Assembly (NCBI GenBank): GCA_944391285.1
Contig: CALXSY010000009.1
Location: 1-64,000 of the forward strand
Source: an uncultured Clostridia bacterium
GTDB lineage: Bacteria > Bacillota > Peptococcia > Peptococcales > Peptococcaceae
Reading direction: 5' to 3'
Length of the DNA: 64,000 nucleotides
In this document: piece after piece, positions 1-64,000 of the stretch
Layout: each line of letters opens with the position of its first letter
Position numbering within the stretch: position 1 is the first letter of the stretch
Program-made: the position numbers and the translations under genes
The notes under the pieces: model-generated
What the model was told of the DNA's origin: nothing
Database searches by the model: none
What the model saw: only the letters and a program-made list of their open reading frames with translations

Positions 1-82
1 GACTGGAGATGTCAAGAAGTAGGTCTAAGGGTTTATAGGTATCCCTTGAACAACCTAAATACATTATACAAGGAGCAAAAGT

Positions 83-715
83 GTGGATACAGTTGAATTT
101 TACATAATCAGGCATGGAGAAACTATGCTAAATAAACTGGGTAAAGCCCAGGGTTGGGTAGACAGTCCGCTGACTATCAATGGGGTGTCAACTGCTAGAA
201 TTTTAAGCAAAAATCTTTTGCCTCTTAATTTTTCTGCTGTATATTGCAGCGATTTGCCTAGAGCTCGGAAAACCGCGGAGATATTTGCCGCTGATAGGCT
301 GCCGATATTTCCGGACAGCCGCCTGAGAGAGTGGTGTTTGGGAATTTTTGAGGCGGAAAACAATAAAACATTTATTCAAAGTCTTAGGGACAATTCTCCT
401 GTTTTGCAGCCATTAAAAAATATTGACAGCCGGCTTGATGAGGTAGCTAATCTGGTACAGCGGTTGGATACTACCGGTTTTGCGGAAAGTTTTGAGGATA
501 TCTGCCGAAGATTGCAGGATTTTTTGCACACAATAGGCGATGAGCAGCTGCAATCCGGCGGAGGACGGATTGCTGTTGTTACCCATGCGTGTATTATGAA
601 AACGCTGTTGTATATATTTGCTTATGATAAACTTTTAGAAAACATCAAAATCGGGCATGAAAATATCGAGATCATTACTTATGATGGTCAGGATTTTTCT
701 TTAAAATTTGAGTAA
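83..715 (+). CDS. Histidine phosphatase family protein (phosphoglycerate mutase-like)
   Basis: A 210-residue soluble protein of the branch-1 histidine phosphatase superfamily. The N-terminal IIRHGET motif carries the catalytic His that is phosphorylated during turnover, and the later VVTHACIMK supplies the second His of the active site. Members include phosphoglycerate mutases, alpha-ribazole phosphatase (CobC) and broad phosphatases; the substrate cannot be told from sequence. The GTG start is chosen because AGGAG at 71-75 lies seven bases upstream. A terminator follows, so it appears to be transcribed separately from the spo0A gene behind it. The 82 bases before it hold no recognisable gene. 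Confidence 0.85.
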   Translation: MDTVEFYIIRHGETMLNKLGKAQGWVDSPLTINGVSTARILSKNLLPLNFSAVYCSDLPRARKTAEIFAADRLPIFPDSRLREWCLGIFEAENNKTFIQSLRDNSPVLQPLKNIDSRLDEVANLVQRLDTTGFAESFEDICRRLQDFLHTIGDEQLQSGGGRIAVVTHACIMKTLLYIFAYDKLLENIKIGHENIEIITYDGQDFSLKFE

Positions 716-721
716 ATACCC

Positions 722-745
722 GCAGGCAGAGATGCCTGTTTTTTT
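722..745 (+). terminator. Rho-independent terminator after the histidine phosphatase gene
   Basis: The arms GCAGGCA (722-728) and TGCCTGT (733-739) pair with one wobble around a GAGA loop and run into seven T residues. It separates the phosphatase gene from spo0A. Confidence 0.8.
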
Positions 746-789
746 GTGAAGAAAAATTATAAAAAATTTACAATTATTTTCATTTTAAG

Positions 790-818
790 GCAGGAATTAC
801 CAAAAAACTGACGAAATA
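790..818 (+). promoter_or_regulatory. Sigma-H-like promoter with overlapping 0A-box-like site upstream of spo0A
   Basis: GCAGGAATT (790-798) matches the sigma-H -35 consensus RnAGGAwWW exactly. After an 11-base spacer, GACGAAATA (810-818) matches RnnGAATww except at one base. TGACGAA (809-815) also fits the 0A-box pattern TGNCGAA. In Bacillus the spo0A gene has a sigma-H promoter and 0A boxes, so the position is as expected. Transcription would begin near 825. This is a consensus match by eye, not a measured promoter. Confidence 0.55.
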
Positions 819-867
819 GTAAAATATGGTAAACAACCGTAGAAATTTTCGTTTGGGGGAAAAAAAT

Positions 868-1647
868 ATGATTAAAGTGTTGTTGGCTGATGAAGAAAAA
901 GAGTTTAATGAGATTTTAAGCGGATATTTGCGCAAAGAGAGCGATATGTCTATTGTGGGCATGACAGATGACGGCAAAGAAGCCTTAAATTTAGTTGAAA
1001 AACAAAAACCGGACGTGGTTGTTTTAGGGTCAATCATGCCGAGATTGGATGGTTTGGGAGTTTTGGAGCGAATCAATCGCATGGAGAAAAAGCCAAAGGT
1101 TATCATGCTGACCAGCATTCGCAGTGCATATTATGTTCAGCGCGCCTTTGATAACCAAGCTACCGATGTTTTGCTTAAACCTTTTGATGTGCAGGCTTTA
1201 GTCGGGCGAATCCGTTCGGCATCAGAGCATGAGCTGCCCAGCGAAATTACTGCGGCTGCCGGTCAGCTTATAACGCAAGCACCGCAGGAAAGAGATTATG
1301 AGCTGGAGGTTACGGAGGTTTTGCATCAGATGGGAATTCCGGCTCATGTAAAAGGTTATCAATATTTAAGAGACGCTATCCTCTATATTATGGACGATAT
1401 CAATCTTTTAGGAGCAGTAACGAAGGAGCTTTATCCCTTGGTAGCAGAAAAATACAATACTTCCGCCAGCCGGGTGGAAAGAGCTATTCGTCATGCTATT
1501 GAGCTGGCGTGGAGCCGGGGCAATGTGGATATGATGATTCAATATTTCGGCTACACCATCAACACCGAAAAAGGAAAGCCTACCAATAGCGAATTTATCG
1601 CGATGGTCGCCGATAAAATCAGATTGTCGATGAAAAAGAAATATTAA
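868..1647 (+). CDS. spo0A: Sporulation response regulator Spo0A, phosphoacceptor Asp replaced by Gly
   Basis: A 259-residue protein with a receiver domain (about 1-125), a linker and the Spo0A-specific C-terminal DNA-binding domain (about 145-259). The C-terminal domain holds the hallmark [20 protein letters not shown] recognition-helix region. Spo0A is the master regulator of entry into sporulation and is normally activated by phosphorylation of one Asp (D56 in B. subtilis). Here that position is Gly54 (VVVLGSIMP, codon ggg), while the acidic pocket (Asp8, Glu9), Thr82 and Lys104 remain. Start 868 is preferred over an in-frame ATG at 826 because GGGGGA precedes it, Spo0A proteins begin here, and the likely transcription start is near 825. 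Usual neighbour spoIVB is not upstream. Confidence 0.93.
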
Positions 1648-1730
1648 TATTTCGTTGATTAGAGATTATTGAGACGGTGCACATAGATATTACCAAATTG
1701 TACTTTTAAATTTGGGCTAAATCGTTTATA

Positions 1731-1762
1731 ATAAGGGCAGAGTGATCTGCCCTTATTTTTTA
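1731..1762 (+). terminator. Rho-independent terminator after spo0A
   Basis: A perfect 10-bp stem, ATAAGGGCAG (1731-1740) with CTGCCCTTAT (1747-1756), has a six-base loop and a T-rich tail. A TATAAT at 1727-1732 overlaps its 5' edge and could be a -10 for rnr, but no convincing -35 is seen. Confidence 0.85.
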
Positions 1763-1782
1763 TTTGCCCTAAGGAGGAAAAA

Positions 1783-3927
1783 ATGACTAGAGAAGAAATC
1801 CTGGAAAAAATAAATGAAGCGGTTCGTCCGTTGGCGGAGGAAGAAATTGCTGATTTGCTGCATTTAGAGCAGGTCGAAGAATTGGTGGAAATGAAAAAGC
1901 TGATTTTGCAGATGGAGAAAAACGGCGATATAGTTTTAACCCGCAAAGGCAAGCTGGGCTTGCCCAGCCAAATGGGCTTGTATGTGGGGCGTATCAGCCG
2001 CCATATCAAAGGTTTTGGCTTCTTAAGACAGGACGATAAAGAAGCGGAGGATATATTTATCGGCGCTTCTGATTTAAACGGAGCAATGAACGGCGACAGA
2101 GCCTTGGTGAGACTGCGCAAAATGGCAATGGATGATGTGCATACCGGCAAGCATTATCGGGCTGAAGGCGAAGTAGTGCGGGTTTTGGAGCGCAGCCGGC
2201 AAAAAATCGTCGGGACTTTGGAGCGGCATAAAAATTACGGCTATGTTTTAGCTGATGATAAACTTTTCGGCAGCGATATTTTTATCGCCCAGCAGGATTT
2301 AAACAAGGCGAAAAACGGCATGAAGGTTTTGGTGGAAATAACCCGCTGGCCGGAACAAAAACGCAACGCCGAAGGAAAAATAGTGGAAATCTTAGGCTCT
2401 GAGCAGGATAGCGGCATGGATGTCCTCTCGATAATGTATAAATATGACTTTCCCCGGGAATTTCCGCCGGCAGTATTGGAAGAAGCGGAAAAAATCGGCG
2501 AAAACAGAGAGCCTATTGATTATAAGAAGCGCAAGGATTTGCGCCGGGAGCTGATTGTCACCATGGACGGAGCGGACGCTAAGGATTTGGACGATGCAGT
2601 GGCAGTAGAATTATTGCCTAACGGCTGGTGGCGGTTAGGGGTGCATATTGCTGACGTGACTCATTATGTCAAGGAAGACAGCTTTTTGGATTTGGAGGCT
2701 CGCCAAAGAGGAACCAGCGTTTATTTGGTCGATCGGGTTATTCCCATGCTGCCGCAGATTTTGTCAAATGATTTGTGCAGTTTAAACCCGCAAAAAGAGC
2801 GCTTAACACTAAGCTGTATTATGGATATTGACCAAAACGGCACAGTGCAAAGCAGTGAGGTCTGCGAGTCGGTTATTAAGACTAAGTATCGCTTAACCTA
2901 CGACGAAGTAAACCAAATGCTTGCAGGCGATGAAGAAACCAAGGCTAAATACAGCGATCTTTTGCCGATGCTGGAGCAAATGGCGGCTTTGCAGCAAGTG
3001 TTGCTGCAAAAACGCATTGACCGGGGAGCGCTTAATTTTGATTTTCCGGAGAGCAAGGTAAAGCTGGACGAACAGGGACGACCGATAGATATCATCAGCG
3101 TCAGCCGCGGGCAGGCAGAGCGCATTATCGAGGAATTTATGATTTGCGCCAATGAGGCTATTGCCGAGCGCTATTATTGGCTGGAGGTGCCTTTTTTATA
3201 CCGCACCCATGAAGCGCCCAAGGGAGAAAATATCATCGAGGTTAAGCAGTTTTTGCAGATTTTCGGGCATAAGCTTAAAGCCGCCGGCGGCAAAGTACGG
3301 GCTAAGGATTATCAAAAGATCTTAAATAAAATTCACGGTCTGCCGGAGGAGAGAGCTGTCAGCTCAGTAATGCTGCGCTCCATGAATCATGCCCGCTATC
3401 AAGCTGTTTGTGAAGAACATTTCGGCTTAGCCAGCGAATATTACACTCATTTTACTTCGCCGATTCGCCGTTATCCGGACTTGGCTATTCACCGGATGAT
3501 TAAGGAATTATTGCAAAAGGAAGGACAGCTGTCCGAAAAAAGGCGGGGTGATTTGGAAAAACGCATGGAAGCTTATGCCCTGAGCTCCTCAATCCGCGAA
3601 AAGGTAGCAGAGGAAGCCGAACGGGACAGTGTGGAGATGAAAAAGGTAGAATATATGAAGCCTTTTGTAGGTGAGGTATTTGAAGGGATAATCAGCGGAG
3701 TAACCGGTTTCGGCTTTTTTGTGGAATTAGAAAATTCGGTTGAAGGCTTGGTGCATATTTCCACCTTGACCGATGATTTTTATCACTTCATGCAGGAAAC
3801 CTACACGCTTTGGGGAGAAAACAGCAGAAGAAGTTTCAGGCTCGGTGAGAAGGTGCGGGTGAAGCTGGTAAGAGTAGATTTGGAGATGCGGCAAATAGAT
3901 TTTGAGCTGGATAGCGAAGTTTTATAA
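1783..3927 (+). CDS. rnr: Ribonuclease R
   Basis: A 714-residue 3'-5' exoribonuclease of the RNase II/R family that degrades structured RNA and takes part in mRNA and rRNA quality control. It has an N-terminal winged-helix region (about 1-65), cold-shock/OB domains with GFGFLRQDD, a long RNB catalytic domain and a C-terminal S1 domain (GFGFFVELENSVEGLVHIS). The catalytic acidic cluster is visible in TMDGADAKDLDDAVAV, and FTSPIRRYPDLAIHR is a family signature. AAGGAGG at 1771-1777 lies five bases before the ATG. The usual downstream partner smpB is not present; the next gene has its own promoter. Confidence 0.96.
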   Translation: MTREEILEKINEAVRPLAEEEIADLLHLEQVEELVEMKKLILQMEKNGDIVLTRKGKLGLPSQMGLYVGRISRHIKGFGFLRQDDKEAEDIFIGASDLNGAMNGDRALVRLRKMAMDDVHTGKHYRAEGEVVRVLERSRQKIVGTLERHKNYGYVLADDKLFGSDIFIAQQDLNKAKNGMKVLVEITRWPEQKRNAEGKIVEILGSEQDSGMDVLSIMYKYDFPREFPPAVLEEAEKIGENREPIDYKKRKDLRRELIVTMDGADAKDLDDAVAVELLPNGWWRLGVHIADVTHYVKEDSFLDLEARQRGTSVYLVDRVIPMLPQILSNDLCSLNPQKERLTLSCIMDIDQNGTVQSSEVCESVIKTKYRLTYDEVNQMLAGDEETKAKYSDLLPMLEQMAALQQVLLQKRIDRGALNFDFPESKVKLDEQGRPIDIISVSRGQAERIIEEFMICANEAIAERYYWLEVPFLYRTHEAPKGENIIEVKQFLQIFGHKLKAAGGKVRAKDYQKILNKIHGLPEERAVSSVMLRSMNHARYQAVCEEHFGLASEYYTHFTSPIRRYPDLAIHRMIKELLQKEGQLSEKRRGDLEKRMEAYALSSSIREKVAEEAERDSVEMKKVEYMKPFVGEVFEGIISGVTGFGFFVELENSVEGLVHISTLTDDFYHFMQETYTLWGENSRRSFRLGEKVRVKLVRVDLEMRQIDFELDSEVL

Positions 3928-3997
3928 ATAAGTTAAATAGGCATAAGTTATATAAAAATGTTCTTTTGATTTTTGACTATTATCCGAAAAAAATTCC

Positions 3998-4026
3998 TTG
4001 TGAATTTTAGAATTAGCAATTATACT
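3998..4026 (+). promoter_or_regulatory. Sigma-A-type promoter of the 236-residue hypothetical gene
   Basis: TTGTGA (3998-4003), a 17-base spacer and TATACT (4021-4026). Transcription would start near 4033, which rules against an in-frame TTG start at 3973 and supports GTG 4063. Confidence 0.6.
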
Positions 4027-4062
4027 ATTACACAGGGTTATTTTAACAAAGGATGGGTCAAA

Positions 4063-4773
4063 GTGAAGAAACAACTGAAAGATATAGCTTATTTTGAAAG
4101 CTTAGTTCCTATTGAAGTAGGAAGCAAAATACCGGAAGACTTAGGTGAGATTTATAATTTTTCTGCTCACAGCGCGGTAATCGGGCATAAATTTGCTTTG
4201 CTTTTGCATGCCGCCGGCTTTGGCATCAATGATTGCGAGCAGGTGCAAATCAACTTTACGCCTGCTTTGGCAGATGAATTTTTTGAGGTATCCGAACGCC
4301 GCCTGCAAAGATGGCAGTGCTTTGTCAACTGCGGTTTAGATCCCAAGAAAGTGCAGGAAATACCTTTAGAAGAAAAGCAAATGCTTTTAGTCTCCTTGAC
4401 GGAAAAAGTATTAAAGGAATGCTTTGCAGAAAATGCCGCTGAGCAGAAGCAGATTCATGAAGCAGCCAGAGAAATCGTGATGTACGGCGAAAAATTAGAG
4501 ATTCCCTACTTGCAGAAAAACGACAAAAATTTTGATGTAACTGCCGGCTTAAATTTATTGAGCGACGGCAAAAGCCGGGTTATTTTGACAATCCGGGATA
4601 AGCAGGGGCGGGTTGTAGAAAAACGAGAAATCGCCCAATGCAAAAGTTATGAAGATGCCGTTAACCAGACAGGCAGCATCTTGGTAAGAAAAAATAGGAT
4701 TGTGGTCAAACCGAAAAATAATCTGACCGCTAAAGAGGTTACTCCCATTGAAATTGTTTTAGATGAAGAGTAA
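4063..4773 (+). CDS. Hypothetical protein, 236 residues
   Basis: I do not recognise this protein. It is soluble with no signal peptide or membrane segment. The N-terminal two thirds look mostly helical and contain conserved-looking FSAHSAVIGHKFALLLHAAGFG and a Trp/Cys-containing stretch (RRLQRWQCFVNCG). The C-terminal part (about 150-236) looks beta-rich, with an LNLLSDGKSRVILTI segment. The GTG start at 4063 follows AAAGGATG with good spacing. It is a single-gene unit with its own promoter and a strong terminator. Codon use matches the neighbours, so it is probably an old resident gene. Function unknown. Confidence 0.75.
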   Translation: MKKQLKDIAYFESLVPIEVGSKIPEDLGEIYNFSAHSAVIGHKFALLLHAAGFGINDCEQVQINFTPALADEFFEVSERRLQRWQCFVNCGLDPKKVQEIPLEEKQMLLVSLTEKVLKECFAENAAEQKQIHEAAREIVMYGEKLEIPYLQKNDKNFDVTAGLNLLSDGKSRVILTIRDKQGRVVEKREIAQCKSYEDAVNQTGSILVRKNRIVVKPKNNLTAKEVTPIEIVLDEE

Positions 4774-4776
4774 AGG

Positions 4777-4812
4777 AAAACAGATGTGTTAGCTAATACA
4801 TCTGTTTTTTCT
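4777..4812 (+). terminator. Rho-independent terminator after the hypothetical gene
   Basis: Arms at 4777-4790 and 4795-4808 (AAAACAGATGTGTT with AATACATCTGTTTT, one wobble) with a four-base loop and a T tract. Confidence 0.85.
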
Positions 4813-4877
4813 TCTGTTATAACAAAAAGAAATGGGATAGAGCATTATATAATTTAGCAAAAATAAGGCGTCTGCCC

Positions 4878-4906
4878 TTGAATTTTTCAGGCAAATATAT
4901 TATAAT
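4878..4906 (+). promoter_or_regulatory. Sigma-A-type promoter of the yicC-gmk-rpoZ-coaBC operon
   Basis: TTGAAT (4878-4883), a 17-base spacer and consensus TATAAT (4901-4906), 48 bases before the yicC start. Confidence 0.75.
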
Positions 4907-4953
4907 AAATTAATTATAGACATTACGCAAATAATCGGTTTGGAGGATAGCCT

Positions 4954-5829
4954 ATGAAAAGCATGACCGGCTATGGCAGAGGCGAGTTTGATAACGGGAT
5001 AATTAAAATGACCGTAGAGATTAAAGCAGTAAACAACCGCTATTGCGAAGTTATCATTAAACAGCCTCGGCAATATATGGCATTGGAAGATAAAATAAAG
5101 AAATATATCATCAGCAATATCGAACGCGGAAGAGTAGAGGTTTTTATCAATACAAAGGAGCTCAGCAGCGAAAACAGCGAGATTAAAATTAACCATCAGC
5201 AGGCTTTGGCTTATGATGCGGCATTGAGAGAGCTGGCTGAAAAATTGCAAACGGAGTATAATCCGGATGTTTATCGTCTGCTTAGCTTGCCGGAGGTTAT
5301 CAGCCGTGAGGACAAAGAGGAAGATTTGGATAAAACTTGGGAGATGCTTGAGCAAGCTTTGAGCGAGGCGATGGCACAGCATCAGCAAATGCGCGTGAGC
5401 GAAGGCGAAGCGATTAAAAAGGACATGTATCTAAAGCTTGCCGCTTTGGAAGAGTTGGTTAAAAAGGTGGCAGAGCGCAGCCCGTTGGTGACAGAAAATT
5501 TTCGGGCTAAGCTAAACAGCCGCATCAATGAAATATTGGGCGAAAACAATGTTGACCAAGAGCGCTTGGCGCAGGAGGTAGCTTATTTCGGAGAAAAAAG
5601 CTGCATTGACGAGGAATTAGTGCGCTTGCAAAGCCATTTCAAGCAGTTTAGAAATATTGCCGAGGCTTCCGGCGGTATCGGACGCAAGCTGGATTTCTTG
5701 ATTCAGGAGATGAACCGGGAGACCAATACAATTGGCTCTAAAGCCAATGATTTGACAATCACCTCTTTGGTGGTAGAAATGAAAAGCGAGTTGGAAAAAT
5801 TGCGGGAACAGGTGCAAAATATCGAATAG
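4954..5829 (+). CDS. yicC: YicC/YloC family endoribonuclease
   Basis: A 291-residue protein of the YicC family. It opens with the family-typical MKSMTGYGRGEF and ends with the conserved C-terminal DUF1732 region (KLDFLIQEMNRETNTIGSKA). YicC proteins are endoribonucleases that promote RNA turnover; the Bacillus homologue is YloC. The gene sits directly before gmk, the usual Firmicute arrangement, but the small remA (DUF370) gene commonly found between them is absent: only 18 bases separate yicC and gmk. A GGAGG-like site precedes the ATG. Confidence 0.93.
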   Translation: MKSMTGYGRGEFDNGIIKMTVEIKAVNNRYCEVIIKQPRQYMALEDKIKKYIISNIERGRVEVFINTKELSSENSEIKINHQQALAYDAALRELAEKLQTEYNPDVYRLLSLPEVISREDKEEDLDKTWEMLEQALSEAMAQHQQMRVSEGEAIKKDMYLKLAALEELVKKVAERSPLVTENFRAKLNSRINEILGENNVDQERLAQEVAYFGEKSCIDEELVRLQSHFKQFRNIAEASGGIGRKLDFLIQEMNRETNTIGSKANDLTITSLVVEMKSELEKLREQVQNIE

Positions 5830-5847
5830 TGCTTAAAGGAGAATGCC

Positions 5848-6477
5848 ATGAATACGAAGCAGAAAAAAGGGTTATTATTGGTAATATCAGGACCATCGGG
5901 CACCGGCAAAGGCAGTATGTGCCAAAAGCTATTGCAGGACGATTCAGTGAAGTATTCTATTTCAGCGACTACCCGCTCTCCCCGAGGACAGGAGCAGAAC
6001 GGCAGGGAATATTTCTTTTTAACTAAGGAAGAGTTTGAGCAGAGAATAAAAAACAATGGCTTTTTGGAATGGGCTCAAGTTTATGACCGCTATTACGGCA
6101 CACCCCGGGATTTTGTGGAAGAAACCTTAGAAAGCGGCTGTGACTGCATATTGGAAATAGATGTGCAGGGAGCGCTCAAGGTAAAGGAAGCCATGCCGGA
6201 AGCAGTATTGATTTTTATTTTGCCGCCGTCCTTAAAGGAGCTGCACCGCCGAATCAAAGAAAGGGCAACGGAAAGCGAAGAACAGATTCAAATGCGCATG
6301 AGCTGGGTTTTGGGCGAAATTGACCAGATCGCCAAATATGATTATGCAGTGATTAACGATTGCTTAGATGAGGCGGTAGAGGAAGTGCGCCGCATCAGGC
6401 ATAGTGAAAAATGTCGGGTAAGCCGTTTGGGCGACTTGACAAAAATATATCATGATGAAGATGAAAGGGGTTTTTAA
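5848..6477 (+). CDS. gmk: Guanylate kinase
   Basis: A 209-residue enzyme that phosphorylates GMP or dGMP to the diphosphate with ATP. The P-loop ISGPSGTGKGS is at about residues 13-23, followed by the GMP-binding SATTRSPRGQE and EYFFLTKEEF segments and by LEIDVQGA, all typical of the family. AAAGGAG precedes the ATG. The gene is two bases from rpoZ and belongs to the yicC-coaBC operon. Confidence 0.97.
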   Translation: MNTKQKKGLLLVISGPSGTGKGSMCQKLLQDDSVKYSISATTRSPRGQEQNGREYFFLTKEEFEQRIKNNGFLEWAQVYDRYYGTPRDFVEETLESGCDCILEIDVQGALKVKEAMPEAVLIFILPPSLKELHRRIKERATESEEQIQMRMSWVLGEIDQIAKYDYAVINDCLDEAVEEVRRIRHSEKCRVSRLGDLTKIYHDEDERGF

Positions 6478-6479
6478 TA

Positions 6480-6698
6480 ATGGAACAGCCAACAATCGAT
6501 AAAATGATGGAAAAAGTGGACAGTAAATATTCATTGGTAGTAGCAGCGGCTAAAAGAGCCAGAGAATTGACCGACGGAGCGGAGCCTTTATCCAAGGTTA
6601 ACAGCAATAAGCCGGTGAGCATCGCTTTATTTGAAATAGGCGAGGAAAAAATCGTTTACGAAAGCGCTCCTCAGCCGGCGCCTAAGCAGGAGCAATAA
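6480..6698 (+). CDS. rpoZ: RNA polymerase omega subunit
   Basis: A 72-residue protein matching the omega subunit, which helps assemble RNA polymerase and takes part in ppGpp sensing in some bacteria. The segment KYSLVVAAAKRARELTDG is the family signature. Length and location between gmk and coaBC are those expected for Firmicutes. It starts two bases after gmk stops, and the Shine-Dalgarno lies inside the end of gmk (AAAGGGG). Confidence 0.93.
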   Translation: MEQPTIDKMMEKVDSKYSLVVAAAKRARELTDGAEPLSKVNSNKPVSIALFEIGEEKIVYESAPQPAPKQEQ

Positions 6699-6700
6699 TT

Positions 6701-7885
6701 ATGGCACGGCATATTGTAGTAGCCATAACCGGCGGCATAGCCGCTTATAAAAGTGCCGAACTGGTCAGCCGTTTGAAAAAAGCCGGCTGTGAAGTAAGAG
6801 TTATCATGACGGAAAATGCCTGTCAGTTTATCACGCCATTAACGCTGGAAACTCTGAGCGGTTATCCGGTGGTGACGGAAATGTTCAGCGCTAAAAGCCA
6901 TCATGAGGTAGAGCATATCTCCTGGGCAAAATGGGCAGACAGCGTTATTATTGCGCCGGCAACTGCCAATATTATCGGCAAAATCGCCTCAGGAATCGCC
7001 GACGATTTTCTTTCCACCTTTATTATGGCAACTAAAGCTACGGTGGTTATTGCCCCGGCGATGAATGACCAAATGTATGCTAATCCTATACTGCAGCGCA
7101 ATTTAGCCCTTTTAGCCGATTTAGGCTATCGGGTGCTGGAGGCAGATTATGGGCATTTAGCCTGCGGCACCAGCGGCAAGGGCAGAATGCCGGAGGCAGA
7201 AAGCTTGGCGGATTATATGCTGAATCTTAGCGAGCCGGATTTGACGGGGCTGAAGATTATGGTAACTGCCGGTCCTACCAGAGAGGCTGTTGACCCGGTG
7301 CGCTACTTAACCAATCATTCCAGCGGGAAAATGGGCTATGCTATTGCCAAACGCGCAGCAGCCCGGGGAGCAGAGGTGCTTTTGATTTCCGGGGCTAAAG
7401 GTCTAACTGTGCCCTGGGGAGTCAAGGTGCAGTATATCGATTCGGCAGAAGAAATGTATCAGGCAGTAGCTGAAAATTTTGACGCCCAAAATGTGGTGAT
7501 CAAAGCGGCAGCGGTGGCTGATTATCGCCCTAAAGAATGTGCGCCGGAAAAAATAAAAAAACAAGACGGCGCCTGGGCGCTGGAGTTAGAGCGCACCAAG
7601 GATATTTTGGCAGCTTTAGGCGAGCAGAAAAATGGGCAAATCTTAGTTGGTTTTGCGGCTGAGACTGAAAATGTGGCTCAAAATGCCCAAAAAAAATTGC
7701 AAAAGAAAAATGCCGACTTGATTATTGCCAACAATCTGCGCCAAGAGGGAGGAGTTTTTGGCAAGGACACCAATCAGGTGACTATTTACAACCGCAACGG
7801 ACAGATAAAAGAACTGCCGGTTTTGAGCAAAGAAGCAGTAGCAGATGAGATTTTAAATCAAGTGAAAATATTGCTTAAAAACTAA
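6701..7885 (+). CDS. coaBC: Bifunctional phosphopantothenoylcysteine decarboxylase / phosphopantothenate-cysteine ligase
   Basis: A 394-residue fused CoaC-CoaB enzyme that makes 4'-phosphopantetheine for coenzyme A synthesis. The N-terminal flavoprotein decarboxylase (about 1-180) has GGIAAYKS, SWAKWAD and the PAMN motif. The C-terminal ligase has the TAGPTREAVDPVRYLTNHSS region, KMGYAIA dimer motif and VIKAAAVADYRP. Two bases separate it from rpoZ; it is the last gene of the tight yicC operon. Confidence 0.97.
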   Translation: MARHIVVAITGGIAAYKSAELVSRLKKAGCEVRVIMTENACQFITPLTLETLSGYPVVTEMFSAKSHHEVEHISWAKWADSVIIAPATANIIGKIASGIADDFLSTFIMATKATVVIAPAMNDQMYANPILQRNLALLADLGYRVLEADYGHLACGTSGKGRMPEAESLADYMLNLSEPDLTGLKIMVTAGPTREAVDPVRYLTNHSSGKMGYAIAKRAAARGAEVLLISGAKGLTVPWGVKVQYIDSAEEMYQAVAENFDAQNVVIKAAAVADYRPKECAPEKIKKQDGAWALELERTKDILAALGEQKNGQILVGFAAETENVAQNAQKKLQKKNADLIIANNLRQEGGVFGKDTNQVTIYNRNGQIKELPVLSKEAVADEILNQVKILLKN

Positions 7886-7931
7886 ATTAAGCATTAAAAT
7901 CAATAGATAAAAACATCAAGGAGATGAGGAT

Positions 7932-9119
7932 ATGAGCAAATATTTTACCTCTGAATCGGTAACTGAAGGACATCCCGATAAAATGGCCGACCAGATTTCC
8001 GATGCTATTTTAGATGCTATTATGGCGCAGGATCCGGAGGCAAGGGTAGCTTGTGAAACCTTTTTAACTACCGGTATGGCAATGATTGCCGGCGAAATCA
8101 GCACTAAATGTTATGTTGATATGCCGAAAATCGTTAGAGAAACCATTAAGGAAATCGGCTATACCAACAGCGAGCATGGTTTTGATTATAAAACCTGTGC
8201 TGTCTTTACTGCTATCGATGAGCAGTCCAGCGATATTGCTATGGGTGTAGACAAAGCCTTGGAAGCCAAATCAGGCGAAATGAGCGAAGAAGAAATTGCC
8301 GCTATCGGCGCCGGAGACCAAGGCATGATGTTCGGCTATGCAACCAATGAAACTAAAAATTATATGCCTCTTCCTATTGATTTAGCGCATTCTTTAACCA
8401 GACGCTTGGCACAAGCGCGCAAAAGCGGAGAAATCCCTTACCTTTTGCCCGACGGCAAAGCTCAGGTTACGGTGGAATACGATGATGATGACAATCCTGT
8501 GCGTATTGATGCGGTAGTTGTTTCTACTCAGCATATGGCTTCAGCTACTTTGGAAGAAATACGCCATGATGTAATCGAAAAAATCATCAAACCGGTGCTG
8601 CCTGCTAAAATGCTTGATGAAAATACTAAATATTATATCAATCCAACCGGTCGTTTCTTCATCGGCGGACCGATGGGCGATACCGGATTGACCGGCAGAA
8701 AAATCATCGTTGATACTTACGGCGGTATGGCTCGTCACGGCGGCGGAGCATTTTCCGGCAAGGACTGCACCAAGGTTGACCGTTCGGCGGCTTATGCAGC
8801 CCGCTATGTAGCCAAAAATGTGGTAGCAGCCGGCTTGGCAGACAAATGTGAGGTTCAGCTGGCTTATGCTATCGGCGTAGCCACTCCGATGTCTATCAGA
8901 GTGGAAACCTTTGGCACGGCTAAAGTACCGGAGGAAAAAATTGTCCAAGCTATCCGCCAGGTTTTTGACTTGCGTCCGGCAGCCATTATCAGGGATTTGG
9001 ATTTAAGAAGACCTATTTATAAGCAAACAGCCGCTTACGGGCATTTCGGCAGAGAGGATTTGGATTTATCCTGGGAGAAAACCGACAGAGTAGAGCAGCT
9101 TTTGGCGGCGGTAAAATAA
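7932..9119 (+). CDS. metK: S-adenosylmethionine synthetase
   Basis: A 395-residue cytosolic enzyme forming S-adenosylmethionine from methionine and ATP. It shows the two family signatures, [12 protein letters not shown] and the glycine-rich [16 protein letters not shown], and the N-terminal [22 protein letters not shown] precedes the ATG. Only 46 bases separate it from coaBC, with no room for a SAM riboswitch. A terminator follows it. Confidence 0.98.
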
Positions 9120-9133
9120 ATTTTGGCAAAATG

Positions 9134-9161
9134 AGCCGATAGCGCAGGCTGTCGGCTTTTT
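9134..9161 (+). terminator. Rho-independent terminator after metK
   Basis: AGCCGATAGC (9134-9143) pairs with GCTGTCGGCT (9148-9157) with one wobble around a GCAG loop, followed by five T residues. Confidence 0.85.
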
Positions 9162-9189
9162 ACATATTAAAAAGCAAAGGAGGGATAGC

Positions 9190-11607
9190 ATGCAGGCAGA
9201 AGTAGCAGTCAATCGTGCTGGCGCAAGCGGCGGAATATTCAGCTATAAAATATCTTCAGCGGAAAATAATCAAGCATTGATCGGGCATCGGGTGCTGGTT
9301 AGCTTGGGCAGAAAGGAGCTTACCGGCTTTATCATTGCTGTAAAGGAAGAAAGCCGAGACGACTTAAAGGAGATTAAAGAACTAAGTGCTGTCAGTTATT
9401 TTTCACAGGAAATGCTCAAAACTGCCCAATTTACTGCCGCCCGCTATCTTTGCTCTCTTTATCAGGTGCTGGAATACATGCTGCCTAAAATGGCACGGGA
9501 CAGCGCCAATGAAGGCTATTTATACATAGGAGGAGAAGAAAGACGGCTGCTTTTGGACGAACAAAGCGGGGCATTGGCGGCATATCTCAGCCCTAAAGCC
9601 CAGAGCATGGCGCACATTAAGCAAAAATTCGGCGCTGCTGCGCCCAAAATGGTTCAAGAGCTATTAAAGGATGGGTTAGTCAGTTTAACTATTAAAGAGG
9701 AAGGTCAAGCTAAAAGCCGGGAGTTTAGCTATGAGAGCAAAATAAGCCGGGAAGAGCTGGAGGATGAGCAAATTAAAAAGCTGGTGGGCAGATCGGCAAA
9801 GCGCCTGGAGCTTCTGCGCTATTTAACCTTGGAAGGAAGCTGCAAAGGCAAAACTTTGCGCGGTTATTGGGCTAATTACCGCACATTGGCGCGGGATTTG
9901 GAGCAGAAAGACTTGATTGCAATTACTCCCATGAGCCAAATAGAGATTAACTATGACCACAGCGTTTTTAATGACGAGCGAGAAATAAATTTAAACAGCG
10001 AGCAAGCCCAGGCAGTAGCTTTGATGGGCGAAAGCTTAAAGCAAAAGAAGCATGAAATTTTCCTCCTGCACGGAGTGACGGCCAGCGGCAAAACGGAAGT
10101 TTACTTACGCTTAATCAAGCAATGCTTGGCACAGGGACGGGGAGTAATCATGATGGTTTCGGAGATTGCGCTGACACCCCAATTAATAGGAAGACTGAAG
10201 AGCGTTTTAAAGGAGCCTGTCGAGGTTTTGCACAGCTCCTTAGCCGACGGCGAGCGTTATCAGGCGTGGCTGAGATTGAAAAACGGCACGAGCCGTGTGG
10301 CATTAGGCGTGCGCAGTGCGGTTTTTGCGCCGGTAGAGAATTTAGGATTAATCATTTTAGATGAGGAGCACGAAAATACCTATAAGCAGAGCGAACCGCC
10401 GCCGAGGTATCATGCCCGGGAGGTGGCGATTTATCGCAGTCAGATTAATCAGGCAACGGTAATTTTAGGCAGTGCTACGCCGGCGGTAGAAAGCTATTAT
10501 AAAGCTTTGCAGGGCGAGTACCAATTGCTGGAATTAAAGCACAGAGCGCAGAATCAGCCTTTGCCCAAGGTGGAAATAGTGGATTTGGCGGCGGAGTTTC
10601 GCAGAGGCAACCGCAGCATGTTCAGCCAGCCGCTGAAAAAGGCGATGGAGGAGACGATAGCTAAAAATGAGCAGATGATCCTCTTTCTCAACCGCCGGGG
10701 CTATGCTTCCTTTGTATTGTGCCGGGAATGCGGCAATGTCATCACCTGCCCCAAATGCAGCCTGCCGATGACTTATCATAAGGACCGCAATGTTTTGAAA
10801 TGCCATTACTGTGAGCAAATCATGACCGCACCCAAACGCTGCCCCGAATGCGGCAGTGGATTTATCCGTTATTTCGGCTCAGGCACCGAATTAATCGAAA
10901 GTGAGATAAAAAAAATACTCCCCAAAGCCAAAGTATTGCGCTTGGATTTGGACAGCACGCAAAAGGCAGACAGCCATCATCAAATATTGGCAAGCTTTGC
11001 CCGGGGAGAAGCGCAGATTTTGGTAGGCACGCAGATGGTGACTAAGGGCTTAGATTTTGCCAATGTTACTTTGGTCGGAGTTCTGGCGGCTGACCAGACG
11101 CTCAATCTGCCTGATTATCAAGCCACCGAGCGCACCTTTGATTTGTTAACTCAGGTAAGTGGTCGTGCCGGCAGAGGCGATAAGGCGGGCAAGGTCATCA
11201 TTCAGACTTACAATCCCACCCATTACAGCATTTTAGCAGCGGCAAGACAGGATTACCAATATTTTTACCAAAAGGAAATTCAAAGCCGCAGGCTTTTGGA
11301 ATATCCGCCTTTCAGTAAATTGGCTCGCCTGCTTTTCAGTGATTTTGCACAGGAGTCTGCCCAAAAGGCGGCTGAAGAAGCAGAGGAATATTTGCGGGAG
11401 AAATATCCTGAGATAGAGCTTACCATGGCGGCTTCGGCGCCTATTGAGCGTATCCGCCAAAGATGGAGATATCATTTGCTTTTGAAGCACCATGAGCTGA
11501 ATTTATTGCTGGAAGCGTTGGATAAGGTGAAAAATGAGCTTTTTTCATCAAGAAAAAGTAACACTTTGCGAATTATTATTGATATTGAACCGCAAAATAT
11601 CTTATAG
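9190..11607 (+). CDS. priA: Primosomal protein N' (replication restart helicase PriA)
   Basis: An 805-residue superfamily 2 helicase that restarts collapsed replication forks. Visible are Walker A GVTASGKTEVY, the DEEH box in LIILDEEHENTYK, a set of zinc-binding cysteine pairs (CRECGN, CPKCS, CHYCEQ, CPECGSG) inserted between helicase lobes, and the motif V/VI region TQMVTKGLDF and SGRAGRG. An AAAGGAGGG site lies just upstream of the ATG. It heads a run through def, fmt, DUF116, yugP, rsmB and rlmN. Confidence 0.97.
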   Translation: MQAEVAVNRAGASGGIFSYKISSAENNQALIGHRVLVSLGRKELTGFIIAVKEESRDDLKEIKELSAVSYFSQEMLKTAQFTAARYLCSLYQVLEYMLPKMARDSANEGYLYIGGEERRLLLDEQSGALAAYLSPKAQSMAHIKQKFGAAAPKMVQELLKDGLVSLTIKEEGQAKSREFSYESKISREELEDEQIKKLVGRSAKRLELLRYLTLEGSCKGKTLRGYWANYRTLARDLEQKDLIAITPMSQIEINYDHSVFNDEREINLNSEQAQAVALMGESLKQKKHEIFLLHGVTASGKTEVYLRLIKQCLAQGRGVIMMVSEIALTPQLIGRLKSVLKEPVEVLHSSLADGERYQAWLRLKNGTSRVALGVRSAVFAPVENLGLIILDEEHENTYKQSEPPPRYHAREVAIYRSQINQATVILGSATPAVESYYKALQGEYQLLELKHRAQNQPLPKVEIVDLAAEFRRGNRSMFSQPLKKAMEETIAKNEQMILFLNRRGYASFVLCRECGNVITCPKCSLPMTYHKDRNVLKCHYCEQIMTAPKRCPECGSGFIRYFGSGTELIESEIKKILPKAKVLRLDLDSTQKADSHHQILASFARGEAQILVGTQMVTKGLDFANVTLVGVLAADQTLNLPDYQATERTFDLLTQVSGRAGRGDKAGKVIIQTYNPTHYSILAAARQDYQYFYQKEIQSRRLLEYPPFSKLARLLFSDFAQESAQKAAEEAEEYLREKYPEIELTMAASAPIERIRQRWRYHLLLKHHELNLLLEALDKVKNELFSSRKSNTLRIIIDIEPQNIL

Positions 11608-11638
11608 TATAGGATAGAAGATTTGAGGAGGAATAAAA

Positions 11639-12097
11639 ATGGCTACTTATAAGGTTGTTGACAGAGAAGATCCGCTTTTGCGCAAAATAAGCAAACCGGT
11701 ACCGGAAATTACCCCTAATGTTTTAAAATTGATCCGCAACATGCTGGAAACGATGTATGAGTATAACGGCGTAGGTCTGGCAGCACCGCAGGTAGGAGTT
11801 TTAAAACGGATTATCGTGGTGGATATCGGCGAAGGACCGATTGCTTTAATCAATCCGGAAATATTGGAAAGAAGCGGCAGTCAAACCGGCGAGGAAGGCT
11901 GCTTAAGCTGTCCGGATATGTGGGGCGATGTTGAACGGGCGAAATATATTAAAATTAAAGGGATTACTCCCGAAGGCAAGGAAGTAATTATTGAGGCTGA
12001 AGATTATCTGGCAAGAGCTTTTCAGCATGAGTGCGACCATTTGGACGGAATCTTGTTCATCGATAAGGTTCATAAGCTGAAAGTCAAAAGAAGGTAG
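11639..12097 (+). CDS. def: Peptide deformylase
   Basis: A 152-residue metalloenzyme that removes the formyl group from the N-terminal Met of new proteins. All three family motifs are present: GVGLAAPQVG, EGCLSCP and QHECDHLDG, the last holding the two His ligands and catalytic Glu. GAGGAGG precedes the ATG. The gene lies next to fmt, which adds the formyl group to initiator tRNA. Confidence 0.97.
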   Translation: MATYKVVDREDPLLRKISKPVPEITPNVLKLIRNMLETMYEYNGVGLAAPQVGVLKRIIVVDIGEGPIALINPEILERSGSQTGEEGCLSCPDMWGDVERAKYIKIKGITPEGKEVIIEAEDYLARAFQHECDHLDGILFIDKVHKLKVKRR

Positions 12098-12102
12098 AAT
12101 AT

Positions 12103-13047
12103 ATGAAAATAGTCTTTATGGGTACACCGACTTTTGCGGTGGAAATATTAAATAGTTTAGCCGAAGCCGGGCACGAAATAGCGGCGGTAGTCACTCAGCC
12201 CGACAAGCCCAAAGGCAGAGGCAAAAAAATGGAAGCTCCGGCGGTAAAAGTGCGGGCGGAAGAATTGGGCTTAAAGGTTTATCAGCCTTTAAAGGTGCGG
12301 GATGAAGAGTTTATCGGCTTATTAAGGGAAATAAATCCCGAGGTCATCATTGTAGCCGCCTATGGTAAAATACTGCCCCGAGAAATTATAGCTTTACCGC
12401 CATTAGGCTGTATCAATGTTCATGGTTCTCTTTTGCCTAAATACCGCGGTGCCGCTCCTATTCAGCGGGCAATCATGAACGGTGAAAAGATTACCGGCAT
12501 TACAATTATGCTGATGGATGAGGGCATGGATACAGGGAAAATGCTCACCAAGGCAGAAGTAATAATTGAGCAGGAAGATAACAGCGGCAGGTTATTTGCC
12601 AAAATGGCAGAGGCAGGAGCAAAGCTTTTATGCGAAACCCTTCCTTTGTGGCAAAGGGGCGAAATTGTGCCGGAGGAGCAAAACGAAGCTGAAGCAACCT
12701 ATGCTCCGATGCTTGCTAAAGAAGAGGAACTCATCGACTGGCAGGGCGATGCCGAAAAAATCTGCTGTCAGCTGAGAGGCTTGGCGCCGGCTCCGTGCGG
12801 ATATACTTATTATCGCGGTGAACGCTTAAAAATAGGTGATTGCAGTTGGATAGATGAGCAAAAAACTTCTCGCGCCGGTGAGGTTGTGGCAGTAGATAAA
12901 AGCGGGATTACCATATCCTGCGCCAAAGGCTGTTTAAAGGTAACCAAAGTACAGCCGGCAGGCAAAAAAATGCTTTCTGCCTGGGATTTTTCCAACGGCA
13001 GCAAGATAACACTGGGCGAAATTCTTGGTGAAGAAAATGGAAAATAA
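12103..13047 (+). CDS. fmt: Methionyl-tRNA formyltransferase
   Basis: A 314-residue enzyme that formylates Met-tRNAi using 10-formyltetrahydrofolate. The N-terminal Rossmann-like domain has MGTPTFAVEIL and the catalytic HGSLLPKYRGAAPIQRA segment (Asn-His-Asp type active site); the C-terminal tRNA-binding domain follows from about residue 205. It starts five bases after def and overlaps the next gene by 11 bases, so the group is probably co-translated. Confidence 0.97.
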   Translation: MKIVFMGTPTFAVEILNSLAEAGHEIAAVVTQPDKPKGRGKKMEAPAVKVRAEELGLKVYQPLKVRDEEFIGLLREINPEVIIVAAYGKILPREIIALPPLGCINVHGSLLPKYRGAAPIQRAIMNGEKITGITIMLMDEGMDTGKMLTKAEVIIEQEDNSGRLFAKMAEAGAKLLCETLPLWQRGEIVPEEQNEAEATYAPMLAKEEELIDWQGDAEKICCQLRGLAPAPCGYTYYRGERLKIGDCSWIDEQKTSRAGEVVAVDKSGITISCAKGCLKVTKVQPAGKKMLSAWDFSNGSKITLGEILGEENGK

Positions 13048-13804
13048 CGGCAAAAAAAGAATTTTTTTGAGCTTGGTTTTAGGTGCTGGATTTATTTATG
13101 CTTTAGTTTTTTTGCTCATTTGGTATATTATCAGTCTAAACTCGCAAACTTTAAATAAAATATTGATGATAGGTCTTTTAAGCGCCGCTATTATTTTAAT
13201 GCTCTTGGTTTTAGGCGGAATGTTTTTCTTGGTTTTAACTCTCTTGAGGTTTGATTTACCGCCCAAAATCAGCCGTATGTCGCGCAAAGTAGTAGATTTC
13301 TTTTCGCCGGCGGTATTTCATTTGGCTAAGGTGATGGGCATTTCCGAAGAAGTGGTTGCTGATTCCTACATAAAGCTGGTCAATCAGCTTAACAGTCAGT
13401 CCAATGAACATTATCAGCCGGAAGATGTGCTGATTTTAGTGCCTCATTGTCTGCAAAAAAACGATTGTCCCTATAAAATCACTACCGATGTAGAAAACTG
13501 CCATCGCTGCGGTCGCTGCAGCATCAGCGGCTTGCTGGAGATTTCTCATGAGCGGGGAGTGCCTTTGGCTGTAGCCAGCGGCGGAACCTTTGCCAGAAAA
13601 ACTATTAAGGACAGAAAGCCTAAAGCGGTGGTGGCTGTGGCTTGTTATCGGGATTTATTAAGCGGCGTTCGGGATATCAACCAAATCCCGGTAATCGGCG
13701 TTTTAAATGAAAGACCGAACGGTCCCTGCTTTAATACGACCGTGCAGCTGTGTAAAATTAATCAGGCGCTGGACTGCTTTTTAGCGCCGGAGGAAAATGA
13801 TTAA
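13037..13804 (+). CDS. DUF116 membrane-anchored protein with conserved cysteines
   Basis: A 255-residue protein of the DUF116 family. Two hydrophobic segments near the N terminus (about 10-70) anchor it; the rest is cytoplasmic or exposed and contains LVPHCLQKNDCPYK, ENCHRCGRCSIS, VAVACYRD and GPCFNT, a cysteine set suggestive of an Fe-S or metal site. The biochemical function of the family is unknown to me. ATG 13037 is preferred to an upstream in-frame TTG because GGTGA lies just before it. The location between fmt and rsmB is common in Clostridia. Confidence 0.85.
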   Translation: MENNGKKRIFLSLVLGAGFIYALVFLLIWYIISLNSQTLNKILMIGLLSAAIILMLLVLGGMFFLVLTLLRFDLPPKISRMSRKVVDFFSPAVFHLAKVMGISEEVVADSYIKLVNQLNSQSNEHYQPEDVLILVPHCLQKNDCPYKITTDVENCHRCGRCSISGLLEISHERGVPLAVASGGTFARKTIKDRKPKAVVAVACYRDLLSGVRDINQIPVIGVLNERPNGPCFNTTVQLCKINQALDCFLAPEEND

Positions 13805-13845
13805 AGACAATTAATTTAGATAAATTTTTTCAGGAGGTAATATTT

Positions 13846-14538
13846 ATGTTTTTTTGGGATCCAACTATGGTTATACTTATCCCGGCAGTAATATTGTCAT
13901 TGTATGCGCAGATGAAAATCAACAGCACATATCATCAATATTCACAGGTAGGCAGCAGGAAAGGAATGACCGGTGCCGATGTAGCTCGGTATATTTTAAA
14001 CAAAAACGGTCTTTACGATGTGCCCATTGAAAGAGTGCAGGGGCATCTATCTGACCATTATGACCCGCGCAGCCGAGTAGTGCGCTTATCAGCAGGAGTT
14101 CATGACAGCACTTCAATCGCTGCTTTAGGAGTAGCTGCCCACGAGGTAGGGCATGCTGTGCAGCATGACAGCGGCTATATGCCTCTTTATATTCGCAATA
14201 CCATTATTCCTATCACGCAGATCGGCTCATATATATCTATTCCGCTGTTGTTATTGGGCTTTTTAATGGGTTCGCCGTCTTTAGTAGAATTGGGCATTTT
14301 GCTTTTTGCCGGTATCGTCTTTTTCCAATTAGTAACTTTGCCGGTAGAGTTCAATGCCAGCCGCAGAGCAGTGGCAGTTTTAGGCGGTGACGCCATTTTA
14401 ACTCAAGATGAATTAAACGGCACTAAAAAAGTATTGCAGGCAGCGGCATTAACTTATGTAGCCGCCGCTTTGATGGCTGTTTTACAATTAGTACGGTTGT
14501 TGTTGATCTCCGGAGTTTTAGGAGGAAGAGATGACTAA
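13846..14538 (+). CDS. YugP-type zinc metallopeptidase
   Basis: A 230-residue integral membrane protein of the neutral zinc metallopeptidase (DUF2268/YugP) family. The zinc motif HEVGH is in GVAAHEVGHAVQH (about residues 100-112). There is one N-terminal membrane segment and two or three near the middle and C terminus. Substrates are unknown. CAGGAGGT precedes the ATG. Its last eight bases overlap the start of rsmB. Confidence 0.9.
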   Translation: MFFWDPTMVILIPAVILSLYAQMKINSTYHQYSQVGSRKGMTGADVARYILNKNGLYDVPIERVQGHLSDHYDPRSRVVRLSAGVHDSTSIAALGVAAHEVGHAVQHDSGYMPLYIRNTIIPITQIGSYISIPLLLLGFLMGSPSLVELGILLFAGIVFFQLVTLPVEFNASRRAVAVLGGDAILTQDELNGTKKVLQAAALTYVAAALMAVLQLVRLLLISGVLGGRDD

Positions 14539-15874
14539 GGATAAAGCACGGTCAATAGCTTTGGAAGTTATTTATCAAGTGCTGGAGGAAGGGGCTTATG
14601 CTAATTTGCTTTTAGACAAAGCCCTTTTTGCGTGTAAAGAATTAAACAGCCGTGATAAAGGATTTGTCACAGAATTGGTCTATGGCACTGTCAGACAAAA
14701 GGGTGCTTTGGATTGGGTGATCAATCAATTTGCTAAGCAAAAAATCGAAAAACAGGAAGCGTGGGTGCGCAATATTTTGCGCCTCAGCGCTTATCAGCTG
14801 TTGTATTTGGACAAGGTACCGCCATCGGCAGCTATAAATGAAGGCGTGGAGCTGGCAAAGGAGTATGCCTTTGAAGGTTCGGGCAGTGTAGTTAACGGTA
14901 TTTTGCGCAATATCGACCGCAAGCGGGAACAGATTAAATATCCCGACAAAGGCAAAAATCCCGCGGCAAATTATGCGGTGCGCTATTCTTATCCTCAGTG
15001 GATTGTGGAGGATTGGCTGAAAAATTATGGGCGCAAAGATGCCGAAAAGCTCTGCCAATATTTTAATGAGCCGGCGAAATTGTGGATTCGCACTAATTCG
15101 CTGAAGGTTTCCCGAGAAGAATTGAAAAAAATGCTGGCTGATGAAGGCGTAGAAACCAAGGAAAGCCTCTATGCGCCGTTGGGGTTGGAAATTTTGGGCG
15201 AGGTGTCGCTGCGCAATTTGGAGACCTTTAAGAAGGGGCTCTTTTTAGTGCAGGACGAAAGCTCCATGATTTTAGGTACGGTAAGCGGAGTAAAGCCGGG
15301 CATGAAGGTGCTGGATATTTGCGCCGCTCCGGGAGGCAAGACCACGCATCTGGCGCAGCTGATGGAAAATCAGGGCGAGATTATCGCCTGTGATATTCAC
15401 CGGCACCGCTTGGAACTGATTAAAGAAAATGCTGAAAAATTAGGCATTGAGATTATCAAAACCCGTTTGCAGGACGGACGGAGTATCGGCGAAGATTTAA
15501 AGGACGAATTTGACGTGGTGCTTTTGGACGCTCCCTGCTCGGGCTTGGGAGTTTTGGGGCGCAGGGCGGATTTGCGCTGGAAAAAGCGCCGCGGGGATAT
15601 TAAAGAACTGGCGGCTTTGCAGAAGGAATTGCTGGCTCAGGCGCAAAGTTTGGTTAAAAAAGGCGGAACATTGATTTACAGCACCTGCACCACTACCAAA
15701 GAGGAAGATGAGCAGGCGGTGGAATGGTTTTTAGAAAATTACGAGGAGTTTGCCCTTGATCCTCACCTGCCTTTTAAGGGCGAAGACGGCAGAAATGTGG
15801 GCGCATACAAGCTTTCGCCGTTAAAAGAAGGCACGGACGGCTTTTTTATCGCTCTTTTTAAACGAGGTGAATAG
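14531..15874 (+). CDS. rsmB: 16S rRNA (cytosine-967-C5) methyltransferase
   Basis: A 447-residue SAM-dependent RNA m5C methyltransferase (Fmu/Sun). The N-terminal NusB-like domain (about 1-140) is followed by the methyltransferase with the SAM motif LDICAAPGGKT, the DAPCSGLGVLGRRADLRW motif and the nucleophile region YSTCTTTKEED. The start overlaps yugP, with GGAGGAAG as Shine-Dalgarno. It is paired with rlmN as in most Firmicutes. Confidence 0.96.
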   Translation: MTKDKARSIALEVIYQVLEEGAYANLLLDKALFACKELNSRDKGFVTELVYGTVRQKGALDWVINQFAKQKIEKQEAWVRNILRLSAYQLLYLDKVPPSAAINEGVELAKEYAFEGSGSVVNGILRNIDRKREQIKYPDKGKNPAANYAVRYSYPQWIVEDWLKNYGRKDAEKLCQYFNEPAKLWIRTNSLKVSREELKKMLADEGVETKESLYAPLGLEILGEVSLRNLETFKKGLFLVQDESSMILGTVSGVKPGMKVLDICAAPGGKTTHLAQLMENQGEIIACDIHRHRLELIKENAEKLGIEIIKTRLQDGRSIGEDLKDEFDVVLLDAPCSGLGVLGRRADLRWKKRRGDIKELAALQKELLAQAQSLVKKGGTLIYSTCTTTKEEDEQAVEWFLENYEEFALDPHLPFKGEDGRNVGAYKLSPLKEGTDGFFIALFKRGE

Positions 15875-15875
15875 G

Positions 15876-16949
15876 ATGAACGATTACAACCTGCGCTCAT
15901 TAAATGAAAAAGAATTAGAAGCGGCAGTGGAGGATTTAGGCGAAAAAAAGTTTCGGGCTAAGCAATTATTTTCCTGGGTACATGAGAAAAATGCCGTTGA
16001 TTTTGATGAAATGAGCAACTTAAGCCTTAAGTTTCGTGAGAAATTGGCGGCAGAATACAATTTGGGAGAAAGCAGAATCAGCGCCCGGCAGATTTCCCAA
16101 GACGGCACAGAGAAATATTTGCTGGAGCTTGGCGATGGGGAAGCGGTGGAGTGCGTGCTGATGCGCTATCGGGGCGATTTCAGCAAAAAGCGCAATACCT
16201 TGTGCATTTCCTCTCAGGTCGGCTGTGCTATGGGCTGCAGTTTTTGCGCTACTGCCCAGGGAGGATTGGTGCGCAATCTTACCTGCGGCGAAATCGTGGG
16301 GCAAGTTTACGAGGTCAATCATTTATTGCAGCAAGAGGGCGCAGAAAAGGTTGACAACATCGTTTTTATGGGCATGGGTGAGCCAATGCTTAACTGGGAC
16401 AATGTTTTAAAGGCGATCAAGCTTTTAAACGCTAAGGACGGGCAAAATATCGGCATCCGCCGCATGAGCCTTTCCACTTGCGGGATTGCGGACAAGATAA
16501 AAGAATTGGCAGAGTGTGATTTGGATATTACCTTAGCCATTTCGCTGCATGCGGCTACCGATGAGAAGCGCAGTCAAATCATGCCGGTCAATAAGCGCTA
16601 TCCTTTAGGCGTTTTAATGGAGGCGTGCCGCTATTATCAGAAAAAGACGAAAAAACGCATAACCTTTGAGTATGCCTTGATTAAAGGGGTTAACGATAAT
16701 CCGGGCGAGGTCATGGAGATAAAGCGGCTTTTAAATGATTTAGATGCTCATGTTAACCTTATTCCCGTTAATCCGGTGGCAAATACGAAAAATATTTTTC
16801 GTCCCAGCCAAAAAAGCGTTAAGGATTTTGCCAAAATGCTGAAAAAAGCAGGAGTTAACTGCTCAATCAGGGAAGAAAAAGGTGCAGACATCGACGGTGC
16901 CTGCGGTCAGCTGAGAGGAAAGTTGCATAAAAATCAGCTATCGGGGTAA
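15876..16949 (+). CDS. rlmN: 23S rRNA (adenine-2503-C2) / tRNA methyltransferase RlmN
   Basis: A 357-residue radical SAM enzyme that methylates A2503 of 23S rRNA through a protein-bound methyl-cysteine intermediate. The cluster motif CAMGCSFC is present, as are GEPMLNWDN and the C-terminal GACGQLRG with the acceptor cysteine. ATG 15876 is preferred over GTG 15867 because GAGGTG at 15864-15869 is then a well-spaced ribosome binding site. The usual downstream prpC-prkC-rsgA genes are not here. Confidence 0.95.
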   Translation: MNDYNLRSLNEKELEAAVEDLGEKKFRAKQLFSWVHEKNAVDFDEMSNLSLKFREKLAAEYNLGESRISARQISQDGTEKYLLELGDGEAVECVLMRYRGDFSKKRNTLCISSQVGCAMGCSFCATAQGGLVRNLTCGEIVGQVYEVNHLLQQEGAEKVDNIVFMGMGEPMLNWDNVLKAIKLLNAKDGQNIGIRRMSLSTCGIADKIKELAECDLDITLAISLHAATDEKRSQIMPVNKRYPLGVLMEACRYYQKKTKKRITFEYALIKGVNDNPGEVMEIKRLLNDLDAHVNLIPVNPVANTKNIFRPSQKSVKDFAKMLKKAGVNCSIREEKGADIDGACGQLRGKLHKNQLSG

Positions 16950-16992
16950 TTTTTGAAAAAATTTCGGCATATAATCTCCCGAGGTGATTATC

Positions 16993-17958
16993 ATGCCGAT
17001 AATTCTTTTTGGCGGCTTATTAATTATATTAATAGGAGCGGAGCTTTTTACCAATGCAGTGGAGTGGCTGGGGAAGAAATTGCGCCTTTCCCACTCAGTA
17101 ACCGGCAATCTTTTGGCGGCAGTTGGGACAGCTTTGCCGGAATCAATTATTCCTTTGATTGCCCTTTATGGGGATAATAAGCGTCTTGATGTGGCTTGCG
17201 GTGCTATTATCGGTGCGCCCTTTATGCTGAGCACCTTGGCTATGGGAATATGCGGACTGACATTAATTTTGTGCCGGAGAAGAACTGTTTCTTTGGATAA
17301 AGCGAAAATTTCCTTTGAGCTTTGTTATATCTTATTGTGCTTTGCGGTGTTTTTTCTGGCTTGCTTCGGCGGGAGTTATTTGCAAAGGATAGTTGGGTGC
17401 ATTTTAATCTGGGCATATATTTTTTATGCCTGGCAGATTATCAAAAAATCTCAGCATCAAGTGCAGGAGGAATATTTGCGTCCTCTTTATTTTTGCCGCC
17501 GGAAAAGCTATTTGCTGGTGGTAGTAGTGCAGTTAGCCATTGGTTTAAACTTGGTGATTTTCGGAGCGGAGGTTTTTGTGGAGGGGATTACTTTGACGGC
17601 GGCAAGCTTGGGTATCAGTCCTTTGGTTTTAAGCTTGATTTTGGCGCCTATTGCTACTGAGCTGCCGGAAAAGTTTAACAGCATTATCTGGATTTTGCAG
17701 GGTAAAGATGAGCTGGCTTTGGGCAATATCACCGGAGCGATGGCTTTTCAATGCACTATTATTCCGGCGGTTGTGATGCTCAAAACTCCGCTGGATTTGG
17801 ATTTGCCGGCTATATTTAGTTCGGTGTGCTTGGTGATGTCTTTAGCAATTATTTATATCAGTATTAATTTAAGCAAAAAAGTACAGGCGAGAAGCTTTTT
17901 ATGGGGATTTTTTTGGTACGCAATGTTTTTGGCTTTAATTTTTTGGAGCATAATATAA
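16993..17958 (+). CDS. Calcium/cation antiporter (CaCA, YrbG-like)
   Basis: A 321-residue multi-pass membrane protein of the sodium/calcium exchanger family. It shows the duplicated alpha repeats that form the ion site: GTALPESIIPLIALYG with GAPFMLSTLAMG in the first half, and ATELPEKFNSIIW with GNITGAMAFQCTIIPA in the second. It probably exports Ca2+ in exchange for Na+ or H+, though other cations are possible. ATG 16993 is preferred to GTG 16984 since GAGGTGA at 16981-16987 is then the ribosome binding site. Confidence 0.88.
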   Translation: MPIILFGGLLIILIGAELFTNAVEWLGKKLRLSHSVTGNLLAAVGTALPESIIPLIALYGDNKRLDVACGAIIGAPFMLSTLAMGICGLTLILCRRRTVSLDKAKISFELCYILLCFAVFFLACFGGSYLQRIVGCILIWAYIFYAWQIIKKSQHQVQEEYLRPLYFCRRKSYLLVVVVQLAIGLNLVIFGAEVFVEGITLTAASLGISPLVLSLILAPIATELPEKFNSIIWILQGKDELALGNITGAMAFQCTIIPAVVMLKTPLDLDLPAIFSSVCLVMSLAIIYISINLSKKVQARSFLWGFFWYAMFLALIFWSII

Positions 17959-17974
17959 AAGACGGGTGAAATAG

Positions 17975-18829
17975 ATGGATAACGGAACACACGCTCTCTT
18001 AGGAGCTGCTGTCGGAATTGTAGTAGGAGATATTTATAACGAAAGCCTGTTGGGATTAGCTATTTGCGGCGCATTGGCAGGGCAGCTGCCTGATTTGGAT
18101 ATTTTGGGCAGCAAAGGCGATGATGTGTATTATATGAAGCATCATCGCAGTCACAGCCATGCCCTTGTTTTGATGCCGTTTATGGCGCTTATTTATACGG
18201 CAGTATTTTCTTTATTCAGCGATGCTTCATTTTGGGGGCTTTATTTGAGTAGTTTAGGAGCGTTGGTTTTACATATTTTTACGGACATCCTCAATTCCTA
18301 CGGAACGTATGCTTTTTGGCCCTTTAAGAAAAAACGCTATGCGGCTGATTTGCTGGCTATCTGTGATATTTATCTTTTGGCCATACTCTTAGGCGGAGTG
18401 GTAGGCAGCTTGTTTTGGCGGGTAGAATGTATTTACTGGGCGTGGACAGGCTGTGGCATTTATCTGGTTTTGCGCTTTATCATACGGCAGAAAGCCAAAA
18501 GAATAGTTTTAGCAGAAATGCGCCGAAGCAGTGTATGGAGAATTGTCATTGTGCCTAAGATGTATTTGTTCAACTGGAGCTATATCGCCTTAAGCGACGA
18601 AGACTATCTTTTGGGACAAGTTCATCTGCATAAAAACCGAACAGTTTTATTGGCAAAATATCCCCGTCCGTTATTGGAGGCTTGGGAGGACAGCGAAAGA
18701 ATGAAAGCTTTTATGGAGTTTTCTCGTTTCCCGTATTGCTATGAGCGCAATGATGAAAAGGTCTGGATGGATATGCGCTACGGCTTATCCAAAAAGACCG
18801 AAGGACCGTTAAGAAGAAAGAAGAAATAA
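17975..18829 (+). CDS. YdjM-like membrane-bound metal-dependent hydrolase
   Basis: A 284-residue protein of the YdjM/DUF457 family. The metal-site motifs are visible: GTHALLGAAVG at the N terminus, GQLPDLDIL, HHRSHSHALV and LHIFTDILNSYG. About five membrane segments lie within residues 1-175, followed by a soluble C-terminal domain of about 110 residues. The family's substrate is unknown; the conserved His/Asp set suggests phospholipase- or hydrolase-like chemistry. It lies 16 bases after the cation exchanger and is probably co-transcribed. Confidence 0.85.
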   Translation: MDNGTHALLGAAVGIVVGDIYNESLLGLAICGALAGQLPDLDILGSKGDDVYYMKHHRSHSHALVLMPFMALIYTAVFSLFSDASFWGLYLSSLGALVLHIFTDILNSYGTYAFWPFKKKRYAADLLAICDIYLLAILLGGVVGSLFWRVECIYWAWTGCGIYLVLRFIIRQKAKRIVLAEMRRSSVWRIVIVPKMYLFNWSYIALSDEDYLLGQVHLHKNRTVLLAKYPRPLLEAWEDSERMKAFMEFSRFPYCYERNDEKVWMDMRYGLSKKTEGPLRRKKK

Positions 18830-18889
18830 GCTTATTTTTATAAGAAATTTACATCTAAGCCTTTACTAATAGTTCATTTTACGTTAAAA

Positions 18890-18895
18890 TATAAT
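18890..18895 (+). promoter_or_regulatory. Probable -10 element upstream of murJ
   Basis: TATAAT lies 35 bases before the murJ start. No good -35 is found at 16-18 bases, so this is only a partial promoter match. Confidence 0.35.
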
Positions 18896-18929
18896 ATTAG
18901 GTTAAAAAAGAAGGACTGGAGATAGAAAA

Positions 18930-20519
18930 TTGGCAAAGGGCAAGCATCTAAAGAAAAGACAGCAGAAAAACAGCATCATGCAGGCAGCAGGAATCTTAAT
19001 GATCATGATGCTTATTTCGCGTATCTTGGGATATGTGCGGGATGTGGTGCTTTTAAGCAGTTTTGGGCAGGATTATAGGACAGATGCTTATTATGCGGCA
19101 TTTAATATTCCGGATTTTATTTACAGCGTGCTTTTGGGCGGAGCCTTAGGTTCGGCATTTATTCCGATATTTACTCAATATTTGGCGCAGGATAAGGAAG
19201 AGGACAGCTGGATTGTTGCCAGCACTATTTTTAATATCATGCTTATCGGAGCGATAGTGCTGATTTCTTTAGGGCTTATCTTTACTCCTCAGCTGATGGA
19301 AATCTTGACTCCGGGATATGACGCACAGACCAAGGAGCTGGCGGTTTATTTAACCCGCATTATGTTTGGTCAAGCCTTTTTCATGTGTCTGATGGGCATA
19401 GCCCAAGGCATTTGCCATTCGTACAAAAAGTTTTTGGCTCCGGCGGTAGGTTCGGTTTTATATAATGTGGCGATTATCGTTGTGGGCTTATTGTTTAAAG
19501 ATCAGTTAGGCATAGTTGCCTTTACTTTAGGCGTGGTCTTCGGTGCATTTTTAAATTTTGCGGTGCAGATACCGACCTTGGTAGATATCGGTTTAAAATA
19601 CCGACCGCTGATTGACTTGCATCATCCGGGAGTGAAAAAGTTTTTTGTGCTTTTAGTTCCGGTGTTTGTGGGGCTGTCGGTCACTCATTTGAATACCTTT
19701 GTCGGGACAAACTTAGGATCGTCTTTAGGTGAAGGAGTGGTTACAGCTTTGAGCAATGCCCAAAGGCTGATGATGCTGCCGGTCGGGGTTTTTGCCATCT
19801 CTATTGCGGTTGCCAGCTTTCCTTCCATGGCTTCCCATGTTGCCCAAGGCAGAATGGATGCGTACAAAGAGGATTTATCCCTGTCCTTTCGGACGATAGT
19901 TTTTATCAATGTACCGGCGGCGGTCGGCATGGCAGTTTTAAGTGTGCCTATCGTGCGGGCAATGTATATGCAGGGTGAGTTTACCTTGGCAAATATGGAT
20001 TTAACAGCGGATGCGCTGGTTTTTTACTGCATCGGACTTTTGGGCTACGGTGCTCAGCATGCTTTAAATCGAGGATTTTATGCTATTCAGGATACCAAAT
20101 CGCCGGTGGCGATTAATGTCGGCATTATATTTATTAATATCGTTTTAAGCGTAATTTTATCAAAAACAATCGGCTATCGGGGCTTGCCGTTAGCTTATTC
20201 TATTGCCGGATTACTAAGCATTGTGGCATTGCTTTGGGGGTTAAACCGCAAGGTAGGCAAGCTGGGCGGCAGAAGAATAATTATTTCGTGTCTTAAATCT
20301 CTTATCAGCGCCGCAGTCATGGGAGCAGGAGTTTATTTTGCCAGCCAATTTTTGGAAAACTGGTGGAATATGAGCTTAAAATGGGCGCAGATTTCTCAGG
20401 TAATTATTGCGGTAATAGTAGGAGTTATCATCTACAGCCTGATGGCGTATCTGCTAAAAATGGAAGAAATGAAAGAAGCGCTGAAAATTGTCAGACGCAA
20501 AGCGCACAGGAGCCGTTAG
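18930..20519 (+). CDS. murJ: Lipid II flippase MurJ (MviN)
   Basis: A 529-residue polytopic membrane protein of the MOP superfamily that flips the peptidoglycan precursor lipid II across the membrane. A basic N terminus (KGKHLKKRQQKN) is followed by the family-typical start ISRILGYVRDVVLLSSFG, then about 14 hydrophobic segments. The TTG start follows GGAG at 18918-18921 with eight-base spacing. It is followed 14 bases later by lepA. Confidence 0.95.
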   Translation: MAKGKHLKKRQQKNSIMQAAGILMIMMLISRILGYVRDVVLLSSFGQDYRTDAYYAAFNIPDFIYSVLLGGALGSAFIPIFTQYLAQDKEEDSWIVASTIFNIMLIGAIVLISLGLIFTPQLMEILTPGYDAQTKELAVYLTRIMFGQAFFMCLMGIAQGICHSYKKFLAPAVGSVLYNVAIIVVGLLFKDQLGIVAFTLGVVFGAFLNFAVQIPTLVDIGLKYRPLIDLHHPGVKKFFVLLVPVFVGLSVTHLNTFVGTNLGSSLGEGVVTALSNAQRLMMLPVGVFAISIAVASFPSMASHVAQGRMDAYKEDLSLSFRTIVFINVPAAVGMAVLSVPIVRAMYMQGEFTLANMDLTADALVFYCIGLLGYGAQHALNRGFYAIQDTKSPVAINVGIIFINIVLSVILSKTIGYRGLPLAYSIAGLLSIVALLWGLNRKVGKLGGRRIIISCLKSLISAAVMGAGVYFASQFLENWWNMSLKWAQISQVIIAVIVGVIIYSLMAYLLKMEEMKEALKIVRRKAHRSR

Positions 20520-20533
20520 AAGGAGGAAAATAA

Positions 20534-22333
20534 ATGTCGCAGGAGCATATTAGAAATTTTTGTATCATAGCCCATATCGATCATGGAAAATCGACCTTGG
20601 CTGATAGAATATTGGAGTTTACCGGGGCTTTGAGCAAACGGGAAATGGTCGATCAAGTGCTGGATAATATGGATTTGGAGAGAGAAAGAGGTATTACCAT
20701 TAAATTGCAAACAGTGCGCTTGGATTATAAGGCGGACGACGGCGAGGAATATGTTTTAAATTTAATCGACACCCCGGGGCATGTGGATTTTACCTATGAG
20801 GTATCCCGTTCATTGGCAGCGTGCGAAGGGGCAATTTTGGTAGTTGATGCGGCGCAGGGCATCGAAGCGCAGACCTTGGCCAATGTTTATCTGGCTTTGG
20901 AAAATGATCTGGAGATTATTCCGGTTATCAATAAAATTGACCTTCCCAGCGCTGAGCCGGAAAGAGTAAGACAGGAGATAGAGGATGTCATCGGCTTGGA
21001 TGCCAGCGAAGCTATCCTTTGCTCTGCTAAAGAGGGTATCGGCATCAAAGAAATATTGGAAGCGGTAGTGCAGAAAATACCTGCGCCTGTAGGCGATAAG
21101 GATAAGGCACTGCGGGCGTTGATTTTTGACTCCAATTATGATGCGTACAGAGGCGCATTGTCCTATGTGCGGGTTATGGATGGTACGCTGAAAAGTGACG
21201 GCCGCATCCGTATGATGGCAAATGGAAAAACTTTTGACACTACTGAGGTCGGTGTCTTTGCGCCGTCGATGAAGCAGGTTAAAGCATTATATCCCGGTGA
21301 GGTTGGCTATGTAGCAGCCAGCATTAAGAATGTGACTGACACTCAAGTGGGTGATACTATTACCGATGCGGACAATCCGGCAGATGAACCATTGCCCGGC
21401 TACCGCAAAGCAACACCGATGGTTTACTGCGGTTTGTATCCGGTAGAAAACAATCAGTACGGTGAATTAAAAGACGCTTTGGATAAGCTGCGCTTAAATG
21501 ACGCTTCGCTTATTTACGAGCCGGAAACTTCGTCGGCTTTAGGCTTTGGTTTCCGCTGCGGATTTTTGGGGCTTTTGCATATGGAGATTATCCAAGAGCG
21601 CTTGGAGCGGGAATATGATTTGGATTTAATCACCACAGCGCCCAGCGTTATTTATAAGATAACTAAGACTGACGATGAAGTAGTTTATATCGATAACCCT
21701 GCCCAATTACCCAACGTGCAGGAGATTAAAATATTTGAAGAGCCCTTCGTAACTGCCAATATCATGGTGCCTACCGATTTTATCGGAGCGGTCATGGAGG
21801 TAGCGCAGGACAAACGAGGTGTATTCTTAGATATGACCTATATCACCGAAAAAAGAGTGACTTTAAAATATGATTTGCCGTTAAGTGAAATAGTTTATGA
21901 CTTCTTTGATTTACTCAAAACTCGCACTAAAGGCTATGCGTCGTTAGATTATGAGATGAATGGCTATAAAGAAGCGGCGTTGGTAAAATTGGACGTTTTG
22001 GTAAACGGCGAATTAGTCGACGCTTTGTCCTGTATCGTCCATAAAGACCGTGCCTATGCCCGCGGCAGAGTTTTAGTTAATAAGCTCAGAAGCATTATCC
22101 CCCGCCAAATGTTTGAAGTGCCTATTCAGGCGGCTATCGGCAATAAGGTCATTGCCAGAGAAACTATTAAAGCATTGCGCAAAAGTGTCTTGGACAAATG
22201 CTACGGCGGTGACATCAGCCGCAAGAAAAAGTTGCTCGAAAAGCAAAAAGAGGGTAAAAAACGCATGAAGCAAGTGGGCAGCGTAGAGATTCCTCAAGAG
22301 GCATTTATGGCTGTTTTGCAATTAGATGAATAA
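20534..22333 (+). CDS. lepA: Elongation factor 4 (LepA)
   Basis: A 599-residue translational GTPase that acts on stalled or mispositioned ribosomes. The G-domain has [17 protein letters not shown] and NKIDLPSA; domains II-V and the LepA-specific C-terminal domain follow, including [15 protein letters not shown] and the basic [31 protein letters not shown] precedes the ATG. Length is typical of the family. Confidence 0.98.
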
Positions 22334-22360
22334 CTATCAGCCAAATAAGCAATAGTTATG

Positions 22361-22388
22361 TTAAAAGCTAAAAAAGTTGTGGTATAAT
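22361..22388 (+). promoter_or_regulatory. Probable promoter of the ahb heme operon
   Basis: TATAAT (22383-22388) with a weak -35 TTAAAA (22361-22366) at 16 bases, 42 bases before the ahbC start. Confidence 0.45.
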
Positions 22389-22429
22389 TAGATTAAGAAT
22401 AAAATGCTTAAATATTGGAGGCTGAAAAG

Positions 22430-23614
22430 ATGCTGAGCTTGACAAAAATGTTAACCAAAGATGTGTATTACGGCGATGAATTGCGTTATACAAAGGAATC
22501 ACATAACCAAAAAAACGGCGTAAGTGTAGGCAGAGGACCGGTAGTTTCCTGGAATTACACCCGCACCTGCAACTTAAAATGTAAGCACTGTTATTCTTCT
22601 TCCGAGTTAAAGGAGTATGAAAATGAATTGACTACTGAAGAAGCGTTAAAATTTATTGATGATTGCGCTGAGTTTAAAGTGCCGACTATTCTATTCAGCG
22701 GCGGTGAGCCTTTGATGCGCAAAGATTTCTTTGAATTGGCGGAGCATGCGGCAAAATTAGGCGTGCGCCCGACTTTGTCCACCAACGGCACTCTGATTAC
22801 TCCGGAAGTGGCTAAAAAAATCAAAGAAATCGGCGTCGGCTATGTCGGCATCAGCATTGACGGCTTAAGAGAGGTCAATGACGAGTTCCGCGGGGTCAAA
22901 GGTGCTTTTGACAAAGCCTTAGAAGGTATTCGCAACTGCCGGGCTGTCGGTCAAAGGGTAGGCTTGCGTTTTACCATCAACAAAAACAATTATCAGGATA
23001 TCAGCGCCATCTTTGATTTGATGGAAGAGGAAAATATCGACCGTATCTGCTTCTATCACTTGGTTTATTCCGGCAGAGGCGGAGCAATCGTGAAAGATGA
23101 TTTGACCCATGAGGAAACCAGGGAAGTAATGGATTTAATCATTGACAAGGTGGAGGATTTCCACAAAAGAGGCTTGAAAAAAGAAGTATTGATGGTGGAT
23201 AATCATGCTGACGGAGTTTATCTGTATCTTAAATATAAGGACAAAGACCCCGAAAGAGCCAAATATATTTTAAATCTTCTGCGCATTAACGGCGGCAACC
23301 GCTCCGGCATTGCTTTTTCCAATGTGGATAATCAGGGCAATGTCCATTGCGACCAGTTTACTCAGCATCATACCTTCGGCAATGTCAAGGAACGCCCCTT
23401 TAAAGAGATTTGGTGCGATACTTCCAATCCGTTATTGGCAGGCTTGAAGGATCGCAAAAGTTTATTAAAAGGACGCTGTCAGACTTGCAGCTGGCTGGAT
23501 ATCTGTAACGGCAATTTCCGTGCCCGCGGTGAGGCTGTGAGCGGTGATTTCTGGGGATTTGACCCGGCGTGCTATTTAACTGACGAAGAATGTGCATTAA
23601 AAGTAGAAGACTGA
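22430..23614 (+). CDS. ahbC: AhbC/NirJ1: 12,18-didecarboxysiroheme deacetylase, radical SAM
   Basis: A 394-residue radical SAM protein. The cluster motif CNLKCKHC and FSGGEPLMRKDF define the radical SAM core, and a C-terminal SPASM-like Cys set (CQTCSWLDICNG) suggests an auxiliary Fe-S cluster. AhbC removes the acetate side chains of didecarboxysiroheme to give Fe-coproporphyrin III. Assignment rests on resemblance to AhbC/NirJ1 and on the neighbouring ahbD, ahbA and ahbB genes. ATG 22430 is chosen since TTGGAGG at 22415-22421 is its ribosome binding site. Confidence 0.88.
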   Translation: MLSLTKMLTKDVYYGDELRYTKESHNQKNGVSVGRGPVVSWNYTRTCNLKCKHCYSSSELKEYENELTTEEALKFIDDCAEFKVPTILFSGGEPLMRKDFFELAEHAAKLGVRPTLSTNGTLITPEVAKKIKEIGVGYVGISIDGLREVNDEFRGVKGAFDKALEGIRNCRAVGQRVGLRFTINKNNYQDISAIFDLMEEENIDRICFYHLVYSGRGGAIVKDDLTHEETREVMDLIIDKVEDFHKRGLKKEVLMVDNHADGVYLYLKYKDKDPERAKYILNLLRINGGNRSGIAFSNVDNQGNVHCDQFTQHHTFGNVKERPFKEIWCDTSNPLLAGLKDRKSLLKGRCQTCSWLDICNGNFRARGEAVSGDFWGFDPACYLTDEECALKVED

Positions 23615-23624
23615 GGTGATACAG

Positions 23625-24611
23625 ATGATAATGTCTTGGAATACCACCAATAACTGCAATATGTTCTGCGCCCATTGCTATCGTGAATCGGGAGAAAAGG
23701 CGCAAGGAGAGCTGGATACAACGCAGGCTAAAAAGTTAATCTCAGAAGTAGCTAAAGCAGGATTTAAAATTATGATTTTTTCCGGCGGCGAGCCGATGAC
23801 CAGAGAGGATATCTATGAATTAGTCGCTTATGCTAAGGAAATGGGCTTAAGACCGGTTTTGGGCAGCAATGGTTCATTAATTACACCAGAAGCGGCACAA
23901 AAATTAAAAGCAGCAGGCTTGGCAGGAGCCGGCATCAGCTTAGACAGCTTGGATAAGGATAAGCATGACAAACTGCGCCGTTTGGACGGGGCGTGGGAGC
24001 TGGCAGTTGCCGGCATGAAAAACTGCATTAATGCTGGAATCCGCACCCAGATTCACACTACGGTGATGGATTGGAATGCCAATGAAATCGAAGATATCAT
24101 GGATTTTGCCGTGGAAATCGGAGCCAGCGCTCACCATATATTTTTCTTAGTGCCGACCGGCAGAGGCGAGGAAATAGTTGACCAAGCTTTAAAGCGGGAT
24201 GAGTACGAAGAAATTTTGGTGCGCATCATGAAGAAAGCACAAACAGTGCCCATCGAGGTTAAACCAACCTGTGCTCCCCAGTTTATGCGGGTAGCTAAGC
24301 AATTAGGCATGGATTTGCGTTTCTCCAAAGGCTGTCTGGCAGGTATCAGCTATTGCATCATCAGCCCTAAAGGCGATGTACAACCATGCGCTTACATGAA
24401 AATGGAAATCGGCAATGTCAAGGATACGCCCTTTGATGAGATTTGGCGGGACAATGAAACATTTAAAATTTTGCGCACCGAAAATTATAAAGACGGCTGC
24501 GGAACTTGCGGATTTAACAAGAAATGCGGTGGCTGCCGTGCCAGAGCGGCTTATTATCATAAAGGCGATTACATGGCGGAGGATCCGTTATGTATCTTAA
24601 ACAAACGCTAA
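23625..24611 (+). CDS. ahbD: AhbD/NirJ2: heme synthase, radical SAM
   Basis: A 328-residue radical SAM protein. CNMFCAHC binds the SAM-cleaving 4Fe-4S cluster; FSGGEPMTRED follows, and CGTCGFNKKCGGCRARA near the C terminus fits an auxiliary cluster. AhbD oxidatively decarboxylates two propionates of Fe-coproporphyrin III to the vinyl groups of heme b, the anaerobic last step. ATG 23625 is preferred over GTG 23616 because GAGGTGA then serves as ribosome binding site. The paralogous ahbC is 10 bases upstream. Confidence 0.87.
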   Translation: MIMSWNTTNNCNMFCAHCYRESGEKAQGELDTTQAKKLISEVAKAGFKIMIFSGGEPMTREDIYELVAYAKEMGLRPVLGSNGSLITPEAAQKLKAAGLAGAGISLDSLDKDKHDKLRRLDGAWELAVAGMKNCINAGIRTQIHTTVMDWNANEIEDIMDFAVEIGASAHHIFFLVPTGRGEEIVDQALKRDEYEEILVRIMKKAQTVPIEVKPTCAPQFMRVAKQLGMDLRFSKGCLAGISYCIISPKGDVQPCAYMKMEIGNVKDTPFDEIWRDNETFKILRTENYKDGCGTCGFNKKCGGCRARAAYYHKGDYMAEDPLCILNKR

Positions 24612-24621
24612 GGGGTAGAGT

Positions 24622-25089
24622 ATGTATAAAATAGACGAGGTTGATAAAAGAATACTGATGATTTTACAGCGCGGCATTCCTATTACCAGCCGCCCTTATC
24701 TTGCTATGGCAGAGGAATTGGGAGATGTGAGTGAGGATGAGGTAATCCGCCGTATTGATGTCTTAAAGCGGGAAAATATCATCCGCCGGATGTCCGGTTT
24801 TTTCAACTCCCGCAAATTAGGCTATGTTTCGGTTTTGTGTGCGGTAGAGGTAGAGCCTGATAAAATTGATGATGTGGCAGAGTTAATCAATAAATTTCCC
24901 GGCATTACCCATAATTATCTCAGGGAAAACAAGTATAATATGTGGTTCACCGTTATCGCCATCGACCAGGAAACCTTGGATAAAATCGTTGATATCATTG
25001 ACGAGCATCCGGCAGTTAAGCGAGTATTGCGCTTTTATACGGGGCATCGCTTTAAAATCGATGTGACCTTTGATTTGGGGGTGAAATGA
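24622..25089 (+). CDS. ahbA: Siroheme decarboxylase subunit AhbA
   Basis: A 155-residue AsnC/Lrp-like protein with an N-terminal helix-turn-helix-type fold and a C-terminal RAM-like domain (LRENKYNMWFTVIA). In the Ahb pathway such proteins act as enzymes, not regulators: the AhbA-AhbB complex decarboxylates siroheme to 12,18-didecarboxysiroheme. The order after ahbC and ahbD, and a 4-base overlap with ahbB, support this role over a transcription factor. Confidence 0.87.
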   Translation: MYKIDEVDKRILMILQRGIPITSRPYLAMAEELGDVSEDEVIRRIDVLKRENIIRRMSGFFNSRKLGYVSVLCAVEVEPDKIDDVAELINKFPGITHNYLRENKYNMWFTVIAIDQETLDKIVDIIDEHPAVKRVLRFYTGHRFKIDVTFDLGVK

Positions 25090-25580
25090 TGCTGAGCGAA
25101 AAACATCAAGCGATAGTCAGAGCTTTGCAAAACGATTTGCCCTTGGTAAAGGAGCCTTATAAGGAAGTTGCGGAGTCTATCGGCATGACCGAAGAGGAGC
25201 TTTTGCAAGGCATTGCTGAATTGCAGGAAATGGGCTGTTTGAAACGAATTTCTATCGCTTTAAGACACAACAACGTTGGCTACACTATCAATGTTATGAC
25301 AGTTTGGGACGTGCCGCAAGAGGAGATTGAGCGAATCGGCAAAAAGGTAGCTGCTCACCCTAAGGTAACTCATTGCTACGAGCGCAAGAAAGATGTGGAG
25401 TTTGATTATAACTTATACGCTATGGTTCACGCGCAAAGCGAGGAAGAGTATCAGAAGCTGATAGCGGATTTGTATGAGATAATCAAACCTCTTAAGCATA
25501 TGGAATTAAGAACAACCAAAGAACTGAAAAAAATCGGCATGAAGTATTTTATGGGCAACGAATTGGCTGATTTTGCGTAA
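25086..25580 (+). CDS. ahbB: Siroheme decarboxylase subunit AhbB
   Basis: A 164-residue AsnC/Lrp-like partner of AhbA. It carries the AhbB-type features RISIALRHNNVGYTINVMTVWDV and THCYERKKD...YNLYAMVHA. It starts within the end of ahbA, indicating translational coupling and equal production of the two subunits. It closes a four-gene set able to turn siroheme into heme without oxygen. No earlier tetrapyrrole genes are in the window. Confidence 0.87.
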   Translation: MMLSEKHQAIVRALQNDLPLVKEPYKEVAESIGMTEEELLQGIAELQEMGCLKRISIALRHNNVGYTINVMTVWDVPQEEIERIGKKVAAHPKVTHCYERKKDVEFDYNLYAMVHAQSEEEYQKLIADLYEIIKPLKHMELRTTKELKKIGMKYFMGNELADFA

Positions 25581-25612
25581 TAAAGAAATGGAAATTTATA
25601 TAGGAGGCTATC

Positions 25613-26026
25613 ATGCTTGATATAATACCTACCCCAGAACAAATGACAGCTTTAGTTGGAGAATCTTTATATGAGATATGGAATAAATTATGTGCTCTAA
25701 TTGATGAAAACTATGATATGGATTGTTTGTGGGGCAAAGGTGGTAAAGCATGGACATATGAATATAAATACCGTCGCGGTGGTAAAACTCTATGTGCATT
25801 ATATGCGCGAGAAAACTGTGTAGGATTTATGGTTATCTTAGGAAAAGATGAACGCTTAAAATTTGAACAAGATAGAGAGAATTACTCAAAGGAAGTTCAA
25901 AAAATTTACGATGAAACGCAAAACTATCATGATGGAAAATGGCTGATGTTTGAGCCAATAGATACTTCTTTATTTGATGATTTTGTTAAACTTTTGAAAA
26001 TTAAAAGGAAGCCAAACAGAAAATAA
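25613..26026 (+). CDS. DUF3788 family protein, AT-rich
   Basis: A 137-residue soluble protein resembling the DUF3788 family: LYEIWNKLCALIDENYDMDCLWGKGGKAWTYEYKYRRGGKTLC is the typical arrangement, though the function is unknown. Its codon use (many ATA, AAA, GAA and TTA/CTA codons) is visibly more AT-rich than the flanking genes, which suggests a recent arrival. TAGGAGG precedes the ATG, and a strong terminator follows. It is most likely unrelated to heme synthesis. Confidence 0.75.
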   Translation: MLDIIPTPEQMTALVGESLYEIWNKLCALIDENYDMDCLWGKGGKAWTYEYKYRRGGKTLCALYARENCVGFMVILGKDERLKFEQDRENYSKEVQKIYDETQNYHDGKWLMFEPIDTSLFDDFVKLLKIKRKPNRK

Positions 26027-26058
26027 TAATAAAGAGGTTTCGGGCTATAAAAGCAATT

Positions 26059-26088
26059 AGACGACTGATAAAATCGGTCGTCTTTTTT
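26059..26088 (+). terminator. Rho-independent terminator after the DUF3788 gene
   Basis: An 11-bp stem (26059-26069 with 26073-26083, one wobble), a three-base loop and a T tract. Confidence 0.88.
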
Positions 26089-26142
26089 GTGGACTAAAAT
26101 AAATACAAAAGCGATTTTGAGCGAGATTTAGCCTAAAATTGG

Positions 26143-26171
26143 TTGTATATCTAAAATGTTTGTGCTATAAT
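26143..26171 (+). promoter_or_regulatory. Sigma-A-type promoter of the hflX-ynbB-DUF456-ddl operon
   Basis: TTGTAT (26143-26148), a 17-base spacer and TATAAT (26166-26171), with TG at 26163-26164 giving an extended -10. Confidence 0.78.
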
Positions 26172-26202
26172 AAAACCACGTGTGGAAATAAGAGGTGAAA
26201 AA

Positions 26203-27999
26203 ATGGAAAGGCAAATTTTTGGTCAGACCGATAATTTAAACAAGCGAATAATGGAGCGATTGGAATATTTGGCTGACTTAAAATCGCCGAAAACTCAGAT
26301 TGCTTCAGCGGAAATTGTCGAGGTGATGAGCGAAATCACCCGGGAGATAAAAAAAGAAATCGCCATTTATCTTGACCGCAGCGGTCAGATAGTGATGGTA
26401 AGCGTGGGAAGTGACTCCACAGCGCCATTATTGGAAATGTCGAAAAAGAGAAAAGATTGGGGACTGACTGCTTTGCGAGCGGTACATACCCATCCCAACG
26501 GTGACTGCCGCTTGAGTGCTCCTGATTTGAGCGCATTAAGCAATTTACGCTTGGATATGATGTGTGCCATTGGCGTAGGCGAAAAGAATGTAAGCTTTTC
26601 AGTAGCTGTGTTGAATGTGCGGGACGGGGAATTGGTTAGAGAAGCGAGAGTGTGGCAAAATTTATCCCGAGAACAGTTTTACCAGTTAAATCCCGTTTTA
26701 CTGGCAGGAGAGATAGAAAAAGAGTTAAACAATAAAATGCTCCACAAGGTAAGCGAGGAGGAAGAACGGGTTATTACTGTTTTAGTTTTGCCAAATCGCT
26801 TAAGTCAGCAAGAAGAAACAGAGCGCCGAGAGGAACTGAAAAATCTGGCAGAAAGCGCCGGCTTAAAGGTTGTAGGAGAGCTCATCCAGCATAAGGATAA
26901 GCCGGACGGAGTATTTTGCTTAGGCAAAGGCAAGCTGGAAGAATTGGCGATGTTAGCGCAGAATACCGATGCTTCGTGTATCATCTTTGATAATGGTCTA
27001 TCGCCGGCGCAGGAAAATAACCTTAATCGTTTCTTAGGAAAAAAGGTTATCGATAAAAATACTTTGATTTTAGATATCTTTGCCGCTCGGGCTAAAACTC
27101 GTGAGGGGCAGTTGCAAGTAGAGGCAGCGCAGCTGAATTATTTATTGCCACGTTTGATTGGGCAGGGCGTGAGTATGTCACGATTAGGCGGTGGAGTGGG
27201 AACCCGTGGTCCCGGTGAAACTAAGCTGGAAACCGACCGCCGTCATATCCGCCGCAGGCTGGATAATGTGCGCCGTGAGTTAAACGAAGTGCGCAAGCAA
27301 AGGCAGATTCAGCGGCAGAAGCGTAAAAAACAACAGATACCTTTGGTGGCTTTGGTGGGGTATACCAATGCCGGTAAGTCGTCTTTATTGAATGCTTTGA
27401 CAGGAGCGGATATTTATGCTCAAGATCAGCTCTTTGCTACGTTAGATCCGACAGTGAGAGTATTGAAACTTGAGCAAAGGGAAGTTTTACTGAGCGATAC
27501 GGTAGGATTTATCCGTGATTTGCCAGAGGATTTGGTAGAGGCTTTCGAGGCGACCTTGGAAGAATTAAAAGAAGCGGATCTTTTGCTGCATGTGGTAGAT
27601 GCTAAAGGCGAAAATTACAAAACGCAAATCAAAAGCGTAGAGAAAATATTAAAGCAAGTGGGTGTGCTGGATAAACCATCGATTTATGTGTTTAATAAAA
27701 TTGATGCCTTAGAGGAAATTCCGCCATTTGGCGTAGAGGGAGAATATATTTGCGTTTCGGCTAAAGAGGGAATCGGCTTAGAAGAGCTGAAAAAAATAAT
27801 CTTGCAGAAAATATTCGGCACGAAAAAGAAATATAAAATATTCCTGCCCTTTATCGAGGCTGGATTGATGAATAAGTTTTATAATTTAGGGCAAGTGGAA
27901 GAAATCGACTATACCGAAGAAGGCACAGTTTTTACTTTAATCAGCGAAGAAGATGTGCCGGAAAAATTAAAAAAATATATCACCGCAGAAATATTATAA
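26203..27999 (+). CDS. hflX: GTPase HflX with an N-terminal JAMM/RadC-like domain
   Basis: A 598-residue protein. Residues about 186-360 are the HflX N-domain and glycine-rich linker (SRLGGGVGTRGPGETKLE), and the G domain has P-loop GYTNAGKSS (386-394), DTVGFIRDLP and NKID. HflX splits stalled or hibernating ribosomes. Residues 1-185 are an additional domain absent from the well-known short HflX proteins; it contains His95-Thr-His97-Pro, Ser105 and Asp108 in the exact JAMM spacing (HxH-x7-SxxD), with Glu52 as the likely upstream acid. ATG 26203 is chosen because AGAGGTGA precedes it. Confidence 0.94.
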   Translation: MERQIFGQTDNLNKRIMERLEYLADLKSPKTQIASAEIVEVMSEITREIKKEIAIYLDRSGQIVMVSVGSDSTAPLLEMSKKRKDWGLTALRAVHTHPNGDCRLSAPDLSALSNLRLDMMCAIGVGEKNVSFSVAVLNVRDGELVREARVWQNLSREQFYQLNPVLLAGEIEKELNNKMLHKVSEEEERVITVLVLPNRLSQQEETERREELKNLAESAGLKVVGELIQHKDKPDGVFCLGKGKLEELAMLAQNTDASCIIFDNGLSPAQENNLNRFLGKKVIDKNTLILDIFAARAKTREGQLQVEAAQLNYLLPRLIGQGVSMSRLGGGVGTRGPGETKLETDRRHIRRRLDNVRRELNEVRKQRQIQRQKRKKQQIPLVALVGYTNAGKSSLLNALTGADIYAQDQLFATLDPTVRVLKLEQREVLLSDTVGFIRDLPEDLVEAFEATLEELKEADLLLHVVDAKGENYKTQIKSVEKILKQVGVLDKPSIYVFNKIDALEEIPPFGVEGEYICVSAKEGIGLEELKKIILQKIFGTKKKYKIFLPFIEAGLMNKFYNLGQVEEIDYTEEGTVFTLISEEDVPEKLKKYITAEIL

Positions 28000-28031
28000 G
28001 TTCCAAGATAGTACAATAGGAGAGAGAAGAA

Positions 28032-29297
28032 ATGCAAGCTTTTTTTCAAATGTTACAAGAGCAATACCAAATTTCCGACAGCGTCATTGCCCAAATGAGC
28101 GCCTGCTACGAAAAGGTGCAAAAACCTTGGGCTAAGGTTAGTGAAATCACCGCCGCTAATCAAATCAAGGTTTTAGCTGCCTTTCAAAAAAAACAAGCCG
28201 GCGACTTTCATCTTAATGGCTCTACCGGTTATGGCTATGGCGATGTGGGCAGAGATGTCTTTGAGTTAATCTGGGCAGATGTGTTTAAAGCGGAAAAAGC
28301 CTTGGTCAGAGCCAGCATCTTGTCCGGCACTCATGCGATAGCCATCGCCTTGTTGGGCAATTTAAAGGCGGGCGATGAGTTTGTGTCCATCAGCGGCTTG
28401 CCTTACGATACCTTATTAAAGGTAATCGGCAAGAACAACGAGCCGGGAACACTTCAGGCAATGGGCGTTACTCATAAGGTAGTGGATTTAAAGAATGATG
28501 ACTTTGATTATGAAGCGATTGCTCAAGCAGTCAAAAAAGGCACGAAGATGGTCTGTATTCAGCGCTCCAGAGGCTATGACTGGCGCAAATCGCTAACTAT
28601 CGCTAAAATTGCTAAAGTTGTAAAGTTTGTTAAAGAAATAGATGAAAATATCATCGTCTTTGTCGATAATTGCTACGGTGAGTTTGTGGAATTACAAGAG
28701 CCGTTGGAAGTAGGGGCAGATTTGATTGCCGGGTCACTAATCAAAAATCCGGGCGGAACATTAGCTCCTCGTGGCGGCTATGTAGCCGGCAGAGCGGATT
28801 TGGTGGATTTAGCGGCTATTCGCCTCTCAGCACCGGGCATTGCCGGTGATGTAGGCTCAGCACTGGATTTCAACCGCTTGGCTTACCAAGGATTGTTTAT
28901 GGCGCCGCTAATCGTGGAGCAGGCGCTGAAAGGGGCAATCTTTGCCGCTTGCTTCTTGGAGGATATGGGGTATAAGGTTTCTCCGCGCTACGATGAGGAG
29001 CGGGCGGATATAATTCAGGCGTTAATGTTAGGCGATGCGGAGACTATCCGCAAATATTGCCGTGGTATTCAAAAAGCTTCGCCCTTGGATTCTTATGTAA
29101 CGCCTTACGATGCTCCTTTGCCGGGGTATGATGATGCTGTTATCATGGCAGGCGGAACCTTTGTGCAGGGTTCGTCAATCGAACTAAGTGTGGACGCACC
29201 GATGAGAGAGCCATTCATCGCTTATATGCAAGGCGGCATCTCATTAGCTCATGTGATGACCGGCGTAGCTTTGGCAGCCGGAGAAATGGAGAAATAA
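28032..29297 (+). CDS. ynbB: YnbB: methionine gamma-lyase/aluminium-resistance family PLP enzyme
   Basis: A 421-residue fold-type I PLP-dependent protein of the family annotated as aluminium resistance or methionine gamma-lyase. The N-terminal GSTGYGYGDVGRD and the probable PLP-lysine region GSLIKNPGGTLAPRGGYVAG are characteristic. The true substrate is not established. It follows hflX as in Bacillus (hflX/ynbA-ynbB), which supports the assignment. GGAGAGAG precedes the ATG. Confidence 0.9.
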   Translation: MQAFFQMLQEQYQISDSVIAQMSACYEKVQKPWAKVSEITAANQIKVLAAFQKKQAGDFHLNGSTGYGYGDVGRDVFELIWADVFKAEKALVRASILSGTHAIAIALLGNLKAGDEFVSISGLPYDTLLKVIGKNNEPGTLQAMGVTHKVVDLKNDDFDYEAIAQAVKKGTKMVCIQRSRGYDWRKSLTIAKIAKVVKFVKEIDENIIVFVDNCYGEFVELQEPLEVGADLIAGSLIKNPGGTLAPRGGYVAGRADLVDLAAIRLSAPGIAGDVGSALDFNRLAYQGLFMAPLIVEQALKGAIFAACFLEDMGYKVSPRYDEERADIIQALMLGDAETIRKYCRGIQKASPLDSYVTPYDAPLPGYDDAVIMAGGTFVQGSSIELSVDAPMREPFIAYMQGGISLAHVMTGVALAAGEMEK

Positions 29298-29777
29298 ATG
29301 GACGGAGTACAGATAGTATTTATAATCACACTTATTATCGGCTTTTTTGGCACGATAATCCCGATGGTGCCGGGGATGGGTTTAATATTTGGAGCCATTT
29401 TGCTTTATGGATTTTATGATAGCTGGGCGCTTTATTCGCCGATTTTTGCCGTAGTGGCAGGCATTTGCACCGTAATAGCCTTTGCGATTGATTATTTGGC
29501 GCAGGCGTTAGGGGCGAAAAAATTCGGCGCCAGCAATCGTGGTGTTATTGGCTCATTAGTAGGCGGCATCATTGGTCTAATGCTCTTTAACTTTGTAGGG
29601 CTGCTTTTAGGAGCGATAATAGGACTGGTAGCGGTCGAATATTATGAAAAAGGTGACCTGGCACAAAGCGGCAAGGCGGCTTTAGGTGTTTTGGTCGGCA
29701 GTTTGGTTGGGATAATCTTGCAGGCTATCATAGCTGTATCGTTGATAGCGTATGTATTTATGAAAATGATTTTTTAG
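29298..29777 (+). CDS. DUF456 family membrane protein
   Basis: A 159-residue hydrophobic protein with about four to five membrane segments rich in Gly, as in the DUF456 family (for example GTIIPMVPGMGLIFGAILLYG and GVIGSLVGGIIGLM). Function unknown. Its ATG directly follows the ynbB stop, so it is probably translated by coupling. Confidence 0.8.
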   Translation: MDGVQIVFIITLIIGFFGTIIPMVPGMGLIFGAILLYGFYDSWALYSPIFAVVAGICTVIAFAIDYLAQALGAKKFGASNRGVIGSLVGGIIGLMLFNFVGLLLGAIIGLVAVEYYEKGDLAQSGKAALGVLVGSLVGIILQAIIAVSLIAYVFMKMIF

Positions 29778-29787
29778 GGGGAAGAGT

Positions 29788-30864
29788 ATGCAAAATATAG
29801 GCGTAATTTTTGGCGGACCTTCCGGCGAATACGAGGTTTCCTGCAATTCGGCTGAGGCGATTTGCGCAAATTTAAATCGGGAAAAATACAATATCATTCC
29901 CATCGGCATGGGCAAAAACGGTAAAATGTATGCACCAGTAGAAATGGGGGATATTAAAACCTTCAATCCGGCTTGCTATGAGCAAAAAGAGGTTAATCTT
30001 TTGGCTAAGCCCGGCGGGGAATTAAGGGATAACAATGGGCAGCTGGTGGCAAAACTCGACGCAGTAATACCGATTGTTCACGGTACTTGCGGTGAAGATG
30101 GGGTATTGCAGGGGTTGTTGGAATTGGCAAAGGTGCCTTATGTGGGCGCAGGAGTGTGCGGCTCAGCGGTAGGCATGGATAAAATATTGATGCGCAAAAT
30201 TTTGGCTTTTCACCAAATACCCCAGACAAAATATGTTTGTACTACCAGAAATGAAATTGAGAAAGATATTGAAGATGTCGTCAAAAAAGCTAGTGAAGAG
30301 CTGAAATATCCTATTTTCATCAAGCCTGCCAATGCCGGTTCATCAGTAGGCATTACCAAGGCGGACAATGAGGAAAAACTGCGTGAAGGTTTAGCAGAGG
30401 CAGCAAAATTTGACCGCAGAATTTTGCTGGAAGAAGGCATTAACGCCAGAGAAATCGAAATTTCGGTGATGGGCAATGACGAGCCGATCTGCGCTTGCGC
30501 CGGCGAGATTATCGCTTCCAACGAATTTTACGATTACAAAGCTAAATACATCGATAATAAATCGATAGCAGTGATTCCGGCGGAAATCACTACCGAAGAA
30601 TATGAAAAAATCGTTGCTTGGGCGAGAGAAGCTTATCAGGCGTTGGACTGCGCCGGATTGGGACGGCTGGACTTTTTTATCGACAAGAACAATGGTCAAA
30701 TCTATTTCAACGAAATTAACACCTTGCCGGGATTTACGGAAATCAGCATGTATGCAAAACTCTGGGCAGAGAGCGGAATAAATTTCAGCGAGCTTTTGGA
30801 TAAATTGCTGGAGTATGCTTTTGAGCGTTTCGAGGATAAGAAACGCAATGTAATTGATTTTTAA
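29788..30864 (+). CDS. ddl: D-alanine-D-alanine ligase
   Basis: A 358-residue ATP-grasp ligase forming the D-Ala-D-Ala dipeptide of peptidoglycan. Visible are the N-terminal FGGPSGEYEVS, the PYVGAGVCGSAVGMDKI segment, FIKPANAGSSVGITK and the metal-binding GRLDFFIDKNNGQIYFNEINTLPGFTEISMY. The loop region does not show the KF/KY features needed to judge D-Ala versus D-Lac specificity with confidence. AGGGGGAAG precedes the ATG. Confidence 0.95.
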   Translation: MQNIGVIFGGPSGEYEVSCNSAEAICANLNREKYNIIPIGMGKNGKMYAPVEMGDIKTFNPACYEQKEVNLLAKPGGELRDNNGQLVAKLDAVIPIVHGTCGEDGVLQGLLELAKVPYVGAGVCGSAVGMDKILMRKILAFHQIPQTKYVCTTRNEIEKDIEDVVKKASEELKYPIFIKPANAGSSVGITKADNEEKLREGLAEAAKFDRRILLEEGINAREIEISVMGNDEPICACAGEIIASNEFYDYKAKYIDNKSIAVIPAEITTEEYEKIVAWAREAYQALDCAGLGRLDFFIDKNNGQIYFNEINTLPGFTEISMYAKLWAESGINFSELLDKLLEYAFERFEDKKRNVIDF

Positions 30865-30892
30865 AAGAAATACGCCCTTTAATAAGGGCGTA
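30863..30892 (-). terminator. Terminator of the - strand small gene, between ddl and it
   Basis: A perfect stem TACGCCCTT (30871-30879) with AAGGGCGTA (30884-30892) and a four-base loop. The T-rich run lies on the - strand side (complement of 30863-30870), so it mainly ends the - strand gene; it may also stop ddl transcription. Confidence 0.75.
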
Positions 30893-30896
30893 GAAA

Positions 30897-31109
30897 TTAT
30901 TTGAGCTTATTTTTGACAAACTGCATAAAATTTGAAGCGTAATAATCGGCTAAGGTAGAGCCGCATTTTACATCATAATAGGGAATGCTTTCGCCTAATG
31001 CTTGTTCAAATTCTAAAAATGTTTGGTCAATGTTGAGATTTTGGCTATTAGGGAGCTTTTGCGCCATATCTTTGAGGCGATGCTCGAATATTTCTAAATG
31101 TCCTTTCAT
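30897..31109 (-). CDS. Small hypothetical protein, 70 residues, - strand
   Basis: A 70-residue soluble protein that I do not recognise, containing FLEFEQALGESIPYYDVKCGSTLADYYASNFMQ across two predicted helices. It looks real: on the - strand AAAGGAG sits seven bases before the ATG, a promoter is found upstream and a terminator follows. It is one of two - strand genes in the window, convergent with ddl and divergent from trmB. Confidence 0.65.
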   Translation of the reverse strand: MKGHLEIFEHRLKDMAQKLPNSQNLNIDQTFLEFEQALGESIPYYDVKCGSTLADYYASNFMQFVKNKLK

Positions 31110-31143
31110 GGATAAACTCCTTTCGTGCGGATAGATTAAAGAT

Positions 31144-31172
31144 ATTATAACGCAAAGTAAGGGAGAAATAAA
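31144..31172 (-). promoter_or_regulatory. Promoter of the small - strand gene
   Basis: Read on the - strand: TTTATT (31172-31167), a 17-base spacer and TATAAT (31149-31144), about 35 bases before the start codon. Confidence 0.55.
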
Positions 31173-31230
31173 GAGCAGAATGCGAAAAATATTTTAATTG
31201 AAGAAAAATCTTGAAAAAGCAGGTGAACAG

Positions 31231-31881
31231 ATGGCTCGAGTGAGAAAACAAGCGGGAGCAAAGGAAAAATTATACAGCTATGCGCCGTGGGTAGTATTGG
31301 AGCCTTATGAATACAAAGGACGCTGGCAAGAGGTATTTGCCAAACCTCAGCCATTGGCACTGGAGATAGGCATGGGGCGGGGAAATTTTATCTTTGAGAT
31401 GGCTAAGACGCATCCTGAGATGAATTTCTTAGGCTTGGAAGTCATTGAAGAGGTGCTCAATGAAGCCATAGAGCGCATGGAGCAAAGAGGCGGAGTGCCG
31501 GAAAACTTGCATTTTATCTGGATCAATGCGCAGAATCTGACTGATATTTTCGCTAAAGACGAAGTAAGTACTATTTATCTTAACTTTTCCGATCCATGGC
31601 CTAAAAATCGCCACAGCAAGCGTAGATTAACCCACAGCAATTTTTTAAAGCAGTATGAGGAAATATTAAAAGACGGCGGGCTTTTGCAGCAAAAAACGGA
31701 CAGTCGGGAATTGTTTGAGTTTTCGCTGAATGAGTTGGCTGAGCGAAAGTGGCAGTTTAAAAAGATTTCCTTGGATTTATACCGCAAGCTGCCGGAGGAT
31801 AATATTCCTACCGAGTATGAGGCGAAATTTGTCAAACAGGGCTTGCCTATATACTTTTTAACGGCGATGAAGAAAAGCTGA
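31231..31881 (+). CDS. trmB: tRNA (guanine-46-N7)-methyltransferase
   Basis: A 216-residue SAM-dependent enzyme modifying G46 of tRNA. The SAM site is LEIGMGRGNFIFEMA, and LNFSDPWPKNRHSKRRLTHSNFL is the family signature. ATG 31231 is chosen over an in-frame TTG at 31198 since AGGTGA lies at 31221-31226. It is apparently a single-gene unit. Confidence 0.95.
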   Translation: MARVRKQAGAKEKLYSYAPWVVLEPYEYKGRWQEVFAKPQPLALEIGMGRGNFIFEMAKTHPEMNFLGLEVIEEVLNEAIERMEQRGGVPENLHFIWINAQNLTDIFAKDEVSTIYLNFSDPWPKNRHSKRRLTHSNFLKQYEEILKDGGLLQQKTDSRELFEFSLNELAERKWQFKKISLDLYRKLPEDNIPTEYEAKFVKQGLPIYFLTAMKKS

Positions 31882-32117
31882 ATATTAAAGATTAAAGTAA
31901 TAAAAAATTTTTTGGAAAATTGCCCTTTGAATAAAAAAAAAGTTGCAGATTTTTTAGTGATTATAGTGTAGAATAAGATTAGGTATGATTTGATTGGGAA
32001 AATAAATATGTTAATAGCTGTGCCGCTTAAAGGGTGCAAAAAGGTGGGATGAATTTTCGCTAAATAGTTACAATTAAAAAGATAGTGTCAGGATATTCGG
32101 AGAAAGGAGGAGAAAAA

Positions 32118-32693
32118 ATGGCAAAGATTAAAGATGTATTTCATGATAAGACGATAGTGGGATCTCCCTATAAGCACTTTTTGCTTCTAAGTGCTATTTT
32201 ATATATTTTTTGGTGCTTGCTTTGCGGTAATTTTACCTTAAAGTTCATTGTAGTAGGTGTAGGCAGTGCCCTGATTTCGGCTTATATTTGCATGCCGCTG
32301 TTGCTTTTGGAAAATAGAGACGGCACAAAGAAATATTTCGCTTTTGATGTTAATTGGTTTAAATATGCTGCATACTGGCTGTGGTTGTTAAACGAAGTAA
32401 GAAAAGCCAATATGGACGTAGCAACCTCTGTAATCAAATCAGAAATGAATGTCAATCCTAAAGTATTCAAATTTAGAATGCCTTATGATAATCCAATGGC
32501 TGAGGCTACCTTGGCAAACTCCATTACCTTAACACCGGGAACTATTACCTTAGATGTTTCAGATGACGGTGTATATACTATCCATGCGTTGACCAACGGT
32601 GCCCGCGAAGGTTTGATCGAAGGCGGCATGCAGCGCAAAATTGCTAAGCTCTTCGGCGAAACCGTGGAGTATAAGGAAGAATATGTTGATTAG
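32118..32693 (+). CDS. mrpE: Mrp-type cation antiporter subunit MrpE (MbhA-like)
   Basis: A 191-residue membrane protein of the MnhE/MrpE family with two hydrophobic segments in the first 75 residues and a C-terminal domain (ANSITLTPGTITLDVSDDGVYTIHAL) typical of MrpE. It opens an eleven-gene operon whose first eight genes follow the order of the archaeal Mbh membrane module A-H. ATG 32118 has AAAGGAGG upstream. The 236 bases before it hold no clear promoter or known riboswitch. Confidence 0.92.
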   Translation: MAKIKDVFHDKTIVGSPYKHFLLLSAILYIFWCLLCGNFTLKFIVVGVGSALISAYICMPLLLLENRDGTKKYFAFDVNWFKYAAYWLWLLNEVRKANMDVATSVIKSEMNVNPKVFKFRMPYDNPMAEATLANSITLTPGTITLDVSDDGVYTIHALTNGAREGLIEGGMQRKIAKLFGETVEYKEEYVD

Positions 32694-32711
32694 AAAGGAG
32701 AAGCTTGCACT

Positions 32712-32987
32712 ATGAATACAGTGTTTTCGATTATGTTGGGCGGCACGGTAGTCTTGATTTTAATTATGCTGCAAAGAGTATTTTCCGGGCCGACTATCTA
32801 TGACCGAATGAATGGTTTAGGTGTAATAGGTGCTGATACTATTCTCCTTTTGGTGTTATTCGGTTATATAGACCAACGTCCCGATATGTATGTGGACATT
32901 GCTATTTCTTATGCGATATTAGGCTTTATCAGCTCCGTAATATTGGCTAAGTATTTAGGCGATATGGGAGGTAAAAAGCATGAATGA
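32712..32987 (+). CDS. mrpF: Mrp subunit MrpF (MbhB-like)
   Basis: A 91-residue protein with three membrane segments and the MrpF-type RVFSGPTIYDRMNGLGVIGADTILLLV region. It is a small subunit of the multi-subunit antiporter, probably part of the scaffold beside MrpE and MrpG. GAAAGGAGAAG precedes the ATG; its end overlaps mrpG by eight bases. Confidence 0.92.
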   Translation: MNTVFSIMLGGTVVLILIMLQRVFSGPTIYDRMNGLGVIGADTILLLVLFGYIDQRPDMYVDIAISYAILGFISSVILAKYLGDMGGKKHE

Positions 32988-33342
32988 GGTTTTTATTTTT
33001 GGTTTAACTATCCGGGAATTGATTGCAACAGTTTTGTTGTTAATTGGATTTTTCTTTATTGCCATTTCGGCTATCGGAGTTATTCGCCTGCCGGACTTTT
33101 ACAGCAGATTGCATTCCTCCGGTATCGGTGAAACCTTGGGCTTGATGATTTCATTTTTAGGACTGGCTGTTTTCGAAGGCTTAAACTTGATGACTATTAA
33201 GCTTTTTATCGTATTTTTATTGGTATTCTTGGCGAACCCAATTGGTACCCATATTTTGGGTCAGGCAGCTATCAAATCCGGCTTGGTGCCTTGGGAGATA
33301 GAAGAAGAGGAGGCGGAGAAAGATGCAGAATCTCATCATTGA
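32980..33342 (+). CDS. mrpG: Mrp subunit MrpG (MbhC-like)
   Basis: A 120-residue protein with three membrane segments and the MrpG signature AIGVIRLPDFYSRLHSSG. It has a charged acidic tail (EIEEEEAEKDAESHH). It overlaps mrpF by eight bases and the next gene by 20, showing tight coupling. Confidence 0.92.
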   Translation: MNEVFIFGLTIRELIATVLLLIGFFFIAISAIGVIRLPDFYSRLHSSGIGETLGLMISFLGLAVFEGLNLMTIKLFIVFLLVFLANPIGTHILGQAAIKSGLVPWEIEEEEAEKDAESHH

Positions 33343-33565
33343 GGCAGCGTTATTGCTGTTTTTAATCGGAACGACCGTAAGTGTTATAGTTCTTAAGGAC
33401 TTACTTTCGGCAACCTTTGTTTATTGTGCATTCAGTTACTGCGCCGTATTGCTCTATCTGATGATGGGCTCTCCTGACGTTGCTTTTACCGAAGCGGTTA
33501 TCGGCGTGGTATCCACAATCTACTTTGTTGTGGCGTTAAAAAAATTGGATCGGTGGTGTAAATAG
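33323..33565 (+). CDS. MbhD-like subunit (DUF4040), detached MrpA C-terminal domain part 1
   Basis: An 80-residue three-helix membrane protein of the DUF4040/MbhD family. The core MMGSPDVAFTEAVIGVV is the region found in the C-terminal part of MrpA and in MbhD. In classical Mrp systems this sequence is fused to MrpA; here it is a separate gene, as in archaeal Mbh. The Glu in FTEAVIG is the likely proton/ion-path residue. Confidence 0.85.
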   Translation: MQNLIIEAALLLFLIGTTVSVIVLKDLLSATFVYCAFSYCAVLLYLMMGSPDVAFTEAVIGVVSTIYFVVALKKLDRWCK

Positions 33566-33873
33566 TGAGAGTACTTGCAACGATTATTCTTTTTATAGTG
33601 ACAAGTGTATTTTGCTTAAACGTTACCGATTTGCCGGTTATAGGCGATCCCGATTCAGCGCCGAATTCTCATGTAACTCCTCATTATATTGAGTTCAGTG
33701 AAGAAGATACCGGTTCTCCCAATATTGTTACCGGCGTCTTGGCTGACTACAGAGGATTCGATACTTTGTGGGAAACCACGGTTATGTTTATCGCAGGCTT
33801 GACAGCGGTAATTATTTTAAGCAAAAACAGAGAAGAACGGTTTTTGAAAAAGAAAAAGGGGGATAAAAAATGA
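33565..33873 (+). CDS. MbhE-like subunit, detached MrpA C-terminal domain part 2
   Basis: A 102-residue protein with one N-terminal and one C-terminal membrane segment around an external loop; NIVTGVLADYRGFDTLWETTVMFIAG is the motif found at the end of MrpA and in MbhE. It begins with GTG one base inside the previous stop codon and overlaps mrpB by four bases. It completes the split MrpA C-terminal region. Confidence 0.85.
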   Translation: MRVLATIILFIVTSVFCLNVTDLPVIGDPDSAPNSHVTPHYIEFSEEDTGSPNIVTGVLADYRGFDTLWETTVMFIAGLTAVIILSKNREERFLKKKKGDKK

Positions 33874-34325
33874 AAAAGAAATATGGCAGCTCTGTCTTGG
33901 ACATCTCCTTTCGCATCATTACCCCGTTTACCCTTATTTATGGTGTATATGTATATTTAAACGGCGAAATCTCTCCCGGCGGCGGTTTCCAGGCGGGAGC
34001 ATTGTTAGCAGTAGGTGTAGTTTTAGCGCGCTTGATTATGGGTGCGGAAAATAAAATTTACAACGTCAGCGGACGCAGCGCTGTTATTTTAGCCGGTGTA
34101 GGAACCTTTATCTATGCTTTGACCGGCTGGGTAACGATGCTTCGAGGCGGCAAATTCTTGGATTATGGATTTTTGCCCTTCGCTATCGGCAGCCATGGCG
34201 GACATATGTGGCCGGCTTTGCATGCGACAGGTATTCTGTTCATCGAGCTGGGGGTAACTTTGTGCGTTATGATGACGATTATTGATATCTTAGATGTTGT
34301 GGTAGAAAGGACGGATATAGAATGA
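33870..34325 (+). CDS. mrpB: Mrp subunit MrpB (MbhF-like)
   Basis: A 151-residue membrane protein of the MnhB/MrpB family with four membrane segments and the signature LNGEISPGGGFQAGALLAVGVVLARL. AAAGGGGGAT precedes the ATG, and both ends overlap neighbours by four bases. Confidence 0.92.
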   Translation: MKKKYGSSVLDISFRIITPFTLIYGVYVYLNGEISPGGGFQAGALLAVGVVLARLIMGAENKIYNVSGRSAVILAGVGTFIYALTGWVTMLRGGKFLDYGFLPFAIGSHGGHMWPALHATGILFIELGVTLCVMMTIIDILDVVVERTDIE

Positions 34326-34699
34326 TTGAATCGTTAAATCAATTTTTAGCAGCTAAAGGCATCTATATTTTGACCTTGATCCTCTTCTTCTTAGGTATCT
34401 ATGGAATGATTATGTGTCGCAATTACATGAAAAAGTTGATGTCGATGAATATTATGCAGGTAGCGGTTATCTTTTTCTTCCTGTGCTTGGGACAAAAAGA
34501 CGGCGGTACCCTGCCGATTTTACAGACAGGATTAACTAATCCTGATTTGTATGTCAACCCTTTGCCGCATGCTTTGATGCTGACTGCGATCGTAGTTAGC
34601 TTAGGTACTACCGGTGTGGCAATAGCTCTTTTACTCCGCATCAGAGAAAACTATGGCTCAGTAGAAGAGGAAGAAATTTTAAGGAGGGTAGATGAATGA
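34322..34699 (+). CDS. mrpC: Mrp subunit MrpC (NuoK-like)
   Basis: A 125-residue three-helix membrane protein of the NuoK/MrpC family, with LFFLGIYGMIMCRNYMKKLMSMNIMQVAVIFFF and DPLPHALMLTAIVVS-type features (here NPLPHALMLTAIVVS). It probably sits beside MrpD in the complex. It overlaps the genes on both sides by four bases. Confidence 0.92.
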   Translation: MIESLNQFLAAKGIYILTLILFFLGIYGMIMCRNYMKKLMSMNIMQVAVIFFFLCLGQKDGGTLPILQTGLTNPDLYVNPLPHALMLTAIVVSLGTTGVAIALLLRIRENYGSVEEEEILRRVDE

Positions 34700-36192
34700 G
34701 TGAGAACTTTCCTATACTGATTGTTTTGCTGCCGTTAAGTGCAGCTTTGTTAAGCCCCTTATTCAGCTACCTGCATCGTGATTTAGGAAGATGGCTTGTG
34801 ACCTTGGCGATTGCCTGCTCTTTAGGCTGTTCTATTGGCTGCTTGCAGCAGACTTTAGCCAGCGGTGAAGCTATCCATTATTGGATGGGCAACTGGGCTC
34901 CGCCTTTAGGCATCGAGTTTGTAATTGATCCTTTGAATGCAACCGTTGCCACTGTAGCTAACTTTGTGGCTTTGATGGGAGCTATCTACGGCGCACCTTT
35001 TTTGAAAAAGTCTTCTTGGCTGGAAACGGGCGGTTATTATACCTTATACGGTTTATTGGCAACCGGCTTGTCCGGTATGATCATTACCGGTGACGTATTT
35101 AATTTGTATGTATTCTTAGAAATCGCTTCCTTGTCCGGTTACGGCTTGATTGCGATGGGCGGACAACGCTCCGTATTAGCCAGCTTCCGTTACTTGTTAA
35201 TCGGTACGATCGGAGCATCGTTCTATTTGTTAGGCGTAGGCTATTTATATGCCATCACCGGTACTTTGAATATGGCTGATATGGCTGTAAGAATTGTCCC
35301 TTTGATTGATACGCCGTCCTTTAAAATCGTAGTAGGTCTGTTTATCGTAGGTTTCGGCATCAAAATGGCGCTGTTCCCCTTACATGGCTGGCAGCCCGAT
35401 TCCTATACTTATGCGCATCCGGCAGCAGCAGCTTTGATTGCCGGTATCATGGGTAAGGTGCCGATTTATGCCTGCATCAGATATTTCTACTTTATCTTTG
35501 CCGCCAGCGGCGCAGCTATCGGCATGGGCTTGCAGATCATGGGCATTATGGCATGCTGCGGTATTATCTTAGGCTCAGTTATGGCGATCGCCCAAAAGGA
35601 TTTCCGCCGGATGCTGGCTTACTCCAGTGTGGCGCAAATCGGTTATTTGATCGTTGGTATGGCTTTAGGCAATGTTTACGGCTTAATCGGTGCGGTCTTG
35701 CACTTGATTAACCATGCTTTCATGAAAGGCTCTTTGTTCCTCTTTATCGGCGGTGTACAATATCGCTACGGAGAGGTTAATATTGATAAATTTGGGCAAT
35801 TATACCGCAAGATGCCGATTGCTTGCTGGATGTTTGTTATTGCAGCTTTGTCAATGGTTGGCTTGCCGCCGACAGCGGGCTTCTTCAGTAAATGGTATCT
35901 GGTCTTAGGCTCTATGGAGGCTGGTCCGGTAGGATATTTCTACATTGCCATTATTATTATCAGTAGTTTATTGAATGCTATTTATTTCTTCCGTGTAATC
36001 GAGAAGATCTTTATCAATCCTGATGCGGGCTTAAAAGAAGTAAATCCGCAGAAAGGAAAATTGGAATTGCCTTGGCAAATGCTTTTACCGATTTTAATCA
36101 TGGGTATCGGCATTTTAGTCTTAGGCTTAAGCAATGCGACCATCGTGTCGGATGTGCTGCAATTTGCTCTGCCGGAGGTGTTGATTAAATGA
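34696..36192 (+). CDS. mrpD: Mrp antiporter subunit MrpD (MbhH-like), first antiporter-type subunit
   Basis: A 498-residue polytopic protein related to the ND2/ND4/ND5 (NuoN/M/L) proton-pumping subunits. Key ion-path residues are present: Glu142 in TM5 (FLEIASLSG), Lys223 in TM7 (GIKMALFPLHGW) and Lys254 in TM8 (GKVPIYACIRY). It is the closest of the three antiporter-type subunits to canonical MrpD. It overlaps mrpC and the following gene by four bases. Confidence 0.92.
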   Translation: MSENFPILIVLLPLSAALLSPLFSYLHRDLGRWLVTLAIACSLGCSIGCLQQTLASGEAIHYWMGNWAPPLGIEFVIDPLNATVATVANFVALMGAIYGAPFLKKSSWLETGGYYTLYGLLATGLSGMIITGDVFNLYVFLEIASLSGYGLIAMGGQRSVLASFRYLLIGTIGASFYLLGVGYLYAITGTLNMADMAVRIVPLIDTPSFKIVVGLFIVGFGIKMALFPLHGWQPDSYTYAHPAAAALIAGIMGKVPIYACIRYFYFIFAASGAAIGMGLQIMGIMACCGIILGSVMAIAQKDFRRMLAYSSVAQIGYLIVGMALGNVYGLIGAVLHLINHAFMKGSLFLFIGGVQYRYGEVNIDKFGQLYRKMPIACWMFVIAALSMVGLPPTAGFFSKWYLVLGSMEAGPVGYFYIAIIIISSLLNAIYFFRVIEKIFINPDAGLKEVNPQKGKLELPWQMLLPILIMGIGILVLGLSNATIVSDVLQFALPEVLIK

Positions 36193-37709
36193 CAGAAACA
36201 GTAATAGTGAGCATCAGACCTTTTCTGGCAGTAGGCATCTCTCTTTTGGCAGCATTTTTGATTATGCTATCCGATAAGGCTAATCCCAATGTGCGTGAGG
36301 CGTGGACTTTGTTGGCAGCATTCGGCAAATTTGCTATTATCGCTTCCATGATGCCTTTTGTTTGGCAGGGTGGGGTGTATGAGTATACGTTGTTTAATAT
36401 TGTCGAAGGCATCGGCTTTACCCTGCGCACTGACGCCTGCGGAATGCTCTTTGCCGGATTATCCTCATTCTTGTGGATATTGACCTCATTTTATTCCATT
36501 GGCTACATGCGGGGGCATCATGAGAAAAACCAAACCGGTTATTTCGCAGCCTTTGCCGTTTGTATGTCCGCTGCTATGGGTATCGCCATGGCAGGCAACT
36601 TGGTAACTTTGTTTATCTTCTTTGAAATTTTGACTGTAGCTACTTATCCTTTGGTTGCTCATAAACGCAACGAAGAAGCTACTTTCTCCGGTCGTAAATA
36701 TTTGATTTACACTTTGACCAGCGGTCAGTTATTCTTAGCCGGCATTGTGTTTATCTATCTCTTTACCGGTACTACCGAGTTTAATGCCGGCGGTATTGCA
36801 GGATTAGGCGAAGCGGCTCCGGTGTGGGTATTGCAGATTATGTTCTTCATGCTCTGCTTAGGCGGTATGATCAAAGCCGGTATGATGCCGTTTCACGGAT
36901 GGCTGGTATCAGCGATGGTTGCACCGACTCCGGTCAGTGCGTTATTGCACGCGGTAGCAGTCGTTAAAGCGGGAGCTTTTGTAGTTTTGAGAATTGTCGG
37001 CTATGTTTACGGTCCGCAGCTTTTGTTAGAAATTCATGCAGCTGATTGGCTGGCTTACTTAGCAGCCTTTACTATTGTAACTTCATCTTTGATTGCCATG
37101 AAGCAGGACAACTTAAAACGCAGACTGGCATTCTCTACTGTCGGTCAGCTGTCTTATGTAGTTTTAGGAACTTGTATTTTGGCGCCTTATAGCTTGGTCG
37201 GTGCGATGTTCCACATCGTAGCCCATGCGGTGATGAAGATTACCTTATTCTTCTGCGCCGGAGCTATTTATGTTACTACCCATAAAGAAAATATCAGCGA
37301 CATGAAAGGTATCGGCAAGCAAATGCCTTTCACCATGACAGCCTTTACTATTGCCTCTTTAGGTATCGCCGGCATGCCTTTTATCGTCGGCTTAATCAGT
37401 AAATTCCATATTGCCGCCGGTGCGCTGCAAATGGATGAGCCGATTTATGTTGTAGTTTTAATCATCAGTGCGCTGTTGTCCTTAAGCTACTTGATGCCTG
37501 TTTCCTTTAACGCTTTCTTTAAAGAAAACGAAAAGGGCGATTTCCAAAAATACGGCGAAGCCCGCAAAGATATGCTGATTCCTTTATGCACTACCGCTGT
37601 TTTGGCAATAATCTTAGGTATCGCACCAAACTTTGGTTTGAATTTGTTCGACTTGGCAAAAACGGCGGCTGAGAGCATTACCCAAGGTATGATTGGAGGT
37701 GGCTGGTAA
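36189..37709 (+). CDS. Second antiporter-type subunit (MrpD/NuoM-like)
   Basis: A 506-residue polytopic protein of the same proton-conducting family as MrpD. Glu146 (FFEILTVATYPL), Lys229 (GGMIKAGMMPFHGW) and Lys260 (VVKAGAFVVLRI) keep the expected ion-path residues. It is not a copy of the preceding MrpD: sequence identity outside the core motifs looks low. It is an additional subunit beyond the minimal Mrp set. Confidence 0.88.
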   Translation: MTETVIVSIRPFLAVGISLLAAFLIMLSDKANPNVREAWTLLAAFGKFAIIASMMPFVWQGGVYEYTLFNIVEGIGFTLRTDACGMLFAGLSSFLWILTSFYSIGYMRGHHEKNQTGYFAAFAVCMSAAMGIAMAGNLVTLFIFFEILTVATYPLVAHKRNEEATFSGRKYLIYTLTSGQLFLAGIVFIYLFTGTTEFNAGGIAGLGEAAPVWVLQIMFFMLCLGGMIKAGMMPFHGWLVSAMVAPTPVSALLHAVAVVKAGAFVVLRIVGYVYGPQLLLEIHAADWLAYLAAFTIVTSSLIAMKQDNLKRRLAFSTVGQLSYVVLGTCILAPYSLVGAMFHIVAHAVMKITLFFCAGAIYVTTHKENISDMKGIGKQMPFTMTAFTIASLGIAGMPFIVGLISKFHIAAGALQMDEPIYVVVLIISALLSLSYLMPVSFNAFFKENEKGDFQKYGEARKDMLIPLCTTAVLAIILGIAPNFGLNLFDLAKTAAESITQGMIGGGW

Positions 37710-37939
37710 TGAGTAAAAAACAAGTTTATATACTGGCCATCGTAGCGATGGCGGCAGCAACAATAGTTGAGGCGTTGTTTGCTCATCCTCATCACAGCAA
37801 TTTTTGGGATGTAACTCCCGGATTTGATATTCTCTTCGGTTTGGTTGGCTGTGCAGCTTTGATTATTGTAGCAAAAATAATCGTTGCTCCTCTGATCCAA
37901 AAAGATGAGGATTATTATGAGGGAGGTGAGGACGAATGA
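37709..37939 (+). CDS. Small Mrp-operon membrane protein, 76 residues
   Basis: A 76-residue protein with two hydrophobic segments (YILAIVAMAAATIVEALFA and DILFGLVGCAALIIVAKIIV) and an acidic tail (DEDYYEGGEDE). I do not recognise the family. It is coupled by start/stop overlap to the large subunits on both sides, so it is probably an accessory subunit of the complex. Confidence 0.8.
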   Translation: MSKKQVYILAIVAMAAATIVEALFAHPHHSNFWDVTPGFDILFGLVGCAALIIVAKIIVAPLIQKDEDYYEGGEDE

Positions 37940-39672
37940 GTCTGGTCATGCATCCCGGTTTGTTTTTGATTTTAGTGGGCGCTGTAGCGGCAATAGTTCC
38001 GCAAAGCGTGCGCAAATTCGTTTTGGCGGCAGGTCCGGCTTTGGCAGTGGCAATGTTTTTCACTTTGCCCCATGAGGAAGATTTGTTGGTCATCCCTTTT
38101 ATCAATGATTGGTCCTTGCATTTATTAACCATAGATTCGCTGTCTTGGTTCTTCAATGTCTTTTTCCTGACCTTGGCATTTTTGGGCGGGGTGTATTCTA
38201 TGCACAATCCCAGCTGGGCTGAGGCTTTGGCAAGCATGACCTATGCAGGTGCAACGGTTTGTATGGTTTTTGCCGGGGATTGGATCAGCTTGATTTTCTT
38301 CTGGGAATTGATGGCGATTTCTTCTTTGTATCTCATTTGGGCTAATCATACTGCTCGCTCCAGAAGAGCCGGTTTCCGCTATTTATTGATACACATGTTA
38401 GGAGGAAACTTGCTTTTAGCCGGTATCTTCTTTAAAGTTATTGCCGGCGATATGATGGTAGGAAATATAGCCGAGACCAGAGACGCGGCTTTCTGGCTGA
38501 TGTTCTTAGCGGTCTGCATTAACGGCGTAATTCCTCCGCTGCACGCTTGGGTAGCTGACGCTTACCCGGAAAGTACCATCACCGGTGGTGCTTTTATGAG
38601 TGGTTTGACCACTAAAGCGGCTATTTATGTTTTAATCAGAATGTTTGCCGGCACCGATTTCTTAATCGTTGTTGGTGTAATCATGGCAATCTACGGCGCT
38701 GTATTTGCGATTATGGAAAACGATATGCGCCGACTGTTGAGTTATCATATCGTCAGCCAGCTGGGTTTTATGGTTGCCGGTGTCGGTATGGGCAGTGCTT
38801 TGGCATTAGATGGTGCGGCGGCTCATGCAATCAGTAATATCTTGCAAAAATCCTTGCTCTTCATGTGCTGCGGTGCGATTATGTATGCTACCGGTATCCG
38901 CAAGATCAACCAATTGGGCGGATTGGCGAAAAAAATGCCTTGGGTTTTGGTATTTTTCCTGGCAGCAGCATTCTCCATCTCCGGTGTACCGTTAACCAAT
39001 GGTTTTGTCTGCAAAACTATCACCATTGCGGCGGCTTCTGAGCTGCATTTGGATTGGGTATACTTCGGTTTATCCTTGGCTAGCATCGGTACATTTTTGT
39101 CCATTACTTTGAAGATGACCTACTTTATCTTTATCGCTAAACCGGATAAAGAAGTTGAGGTAGGAGCTATTCCGAAAAATATGTACTGGGCAATGGGAAT
39201 CAGTGCTTTCTTAAACGTTATTTTCGGTATTGTACCGGCAGTATTGTATCAATATTTGCCTTTTGGCTCCGGTGCAGTTTACCATCCGTATACTATCGAC
39301 CACGTTACCCAATACATCCAAGTGCTGGTAGCGGCAATGATACCATTTATGCTGTATTTGCCGCATATGAAGCCGCACAGTGTGCTGTCATTGGATTTCG
39401 ACTGGTTCTATCGCAAACCATTCGCCAGCTTTGTCAGCGGTGTATCTCATGTTTGCTGTGCAACCAGAGATGCTTTGGGTAAGGCATGGCGGGAGCTTTA
39501 TGAATTGTTTGGTCCGATGAGCGCCAATCCGATGCGTTTTATCGGCAGATTCAGCGGCAAAGATGCGCCTGCTCAGTATGATCCGGAGAAATACCGGGCT
39601 CCGATCGGAGAATCCATGCTGGTTGATATGACCATTTTGCTGGTACTGCTGTTCTTCTTTGTGATTATCTGA
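37936..39672 (+). CDS. Third antiporter-type subunit, TM7 Lys replaced by Asn
   Basis: A 578-residue ND4/ND5-like protein with a longer C-terminal region that ends in a membrane helix (MTILLVLLFFFVII). Glu124 (FFWELMAIS) and Lys227 (TTKAAIYVLIRM) are present, but the TM7 position that holds Lys in the other two subunits (IKMALFPLH, IKAGMMPFH) is Asn196 here (INGVIPPLH). The segment DFDWFYRKP and following amphipathic stretch (about 465-550) resemble a lateral-helix-like extension. It is the last gene of the operon and is followed by a strong terminator. Confidence 0.88.
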   Translation: MSLVMHPGLFLILVGAVAAIVPQSVRKFVLAAGPALAVAMFFTLPHEEDLLVIPFINDWSLHLLTIDSLSWFFNVFFLTLAFLGGVYSMHNPSWAEALASMTYAGATVCMVFAGDWISLIFFWELMAISSLYLIWANHTARSRRAGFRYLLIHMLGGNLLLAGIFFKVIAGDMMVGNIAETRDAAFWLMFLAVCINGVIPPLHAWVADAYPESTITGGAFMSGLTTKAAIYVLIRMFAGTDFLIVVGVIMAIYGAVFAIMENDMRRLLSYHIVSQLGFMVAGVGMGSALALDGAAAHAISNILQKSLLFMCCGAIMYATGIRKINQLGGLAKKMPWVLVFFLAAAFSISGVPLTNGFVCKTITIAAASELHLDWVYFGLSLASIGTFLSITLKMTYFIFIAKPDKEVEVGAIPKNMYWAMGISAFLNVIFGIVPAVLYQYLPFGSGAVYHPYTIDHVTQYIQVLVAAMIPFMLYLPHMKPHSVLSLDFDWFYRKPFASFVSGVSHVCCATRDALGKAWRELYELFGPMSANPMRFIGRFSGKDAPAQYDPEKYRAPIGESMLVDMTILLVLLFFFVII

Positions 39673-39674
39673 TT

Positions 39675-39712
39675 AAAAATCGGCTCAAGCTTATGCTTGA
39701 GCCGATTTTTTC
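39675..39712 (+). terminator. Rho-independent terminator of the Mrp operon
   Basis: A perfect 16-bp stem (39675-39690 with 39695-39710) around a TTAT loop; the T-rich 3' arm serves as the tail. Confidence 0.93.
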
Positions 39713-39741
39713 TTGACAAGAGGCGCTGTTTTGGATATGAT
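39713..39741 (+). promoter_or_regulatory. Sigma-A-type promoter of the 166-residue gene
   Basis: Consensus TTGACA (39713-39718), a 17-base spacer and TATGAT (39736-39741), immediately after the Mrp terminator. Confidence 0.85.
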
Positions 39742-39774
39742 ATCAGTATATAGATTTAAAAGGGAGCGAAAGAA

Positions 39775-40275
39775 ATGGCAGAAAAGAAAGAAGTAAATAC
39801 TTTTAGCGGAGCAATATTTTATGGCTTAACTTCTCAAGGGTTGAGCTTTAAAGATAGGGTTGATGTGGAAATTGAGGGAGATAAACTGGCTTGCTACGAA
39901 AATAAAAAAACCATGCTGGGCAAAAGCAAAGGCACCAATCTTTTGCGGACGCCTTTAAGAAGAGTTAACGGCATTATTTTGGCTAAGCCTTCGGAAATAA
40001 TTGAGCTGAGCAAAAAAGAAGCAGTTGGCGACGAGATGGCAGGAGCAAATATTAAAGAAGCCGCAGACTGGCTCCAGAGCAATGTTTCCGGCTTTGGCAA
40101 AGTTGCGGTTATAAGCTATAAGGGTGCTAAAAATGTGCCGTTAAATATTATTCTCTATATTGATGTGATGTCTTACGGCACGGTTAAAAAATTTATTCCG
40201 ACTTTTGAAGCGGCAAAGGTAAAAAGTATTGAGCTGCAAACTCAAAAGTTGAAAGAGAAAAATGAGAAAAAATAA
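39775..40275 (+). CDS. Hypothetical protein, 166 residues
   Basis: A soluble protein that I do not recognise. Residues 1-130 look like mixed alpha/beta with IFYGLTSQGLSFKDRVDVEIEGDKLACYE and GFGKVAVISYKGAKNVPLNIILYIDV; the last 25 residues are a highly charged lysine-rich helix (QTQKLKEKNEKK). GGGAGCG precedes the ATG. It is a single-gene unit with a strong promoter and its own terminator, so it is probably well expressed. Confidence 0.72.
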   Translation: MAEKKEVNTFSGAIFYGLTSQGLSFKDRVDVEIEGDKLACYENKKTMLGKSKGTNLLRTPLRRVNGIILAKPSEIIELSKKEAVGDEMAGANIKEAADWLQSNVSGFGKVAVISYKGAKNVPLNIILYIDVMSYGTVKKFIPTFEAAKVKSIELQTQKLKEKNEKK

Positions 40276-40297
40276 ACCGCTTTTCAGCGGTTTTTTT
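40274..40297 (+). terminator. Rho-independent terminator after the 166-residue gene
   Basis: AAACCGCT (40274-40281) pairs with AGCGGTTT (40286-40293) around TTTC, followed by T residues. Confidence 0.85.
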
Positions 40298-40359
40298 GTG
40301 TGAGCAGTTATATAGGGGATAAAAAAAGAAAATATATTTAAAATATCCATTAGAGGGTA

Positions 40360-40368
40360 TGCTATAAT
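40360..40368 (+). promoter_or_regulatory. Extended -10 promoter element of the ACT-MBL gene
   Basis: TGCTATAAT at 40360-40368 is an extended -10. No good -35 is seen at normal spacing. Confidence 0.55.
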
Positions 40369-40419
40369 TAATGCATGATATGCTGCGTAGAAAAAATTCT
40401 GCTTGAAAGGAGAAAAAGC

Positions 40420-41868
40420 ATGAGAAAAAATTTTATAACGACCATGCCCGATAAGGCAGGAGCATTTTTAAAAGCGAGCCAAATAATTTATGCCCATAAC
40501 GGCAATATAACCCGTGTTAATTACAACAAAGCCTTAGATATACATACTCTTTTTTTGGAGATAGATGCTGATGAGGCGGCGCTCAAGGAGATAGAAGATG
40601 AACTGGCAGAAATCGGCTATTTAATCAGCAGTGAGAAAAATAATGCTTTTTTGGTTATTGAGCTGACCTTGGTGGATGTGCCGGGAAGTATTCTGCCGGT
40701 TTTAGAGATTTTGCAGAGCTTGGCGGTCAATATTTCTTATATGAGCTCTAAATCCAATCAAACAGGTTATCAGCATTTTAAGATGGGCTTATTGATTGAA
40801 AATCCCAAAAATACTAAAATCCTGCTCGATGGACTGGGGCGAATCTGCGATGTGAAGATTTGGGATTATGATGTGACAGAAAAACCTTTGGACAATACGG
40901 TATTTTATTTAGGTTTTGCCAATAAGGTGCGCAATATCTTGGAATTAAACCAGGAGGAGGTCAACAATTTAACTATTGCAGCCAATCAGATTATGCAGCT
41001 TTTGGATGAAAAAAATGAATCGCCTTTGAAAACTTTTGATTATATTGGGCGTTTTGCGCAAATGCTGCATTCTTATCAAGGGGATCATTTTATGCCGCAC
41101 ATCACTAGCCAAAAGATTTCGCCGCAAGTGTCGATGACGGTGATTGAGCCGAATTGCGGCAGCAATACTTATATTTTAGATGACGGCAAGGAACTTTTGT
41201 TTGTGGACTGCGGTTTTATGGCGTACAAAGAAGAGATGCTGGCATTATTGGATAAACTTTTCAGCGATTTTTCAAACCGCAAGAAAAAGTTGGTTTTGAC
41301 TCATGGCGATATTGATCACTGCGGATTGGCAGAGATTTTTCAGGAAATCTATGTCAGCAAAAATACCTATCACAACTTTGAGCTGGAAAATCAGGGTTTG
41401 CCAAATTTTCGCGAGCAAAATCCACTGCATGAGCCTTATTGCCATCTAAGCAAAATCATTTCCGCCTATAAGCCATTGGATTTAAAGCCGATGATTATTT
41501 TAGGCGAAAAAACAGACAAGCAAAGCATGACTTATATCGGAGAAATGGATTTCAGCGATCTGCATTTTTTGATCTTTGAAGGCAACGGCGGGCATGTCAA
41601 AGGCGAAACCATTTTTAAATGCCTTGAGCACAGGATAATTTTTACCGGTGATAACTGGGTCAATATTCGCGGCTTTTCACCGGCGCAGCGGCAGTTTAAC
41701 GAATTGGCGCCTTATCTGATGCAAAGCGTCAATATGGATTCAAAAGAGGCGAGCCGTTTGAGATTACTGCTGGAAGAGAGCACCAAAGGCTATCTGGTTT
41801 GTCCTGGGCACGGTCCGGTATTTACGAACGGCATAGACAGAAGGAAGGAACTGAGCTTTGTCGAGTAG
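40420..41868 (+). CDS. ACT-domain and metallo-beta-lactamase-fold fusion protein
   Basis: A 482-residue protein. The N-terminal half starts with ACT-like repeats (FITTMPDKAGAFLKASQIIYAHNGNITRVNYN; then LVIELTLVDVPGSILPVLEIL), modules that usually bind amino acids. The C-terminal half is a metallo-beta-lactamase fold with THGDIDHCG (metal motif HxDxDH), GNGGHVKGE, FTGDNW and CPGHGP. This predicts a hydrolase or redox enzyme controlled by a small ligand; the substrate is unknown. ATG 40420 is chosen because AAAGGAG precedes it. Confidence 0.8.
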   Translation: MRKNFITTMPDKAGAFLKASQIIYAHNGNITRVNYNKALDIHTLFLEIDADEAALKEIEDELAEIGYLISSEKNNAFLVIELTLVDVPGSILPVLEILQSLAVNISYMSSKSNQTGYQHFKMGLLIENPKNTKILLDGLGRICDVKIWDYDVTEKPLDNTVFYLGFANKVRNILELNQEEVNNLTIAANQIMQLLDEKNESPLKTFDYIGRFAQMLHSYQGDHFMPHITSQKISPQVSMTVIEPNCGSNTYILDDGKELLFVDCGFMAYKEEMLALLDKLFSDFSNRKKKLVLTHGDIDHCGLAEIFQEIYVSKNTYHNFELENQGLPNFREQNPLHEPYCHLSKIISAYKPLDLKPMIILGEKTDKQSMTYIGEMDFSDLHFLIFEGNGGHVKGETIFKCLEHRIIFTGDNWVNIRGFSPAQRQFNELAPYLMQSVNMDSKEASRLRLLLEESTKGYLVCPGHGPVFTNGIDRRKELSFVE

Positions 41869-41897
41869 AAAAAAATGCACCGCCTTTGGGCGGTGCA
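41869..41897 (-). terminator. Terminator between the ACT-MBL gene and the - strand gene
   Basis: A perfect stem TGCACCGCC (41876-41884) with GGCGGTGCA (41889-41897) and a four-base loop. The T tract is on the - strand side (complement of 41869-41875), so it chiefly ends the - strand gene. Confidence 0.8.
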
Positions 41898-41901
41898 GAA
41901 A

Positions 41902-42216
41902 TTAAACGGGAATTTTTAGAGCGCTGAAAATGATAATGGCGCCGAGAACTAAAAATAAGACGATGGAGAAAAGAGCATAGAAGATGATGCCGTTTTTCTC
42001 GCCGTATCTTTCTTGATAATGAGCAATCTTGGCAGGAATTTCTCCTTTGCGCACTCCCAGATTTAAAATGATAATATTTTGGATGCCGATATAAAGCACC
42101 AAGATGCCAAAATAAATATAAATATATCTCAGCTCAATGAGCCGGAAAAAAGCGATGATAGCCCAGATTAAAGCAGCCAGCAGAATTAATTTTTGGCTTA
42201 TTTTGTGAAATGTCAT
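41902..42216 (-). CDS. Small membrane protein, 104 residues, - strand
   Basis: A hydrophobic protein with three predicted membrane segments (about 8-28, 31-52 and 75-99) and a charged loop (GVRKGEIPAKIAHYQERYGEKNG). I do not recognise the family. On the - strand AAAGGAGG precedes the ATG with good spacing, and a promoter and terminator flank it, so it is real. Its promoter is back to back with that of the ribU riboswitch unit. Confidence 0.72.
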   Translation of the reverse strand: MTFHKISQKLILLAALIWAIIAFFRLIELRYIYIYFGILVLYIGIQNIIILNLGVRKGEIPAKIAHYQERYGEKNGIIFYALFSIVLFLVLGAIIIFSALKIPV

Positions 42217-42238
42217 GTAATCGCCCTCCTTTAAAAAT

Positions 42239-42267
42239 ATTATAGCATAATCATTTTAATTTGTATA
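42239..42267 (-). promoter_or_regulatory. Promoter of the - strand membrane protein gene
   Basis: Read on the - strand: TATACA (42267-42262), 17-base spacer, TATAAT (42244-42239) preceded by TGC (extended -10). Its -35 lies eight bases from the -35 of the opposite ribU promoter. Confidence 0.6.
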
Positions 42268-42275
42268 GAAAAATG

Positions 42276-42304
42276 TTGACAAAAAAACAGATAGCTGTTA
42301 TAAT
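42276..42304 (+). promoter_or_regulatory. Consensus promoter of the FMN riboswitch-ribU unit
   Basis: A perfect match to the sigma-A consensus: TTGACA (42276-42281), 17-base spacer, TATAAT (42299-42304). A strong promoter is expected when control is by transcript attenuation. Confidence 0.92.
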
Positions 42305-42316
42305 ATATCCATAATA

Positions 42317-42437
42317 ATCTTCAGGGCAGGGTGAGAGTCCCTACCGGCGGTGATCTTCTGAGGAAGCAAGTCCGCGAGCCTTTTGGCCGAATCGGTGAGA
42401 ATCCGATACCGACAGTAAAGTCTGGATGAGAGAAGAT
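42317..42437 (+). ncRNA. FMN riboswitch (RFN element)
   Basis: The conserved RFN blocks are all present in order: AGGGCAGGGTGAGAGTCCCT, ACCGGCGGTGAT, AAGTCCGCGAGCC, GGCCGAATCGGTGAGAATCC, ACCGACAGTAAAGTCTGGAT and the closing GAGAGAAGAT that pairs with ATCTTC at the 5' end. FMN binding should favour the downstream terminator and lower expression of the riboflavin transporter gene. GAAGAT (42432-42437) can also pair with ATTCTTC (42466-42472), a possible alternative fold. Confidence 0.97.
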
Positions 42438-42481
42438 AAAATGTAATACAATTGGCTTTGTATTTATTCTTCGCTTGTAAG

Positions 42482-42511
42482 GTCTCTGAGGATTTTCAGA
42501 GGCTTTTTTTC
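42482..42511 (+). terminator. Riboswitch-controlled terminator before ribU
   Basis: GTCTCTGA (42482-42489) pairs with TCAGAGGC (42496-42503), one wobble, followed by seven to eight T residues. It lies between the FMN aptamer and ribU. Confidence 0.85.
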
Positions 42512-42573
42512 TTGCCTCTGCAAAATCTTGTGGGTAATGAGCAAATGGCTCGCCCTATTTGGAGGTATGTTTT

Positions 42574-43161
42574 ATGCAGAAAAAATTTTTTTCAACCAAG
42601 AATTTGGCTATGATGGCCATCTTAGCAGCAGTAGGAGCAGTGTTGATGTTTTTTGAGGTTCCGTTGCCCTTTGCGCCGTACTTTTACGAAATCGATTTCA
42701 GCGAAGTGCCTATTTTAATCGGTTCGTTTATTATGGGACCAGTTGCAGGAGTTGTCATGGAGTTTGTCAAAATTATGTTAAAGCTAGCGTTAAAAGGTAC
42801 TTGGACCTTTGGCGTCGGCGATTTGGGCAATTTCTTGATCGGCTGTTCCTTCATCGTACCGGCATCAATCGTTTACCGCCGGCTGAAGAACAAAAAAGGT
42901 ATGCTTATCGGCTGCATTTGTGGCGGTTTAAGTATGGTAGTGATCGGCGCATTTCTTAATTATTTTTTGCTTTTGCCCTTTTATGCTCAGTTTATGCCTA
43001 TCGAACAAATTATTGAATTAGGTGCATCGGTTAACGCTTTTGTTTATGATATGAAGAGCTTAGTGCTCTGGGCTGTAGTGCCGTTCAATGCCTTGAAGAG
43101 CTTATTGGTCAGCATTTTAGTTATTTTGCTTTACAAACGGCTCAGCCGGGTAATTAGTTAG
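42574..43161 (+). CDS. ribU: ECF transporter substrate-binding component for riboflavin, RibU
   Basis: A 195-residue hydrophobic protein with about six membrane segments, of the RibU S-component family. It begins with the positively charged KKFFSTKNLAMMAILAAVGAVLMFFEVPLPFAP, and FYEIDFSEVPILIGSFIMGP is typical. It captures riboflavin and works with a shared EcfAA'T module encoded elsewhere. The FMN riboswitch upstream strongly supports the substrate. ATG 42574 follows GGAGG (42561-42565). Confidence 0.95.
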   Translation: MQKKFFSTKNLAMMAILAAVGAVLMFFEVPLPFAPYFYEIDFSEVPILIGSFIMGPVAGVVMEFVKIMLKLALKGTWTFGVGDLGNFLIGCSFIVPASIVYRRLKNKKGMLIGCICGGLSMVVIGAFLNYFLLLPFYAQFMPIEQIIELGASVNAFVYDMKSLVLWAVVPFNALKSLLVSILVILLYKRLSRVIS

Positions 43162-43191
43162 TTATAAGAAAAAATTTTATAAAAAAAGTTG

Positions 43192-43222
43192 ACAAACCCA
43201 CTTGCAATTCAAGTGGGTTTGT
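43192..43222 (+). repeat. Perfect palindrome over the rpsB promoter
   Basis: Arms ACAAACCCACTTG (43192-43204) and CAAGTGGGTTTGT (43210-43222) are exact inverted copies around CAATT. The element includes the -35 of the rpsB promoter. It could be an operator or the ribU terminator, although the T tract after it is poor. Confidence 0.85.
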
Positions 43223-43230
43223 GTTATGAT
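43202..43230 (+). promoter_or_regulatory. Promoter of rpsB-tsf
   Basis: TTGCAA (43202-43207), 17-base spacer, TATGAT (43225-43230) with TG at 43222-43223 (extended -10). Transcription would start near 43237, leaving a leader of about 110 bases. Confidence 0.65.
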
Positions 43231-43236
43231 AGCAGA

Positions 43237-43347
43237 TGGTATATCACGCACCTTTTGTGATCTGAGGCAGGGAGCCAAAAAAGGTCTGCACAGAGATGAG
43301 CAAAGGGGAGGATATTAAAAAAATCAAATTGAGAGGAGGTGCCCATT
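43237..43347 (+). promoter_or_regulatory. rpsB 5' leader, possibly structured
   Basis: A leader of about 110 bases before rpsB. ACCTTTT (from about 43249) can pair with AAAAGGT (ending near 43287), enclosing a GGC/GCC mini-stem, so an S2 autoregulatory structure is possible. The similarity to a known S2 leader is not established here. Confidence 0.35.
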
Positions 43348-44097
43348 ATGGCAGTAATCTCTATGAAACAATTATTAGAGGCTGGTGTTCATTTTGGTCA
43401 TCAAACAAGACGTTGGAACCCTAAGATGGCAACGTACATTTTTGCAGAAAGAAATGGTATCTATATCATTGACTTGCAAAAAACAGTAAAAAAAGTAGTT
43501 GAGGCTTACGACTTCGTTCGCGAAGTAGCAGCCAGCGGTAAACCTATTTTATTTGTAGGTACCAAGAAACAAGCTCAGGAAACCGTTAAAGAAGAAGCTT
43601 TGCGGGTTGGCGAGTACTATGTAAACGAAAGATGGTTGGGCGGTATGCTCACCAACTACAAAACCATTGAAAAACGTATCAAACGTTTATATCAATTGGA
43701 GAAAATGGAAGAAGAAGGCACTTTAGAGTTATTAACCAAGAAAGAAAAATTCAAACTCTTGGGCGAAAAAGAGAAATTGGAAAAATTCTTAGGCGGTATT
43801 AAAGAAATGCCTCAAATGCCCGGTGCATTGTTTGTAATCGATCCTCGCAAAGAGAAGATCGCTATTACCGAAGCTAAAAAATTAGGTATTCCGGTTGTAG
43901 CTATCGTTGATACCAACTGCGATCCTGATGAAGTAGACTATGTAATCCCCGGCAATGATGATGCTATCAGAGCTGTAAAATTATTGACTTCTGTTATCGG
44001 CGACGCTGTATTGGAAGCAAAACAAGGCGCCAGCTTAGATACTGCAAGCGAAGAAGCTGATGAGGAAGTTGTGGAAGAAGTAGTAGAGCAAGCATAA
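43348..44097 (+). CDS. rpsB: 30S ribosomal protein S2
   Basis: A 249-residue ribosomal protein with the N-terminal signature [23 protein letters not shown] and the later [25 protein letters not shown] segment. ATG 43348 is preferred to an in-frame start at 43339 because GAGGAGGT lies at 43333-43340. The acidic tail ([14 protein letters not shown]) is common in Firmicute S2. It is followed by tsf 41 bases later. Confidence 0.98.
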
Positions 44098-44138
44098 GTG
44101 TTGTGGATTTAAGTTTAATATACTAAGGAGGATATCCA

Positions 44139-44789
44139 ATGGCTACTATTAGTGCATCTTTAGTTAAAGAATTGCGTGAAATGACCGGAGCCGGCATGAT
44201 GGACTGCAAAAAAGCCTTGCAGGAAACCGACGGCAATATGGAAAAAGCTGCTGAGTATTTAAGAGAAAAAGGCATAGCTGATTCTGTAAAGAAAGCCGGA
44301 CGTATCGCCAGTGAAGGTTTGGTTGTTTCTTATATTCATATGGGCGGTAAAGTTGGTGTATTGCTTGAGATCAACTGCGAAACCGACTTTGTTGCTAAAA
44401 CCGATAGATTTAAAGCTTTAGGTCAAGATATTGCTATGCAGATCGCTGCTTACAGTCCTTTGTATTTGAAAAAAGAGGATGTACCGGCTGAAGCATTGGA
44501 AAAAGAAAAAGAAATCTTGACAGCTCAGGCTTTGAACGAAGGCAAACCGGAAAAGGTTGTTGAAAAAATGGTTGCCGGTCGTATTGAAAAATACTACAAA
44601 GAAGTTTGCTTGTTAGAGCAGGCATTCATCAAAGACGACAAAATGAGCGTCAGCGATGTAATCAAACAAGCTATTGCTGAAATTGGTGAAAATATCAACG
44701 TTCGTCGTTTCGTTCGCTATGAAATGGGCGAAGGCTTGGAAAAGAAACAAGAAGATTTTGCCGCTGAGGTTGCAGCACAGATTAAATAG
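44139..44789 (+). CDS. tsf: Elongation factor Ts (short form)
   Basis: A 216-residue guanine nucleotide exchange factor for EF-Tu. The N-terminal UBA-like domain has [20 protein letters not shown] and the core has [15 protein letters not shown]. At 216 residues it is the short type lacking the second core subdomain duplication of longer EF-Ts (about 290 residues), as seen in several Clostridia and thermophiles. AAGGAGGAT precedes the ATG. Confidence 0.97.
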
Positions 44790-44790
44790 T

Positions 44791-44844
44791 TCGACCTCTA
44801 TACGGATAAAGCTGGAGGAGGTCGAGGGACTTCCTCCTTTTTTT
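44791..44844 (+). promoter_or_regulatory. Terminator/antiterminator pair (candidate attenuator) between tsf and pyrH
   Basis: Terminator: GGAGGAGGTC (44814-44823) pairs with GACTTCCTCC (44828-44837) around GAGG, followed by seven T residues. Antiterminator: TCGACCTC (44791-44798) can pair perfectly with GAGGTCGA (44818-44825), which removes the 5' arm of the terminator. The two folds exclude each other. No promoter is visible in the 41 bases between the T run and the pyrH start, so pyrH expression should depend on readthrough. Confidence 0.6.
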
Positions 44845-44885
44845 GAGCATTTTTACAGAAAATGCAAATGGGAAGTGGAGTGAGC

Positions 44886-45614
44886 ATGATGAATGAGGCA
44901 AAATTCAAACGAGTGTTGTTAAAATTAAGCGGCGAAGCTTTAAGTGGCAAGGATGGACGGGGAATTAATGCGGAAGTTTTGCAAAATATCGTTGATGAGG
45001 TAGCTCAGGTGACAGCCATGGGCGTGGAAGTGGCCATTGTAGTTGGCGGCGGCAATATCTGGCGGGGATTGGGCGGAACCAAAAACGGTATCAGCCGTAC
45101 CACCGGGGACTCTATGGGAATGCTGGCAACGGTCATTAACTCCTTGGCAATTTCCGATGCACTCAATGCTGACGGGGTAAAAGCAAGGGTGATGACTGCC
45201 ATTAACATGGAGCCTGTAGCCGAATTTTATGCAGCGCCTAAAGCCAGACGGGAATTGGAAAAGGGCGAGGTTGTAGTCTTTGGCGGCGGTATTGGTAATC
45301 CTTATTTTTCTACCGATACTACAGCAGCATTAAGAGCGGCTGAAATTGGGGCAGACGTGATTTTAATGGCGAAGAATATCGACGGAGTTTATGACAGCGA
45401 TCCGAAGGTTAATCCTAACGCTAAACGTTTTGATGCCATCACCTACGGAGAGATTTTGGCTAAAGGTTTAAAGGTAATGGATGCAACAGCGGCTTCATTA
45501 TGCCGGGATAATAATATCGCAATTTTTGTTTTTGATATGCTCACTAAAGGTAATATTAAAAAAGCTGTTATGGGCGAAAATATCGGCACTTATATAAGGA
45601 GTGAGGAAAAATGA
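44886..45614 (+). CDS. pyrH: Uridylate kinase (UMP kinase)
   Basis: A 242-residue enzyme phosphorylating UMP to UDP, of the amino-acid-kinase fold. Motifs include [23 protein letters not shown] and [23 protein letters not shown] 44886 or ATG 44889 can serve as start; GGAG at 44877-44880 fits both. A GCATTTT/AAAATGC hairpin (44847-44865) lies just before the ribosome binding site. The end overlaps frr by four bases. Confidence 0.97.
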
Positions 45615-46168
45615 TTAATGTAATTAAACAGGACGCTGAGGAGAGAATGAGCAAAGCCATCTCTGCTTTAAAAAAGGAATATGCGGCTATCCGCACCGGC
45701 AAAGCCAGTCCGGCATTGCTTGATCGAATTACCGTTGATTATTACGGAGTGGAGACTCCTTTAAATCAAATGGCCGGCGTATCAGCTCCGGAAGCCAGAA
45801 TGCTGTTAATTCAGCCTTGGGACAAGTCCTCTTTAGGCAGTATTGAAAAAGCTATCTTAAAATCCGATTTAGGCTTGACTCCTAATAACGACGGTGCGGT
45901 TATTCGTTTGGTTATTCCCCAATTAACCAAAGAGTCCCGCAAGGAGCTGGCAAAAAAGGTTAAAAAGCTGGGTGAGGATTCTAAGGTTGCCATCCGCAAT
46001 ATTCGCCGTGATGCCAACGATGAGGTGAAAAAGCTGGAAAAAGCCAAAGAGATCACTGAGGATGATTCCAAAGCAGCCCAAGATGATATTCAAAAGCTCA
46101 CCGATAAATTTGTAGCGGAAGTAGACAAAACTGCTGCCAATAAAGAAGCAGAAATCATGGAAATTTAA
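45611..46168 (+). CDS. frr: Ribosome recycling factor
   Basis: A 185-residue protein that, with EF-G, splits post-termination ribosomes. [21 protein letters not shown] and [28 protein letters not shown] are family hallmarks. It starts inside the pyrH stop codon and is followed by a strong terminator, closing the rpsB-frr unit. Confidence 0.98.
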
Positions 46169-46171
46169 AGC

Positions 46172-46205
46172 AAAGCTCTGCATGGGACGATGCAGAGCTT
46201 TTTTG
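46172..46205 (+). terminator. Rho-independent terminator after frr
   Basis: A perfect 12-bp stem AAAGCTCTGCAT (46172-46183) with ATGCAGAGCTTT (46190-46201), six-base loop, T tail. Confidence 0.93.
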
Positions 46206-46250
46206 TACATAGAAAAATATAAATATTAGTAACAGTATTGGCTTTAGCCC

Positions 46251-46279
46251 TTGTATAAATTGGCAAGAAGTATTATAAT
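46251..46279 (+). promoter_or_regulatory. Promoter of the uppS-cdsA-dxr-rseP-ispG-proS operon
   Basis: TTGTAT (46251-46256), 17-base spacer, TATAAT (46274-46279), about 45 bases before the uppS start. Confidence 0.78.
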
Positions 46280-46324
46280 AAAATGGATTAGCACTTGCAA
46301 AAAAATGAAAAAGTAGGTGAGCTA

Positions 46325-47074
46325 ATGGCTGCAAGTCAAGACAAAATAGCTTTAGAAATGTTGGATTCAGAAAAAATTCCAAAGCATATTGCCATCATCA
46401 TGGACGGCAATGGTCGCTGGGCAAAGGAAAAGGGTTTGCCGCGCACTTTAGGGCATCGCCAGGGTATGGAGGCTTTAGAGCGCACAGTGGAGGCGAGCAT
46501 GGATTTGGGAGTCAAATATTTGACTTTGTATGCTTTTTCGACGGAAAACTGGAAGCGCCCGAAGGAAGAAGTCGGCGTTTTGATGAATCTGCTGATTGAG
46601 TTTGTTGATAAGAAAATTAATGAGTTAAATAAAAAGGGTGTTAAGGTAGTGCATATCGGCAGCAAGGAAAATGTAGCCGGAAAAGTGGAGAAAAAAATTT
46701 GCTATGCCGAAAGCTTAACCCAAAATAACGATAAAATGGTTTTAAATCTTGCTTTTAACTATGGCAGCCGGCAGGAAATAGCCCGGGCAGCACAAATTAT
46801 TGCCGCCAAGGCTGCGCTGGGGGAAACCAAGGCGGAAGAAATAACGGAAGAAACGGTTGAGAAATACTTATACACAGCGGGCATGCCTGATCCGGACTTA
46901 TTGATTCGCACCGGCGGAGAAATGCGCATCAGCAATTATTTATTGTGGCAGATCGCTTACAGCGAATTTTGGGTGACGAAAAAATATTGGCCGGATTTTG
47001 CCAAGGAGGATTTGTGGCAGGCGGTGTATGATTATCAAAAACGCTCGCGGAGATTTGGAGGACTGGACGAATAA
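46325..47074 (+). CDS. uppS: Undecaprenyl diphosphate synthase
   Basis: A 249-residue cis-prenyltransferase that makes the C55 lipid carrier for peptidoglycan. Signatures are HIAIIMDGNGRWAKE with the catalytic Asp, LGHRQGMEAL, YAFSTENWKRP and DLLIRTGGEMRISNYLLWQIAYSEF. ATG 46325 is preferred to a TTG 30 bases upstream because AGGTGA precedes it. It starts the envelope/isoprenoid operon. Confidence 0.97.
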   Translation: MAASQDKIALEMLDSEKIPKHIAIIMDGNGRWAKEKGLPRTLGHRQGMEALERTVEASMDLGVKYLTLYAFSTENWKRPKEEVGVLMNLLIEFVDKKINELNKKGVKVVHIGSKENVAGKVEKKICYAESLTQNNDKMVLNLAFNYGSRQEIARAAQIIAAKAALGETKAEEITEETVEKYLYTAGMPDPDLLIRTGGEMRISNYLLWQIAYSEFWVTKKYWPDFAKEDLWQAVYDYQKRSRRFGGLDE

Positions 47075-47863
47075 ATGGGCAAACGAATTTTAACAGGAGT
47101 TATCGGAATCCCGGTCTTATTGGGGCTGTTGTATTTAGGCGGTTGGCCGTGGATGGCGTTTATCGCCGTTTTAATAGCTATCGCCAGCTTTGAAATGAGC
47201 AAAATCGCTAAAAATATGAATTACCGCCTGGCTTTGTGGGCAATTGGCTTTGGCGAAGCTGTGATGATCGGCGGAGTATTTTGGGACAATGAGCATTGGG
47301 CGTCTTTGGGATTGGCAGTGAGCTTTTTGCTGATTATCTTCCAAGGGGTTTTTGCTTATCCGAAGATTAGCTTAGAGGAAATGGCATTGAGTTTTATGAC
47401 GGTTATTTATGTAGGCTGGAGCATGTGCCATTTGATTATATTGGAAAAGCAGAGTGTAGTTTTATTGGTATATCTCTTTTTGGCTATTTGGGGCAGTGAT
47501 TCGGGGGCGTATTTTGCTGGCAGATTTTTCGGCAAGCATAAGCTGGCTCCCCATTTAAGCCCGAAGAAAACCAAAGAAGGCTCAGCAGGCGGCATACTGT
47601 GTGCCGTGGCTTTGGTGGTTGGCTACAGCGTGTATTTGGGTGAGGAGGCAATGTTTAGCCTGCCTTTATCCGTAGCTTTCGGTGTGGTGATTTCCATAAT
47701 CGGGCAGATCGGAGATTTGGCGGAAAGCATGATCAAGCGCTTTGCCAATGTCAAGGACTCGGGCAATATTTTGCCGGGGCACGGCGGGATATTGGACCGT
47801 TTTGACAGCATTATCATGGCAGCGCCTTTTGTGTGTTATATCTTTATCTTTTTGGGAATGTAA
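47075..47863 (+). CDS. cdsA: Phosphatidate cytidylyltransferase
   Basis: A 262-residue membrane enzyme that makes CDP-diacylglycerol from phosphatidate and CTP. It has about seven hydrophobic segments and the C-terminal signature KRFANVKDSGNILPGHGGILDRFDS. It begins at the uppS stop codon. Confidence 0.96.
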   Translation: MGKRILTGVIGIPVLLGLLYLGGWPWMAFIAVLIAIASFEMSKIAKNMNYRLALWAIGFGEAVMIGGVFWDNEHWASLGLAVSFLLIIFQGVFAYPKISLEEMALSFMTVIYVGWSMCHLIILEKQSVVLLVYLFLAIWGSDSGAYFAGRFFGKHKLAPHLSPKKTKEGSAGGILCAVALVVGYSVYLGEEAMFSLPLSVAFGVVISIIGQIGDLAESMIKRFANVKDSGNILPGHGGILDRFDSIIMAAPFVCYIFIFLGM

Positions 47864-47875
47864 GGAGCGAAACAG

Positions 47876-49030
47876 ATGAAAAAATTAGCCATCTTGGGTT
47901 CTACCGGTTCTATCGGCACCCAGAGCTTGGAAGTGGTAGATGAGTTTAACGGAGAATTTGCCGTAGAAATATTGGCAGGCAATAAAAACTGGCAGCTTTT
48001 AGCCAAGCAGGCGTTAAAATATAAGCCGAAATTTGTAGTAGTTAACGATAAAGAGGCTTATGAGAAGTTAACGAACGAATGGCACAGCAACAAAACAAAA
48101 ATTCTTTACGGCATGGACAATTTGCTTAAAACTTTAGGCGAAGTGCCGCTTGATATGGTTGTAGGCGCTATGGGCGGAGCTATAGGCATCGCTCCGACTT
48201 TAAAGGCGCTGGAATTAGGTATTGATGTAGCACTGGCAAATAAAGAAACTATTGTAGCCGGCGGCGATTTGGTGCGGGCGGCGCAGGCCAAAGGCGGCGC
48301 TAAAATTTTGCCGGTAGACAGTGAACATTCGGCTATTTTTCAGTGTATGGAGCATGGGCACGGAGCATTGAGCAAAATTTTGCTTACTGCTTCCGGCGGA
48401 CCGTTCCGTCTGCTGAGCAAGGAGGAGCTGTATCAGGTTAAACCTTCTCAAGCGTTAAAGCATCCAAATTGGACGATGGGCAGAAAGATTACCATTGATT
48501 CGGCGACTTTGATGAACAAAGGTTTAGAGGTTATCGAGGCTTGCTGGCTTTTTAATGTAGGATATGATGATATTCGGGTGCTGGTACATCCGCAGAGCAT
48601 AGTTCATTCCTTGGTTGAGTTTGGCGACGGAGCGATTATCGGGCATTTGGGGGCGGCGGATATGCGTATTCCCATCCAATATGCCTTGACATGGCCCGAA
48701 CGCAGAGCCAGCAATTTTAAGAAAATTGATTTAACCCAAATCGCCGGCTTGACTTTTCATGATCCGGATTTGGAGAAATTCCCCTGCCTTTCTTTGGCGG
48801 TTACCGCCGGCAAGGAGGGCGGAACTCTGCCGATTGTCATGAATGCTGCCAACGAAGTAGCGGTAGCGGAATTTTTAGCGGAAAGAATCGGCTTTATGGA
48901 TATTCCGGCATTGGTTGAAAAGGTTATGATGCAGCATGAAAAGAGGCAAGTAGAATCTTTCGAGCAGCTTTTGCAGATTGACCAAGAAAGCCGTATAACA
49001 GCGGAAAATTTGGCAAAAGCTATGAGATAA
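47876..49030 (+). CDS. dxr: 1-deoxy-D-xylulose 5-phosphate reductoisomerase
   Basis: A 384-residue NADPH enzyme making MEP in the non-mevalonate isoprenoid pathway. The nucleotide site is ILGSTGSIGTQSLEV; ALANKETIVAGGDLV, LPVDSEHSAIFQC and TASGGPFR line the active site. AAGGAGCG precedes the ATG. Together with ispG two genes later, it shows that the organism uses the MEP pathway. Confidence 0.97.
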   Translation: MKKLAILGSTGSIGTQSLEVVDEFNGEFAVEILAGNKNWQLLAKQALKYKPKFVVVNDKEAYEKLTNEWHSNKTKILYGMDNLLKTLGEVPLDMVVGAMGGAIGIAPTLKALELGIDVALANKETIVAGGDLVRAAQAKGGAKILPVDSEHSAIFQCMEHGHGALSKILLTASGGPFRLLSKEELYQVKPSQALKHPNWTMGRKITIDSATLMNKGLEVIEACWLFNVGYDDIRVLVHPQSIVHSLVEFGDGAIIGHLGAADMRIPIQYALTWPERRASNFKKIDLTQIAGLTFHDPDLEKFPCLSLAVTAGKEGGTLPIVMNAANEVAVAEFLAERIGFMDIPALVEKVMMQHEKRQVESFEQLLQIDQESRITAENLAKAMR

Positions 49031-49048
49031 AAAGATCAAGGAGGCAAA

Positions 49049-50134
49049 ATGATTACAATAATTATTGCCATCTTAGTATTGGGTTTTTTAATATTTGTGC
49101 ATGAGTTTGGACACTTTATCACCGCTAAAGCTTCCGGCATGCGGGTAGAGGAATTCAGCATCGGTATGGGTCCCCATGTGTGGGAGGCGACCAAAGGCGA
49201 TACCCTTTATTCCCTGCGCGCCTTTCCCTTTGGCGGTTATGTCAGAGTAACCGGGGAGGCTTATACTGACGATGAGGAGAGCGAAACCATCGGCGAGGTG
49301 CTGGAGGCTGACGACCCTCGGCGCTATCCCAACCGTCCTATCTGGCAAAGGTTTGTTTTTTGCTTAGCCGGCAGCGGGATGAATTATTTGACCGCGCTGC
49401 TGCTTTTTACCTTGACCATCTGCTCATTGGGGCTGGTGGATCAGGAGGCAGTTTTGGATAACCAAGTTTCCATAGTATCTTCGGGAGGAGCGGCAGAAGA
49501 AGCCGGGATTAAGGAAGGTGACCGCATTGTCAAAGTAGGTGAGGCGGCGGTTAATACTTGGGATGAGATGACAAAAGCCTTGGCGGAACAAGCTGACGGC
49601 GATGCTATGGAAGTAACCATTGAGCGGGACGGCGAGAGATTAACCGTCAATTTAACGCCGCAGTATGATGAAAGCAGGCAAGGCTATCTTTTAGGTGTTT
49701 CCAAAACCTATCCCCGGCGGGATGTGGGCTTGGGCGAAGGCTTGAGTTTAGGGTTTCAGCAGACTGTCGATGTCAGCAAGACTTTGCTGGAGGCAGTAGG
49801 CAAATTGGTAAGCGGCGAGGTATCGGTAACCGATGATGAGGAAGGATTAACCGGACCGGTGGGCATCGTGATGATTATAGATGAGTTCGCCCAGGAAGGG
49901 TTCTGGTATTTGGTGAGCTTGACGGCAATGCTGTCGCTTAACTTGGCAGTGTTTAATTTATTGCCTATACCGGGGCTGGACGGCAGCAAGATTTTATTTT
50001 TATTGATTGAGGCTATCCGCGGGCGTAAGGTAGCACCGGAAAAGGAGAATATCATTAATTTGATAGGCTTTGCCTTTATCATGGGTTTGGTGCTCTTTGT
50101 CACCTATAATGATATATTGAGATTATTTGAGTAA
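49049..50134 (+). CDS. rseP: RseP-type site-2 intramembrane zinc protease
   Basis: A 361-residue membrane metalloprotease. The zinc motif HEFGH is in the first membrane segment (LIFVHEFGHFITAKASGMRVEEFSIGMGP), a PDZ domain (about 145-215; GGAAEEAGIKEGDRIVKVG) follows and NLLPIPGLDGSKI is the second active-site motif. It cleaves transmembrane anti-sigma factors and leftover signal peptides in other bacteria. It lies between dxr and ispG as in many Firmicutes. Confidence 0.96.
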   Translation: MITIIIAILVLGFLIFVHEFGHFITAKASGMRVEEFSIGMGPHVWEATKGDTLYSLRAFPFGGYVRVTGEAYTDDEESETIGEVLEADDPRRYPNRPIWQRFVFCLAGSGMNYLTALLLFTLTICSLGLVDQEAVLDNQVSIVSSGGAAEEAGIKEGDRIVKVGEAAVNTWDEMTKALAEQADGDAMEVTIERDGERLTVNLTPQYDESRQGYLLGVSKTYPRRDVGLGEGLSLGFQQTVDVSKTLLEAVGKLVSGEVSVTDDEEGLTGPVGIVMIIDEFAQEGFWYLVSLTAMLSLNLAVFNLLPIPGLDGSKILFLLIEAIRGRKVAPEKENIINLIGFAFIMGLVLFVTYNDILRLFE

Positions 50135-50146
50135 GCAGGTGAGAAA

Positions 50147-51205
50147 ATGGAAAGAAGAAAGAGCCGTTCGTTTCTTTTAGGCTCGGTGGGCATAGGCGGT
50201 GATAATCCCGTAAGTATTCAGTCCATGACTAATACGGATACCAAAGACGCCGCCAAAACCTTAGCGCAGATCAATGCTTTGGCAGAGGCAGGCTGTGAAA
50301 TCGTGCGGGTGACGGTGCCAGATCATGAGGCGGCGGAGGCGTTGAAAGAGATTTGCGCTAAATCGCCGCTGCCGGTAGTGGCGGATATTCATTTTGATTA
50401 CCATCTGGCGCTGGAGGCGATGGATGCCGGAGTGAACGGCTTAAGGATTAACCCCGGCAATATCGGCGGTACCAGCAAGGTCAAAGCGGTGGTTAAGAAG
50501 GCTAAGGAAAAGCAGATTCCCATTCGCATCGGCGTTAATTCTGGTTCGGTGCCGAAAGATATTTTGGCTAAATACGACGGACATCCGACCGCCATGGGCT
50601 TGGTGGAAAGCGCCATGCGCCATGTGAAGATTTTAGAGGATTTGGATTTTCATGATATCAAAATCAGCCTCAAATCCAGCGATGTGCCGATGATGATTGA
50701 GGCGTACCGCATCATCGCCAAAATGGTTGATTATCCCTTGCATCTGGGCGTGACCGAAGCCGGCAATGCCCGTCATGGGATAGTTAAATCAGCTGTTGGC
50801 ATCGGCACTTTGTTAGCCGAGGGCATCGGTGATACTATTCGGGTTTCTTTGACCGGCGATCCGGTGGAGGAAATCGGTGTGGCTAAGCAAATACTGCGCT
50901 CCTTAGGGCTTTATCAAAAGGGCGTGGAATTGATCAGCTGTCCTACCTGCGGCAGAACCAAAATCAATCTGCCGGAGATGGTGGAAAAAATCGACCAAGC
51001 TACCGCCAAGATTGACAAGCCCATTAAAATTGCCGTCATGGGCTGTGCGGTCAACGGTCCCGGGGAAGCCAGAGAAGCCGATATCGGCTTAGCCGGCGGC
51101 GACGGTTTGGGAGTAATATTTAAAAAAGGCGAAATTATCGCCAAAGTACCGGAAGACAAGCTGGTAGAAACTTTATTAGACGAAATAGAAAAAATGCTAA
51201 ATTAG
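50147..51205 (+). CDS. ispG: 4-hydroxy-3-methylbut-2-en-1-yl diphosphate synthase
   Basis: A 352-residue Fe-S enzyme of the MEP pathway. The N-terminal TIM barrel starts with [21 protein letters not shown], and the C-terminal cluster domain has SCPTCGR and [10 protein letters not shown], supplying the three Cys and one Glu ligands. The electron source is probably ferredoxin or flavodoxin in an anaerobe. Confidence 0.97.
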
Positions 51206-51225
51206 AAACTGAGGAGAGAAACATT

Positions 51226-52935
51226 ATGCGTATGACCAATGCTTTAGTACCGACATTGCGCTCGGTACCGGCGGAAGCGGAGATAATAAGCCATCAATTA
51301 CTTTTAAGAGCAGGATTTATCCGCAAAACTGCTGCCGGAATGTACAATTACTTGCCCTTGGGCAAAAGAGTATTAACCAAAATCGAAAATATTGTCCGTG
51401 AGGAAATGGATAAAGCCGGCGGACAGGAGATTTTGATGCCTATTACTCAGCCGGCAGAATTATGGATTGAATCAGGCAGATGGAATGCCTACGGTGCGGA
51501 GATGATTCGCTTAAAAGACCGCCACAATCGGGAATTTTGCTTAGGACCAACTCACGAAGAGGTGGTTACCGATTTGGTGCGCAATGAGGTTAATTCTTAT
51601 CGTCAATTACCTTTGCGCTTATACCAGATTCAAAATAAATACCGTGATGAGCGCCGTCCGCGCTTTGGCTTGATGCGGGGCAGAGAGTTTGTGATGAAGG
51701 ATTTGTATTCCTTTGACCGTGACCAAGCGGGCTTGGACGCCAGCTACAAAGCGATGTATGACGCTTATACCAATGTCTTTACTCGCTGCGGCTTGACATT
51801 TAGACCGGTTGAGGCTGACAGCGGAGCTATCGGCGGCGGTTATACCCATGAGTTTATGGTGCTGGCAGAAAACGGCGAAGCAACAATCGTTTATTGTGAT
51901 AATTGCGACTATGCGGCAAACATAGAGATTGCTCCCTGCGCTGCACCAAAGGAAGAAGTCAGCGAAGAAATCAAGGAGATGGAGAAAGTTTATACTCCCG
52001 ACTCCAAAACTATCGACGCTGTCGGTGCTTATTTGAAGGTGCCGGTGGAAAAATGCATTAAAACCTTGTTTGTGCAGGCTGATGATGAGCTGATTTGTGT
52101 ACTTCTCAGAGGCAACAGCGAACTGAACGATGTTAAGCTGAAAAATATTCACCCCTGCGATGAGATAGAAATGGCTGAGCCGGAAGCGGTGCAGGCAAAA
52201 ATCGGCTGTTCTTTTGGTTCTTTAGGACCGGTGGGCTTAAAAGAAAAAGGCATAAAAATTTATGCTGATTTGGAAATGAAAACGGTTGTTAATGGTATCT
52301 GCGGTGCCAATGAGGAAGAGTATCACTTTATCAATGTCAACGTGGGCAGAGATTATGAGGTTGAAGGCTATTATGATCTGCGCATGATGCAGGAGGGAGA
52401 GGTTTGCCCTCATTGCGGAGCTGTTTTGAAACAGGCTCGGGGTATCGAGGTAGGACAAGTTTTCAAACTGGGCACTAAATATTCCAAGGCTATGGGCGCT
52501 ACCTTCTTAGATGAAAACGGCAAGGAAAATATTATTGAGATGGGCTGCTACGGTATCGGTGTCAGCCGGACAATGGCAGCGGCTGTGGAGCAAAATTATG
52601 ACGAAGACGGCATCATCTGGCCTAAGTCTATTGCGCCTTATCAGGTGGTAATCGTGCCGGTATCCGATAAAAATGTCGAGCAGATGGCTATTGCCGAGGA
52701 TTTGTATGAGAAAATGATTAAAGAGGGCATTGAGGTTATGCTGGATGACCGTGCCGAAAGAGCCGGTGTTAAGTTTAAAGATGCTGATTTGATTGGCTAT
52801 CCGGTGCGCATCACTGTTGGCAAAAAGGCTGCCGGCGAGGGCTTGATTGAGTATAAGCTTCGGACTGAAAAAGAAAGCAGTGAGGTTGCTTTAAATGAGG
52901 TTATTGAGAAGGTTAAAAAATATTTCGCAGAGTAA
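51226..52935 (+). CDS. proS: Prolyl-tRNA synthetase (bacterial type)
   Basis: A 569-residue class II aminoacyl-tRNA synthetase. Motif 2 ([25 protein letters not shown]) and motif 3 ([17 protein letters not shown]) are clear, the editing (INS) domain lies between them (about 225-400), and the anticodon-binding domain is at the C terminus. No T-box lies upstream: only 20 bases separate it from ispG. It ends the operon with a strong terminator. Confidence 0.97.
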
Positions 52936-52945
52936 AAGCAACAAA

Positions 52946-52976
52946 AAAACCGAGGTTAAAACCTCGGTTTTTTTCT
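52946..52976 (+). terminator. Rho-independent terminator after proS
   Basis: AAAACCGAGG (52946-52955) pairs with CCTCGGTTTT (52962-52971), with a T tract. Confidence 0.9.
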
Positions 52977-53067
52977 GCGTGAAAATAGATTTGAAGCAAG
53001 AAAAAATAAGAAATAAAAATATTAAATAGAATTATTATTAATGCTATGTTGTATAATACATTATAAT

Positions 53068-53097
53068 TGGACAAGGAAATGCACATTGCCCTATAAT
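53068..53097 (+). promoter_or_regulatory. Promoter of nfnAB
   Basis: TGGACA (53068-53073), 18-base spacer, TATAAT (53092-53097). Two further TATAAT hexamers lie upstream at 53052 and 53062. The remaining leader to 53187 shows nothing recognisable. Confidence 0.6.
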
Positions 53098-53187
53098 AAA
53101 TGTAGAGAAAAGTTTTTTAGTTTACATAAGTCTAGGAAGGCAGGCGCTGTACATAATTAATAAACATCTTCAAAAGGAGGGGGTTTT

Positions 53188-54030
53188 ATGTACAAAATTG
53201 TAAGCCGCCGGGAGCTTAATCCAACGACTACCATGATTACGGTGGAAGCGCCTTTTGTTGCTCGTAAGGCAGAGCCGGGACAGTTTATCATTTTACGCCC
53301 TACGGCTGACGGGGAGCGGATTCCTTTAACAATTTGTGATTATGACCGAAAAAAAGGAACGGTATCGGTTATTTTCCAGATTGTAGGCACAACTACCAAA
53401 AGGCTCAATGCCATCAAAGAGGGAGAATACATTGCTGATTTTGCCGGACCTTTAGGCAATCCGACCGAGGTTGAGGGATTGAAAAAGGTGGCGGTGGTAG
53501 GCGGAGGTGTAGGCTGTGCGATAGCTTACCCGATAGCTAAAAAGCTCCATCAAATGGGGGCGGAAGTTTATTTGATTGTAGGCTTCCGCAATAAGGATTT
53601 GATTATTTTAGAGGACGAGTATAAAGCCGCTTGCTCTCATTTGACGATTATGACCGATGATGGTTCCTATGGACGCCAAGGAGTGGTTACAGCAGCATTA
53701 AAAGATATCTTGGATGAGAAGGCAGAGCTTGATGAAGTTATTGCCATCGGACCGCCGATTATGATGAAATTTGTCTGCCAGCTGACCAAAGAATACGGTG
53801 TAAAAACAGTAGTCAGCATGAATCCAATTATGATTGACGGTACAGGCATGTGCGGCGGCTGCCGTTTGACAGTAGGCGGGGAAACTAAATTTGCTTGTGT
53901 GGACGGACCGGACTTTGACGGACATTTAGTTGATTTTGACGAGATGATGAGCCGCAACAGCTCATATAGGGAATTTGAGCGCCATTCCTATGAGAAAACG
54001 TGCAATCTCATGAATAAGGAGGTTGAATAA
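53188..54030 (+). CDS. nfnA: NfnA-type ferredoxin-NADP+ reductase subunit (SudB-like)
   Basis: A 280-residue FAD/NAD-binding protein of the dihydroorotate dehydrogenase electron-transfer subunit type. FAD-binding residues lie in the N-terminal barrel (IPLTICDYDRKKGT), the NAD site is VAVVGGGVGCAIAYPIAKKL, and DGTGMCGGCRLTVGG...FACVDGPDFDG binds a 2Fe-2S cluster. With NfnB it forms an electron-bifurcating transhydrogenase that couples NADH and reduced ferredoxin to NADPH. The related sulfide dehydrogenase (SudAB) cannot be excluded. Confidence 0.88.
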   Translation: MYKIVSRRELNPTTTMITVEAPFVARKAEPGQFIILRPTADGERIPLTICDYDRKKGTVSVIFQIVGTTTKRLNAIKEGEYIADFAGPLGNPTEVEGLKKVAVVGGGVGCAIAYPIAKKLHQMGAEVYLIVGFRNKDLIILEDEYKAACSHLTIMTDDGSYGRQGVVTAALKDILDEKAELDEVIAIGPPIMMKFVCQLTKEYGVKTVVSMNPIMIDGTGMCGGCRLTVGGETKFACVDGPDFDGHLVDFDEMMSRNSSYREFERHSYEKTCNLMNKEVE

Positions 54031-54031
54031 T

Positions 54032-55417
54032 ATGGCTAATTTGTCACCGACTAAAAATCCCATGCCAGTGCAGGATCCATTGGTAAGAAATCACAACTTT
54101 ACCGAGGTAGCGCTGGGCTATAGTGAAGAAACAGCTCTAAATGAAGCAGAACGCTGCTTGCACTGCGCCAACCATCCTTGTACGCAAAAATGCCCGGTAT
54201 CGGTTAATATTCCGGAATTTATTCAAAAGATTAAAGAAAAAGATTACGAAGGGGCATATCAGGTTATCAGTGTAGACAGCTCCCTGCCGGCAATCTGCGG
54301 TCGTGTCTGCCCGCAGGAGTCGCAATGCGAAAGCGCGTGCACCAGAGGAATTAAGGGTGAAGCAGTAGGTATCGGGCGTTTGGAGAGATTTGTTGCCGAC
54401 TGGCACAATGAGCATGCCCAATTAAGCCATGAAAAACCGGCTTCTAACGGTCATAAAGTAGCAATAGTGGGCTCCGGACCATCGGGATTGACTTGTGCCG
54501 GAGATTTGGCAAAGGCAGGCTATGAAGTTACGATATTTGAAGCCTTGCATTTAGCCGGAGGAGTTTTAGTATATGGCATACCGGAGTTTCGGCTGCCGAA
54601 AGCCATCGTGCAAAAGGAGATTGACAGCCTGAAAGCATTGGGAGTTACGGTGCAGACCAATGTTATCGTCGGCAAATCTTTAACCGTTGACGAGCTTTTT
54701 GAAGATGGATATGAGGCAATTTATATTGCTTCCGGTGCCGGTCTGCCGATGTTTATGCATATTCCCGGGGAAAACTTAAAAGGCGTGCTTTCTGCCAACG
54801 AATTTTTAACCCGGATCAATTTGATGAAAGCCTATAAAGAAGATGCTGACACTCCGGTGCGCCGCGGCAAAAAAGTAGCGGTAGTAGGCGGCGGCAATGT
54901 TGCTATGGATGCTGCCCGCTGTGCTAAGCGTTTAGGTGCAGACGAAGTATATATCATTTATCGCCGCTCTGAAAAAGAACTGCCGGCTAGAAAAGAGGAA
55001 GTGGAGCATGCTAGGGAAGAAGGCATTATCTTCCGTTTCCTCACCAATCCGGTAGAAATTTTGGCTGATGATGATAAGAGTGTAAAGGCATTGAAATGCG
55101 TAGAAATGGAATTAGGTGAGCCGGATGCCAGCGGACGCCGCAGACCGATTGCTAAAGAGGGCTCAGATTTTACTTTAGAGGTTGACACGGTAATTATGGC
55201 TTTGGGAACTACGCCTAATCCGCTGATAAAATCAACTACGAAAGGTTTGGAGACCAACAAAAAGGGTTGTTTGGTAGTTGACGAAAAGGGCTTGACTTCA
55301 AGAGCGGCTGTTTATGCCGGCGGTGATGCGGTAACCGGTTCGGCAACAGTTATTAAAGCGATGGGTGCAGGAAAATTGGGAGCTAAATCTATCGATGAAT
55401 ATTTGCAAAATAAATAA
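54032..55417 (+). CDS. nfnB: NfnB-type NADPH-dependent oxidoreductase (GltD/SudA-like)
   Basis: A 461-residue flavoprotein of the glutamate synthase small-subunit family. The N-terminal Fe-S domain has CLHCANHPCTQKCPVSVNIPEF and CGRVCPQESQCESACTRG; two dinucleotide folds follow (VAIVGSGPSGLTCAG for FAD, VAVVGGGNVAMDAARCA for NADPH). No glutamate synthase large subunit is near, so pairing with nfnA is favoured. ATG 54032 is chosen since AAGGAGG is at 54016-54022. Confidence 0.88.
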   Translation: MANLSPTKNPMPVQDPLVRNHNFTEVALGYSEETALNEAERCLHCANHPCTQKCPVSVNIPEFIQKIKEKDYEGAYQVISVDSSLPAICGRVCPQESQCESACTRGIKGEAVGIGRLERFVADWHNEHAQLSHEKPASNGHKVAIVGSGPSGLTCAGDLAKAGYEVTIFEALHLAGGVLVYGIPEFRLPKAIVQKEIDSLKALGVTVQTNVIVGKSLTVDELFEDGYEAIYIASGAGLPMFMHIPGENLKGVLSANEFLTRINLMKAYKEDADTPVRRGKKVAVVGGGNVAMDAARCAKRLGADEVYIIYRRSEKELPARKEEVEHAREEGIIFRFLTNPVEILADDDKSVKALKCVEMELGEPDASGRRRPIAKEGSDFTLEVDTVIMALGTTPNPLIKSTTKGLETNKKGCLVVDEKGLTSRAAVYAGGDAVTGSATVIKAMGAGKLGAKSIDEYLQNK

Positions 55418-55481
55418 CATTTCATAGATCAATGGGTGAAATTGGTTTATTTAAAATGCCCCCACATTATCCCCCAATTAA

Positions 55482-55523
55482 TTAAAGGTACACTGTTTTA
55501 GGCGGTGTGCCTTTAAATTATTT
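55482..55523 (+). terminator. Probable terminator after nfnB
   Basis: TTAAAGGTACAC (55482-55493) pairs with GTGTGCCTTTAA (55505-55516) with one wobble, followed by an AT-rich rather than pure T tail. Confidence 0.6.
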
Positions 55524-55604
55524 ATTGATTAAAAGAAAATAGGGCAGCAAATTTTTGGATATTAAAAAAATAATATAATTTATGCCTTTTTTTGAAAAAA
55601 ACTA

Positions 55605-55633
55605 TTTTGCAGCAGGGTTTTTTATGCTATAAT
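55605..55633 (+). promoter_or_regulatory. Promoter of the transketolase genes
   Basis: Extended -10 TGCTATAAT (55625-55633), with a weak -35 TTTTGC at 17 bases (55605-55610). Confidence 0.55.
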
Positions 55634-55691
55634 ATCTGACAGAGGTATGCATTTTAAATTTTAAAAGCTCTTTTGCGGGAGGATAAATTTA

Positions 55692-56510
55692 ATGGACGAA
55701 CATGCAATAAAAGAATTAAAGGAAATGGCTAAAATCATCAGACGTGATATTGTGGAGATGATTGGTGAAGCTAAATCCGGTCATCCGGGCGGCTCATTGT
55801 CCGCGGCTGATATTGTGACTTATTTATATTTTTCAGAGATGAATATTGATCCTTTGGAGCCCAAATGGAAAGAAAGAGACCGTTTTGTGCTTTCCAAGGG
55901 ACATGCTGCTCCGGTTTTATATGCAGCCTTGGCGCACAGAGGATTTTTCCCCAAAGAAAGCCTGTACACTTTGCGCAAGATTGGCTCTAATTTGCAGGGA
56001 CATCCGGATATGAATAAGGTGCCGGGCGTGGATATGTCCACCGGTTCCTTGGGCACAGGTATTTCGGCGGCAGTAGGCATGGCTTTGGCAGGCAAACTGG
56101 ACAAGGCTAACTATCGCGTCTTTGCTTTGTTGGGCGACGGTGAACTGCAGGAAGGTCAAGTATGGGAAGCAGCTATGGCGGCGGCTCATTATAAGTTGGA
56201 TAATTTAATTGCTTTTGTGGACAATAACGGTCTGCAAATCGATGGCAATGTAGAAGATGTTATGTCTCCGGCACCGATCGGGGCTAAGTTTGAAGCTTTC
56301 GGCTGGTTTGTGCAGGAGATTGACGGGCACGATTTCAATGCTATCGCAGAAGCGATGAAAGCGGCTAAAGCACAAAAGGAACGTCCCAGTGTAATTGTAG
56401 CTCATACTGTAAAAGGCAAAGGTGTATCCTTTATGGAAAATCAAGCCTCTTGGCATGGCAGTGCGCCCAGCGCTGAGCAGGTAGCTATTGCTAAAGAAGA
56501 GCTGAAATAA
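55692..56510 (+). CDS. Transketolase, N-terminal subunit
   Basis: A 272-residue thiamine-diphosphate-binding half of a split transketolase. [29 protein letters not shown] and [32 protein letters not shown] supply the Mg2+/TPP site. It works with the next gene product in the non-oxidative pentose phosphate pathway. GCGGGAGGA precedes the ATG. The split form is common in Clostridia and archaea. Confidence 0.95.
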
Positions 56511-56530
56511 GCGGATAGGGGGAAATGATT

Positions 56531-57469
56531 ATGAGTAAACAAGCAACCCGTGACGCCTATGGCTTGGCTTTGGTGGAGCTGGGTAAAGAAAATGAGAATG
56601 TAGTGGTTTTAGATGCCGATTTATCCAAATCGACTAAAACCTGTAATTTTAAGGAGGCGTATCCGGAGAGATTTTTCAATATGGGTATTGCTGAGCAAAA
56701 CTTATTGGGTACAGCGGCCGGCTTAGCAGCCAGCGGCAAGATTCCCTTTGCTTCCAGTTTTGCGGTATTTGCCGTAGGCAGAGCTTATGACCAGATTAGA
56801 AATTCTATCGCTTATCCTAAGTTAAATGTGAAAATCGCTGCTACTCATGCCGGTATTACCGTAGGTGAGGACGGCGGCTCTCATCAAATGATTGAGGATA
56901 TTGCTTTAATGCGGGCGCTGCCTAATATGACAGTTATTGTGCCGGCAGACGGCGTTGAAACCAGAGCCGCAATTTTGGCGGCGGCAGAATATAAAGGACC
57001 GGTGTATATTCGTTTAGGACGCTCTAAGGTGGAAACGATCTTTGACGAAAACTATAAATTTCGCCTCGGCAAAGGCGTAGTTGTAAAAGAAGGCACAGAT
57101 GTAACCTTGGTGGCTTGCGGCATCATGGTCGAGGTGGCTATGAGAGCGGCAGAAATGCTGGCTGAGGATAATATCAGTGCGGCGGTGGTTAATATCAGCA
57201 CTATTAAGCCGATTGATACAGCGTTAATCAGCAAAATGGCAGAGCAAACCGGTGCTGTGGTTACCTGTGAGGAGCATAATATCATCGGCGGCTTAGCTTC
57301 GGCGGTGGCTGAGGTTTTGGTTGAAAAATGTCCTGTTCCCATGGAAAGAGTTGGCGTAGAGGATAAGTTCGGTCAATCGGGACAGCCTGATGAGCTGCTG
57401 AAGGCTTACGGTTTGACCGCAGAAAATATTGCCGAAAAGGCAAAGGCGGCTATCGGACGCAAGGCGTAA
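56531..57469 (+). CDS. Transketolase, C-terminal subunit
   Basis: A 312-residue partner of the preceding gene. It has the pyrimidine-binding domain (RFFNMGIAEQNLLGTAAGLA, with the Glu that activates TPP) and the C-terminal transketolase domain (VTCEEHNIIGGLASAVAEVL). ATG 56531 is preferred to ATG 56525 because it gives better spacing to AGGGGG. A hairpin follows the stop. Confidence 0.94.
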   Translation: MSKQATRDAYGLALVELGKENENVVVLDADLSKSTKTCNFKEAYPERFFNMGIAEQNLLGTAAGLAASGKIPFASSFAVFAVGRAYDQIRNSIAYPKLNVKIAATHAGITVGEDGGSHQMIEDIALMRALPNMTVIVPADGVETRAAILAAAEYKGPVYIRLGRSKVETIFDENYKFRLGKGVVVKEGTDVTLVACGIMVEVAMRAAEMLAEDNISAAVVNISTIKPIDTALISKMAEQTGAVVTCEEHNIIGGLASAVAEVLVEKCPVPMERVGVEDKFGQSGQPDELLKAYGLTAENIAEKAKAAIGRKA

Positions 57470-57471
57470 AT

Positions 57472-57512
57472 ACAAATCCCTACTATCTTGGCTGTATGGT
57501 AGGGATTTGTTG
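57472..57512 (+). terminator. Probable terminator after the transketolase genes
   Basis: A 15-bp stem (57472-57486 with 57496-57510, one wobble) with a nine-base loop; the T run after it is short. The next 200 bases before ftsE hold no convincing promoter. Confidence 0.65.
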
Positions 57513-57714
57513 CATATACATAAAAATGTGAGAGAAATGTTAGGAAATAGTTAAAAATATTAAGATAGTGCATTTTTCAAAAATTTCCTTTGCAAAATGC
57601 TTAAAAAAGTGGCAAAATAAAAGAGTGTATAACTAAGCAAAGACTGAGCAAGAGAAAAGATAAAATATTTGACTAACACATAAAATATAAAAAAGCAAAG
57701 GGCGAGGATAGAGA

Positions 57715-58920
57715 ATGATTCAATTTATCAATGTAAACAAGGAATATCCTAACGGCACAGTAGGACTTAGGGATATCAATGTGAAAATCGAAGACGGTGA
57801 ATTTGCTTTTTTGGTAGGTGCCAGCGGTGCCGGCAAGTCAACCTTTACAAAACTGATGATCAGAGAGATTACGCCCACCAGCGGCAGCATATTGATTGAC
57901 GGCAAGGGAATTCACCGCTTGCGCAAGCGGGAAATACCGATTTTCAGACGCAATATGGGTTTTGTTTTTCAAAATTATCGTCTGCTCAGCGACCGCACAG
58001 CCTTTGAAAATGTGGCTTTTGCCATGGAGGCGCTGGGCTACAGCAGTGCTGAGGTAGAAAAAAGAGCTATGCGGGCATTGGAGCAAATGGGCTTAGCCAA
58101 TAGGGCTAATCATTTCCCGGCAGAATTATCCGGCGGTGAGCAGCAGAGAATTGCCATTGCCCGGGCAATCGTCAACAATCCTAAAATTTTGGTAGCGGAC
58201 GAGCCTACCGGAAATTTGGATTATGATACTTCCAGAGAAATTATGAGTATTTTGTACGATATCAATAAGCAAGGGACAACCGTTTTAATGGCGACTCATG
58301 ACAGAAGCATTGTCGAAAACAGCCATCATCGCATTTTGACTTTGTCAGCGGGGCGCTTGGTAGGCGATGATAATTTGCAAGCAGGCTACAGCATTGGACA
58401 AAGCGATGTCAAACGGGCACCGGGGCAATATAGTTATGAGCGCGAGCCGAAAAAGGAATTTCATTTGGCAAGCGCTGAGCACAGTAAGATTAATAGTCAG
58501 CTCAGTCATGAGTATTCGCCAAAGCTGACTATGCCAAAAGCAGAGCCTAAGAACAATGCTAAGGGACGCCTGCTCAGCGAAACAGCAGTAGTGAAGCCCA
58601 GTCCTATTTTGCCAAAACCGGAGAAAAAGCCTTTGAATGAACCAAAAGAGGCGATGAAGGCTGTCGGGCAGGAAAAGCTATCTGCTCCTGCCGGTCATGA
58701 CAATCGCCACGAGCAGATTCAGCGCTTGCTGGATAAAAGCAATAATTTGAAAGAGCATATCAATGAGCAGCCGGCGGCAAATGTCGGCAAAACGGCGGAT
58801 TACGGTTTGAAAATCGGGCAAAAGGAAGCGAAAACAGAGACTGGGGCTCAAGAAGAAAATTCGGGAAAAAATACGCAGCTGGATGATTTGGAAAAGCTCA
58901 TCCTTGAGGCATTTAAATAG
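57715..58920 (+). CDS. ftsE: Cell division ATPase FtsE with a long C-terminal extension
   Basis: A 401-residue protein. Residues 1-228 are a normal FtsE ABC ATPase: Walker A GASGAGKST (35-43), signature LSGGEQQRIAIARA, Walker B ILVADEPTGNLD and the H-loop MATHD. FtsE is usually about 225-230 residues; the remaining 170 residues here are rich in Pro, Lys, Glu, Gln and Ser, look disordered, and end in a short helix (DDLEKLILEAFK). With FtsX it forms the complex that controls peptidoglycan hydrolases. AGGGCGAGGA precedes the ATG. Confidence 0.95.
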   Translation: MIQFINVNKEYPNGTVGLRDINVKIEDGEFAFLVGASGAGKSTFTKLMIREITPTSGSILIDGKGIHRLRKREIPIFRRNMGFVFQNYRLLSDRTAFENVAFAMEALGYSSAEVEKRAMRALEQMGLANRANHFPAELSGGEQQRIAIARAIVNNPKILVADEPTGNLDYDTSREIMSILYDINKQGTTVLMATHDRSIVENSHHRILTLSAGRLVGDDNLQAGYSIGQSDVKRAPGQYSYEREPKKEFHLASAEHSKINSQLSHEYSPKLTMPKAEPKNNAKGRLLSETAVVKPSPILPKPEKKPLNEPKEAMKAVGQEKLSAPAGHDNRHEQIQRLLDKSNNLKEHINEQPAANVGKTADYGLKIGQKEAKTETGAQEENSGKNTQLDDLEKLILEAFK

Positions 58921-58943
58921 AGGTCAGGGAAGGAGAAAGATAA

Positions 58944-59834
58944 ATGGTTTGGAAAAACTATCTGCGCTACGGATTGAGAGATACTTTTCGCGCGTTGAAG
59001 AGACATAAAGCGATGGTGCTGGTGACGGTTTTAACCGTAGCGGTAACATTTATTGTTTTAGGAGCAGCGGTTTTAATTTCGGCTAACAGCCAGCATATTG
59101 AACAGTCGCTGGAAAATGATATGGAAGTAGTAGCCTTTCTGGATACCGATGTTACGGTAGAAGAACGGAGCAATATAGAAAATGTGATTCAAGGATTAGA
59201 AGGCTATGAAAGCATGCGCTTTGTTAGCAAAGATGAGGCTATGGAGATTATGGATGGACGCTTCGGCGAAGAAAGCAGTCTGACCAATGCTTTAGGCGGA
59301 GTCAATCCTTTTCCGGACGCTTATTTTGTAAAAATGGTAGAAATAGAACTCATGCCTCAGGCAGCGGAAAAATTAGGCGAACTGGAGGGTGTAGAACTAG
59401 TGCGCTACGGTCAGGAAACAGTGCAGAATATGTCTGCTTTTTCTAAAGCCTTGTGGGGCGGATGTATTGTAGTTATTCTGGCGATGGCAGTAGCTGCCTT
59501 GGTTTTGGTCAACAGTACGATTCGCTTGACTGTAGCTGCCAGAAGCGAGGAAATCGCCATCATGAAATATATCGGCGCTACCGATTTTTATGTAAAAACG
59601 CCATTTTTCTTAGAGGGAGTTATTTTAGGAATAATCGGGGCTGCTTTATCCTTTGCTATTTTATTTTTCGGCTACAATGGCGCTATTGCCTATGCCGGAG
59701 AAAATATTGCTTTCCTGGAATTAATTACTGACAATACTTTGGTGGTAAAATTAGGCTTGTATCTGCTGTTGGGCGGTGCGGTATTAGGCGGTTTAGGCAG
59801 CAATATTGCTGTGCGTAAATATTTGAAAGTTTAG
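58944..59834 (+). CDS. ftsX: Cell division membrane protein FtsX
   Basis: A 296-residue protein with four membrane segments and a large extracellular loop (about 45-170) between the first two, the typical FtsX layout. LVNSTIRLTVAARSEEIAIMKYIGATDFYVKTPFFLEGVILGIIG is the conserved FtsX region. It transmits FtsE ATPase activity to cell wall hydrolases. It starts 23 bases after ftsE. Confidence 0.96.
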   Translation: MVWKNYLRYGLRDTFRALKRHKAMVLVTVLTVAVTFIVLGAAVLISANSQHIEQSLENDMEVVAFLDTDVTVEERSNIENVIQGLEGYESMRFVSKDEAMEIMDGRFGEESSLTNALGGVNPFPDAYFVKMVEIELMPQAAEKLGELEGVELVRYGQETVQNMSAFSKALWGGCIVVILAMAVAALVLVNSTIRLTVAARSEEIAIMKYIGATDFYVKTPFFLEGVILGIIGAALSFAILFFGYNGAIAYAGENIAFLELITDNTLVVKLGLYLLLGGAVLGGLGSNIAVRKYLKV

Positions 59835-59886
59835 CATGAGAAGACAGTAAAAAGCATAAGATAGCGGTAGAAGGAGTGGAAGCAAT

Positions 59887-61023
59887 TTGAAAAAAATAAT
59901 TAAAGCAATATTGTATGTATTTTTATGCTTTTGCGTAGTCTTTACCAGCATAATCGGCGGTTGGGCAGTAAAACACAGCAATGAGGCGGTTAAGCTGGGG
60001 TATATCGTAAATTTGATTACCAATAACTATCTGTTTGAATATAACGAGGATCAATTGGTAGAAGGCGCTATCAAAGGCATGGTCGACAGCTTGGGCGATC
60101 CATATTCGGTATATATGGACGCTGAAACTACCACCAATATTTATGAGTCCAATGAGGGAGTATTTGGCGGCATCGGGGTTTATGCCACTACCAATGATGC
60201 CGGTCAGGTTGTCATTTCTTCGCCGATTAAAGACGGCCCCAGCGATAAAGCGGGGATCAAGGCAGAGGATGTTATTTATGCCGTTGATGACCAAGTGGTT
60301 GATGGCATGCTGATTGATGAAGTAGTAGCCATGATGCGGGGCGATGTGGGAACTAATGTCAAGATTACGGTAGACAGAAACGGCGAAAAAATTGATTTTG
60401 ATATTGTGCGGGATTATGTCGACGAGCAAACGGTTGTTTCGATGGTATTGGAAGAAGACAGCCGAATTGGCTATATTGCTATCAATAAATTTTCCGAGAA
60501 TACGGATGAAGCCTTTACCGATCAGTTAAATGCGTTAATTGAGCAAAATATCCAAAGCTTTATTATCGATTTGCGCTATAACGGCGGCGGCAGTGTTGAT
60601 GCAGCCTGCAATATTGCGGCGCTGATGGTGCCGGAAGGACCGATTGTGCAGATTGTTGACAACAAAGGCAACAGCAATGTGATCGAATCTCCCGGTGCAC
60701 AGATTGAGGCACCAATTGCAGTTTTGGTCAATGAGTATTCGGCCAGCGCTTCGGAAATTTTGGCAGGCGCTTTGCAGGATACCGGTGCGGCAACTTTGAT
60801 TGGCACTACTACCTACGGTAAAGGTATTGTGCAGACAGTGTACTTTTTAAATGACGGCACCGGCATTAAACTGACGGAAGCCAAATATTTGACCCCTAAC
60901 GGCAACGATATCAACCAAAAGGGAATAACTCCGGATATCGTAGTTGAGTTAGGCGAAGATGAGGATACTCAGTTCAATGCGGCGGTAGAATATTTGCAAG
61001 CTCAGCTGAACGCCGGAAGATAG
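59887..61023 (+). CDS. ctpA: S41 family carboxyl-terminal processing protease
   Basis: A 378-residue secreted or membrane-anchored serine protease. An N-terminal hydrophobic segment (about 5-27) is followed by a PDZ domain (about 90-170) and the S41 catalytic domain, with the catalytic Ser within SASASE (285-290) and general-base Lys312 in TTYGKGIVQT. The TTG start follows AAGGAGTGG. In many Firmicutes an M23 peptidase or EnvC-like gene lies between ftsX and ctpA; here there is none. Confidence 0.94.
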   Translation: MKKIIKAILYVFLCFCVVFTSIIGGWAVKHSNEAVKLGYIVNLITNNYLFEYNEDQLVEGAIKGMVDSLGDPYSVYMDAETTTNIYESNEGVFGGIGVYATTNDAGQVVISSPIKDGPSDKAGIKAEDVIYAVDDQVVDGMLIDEVVAMMRGDVGTNVKITVDRNGEKIDFDIVRDYVDEQTVVSMVLEEDSRIGYIAINKFSENTDEAFTDQLNALIEQNIQSFIIDLRYNGGGSVDAACNIAALMVPEGPIVQIVDNKGNSNVIESPGAQIEAPIAVLVNEYSASASEILAGALQDTGAATLIGTTTYGKGIVQTVYFLNDGTGIKLTEAKYLTPNGNDINQKGITPDIVVELGEDEDTQFNAAVEYLQAQLNAGR

Positions 61024-61034
61024 TGGATATAATT

Positions 61035-61060
61035 TGCTTATATTTAAGCATAGTTTTATT
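61035..61060 (+). terminator. Weak terminator candidate after ctpA
   Basis: A short stem TGCTTA (61035-61040) with TAAGCA (61045-61050) followed by TAGTTTTATT. The stem is AT-rich, so termination would be weak. Confidence 0.35.
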
Positions 61061-61084
61061 GAGTAAAAAAAATAAAAAAACAAC

Positions 61085-61113
61085 TTGCCACACTATATAT
61101 AGTGTGGTATACT
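61085..61113 (+). promoter_or_regulatory. nrdR promoter with embedded NrdR box
   Basis: TTGCCA (61085-61090), a 17-base spacer and TATACT (61108-61113). The spacer is filled by a 20-bp perfect palindrome (61088-61107) whose core ACACTATATATAGTGT matches the NrdR box consensus. NrdR binding would block this promoter, so the nrdR-nrdD unit is probably autoregulated. A degenerate second box-like sequence (ACTATATATG, about 61135-61144) lies four helical turns downstream over the ribosome binding site. Confidence 0.85.
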
Positions 61114-61156
61114 TTTGTATAAAGGTAAAAAACAACTATATATGGGGAGGTAAAAT

Positions 61157-61612
61157 ATGAACTGCCCTATTTGCGGTAATGACACCAAAGTAGTAGAAAC
61201 AAGAATTAGTGATAATGGAAGCAGTATTCGTCGCAGAAGAGAGTGCGTAAGTTGTGGCAAGAGATTCACTACTTATGAAAAGTTTGAAGATATGCCTTTA
61301 GTAGTGATCAAAAAAGACGGTCGCAAGGAATTGTTTGACGGCAGCAAGATTTTAAAAGGACTGGTCAAAGCTTGCGAAAAAAGACCTATTGGTATAGATA
61401 GGCTGAAAGAATTCGTGGAGGAAGTCGAGCGGGAGTTAAAAAATAATTATACAGAAGTGCCCTCAGAAATTATCGGGCAAACGGTAATGGACAAGCTCAT
61501 ATTAATGGATCAGGTTTCATATGTGCGGTTTGCTTCGGTGTACAAGCATTTTGACGATGTGGAAACTTTTATTCACGAGATAGAGCAAATGGAAAGGAAA
61601 AAAAAACAATGA
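61157..61612 (+). CDS. nrdR: Transcriptional repressor NrdR
   Basis: A 151-residue ATP/dATP-sensing repressor of ribonucleotide reductase genes. The N-terminal zinc ribbon has CPICGN and CVSCGKRFTTYE, and the ATP-cone domain (about 49-139) begins VVIKKDGRKELFDGSKI. GGGGAGG precedes the ATG. It overlaps the next gene by four bases and shares the transcript with nrdD, its expected target. Confidence 0.97.
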   Translation: MNCPICGNDTKVVETRISDNGSSIRRRRECVSCGKRFTTYEKFEDMPLVVIKKDGRKELFDGSKILKGLVKACEKRPIGIDRLKEFVEEVERELKNNYTEVPSEIIGQTVMDKLILMDQVSYVRFASVYKHFDDVETFIHEIEQMERKKKQ

Positions 61613-62091
61613 GCAATGAAACTGCCGGTGAAGCTCGTTTGATGGAGCCGGTGTACCGCATGATTAAAATTGTACAGCAAAAAGATGCAGATGATGCTAA
61701 AATCGTTGCTTCGCTGGCAGTGCAGTATCTGAGTGATAACTACAGAGATTCGCTGACGCGGGAAAATGTACAATCTACCCTGCGGGCGGTGTTAATATAT
61801 TACAAAAACGGGTATTATTATAGTCAGTATCTAAAGAATGAGCTGGAGGTATTTATTGCTCAGTATGTAACAATTTTAGCGGCGGATTTACCGATTAAAA
61901 TCGGAGAAATAGGAGATTTAGCAGAGAAGTTTGATGCGTGGCTGAAAGATAAAGATGCTCTTACGCTTAAAGGCACAGAAGTGCTGGATTGGTTTTTAAA
62001 AGAGTGTGCTTTTCAATCTGAACTGCACAGACGGGCGATGCTTAATAAAGAATATTATCTCAAAGAGTTGACAGAATTGATAGGTCAATAA
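61609..62091 (+). CDS. Hypothetical protein between nrdR and nrdD, 160 residues
   Basis: A 160-residue, mostly helical, acidic soluble protein that I do not recognise. It has no cysteine cluster or radical SAM motif, so it is not the NrdG activase. Features include RMIKIVQQKDADDAKIVASLAVQYLSDNY and an aromatic stretch (LIYYKNGYYYSQYLKNELEVFIAQY). Its ATG overlaps the nrdR stop, and nrdD starts 18 bases after it. The position suggests a role connected with the anaerobic reductase, but that is only inference. Confidence 0.8.
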   Translation: MSNETAGEARLMEPVYRMIKIVQQKDADDAKIVASLAVQYLSDNYRDSLTRENVQSTLRAVLIYYKNGYYYSQYLKNELEVFIAQYVTILAADLPIKIGEIGDLAEKFDAWLKDKDALTLKGTEVLDWFLKECAFQSELHRRAMLNKEYYLKELTELIGQ

Positions 62092-62109
62092 GAATAAGGG
62101 GGAAAAAAG

Positions 62110-64000
62110 ATGTTCACAACAATTATCAAAAGAGACGGTCGTAAAGTTCCTTTCGACGAAACCAAAATTACCGACGCAATTTTTGCAGCAGCTAAAGCTG
62201 TAGGCGGAGCTGATCGCAGTATCGCTATGCGTTTGACTTTAAAAGTCATGGATGTACTGAAAGAAAAATATGGTGATCAGCCTTTTACTGTAGAAGATGT
62301 TCAGGATATTGTAGAAAAGGTTTTGATCGAAGAAGGACATGCAGCTACTGCTAAAGCTTATATCCTTTATCGGGCTGACAGAACCCGCATCAGAGAGACC
62401 AGTACCTCTTTATTGGATGCTGTTTCTGAAGTATTGAAAGAAACCAGCCGTGACAATGCCAATGTCGGCAATTCGCCTTCTGCTAAGGTTTTGCAGATTT
62501 CCGAAATCACTTCTAAAGAATATTATTTAAAACGCATGATTCCGGAAGATGAAGCTAAGGCTCATAATGACGGTGATTTCTATATTCACGATTTGTCTTG
62601 GTATGATAAGACTGTAAACTGCCTGCAAATTCCTTTGGGACGCTTGCTCAAAGAAGGCTTTAATAACGGACATGGTCATATCCGCCCGCCAAAAGGCATT
62701 AAAACTGCAGCGGCTTTGGCAGCAATTATTTTGCAGAGCAATCAAAATGATATGTACGGCGGACAGGCATTTGCTTATTTTGACCGCGATATGGGCACTT
62801 ATGTAGAAAAAGAATACGAGCGCCAAGAAAAGCAAGTCAGAGAAATGCTGGCAGAAATGGGTTTAGAGGCTGATGAAGAAAAAATTGCTCAAGTAGTTGA
62901 GGAGAGAGTTGAAGAAGAAACTTTCCAAGCTATGGAAGGCTTTGTTTATAACTTAAATACTATGCACAGCCGTGCCGGCGCTCAAGTGCCGTTCTCATCC
63001 ATTAACTTAGGCACTGACACCTCCAGAGGCGGAAGACTGATAACTAAAAAATTGTTGGAAGCTTACGAAAAAGGTTTAGGCAAAGGCGAATGCCCCATCT
63101 TCCCCAACATCTGCTTTAAAATTAAAGACGGCGTAAACTACGAGCCGGAAGATCCCAATTATGATTTGTTCCGCTTGAGCATGCAGGTAGCCTGCAAACG
63201 CTTATTCCCCAACTTCTCTTTCCAAGATTCCAGCTTTAACAGCAAATACGGAGATGAAGAAGTAGCTTATATGGGCTGCCGTACCAGAGTTATCGGCAAT
63301 GTAAACGGACCGGAAGTTACTGACGGACGCGGCAACTTAGCATTTACTACCATCAATTTACCGCGCTTAGGTATTTTGGCTGATAAAGATTTGGTAAAAT
63401 TCTGGGCAAGCTTAGATGAAATGTTTGATTTGGCAGTTAAAGAATTATTGACTCGCTATGATATCCAGCGCAAAATGAAAATGCGCGATTTCCCCTTCTT
63501 GATGGGACAAAAGCTTTATTTAGGCAGCGAAAACTTAGGACCTGATGATACTATCGAGCCGGCTATTAAAAACGGCACCTTGTCCGTGGGCTTTATCGGC
63601 TTGGCAGAAACCTTATTGGCATTGACCGGCAAGCACCATGGCGAAAGCGATGAATCCCAGGCTTTGGGTTTGGCAATAGTCAGCCATTTGTATCGCAAGT
63701 GCCAGGAGGCAACCGATAAATATCATTTGAATTTCTCCTTGTTTGCCACTCCGGCAGAAAGCTTGTCCGGTAAATTTATCGAGAAAGACAGAAAAATCTT
63801 TGGCGATATTCCCGGCATCACCGACAAGGAATGGTATACCAACTCCTTCCATATTCCTGTTGATTATAAGATCAGCGCTTTTGACAAGATTCGTTTGGAA
63901 GGACCGTATCATAAATATTGCACAGCCGGTCACATTTCTTATGTAGAATTGCCTTCCGGACCGAGCACCAATATCGAAGCTTATGAAGAGATTGTCCGGG
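62110..64000 (+). CDS. nrdD: Anaerobic ribonucleoside-triphosphate reductase (class III), 3' end missing
   Basis: An open frame of 630 codons that runs off the window. An N-terminal ATP-cone (MFTTIIKRDGRKVPFDETKITDAI; about 1-90) senses ATP/dATP, followed by the class III catalytic domain with DFYIHDLSWYDKTVNCLQIPLG (active-site Cys), IRPPKGIKTAAALAAIILQS and MGCRTRVIGNVNG (second Cys). The zinc site and glycyl radical loop lie beyond the window. AAGGGGGAAA precedes the ATG. The enzyme makes dNTPs anaerobically after activation by NrdG, not seen here. Confidence 0.96.
   Translation, partial: MFTTIIKRDGRKVPFDETKITDAIFAAAKAVGGADRSIAMRLTLKVMDVLKEKYGDQPFTVEDVQDIVEKVLIEEGHAATAKAYILYRADRTRIRETSTSLLDAVSEVLKETSRDNANVGNSPSAKVLQISEITSKEYYLKRMIPEDEAKAHNDGDFYIHDLSWYDKTVNCLQIPLGRLLKEGFNNGHGHIRPPKGIKTAAALAAIILQSNQNDMYGGQAFAYFDRDMGTYVEKEYERQEKQVREMLAEMGLEADEEKIAQVVEERVEEETFQAMEGFVYNLNTMHSRAGAQVPFSSINLGTDTSRGGRLITKKLLEAYEKGLGKGECPIFPNICFKIKDGVNYEPEDPNYDLFRLSMQVACKRLFPNFSFQDSSFNSKYGDEEVAYMGCRTRVIGNVNGPEVTDGRGNLAFTTINLPRLGILADKDLVKFWASLDEMFDLAVKELLTRYDIQRKMKMRDFPFLMGQKLYLGSENLGPDDTIEPAIKNGTLSVGFIGLAETLLALTGKHHGESDESQALGLAIVSHLYRKCQEATDKYHLNFSLFATPAESLSGKFIEKDRKIFGDIPGITDKEWYTNSFHIPVDYKISAFDKIRLEGPYHKYCTAGHISYVELPSGPSTNIEAYEEIVR

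Follow-up and report, generated by a model that had tools for sequence, protein, structure and literature searches.

The window, a stretch of 64,000 nucleotides of bacterial DNA, encodes a Spo0A protein in which the phosphorylated Asp of the receiver domain is replaced by Gly, and this is the sole Spo0A found in the genome. By its profile matches and alignment, the protein is a true Spo0A ortholog turned into an aspartate-less (pseudo-receiver) regulator. Across the Firmicutes, the phosphorylation of Spo0A is regarded as the step at which endospore formation is decided. With the phospho-Asp absent, phosphorylation in the usual way is impossible. Moreover, because the sole Spo0A lacks its Asp and has kept the DNA-binding half, the switch must either act unphosphorylated or have ceased to trigger sporulation.

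Identity and copy number of spo0A

spo0A occupies positions 868-1647 of the window on the forward strand, with the stop codon at 1645-1647, and translates into 259 amino acids. A ribosome-binding-site-like GGGGG at 855-859 (+) precedes the ATG at 868, and for this reason the start at 868 was favoured over an in-frame ATG at 826. The protein passed the TIGR02875 (spore_0_A) model with 329 bits (cut-off 200) over residues 2-256, and matched PF00072 (receiver) with 84.3 bits (cut-off 30.2) and PF08769 (Spo0A_C) with 150.9 bits. The receiver domain, residues 2-117, extends over positions 871-1218 (+), and the Spo0A_C DNA-binding domain, residues 148-251, over positions 1309-1620 (+). The genome comprises 1.70 Mb in 36 contigs and its completeness is rated 100%. 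Searches of the whole genome with the PF08769 and TIGR02875 profiles returned one match each, both to the window spo0A. A normal second Spo0A elsewhere in the genome was looked for with these profiles and not found, and the preliminary description, which had named another intact Spo0A as evidence that would speak against it, stands on this point.

The phosphorylation site and the receiver pocket

Codon 54 (positions 1027-1029, +) reads GGG, and sequence and alignment place the encoded Gly at the site of the phosphorylated Asp (Asp56 in B. subtilis numbering). The preliminary description was right about the Gly; it had pointed to positions 1028-1033, and the codon is in fact at 1027-1029. It had also stated that two bases separate this codon from one for Asp, which agrees with the GAC present in the sister genome (G001). 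The acidic pair, the Thr/Ser and the Lys of the phosphorylation pocket are all kept (Asp8, Glu9, Thr82 and Lys104), as had been described, and the recognition region was likewise confirmed as intact by the PF08769 match and by the absence of rare residues (defined below) in residues 148-251.

The same receiver also carries changes that the preliminary description had not mentioned, Val101 being the foremost. Codon 55 (TCA, positions 1030-1032, +) encodes Ser, a residue used at this place by <1% of the other rows of the survey alignment described below; these 181 rows mostly have Ile, Leu or Met (110, 31 and 26, respectively). Codon 101 (GTT, positions 1168-1170, +) encodes Val at the place three residues before the conserved Lys, the aromatic switch. 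Over 182 rows this place is occupied by Tyr (112), Phe (59), Cys (9) or Val (2), and is thus aromatic in 171. Place 97 is Gln; 172 of the remaining 181 rows have Gly there. The receiver therefore lacks both the phospho-accepting Asp and the aromatic switch, yet is still recognised by PF00072. The core of the earlier reading, namely that phosphorylation at the usual place is lost and the DNA-binding half is intact, is supported and strengthened. Two other response regulators of the same genome that were read (L027 and L037) keep the Asp.

The receiver is predicted still to fold. All receiver strands and helices were present in the predicted structure, with block pLDDT values of 82-95 except for 69 at residues 81-90 (whole-protein pTM 0.50; eight sequences in the alignment). 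The K+2 residue is Phe (KPF). Phe at this position is reported, in the text available of PMC12632262, to bias CheY toward the inactive state, and simple constitutive activation of the window Spo0A is mildly disfavoured on this ground.

Survey of place 54 in the family and phylum

Thirteen genomes of the family were searched, and nine full-length Spo0A proteins besides that of the window were read at place 54; all nine have Asp. In G004, Spo0A lies in pieces and the receiver piece has Asp. A Spo0A frame of this genome (L070, on G004:C94) seemingly carries ~100 extra receiver residues between places ~92 and ~97 in one open frame that is cut by the contig end. Profile searches gave no Spo0A match in G002 and G012.

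Of 398 genomes drawn from the phylum, 342 had a Spo0A match, and a non-random sample of these was read. The sample consisted of 74 weak-match genomes picked by eye and further loci chosen from the match lists, to which order-level loci and seven loci from named MAGs were added. The survey, weighted toward weak matches, covered 195 loci and yielded 182 distinct full-length proteins. Rows with too little of the receiver or output domain were excluded; those among them that showed place 54 all had Asp. Over the 182 rows, place 54 is Asp in 178, Glu in two, Gln in one and Gly in one, the last being the window protein. The other three exceptions, L204 (Glu, in G406), L210 (Glu, in G232) and L215 (Gln, in G368), are second copies in genomes that also have an Asp-bearing Spo0A (L186, L170 and L175, respectively), and possibly represent a group of pseudo-receiver Spo0A paralogs. 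Because these three sit beside an Asp-bearing Spo0A, the window protein is the only sampled case of a genome's sole Spo0A without the Asp. A scan for closer relatives among viral contigs gave none.

Unequal divergence of the two domains

We defined a residue as rare when it is used by <2% of the other rows at a place with one majority residue. By this count the window Spo0A has 12 rare residues (places 10, 14, 19, 33, 54, 55, 85, 96, 97, 99, 101 and 117), every one of them in the receiver; its DNA-binding domain is free of them. The medians over the 182 rows are 2 for the receiver and 1 for the DNA-binding domain. At least as many rare receiver residues occur in 21 of the 182 rows, the window included, so fast receiver evolution alone is not unique. 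Six of the 20 other such rows have no rare residue in the DNA-binding domain, and all six keep the Asp. So does the sister G001, whose counts for the two domains are 8 and 0. The receiver profile score of the window protein ranks 29th from the bottom of the 182 rows: low, though not extreme.

In a tree of 17 Spo0A proteins, the window protein paired with that of G001 (support 90). The receiver of the window protein is 40-47% identical to those of the 16 others. It shares 42% identity with the receiver of G001, whereas the DNA-binding domains (residues 145-255) of the two proteins are 90% identical. Sixteen further pairs have DNA-binding domains that share at least 86% identity, and their receivers are 68-91% identical. 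On a fixed tree, the ratio of receiver to DNA-binding domain distance is 13.4 for the window and G001, more than for any other pair, although G011 and G010 come close with 13.3 at small distances; the median is 2.6 over the 105 pairs without the window or G001. Tip lengths of the window protein and its sister are 1.18 versus 0.50 in the receiver and 0.106 versus 0.020 in the DNA-binding domain. Since the window tip is the longer one in both domains, the DNA-binding domain is strongly constrained, not frozen.

Sequence elements upstream of spo0A

A sigmaH-like promoter, GCAGGAATT-N11-GACGAAA, is located at positions 790-816 (+), one base off the sigmaH consensus. Matches with one mismatch occur three times in the window over both strands, including the one at spo0A. 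Upstream of spo0A in G001 the -35 element is identical and the -10 element is full (AGCGAAT); the pattern was not found upstream of the eight other family spo0A genes scanned. In the genome of the window, spoIIAA is preceded by a full sigmaH-like match. Based on the sigmaH-like promoters upstream of spo0A, in the window and in the sister, and of spoIIAA, transcriptional control of spo0A by sigmaH is plausibly kept.

Seven upstream stretches (1,652 bp in total) contained five 0A-box-like sites with one mismatch and no exact site, with about three expected at the window rate of 0.46 per 250 bp. Two of the five overlap a sigmaH -10 element. As the sites were not above chance, 0A boxes were dropped as a sign that Spo0A still activates its targets. 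No Spo0E was found in the genome. Its absence is weak evidence for a loss of phosphorylation, since Spo0E is present in only 4 of the 13 family genomes and none was found in the other nine.

Sporulation genes kept in the genome

The sporulation genes searched for were sigH/F/E/G/K, spoIIA, spoIIE, spoIIGA, spoIVA and spoIVB. Nine of them, spoIIAA, spoIIAB, sigF, spoIIGA, sigE, sigG, spoIIE, spoIVA and sigH, have open frames of full or near full length. SpoIVA (736 bits, cut-off 460), SpoIIAB (159, cut-off 135) and SigH (301, cut-off 295) passed their models, as did SigK (309, cut-off 299) before the rejoining described below. The SpoIVA score is in line with the 734-751 bits of the eight further family genomes that matched. 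SigE, SigF and SigG passed one model each and missed the other slightly (329, 310 and 446 bits against 349, 321 and 457, respectively). Scores below cut-off were obtained for SpoIIE (240 against 491), SpoIIGA (114 against 210) and SpoIIAA (91 against 115). The SpoIIE cut-off is reached by none of the 13 family genomes (462 bits in G001), and spoIIE is a 747-residue frame that keeps the phosphatase motifs.

Thus, spoIIE, spoIIGA, sigE, sigF and sigG, which the preliminary description had proposed to look for, are all present, some below model cut-offs. Its suggestion of a lineage that has lost sporulation is not supported in the strong sense, because the early and middle genes searched for (sigH, spoIIAA-AB-sigF, spoIIE, spoIIGA-sigE, sigG and spoIVA) and a recombinase-split sigK are present. 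With the spoIVB 3' end missing and several scores below cut-off, a loss of function is still possible.

Separate from the sporulation sigma factors, a SigB/SigF-like sigma factor is encoded on contig C3 (L059, 8028-9157), with a frame directly upstream that by eye is RsbW-like. The window itself contains an FMN riboswitch at positions 42313-42441 (+; 119.5 bits), and after it, at 42559-43161, comes a frame for a small membrane protein.

A split sigK and a shortened spoIVB

sigK is split by a skin-like element of 6,739 bp on contig C8 (12619-19358; from L309 12619 to L063 5359). The 5' piece ends with SYVSRHA, where relatives continue with SYVSRIEKRAL. Contig C8 also carries the missing end, VSRIEKKAIEKLRSQYE, at a distance of 6.7 kb and next to a large serine recombinase. 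Both junctions share the core GTATC, and joining them restores an unbroken SigK of 222 residues. The recombinase frame (C8:12636-14210) contains Resolvase, Recombinase and Zn-ribbon domains and spans 524 residues from stop to stop; the first Met is at about residue 83 and the start codon is unsettled. The initial idea that a truncated sigK meant dead sporulation was dropped once the 3' piece had been found next to the recombinase. By its layout, the arrangement is skin-like: it has in common with the skin element of sigK the split gene, the large serine recombinase, the short shared core and the in-frame rejoining. It differs in its insertion close to the 3' end of sigK, its length of 6.7 kb and its other cargo, by comparison with published skin elements, in part through abstracts. 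In three order relatives (G013:C29, G016:C14 and G018:C22; L294, L292 and L293, respectively) only an N-terminal sigK piece was found, reaching model position 117-142 of 227. This suggests that sigK-splitting elements, inserted further upstream, may be present in these genomes too.

The frame of spoIVB stops after GAVTYVFVSP, and ~20 conserved C-terminal codons of its relatives are missing. The gene lies at the end of contig C10 (L306 1468-2670; L314 776-1978 and 2178-2522), followed by a RepA_N-type replication gene and then the contig end. A split like that of sigK was considered and failed: the tail was found neither in the stretches scanned nor by a genome-wide pattern allowing up to 2 mismatches, a pattern that demands the given motif and that a diverged or out-of-assembly tail could escape.

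Relatives without sporulation genes and genome size

Two members of the same family, G002 (98% complete) and G012 (87%), are without Spo0A, SpoIVA and SigE/SigK together, an apparent loss of sporulation judged from gene content. SpoIVA gave no match in G009 (80% complete) and G011 (68%). The order relative G014 (98% complete) gave no match for Spo0A although it has SigE (with one stop) and SigK, so Spo0A and the later genes are not always found together. Unlike G002, G012 or G014, the genome of the window has both Spo0A and the sporulation genes searched for.

According to the portions available of a 2012 compilation (PMC3533761), the smallest genome among the listed cultured spore-formers is 2.3 Mb, with the uncultured Arthromitus spore-formers of 1.5-1.6 Mb named as a smaller exception. 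The same source counts 30 apparently non-spore-forming genomes that encode Spo0A.

Possible roles of an aspartate-less Spo0A

As the phosphate acceptor and the switch are lost and the DNA-binding domain is constrained, Spo0A most simply works, at some level, in the unphosphorylated state. Binding to 0A boxes would need no aspartyl phosphorylation. The output would depend on how much protein is made, with a sigmaH-type promoter retained, and perhaps also on a partner protein. In that case kinase signalling would have given way to synthesis and the binding of a partner as the control over sporulation entry or over a different Spo0A regulon. Some aspartate-less or pseudo-receiver regulators are thought to be set in this way, by amount or by a partner, in the accessible text of two reports (PMC12632262; PMC4395418). 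We give an aspartate-less Spo0A that works without phosphorylation and is set by amount or partner close to an even chance. The more specific proposal of a spore-former whose sole pseudo-receiver Spo0A is freed from the His-Asp phosphorelay, with entry set by sigmaH-driven amount or a partner, is possible but less likely than not. That this Spo0A still launches sporulation is favoured by the open frames and the joinable sigK; that it serves another regulon while sporulation fades is favoured by the 3' loss of spoIVB, the scores below cut-off and the small genome. In B. subtilis, loss of Asp56 blocks sporulation, which also counts against a Spo0A that works unphosphorylated.

Entry into sporulation may instead be lost or fading, with the receiver drifting under relaxed selection, the DNA-binding domain kept for a non-sporulation role such as repression in growing cells, and the sporulation genes persisting as unbroken relics. 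Gly54 and Val101 would abolish the known activation, the spoIVB 3' end is gone next to a RepA_N gene, and SpoIIE, SpoIIGA and SpoIIAA score well under their cut-offs. The genome size of 1.70 Mb, the lack of a detected Spo0E (a feature shared with most of the family), the absence of Spo0A, SpoIVA and SigE/SigK from G002 and G012, and the apparent non-spore-formers with Spo0A (PMC3533761) point the same way. However, nine sporulation genes have uninterrupted frames of full or nearly full length, the SpoIVA score is on par with those of its relatives, the two pieces of sigK can be joined in frame across the recombinase element, and the receiver changes are too numerous for a very recent event. 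We regard such a loss as quite possible, though short of an even chance.

The remaining explanations carry far less weight. Phosphorylation at another residue, either the new Ser55 or one of the pocket acids (Asp8, Glu9 and Glu10), would fit with the rarity of Ser55 at its place and with the retention of Thr82, Lys104 and two acidic residues; it is nevertheless improbable, because with the aromatic switch gone too a phosphoryl group would be without its usual residue to move. The receiver could have turned into a small-molecule- or protein-binding domain that places Spo0A under ligand control, as proposed for some aspartate-less regulators. The rare residues cluster at 54-55, 85 and 96-101, which in receiver structures are the phosphorylation pocket and the alpha4-beta5 side; relaxed selection yields the same picture, and we consider ligand control very improbable. 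A sequencing or assembly error at codon 54 is conceivable in a draft of 36 contigs, but the codon is two bases away from that of the sister, the frame is unbroken, and the receiver has unusual residues at place 55 and at ten others. Since these eleven places are unusual and the DNA-binding domain has none by the same count, error was rejected as the whole story and is very improbable. A read error or a dead gene is thus an unlikely account of the window spo0A.

If a Spo0A working without phosphorylation is the correct reading, the sporulation decision can be moved to another layer, with the phosphorylation site gone and the downstream sigma factors kept. Alternatively, a loss of sporulation would have been caught beginning at its trigger. 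The presence of spo0A alone can mislead when genomes are scored as spore-formers.

Comparison with known systems

Aspartate-less receivers are already known; a sole Spo0A of this kind alongside sporulation sigma factors appears to be new. In the sections available of a 2015 survey (PMC4395418), Gly accounts for 11% of phospho-Asp substitutions and no structure is given for a Gly-bearing case. No description of an aspartate-less Spo0A was found in the accessible parts of this survey or of PMC12632262, and the word Spo0A is absent from the main text of the latter. Searches of the open-access literature, judged by abstracts and excerpts, brought up no Spo0A without its Asp. A study of remodelling, in the text available, tracks changes in the kinases and relay proteins upstream of Spo0A (PMC6136694).

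The window protein shares with ChxR, HP1043 and RitR, as these are presented in the available text of PMC4395418 and PMC12632262, a predicted receiver fold, a replaced phospho-Asp and a DNA-binding output. The second-copy proteins L204, L210 and L215 likewise combine a Spo0A_C output with a phospho-Asp replaced by Glu or Gln, but they sit beside an Asp-bearing Spo0A, whereas the window protein stands alone. With canonical Spo0A of B. subtilis and the Clostridia (TIGR02875), the window protein has in common the full-length two-domain match, the recognition region, the single copy and the sigmaH-like promoter. It differs from canonical Spo0A in lacking the phospho-Asp and the aromatic switch, and in a receiver of 40-47% identity.

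Follow-up and report, generated by a model that had tools for sequence, protein, structure and literature searches.

The stretch of DNA analysed here (the window, 64,000 nucleotides from an uncultured Clostridia bacterium) carries on its forward strand an hflX gene of 598 codons (26203..27999). HflX, a stress factor of wide occurrence, splits ribosomes and influences tolerance to antibiotics. The open reading frame begins with the ATG at 26203, which is preceded by a ribosome-binding site, AGAGGTG (26191..26197), and a GTG at 26182 is a possible alternative start further upstream; a terminator-like hairpin (26059..26083) upstream of the gene rests on a consensus scan only. Membership of the HflX family follows from TIGR03156, where the translated protein scores 452.6 bits against a cut-off of 216.75, and Pfam places the HflX N-terminal domain (PF13167) at residues 208–294 (26824..27084), the helical middle domain (PF16360) at 296–374 (27088..27324), and the GTPase domain (PF01926) at 382–499 (27346..27699). 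A genome search found no other HflX in the source genome. The HflX part starts at about residue 189 and is complete, with a fold that matches ribosome-bound HflX and HflXr structures at 41–43% identity; the likeness to 8uua, 8a57, 7yla, and 5ady takes in the N-terminal, helical, GTPase, and C-terminal domains (residues ~189–598). The chains in those structures, however, are only about 414–468 residues long and have no JAMM domain, whereas here an additional, separate domain of 190 residues stands in front. The protein is best explained as a normal ribosome-splitting HflX, its GTP-dependent splitting of 70S particles being inferred, to which an N-terminal JAMM domain has been added.

The additional region, residues 1–190 including a linker helix (26203..26772), is named by no model in Pfam, NCBIfam, PHROGs, or PADLOC, and its score for Prok-JAB (PF14464) stays below the gathering score (13.6 bits vs 25). 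Searching the PDB with a single sequence returned only noise, and a profile was needed. With the domain profile, the best match among PDB sequences is the AMSH-like protease Sst2 (E 0.0017), in an alignment that covers the motif, and 48 non-redundant long HflX proteins give weak Pfam matches to Prok-JAB (34/48, counted at E up to 1) and RadC (24/48), with best E values of about 1e-4 and 2e-4. Structure prediction for residues 1–190 with AlphaFold2, using an alignment of the 48 sequences, gave a mean pLDDT of 90.2 and a pTM of 0.86. The top Foldseek matches of this model in the PDB are almost exclusively JAB/MPN proteins, which places the predicted structure in that fold: RadC (2qlc, probability 0.99), PfJAMM1 (5ld9, 0.96, TM 0.55 on the target), and Sst2 (4msj, 0.96), together with AMSH, CSN5, Cap3, and Prp8. 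These matches are distant (E 2e-3 to 5e-2, TM-scores about 0.2–0.55), and none reaches E 0.001. Taken at the level of sequence and predicted structure, the identification of residues 1–190 as a JAMM (MPN+) domain is supported by fold, profiles, and five conserved residues, in agreement with the earlier note, which had proposed that HflX is fused to a complete JAMM metal-site domain; zinc binding and hydrolase activity are inferred.

The same note had called the domain RadC-like, a label that holds for the superfamily but not for RadC itself. Profile–profile alignment with RadC (hhalign, 93%, E 2.7e-7) sets the HxH...S..D motif in register, and the two share the JAMM fold. However, RadC has the motif HNHPSGxxxPSxxD where the fused HflX has HTHPxGxxxLSxxD, the RadC N-terminal region is missing, and the PF04002 and TIGR00608 cut-offs are not met; a separate, true RadC is encoded in the source genome. 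Since RadC is both the fold match of highest probability and the strongest profile–profile match tested, and since the HflX partner is located on rRNA, it is conceivable that the domain acts in a RadC-like manner on RNA (rRNA, tRNA, or peptidyl-tRNA) rather than on a peptide bond. We consider this improbable, because the motif is nearer to that of AMSH (HTHP) than to that of RadC (HNHPSG) and the best sequence match of solved structure is a protease, and to our knowledge the biochemical function of RadC is itself not settled. Sst2 and AMSH, which are JAMM deubiquitinases, have in common with the fused domain an HTHP-x-type HxH...S..D motif and a fold probability of up to 0.96, but the identity is only about 13%, the domain of the fused HflX sits on a ribosomal GTPase, and we know of no ubiquitin system in this kind of organism.

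The spacing E...H-x-H-x(7)-S-x(2)-D is exactly that of the JAMM (MPN+) superfamily motif. The residues lie precisely where they had been claimed to lie: Glu52 (26356..26358), the expected catalytic glutamate, His95 (26485..26487), His97 (26491..26493), and Asp108 (26524..26526), the expected zinc ligands, and Ser105 (26515..26517), the expected catalytic serine. The suggestion that Glu52 occupies the acidic position of RadC is likewise supported, as the profile–profile alignment pairs it with the glutamate that is invariant in RadC. Between two core strands ahead of the HxH motif, residues 69–90 (26407..26472) form a loop that is predicted to be mobile from its low pLDDT and that presumably corresponds in position to the Ins-1 loop of JAMM proteases. 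All five site residues are invariant in the 48 non-redundant long HflX proteins, which argues that the motif is not a product of chance; the full invariant set comprises E52, R59, G61, G69, R92, H95, T96, H97, S105, D108, and D118. Because this set had been gathered with patterns that included HTHP, the count was repeated on members retrieved from whole genomes by profile search alone, 41 of 47 of which (non-redundant) keep the H..H..S..D pattern. Invariance of H95, H97, S105, and D108 in these 41 holds by construction, since they were sorted by that pattern, but E52 is invariant in them too, and only ten positions are invariant across the whole domain. Among all 155 sequences gathered, the expected residue is present in 142 (H95), 143 (H97), 149 (S105), 147 (D108), and 150 (E52) cases. 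The conservation across long HflX proteins that the earlier note had put forward as a check on its proposal is thus borne out, and its other check, prediction of the fold of this region, also had a positive outcome.

The sample covered 398 genomes of the phylum. HflX itself was found in 304 of them, and the domain in 72, in frames consistent with fusion to HflX (profile search, tallied by hand; one of the 72 ends at a contig edge after 324 residues). Of these 72, about 59 belong to lineages with an intact site, and nearly all of the 59 were read. No free-standing copy of the domain was detected by profile search in the 398 genomes, from which we argue that the domain works with HflX. An early profile had given matches outside HflX in 13 further genomes (E 6e-6 to 1e-3, open reading frames of about 230–300 residues), and these were rejected as free-standing homologues after the two that were inspected proved to be RadC. 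On a tree of the HflX core with 130 rows, the intact-JAMM label requires 11 changes, where shuffled labels need 42.6; scoring the domain as present in whatever version likewise gives 11. HflX proteins lacking the domain occur inside fused groups, one of them in the window's own family (G016, locus L197) and another (L208) as sister of a row with a degenerate site. Fusobacterium, too, has the fusion, in a 600-residue protein annotated only as 'GTPase HflX'. Probably, the fusion is old in Clostridia-type Bacillota and has mostly been inherited, with repeated losses and a transfer to Fusobacterium, although many deep branches are weak. An origin from phages or plasmids was rejected: the only such carriers are one viral contig and two Fusobacterium records, one of which, at 2.1 Mb, is probably a chromosome, and PHROGs and PADLOC returned nothing specific. 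On a 219-kb Fusobacterium animalis replicon deposited as plasmid pSB029A (locus L196, 149561–158007), the fused hflX adjoins genes for shikimate kinase and efflux and is annotated only as GTPase HflX. A Selenomonas contig (L112) has a 185-residue JAMM open reading frame and the HflX core in separate frames, reflecting either a frameshift or an assembly error.

In 13 of the 72 fused genomes the metal site is degraded. These belong to families f45, in which HTH has become YLT, f88, in which it has become FTR or similar, and f96; the HflX of a further family, f87 (L212), was missed by the profile and has an N-terminal domain that appears by eye to be still more decayed. The loci at which the domain has lost its metal site are L126–L129, L132, L133–L140, and L212, and the HflX tree requires at least three separate origins for such forms. 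Since the domain can outlive its metal site and persists without it in several lineages, catalysis cannot be its sole job, and a second, structural role can be argued. The main rival explanation takes this further, regarding the domain as a wedge or anchor without catalytic function that binds the ribosome and aids HflX docking and 70S splitting, with the metal, where present, being structural. Precedents exist in MPN domains of eukaryotes that lack a metal site, such as Prp8 (one of the Foldseek matches), and serve as scaffolds, and in the N-terminal extension of mycobacterial HflX, which helps to disorder rRNA and to split ribosomes efficiently (PMC12493154). We nevertheless regard a purely non-catalytic role as unlikely, though it remains a serious contender, because E52 and S105 are strictly conserved in most lineages. 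Neither residue is a metal ligand in JAMM enzymes, and their conservation across wide divergence favours catalysis over a structural zinc.

On balance, and only just, we favour the view that the domain is a zinc hydrolase, most likely of the peptidase type, that is carried to the ribosome by HflX; catalysis is unproven and the substrate cannot be named. That the sequence is related to catalytic JAMMs (AMSH-like Sst2) as well as to RadC counts for a hydrolase, whereas the degenerate sites in several lineages, the lack of a conserved partner gene, and the modest Foldseek TM-scores count against it. The JAMM enzymes whose chemistry is known cut peptide or isopeptide bonds, and we therefore prefer a reaction of the peptidase type, with a protein associated with the ribosome as its target. 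In the mechanism that we propose, HflX would bring the JAMM domain to that side of the 50S subunit which faces the interface, and a single zinc ion, inferred to be both present and catalytic in the absence of zinc or activity data, would promote hydrolysis of an amide-type bond, such as a peptide or isopeptide bond, in a target associated with the ribosome. That target would be exposed when the stalled ribosome is split, and may be a protein of the ribosome itself, another protein bound to it, or a chain that is nascent or carries a tag. HflX binds to the interface face of the 50S subunit, where it lies over the A site and overlaps the P site (PMC9067457), and the N-terminal extension of the mycobacterial protein contacts uL16 and H38 and extends to the H69–H71 junction (PMC12493154). 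Together, these placements make it plausible that the N-terminal JAMM domain lies near the A/P-site side of the interface, although its position is not fixed in the model of the full-length fusion (pTM 0.67). Going one step further, the fusion could represent a ribosome-tethered JAMM metalloprotease in a large set of bacteria, coupling splitting by HflX to protein cleavage or deconjugation on the stalled ribosome, a proposal that we hold tentatively and with somewhat less than even confidence. If true, the coupling would be akin in kind to that seen where JAMM enzymes of eukaryotes form part of larger machines, for example, the proteasome lid.

The genes around hflX, compared for 80 loci plus the window, include no conserved partner that hints at a substrate. 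Directly downstream in the window is a YnbB-like gene of 421 codons (28032..29297, forward strand), which we take to be methionine gamma-lyase-like and which recurs beside fused hflX at 42 loci; upstream of fused hflX, an AAA+ (SpoVK-like) gene is found at 16 loci. Both presumably belong to the ordinary hflX neighbourhood of Firmicutes. Bacterial JAB domains often partner ubiquitin-like proteins, and E1-like ThiF-family proteins are encoded in 59/59 intact-fusion genomes, so the domain might conceivably strip ribosomal proteins of a ubiquitin-like tag of the ThiS/MoaD type. Neither a ubiquitin-like protein nor an E1 is recurrent across the 80 loci and the window, however, and a JAB system with linked ubiquitin-like protein is thus not in evidence. 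Furthermore, ThiS/MoaD went undetected in 15 of the 59 genomes, the source genome included, the match in four more is weak and lies inside a frame of about 730–750 residues, and many of the ThiF-family proteins are, we assume, tRNA-modification enzymes. A ubiquitin-like partner was accordingly rejected for the source genome, and removal of such a tag seems to us very improbable. Bacillota and Fusobacteria, the groups in which the fusion occurs, are also phyla with the protease Prp and an extended bL27, which raises the idea that the domain replaces Prp in processing the bL27 N-terminus. We give this hardly any credence, and rejected it, since 41 of 53 fusion genomes, the source genome among them, have Prp. 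Elsewhere in the window, at 22415–25580, two radical-SAM genes are followed by two Lrp/AsnC-like genes (AhbA/AhbB-type, by eye), a set that is suggestive of an alternative haem or haem d1 pathway.

HflX and JAMM domains are each known, but we did not find their combination in domain libraries, and searches of the open literature for HflX together with JAB, JAMM, MPN, or RadC turned up no relevant paper, which does not prove that none exists; the few co-occurrences returned were judged from titles and counts to be incidental ('jammed', Mycoplasma pneumoniae locus tags). A 2025 review notes that N-terminal HflX extensions also occur, without having been identified, in several Clostridium and Paenibacillus species, and asks whether extensions found beyond the mycobacteria work in the same way as the mycobacterial one, which is likewise N-terminal but short (39–58 residues) compared to a folded JAMM domain of 190 residues (PMC12493154). 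For many Clostridia-type bacteria and Fusobacterium, the extension can now be identified as a JAMM domain with a mostly intact site, possibly an as yet unstudied enzyme that is brought to stalled ribosomes. Point mutants of E52, H95, H97, and D108 are predicted to uncouple the splitting of ribosomes from the hydrolysis that is proposed here, with the relatives that have a degenerate site or lack the domain as natural controls. HflX of the same phylum has been extended at its other end as well: in family f55 (L184, L188, L190, and L193), a DusB-like tRNA-dihydrouridine synthase, assigned by eye from motifs, is fused C-terminally to HflX in a frame of 740–830 residues.
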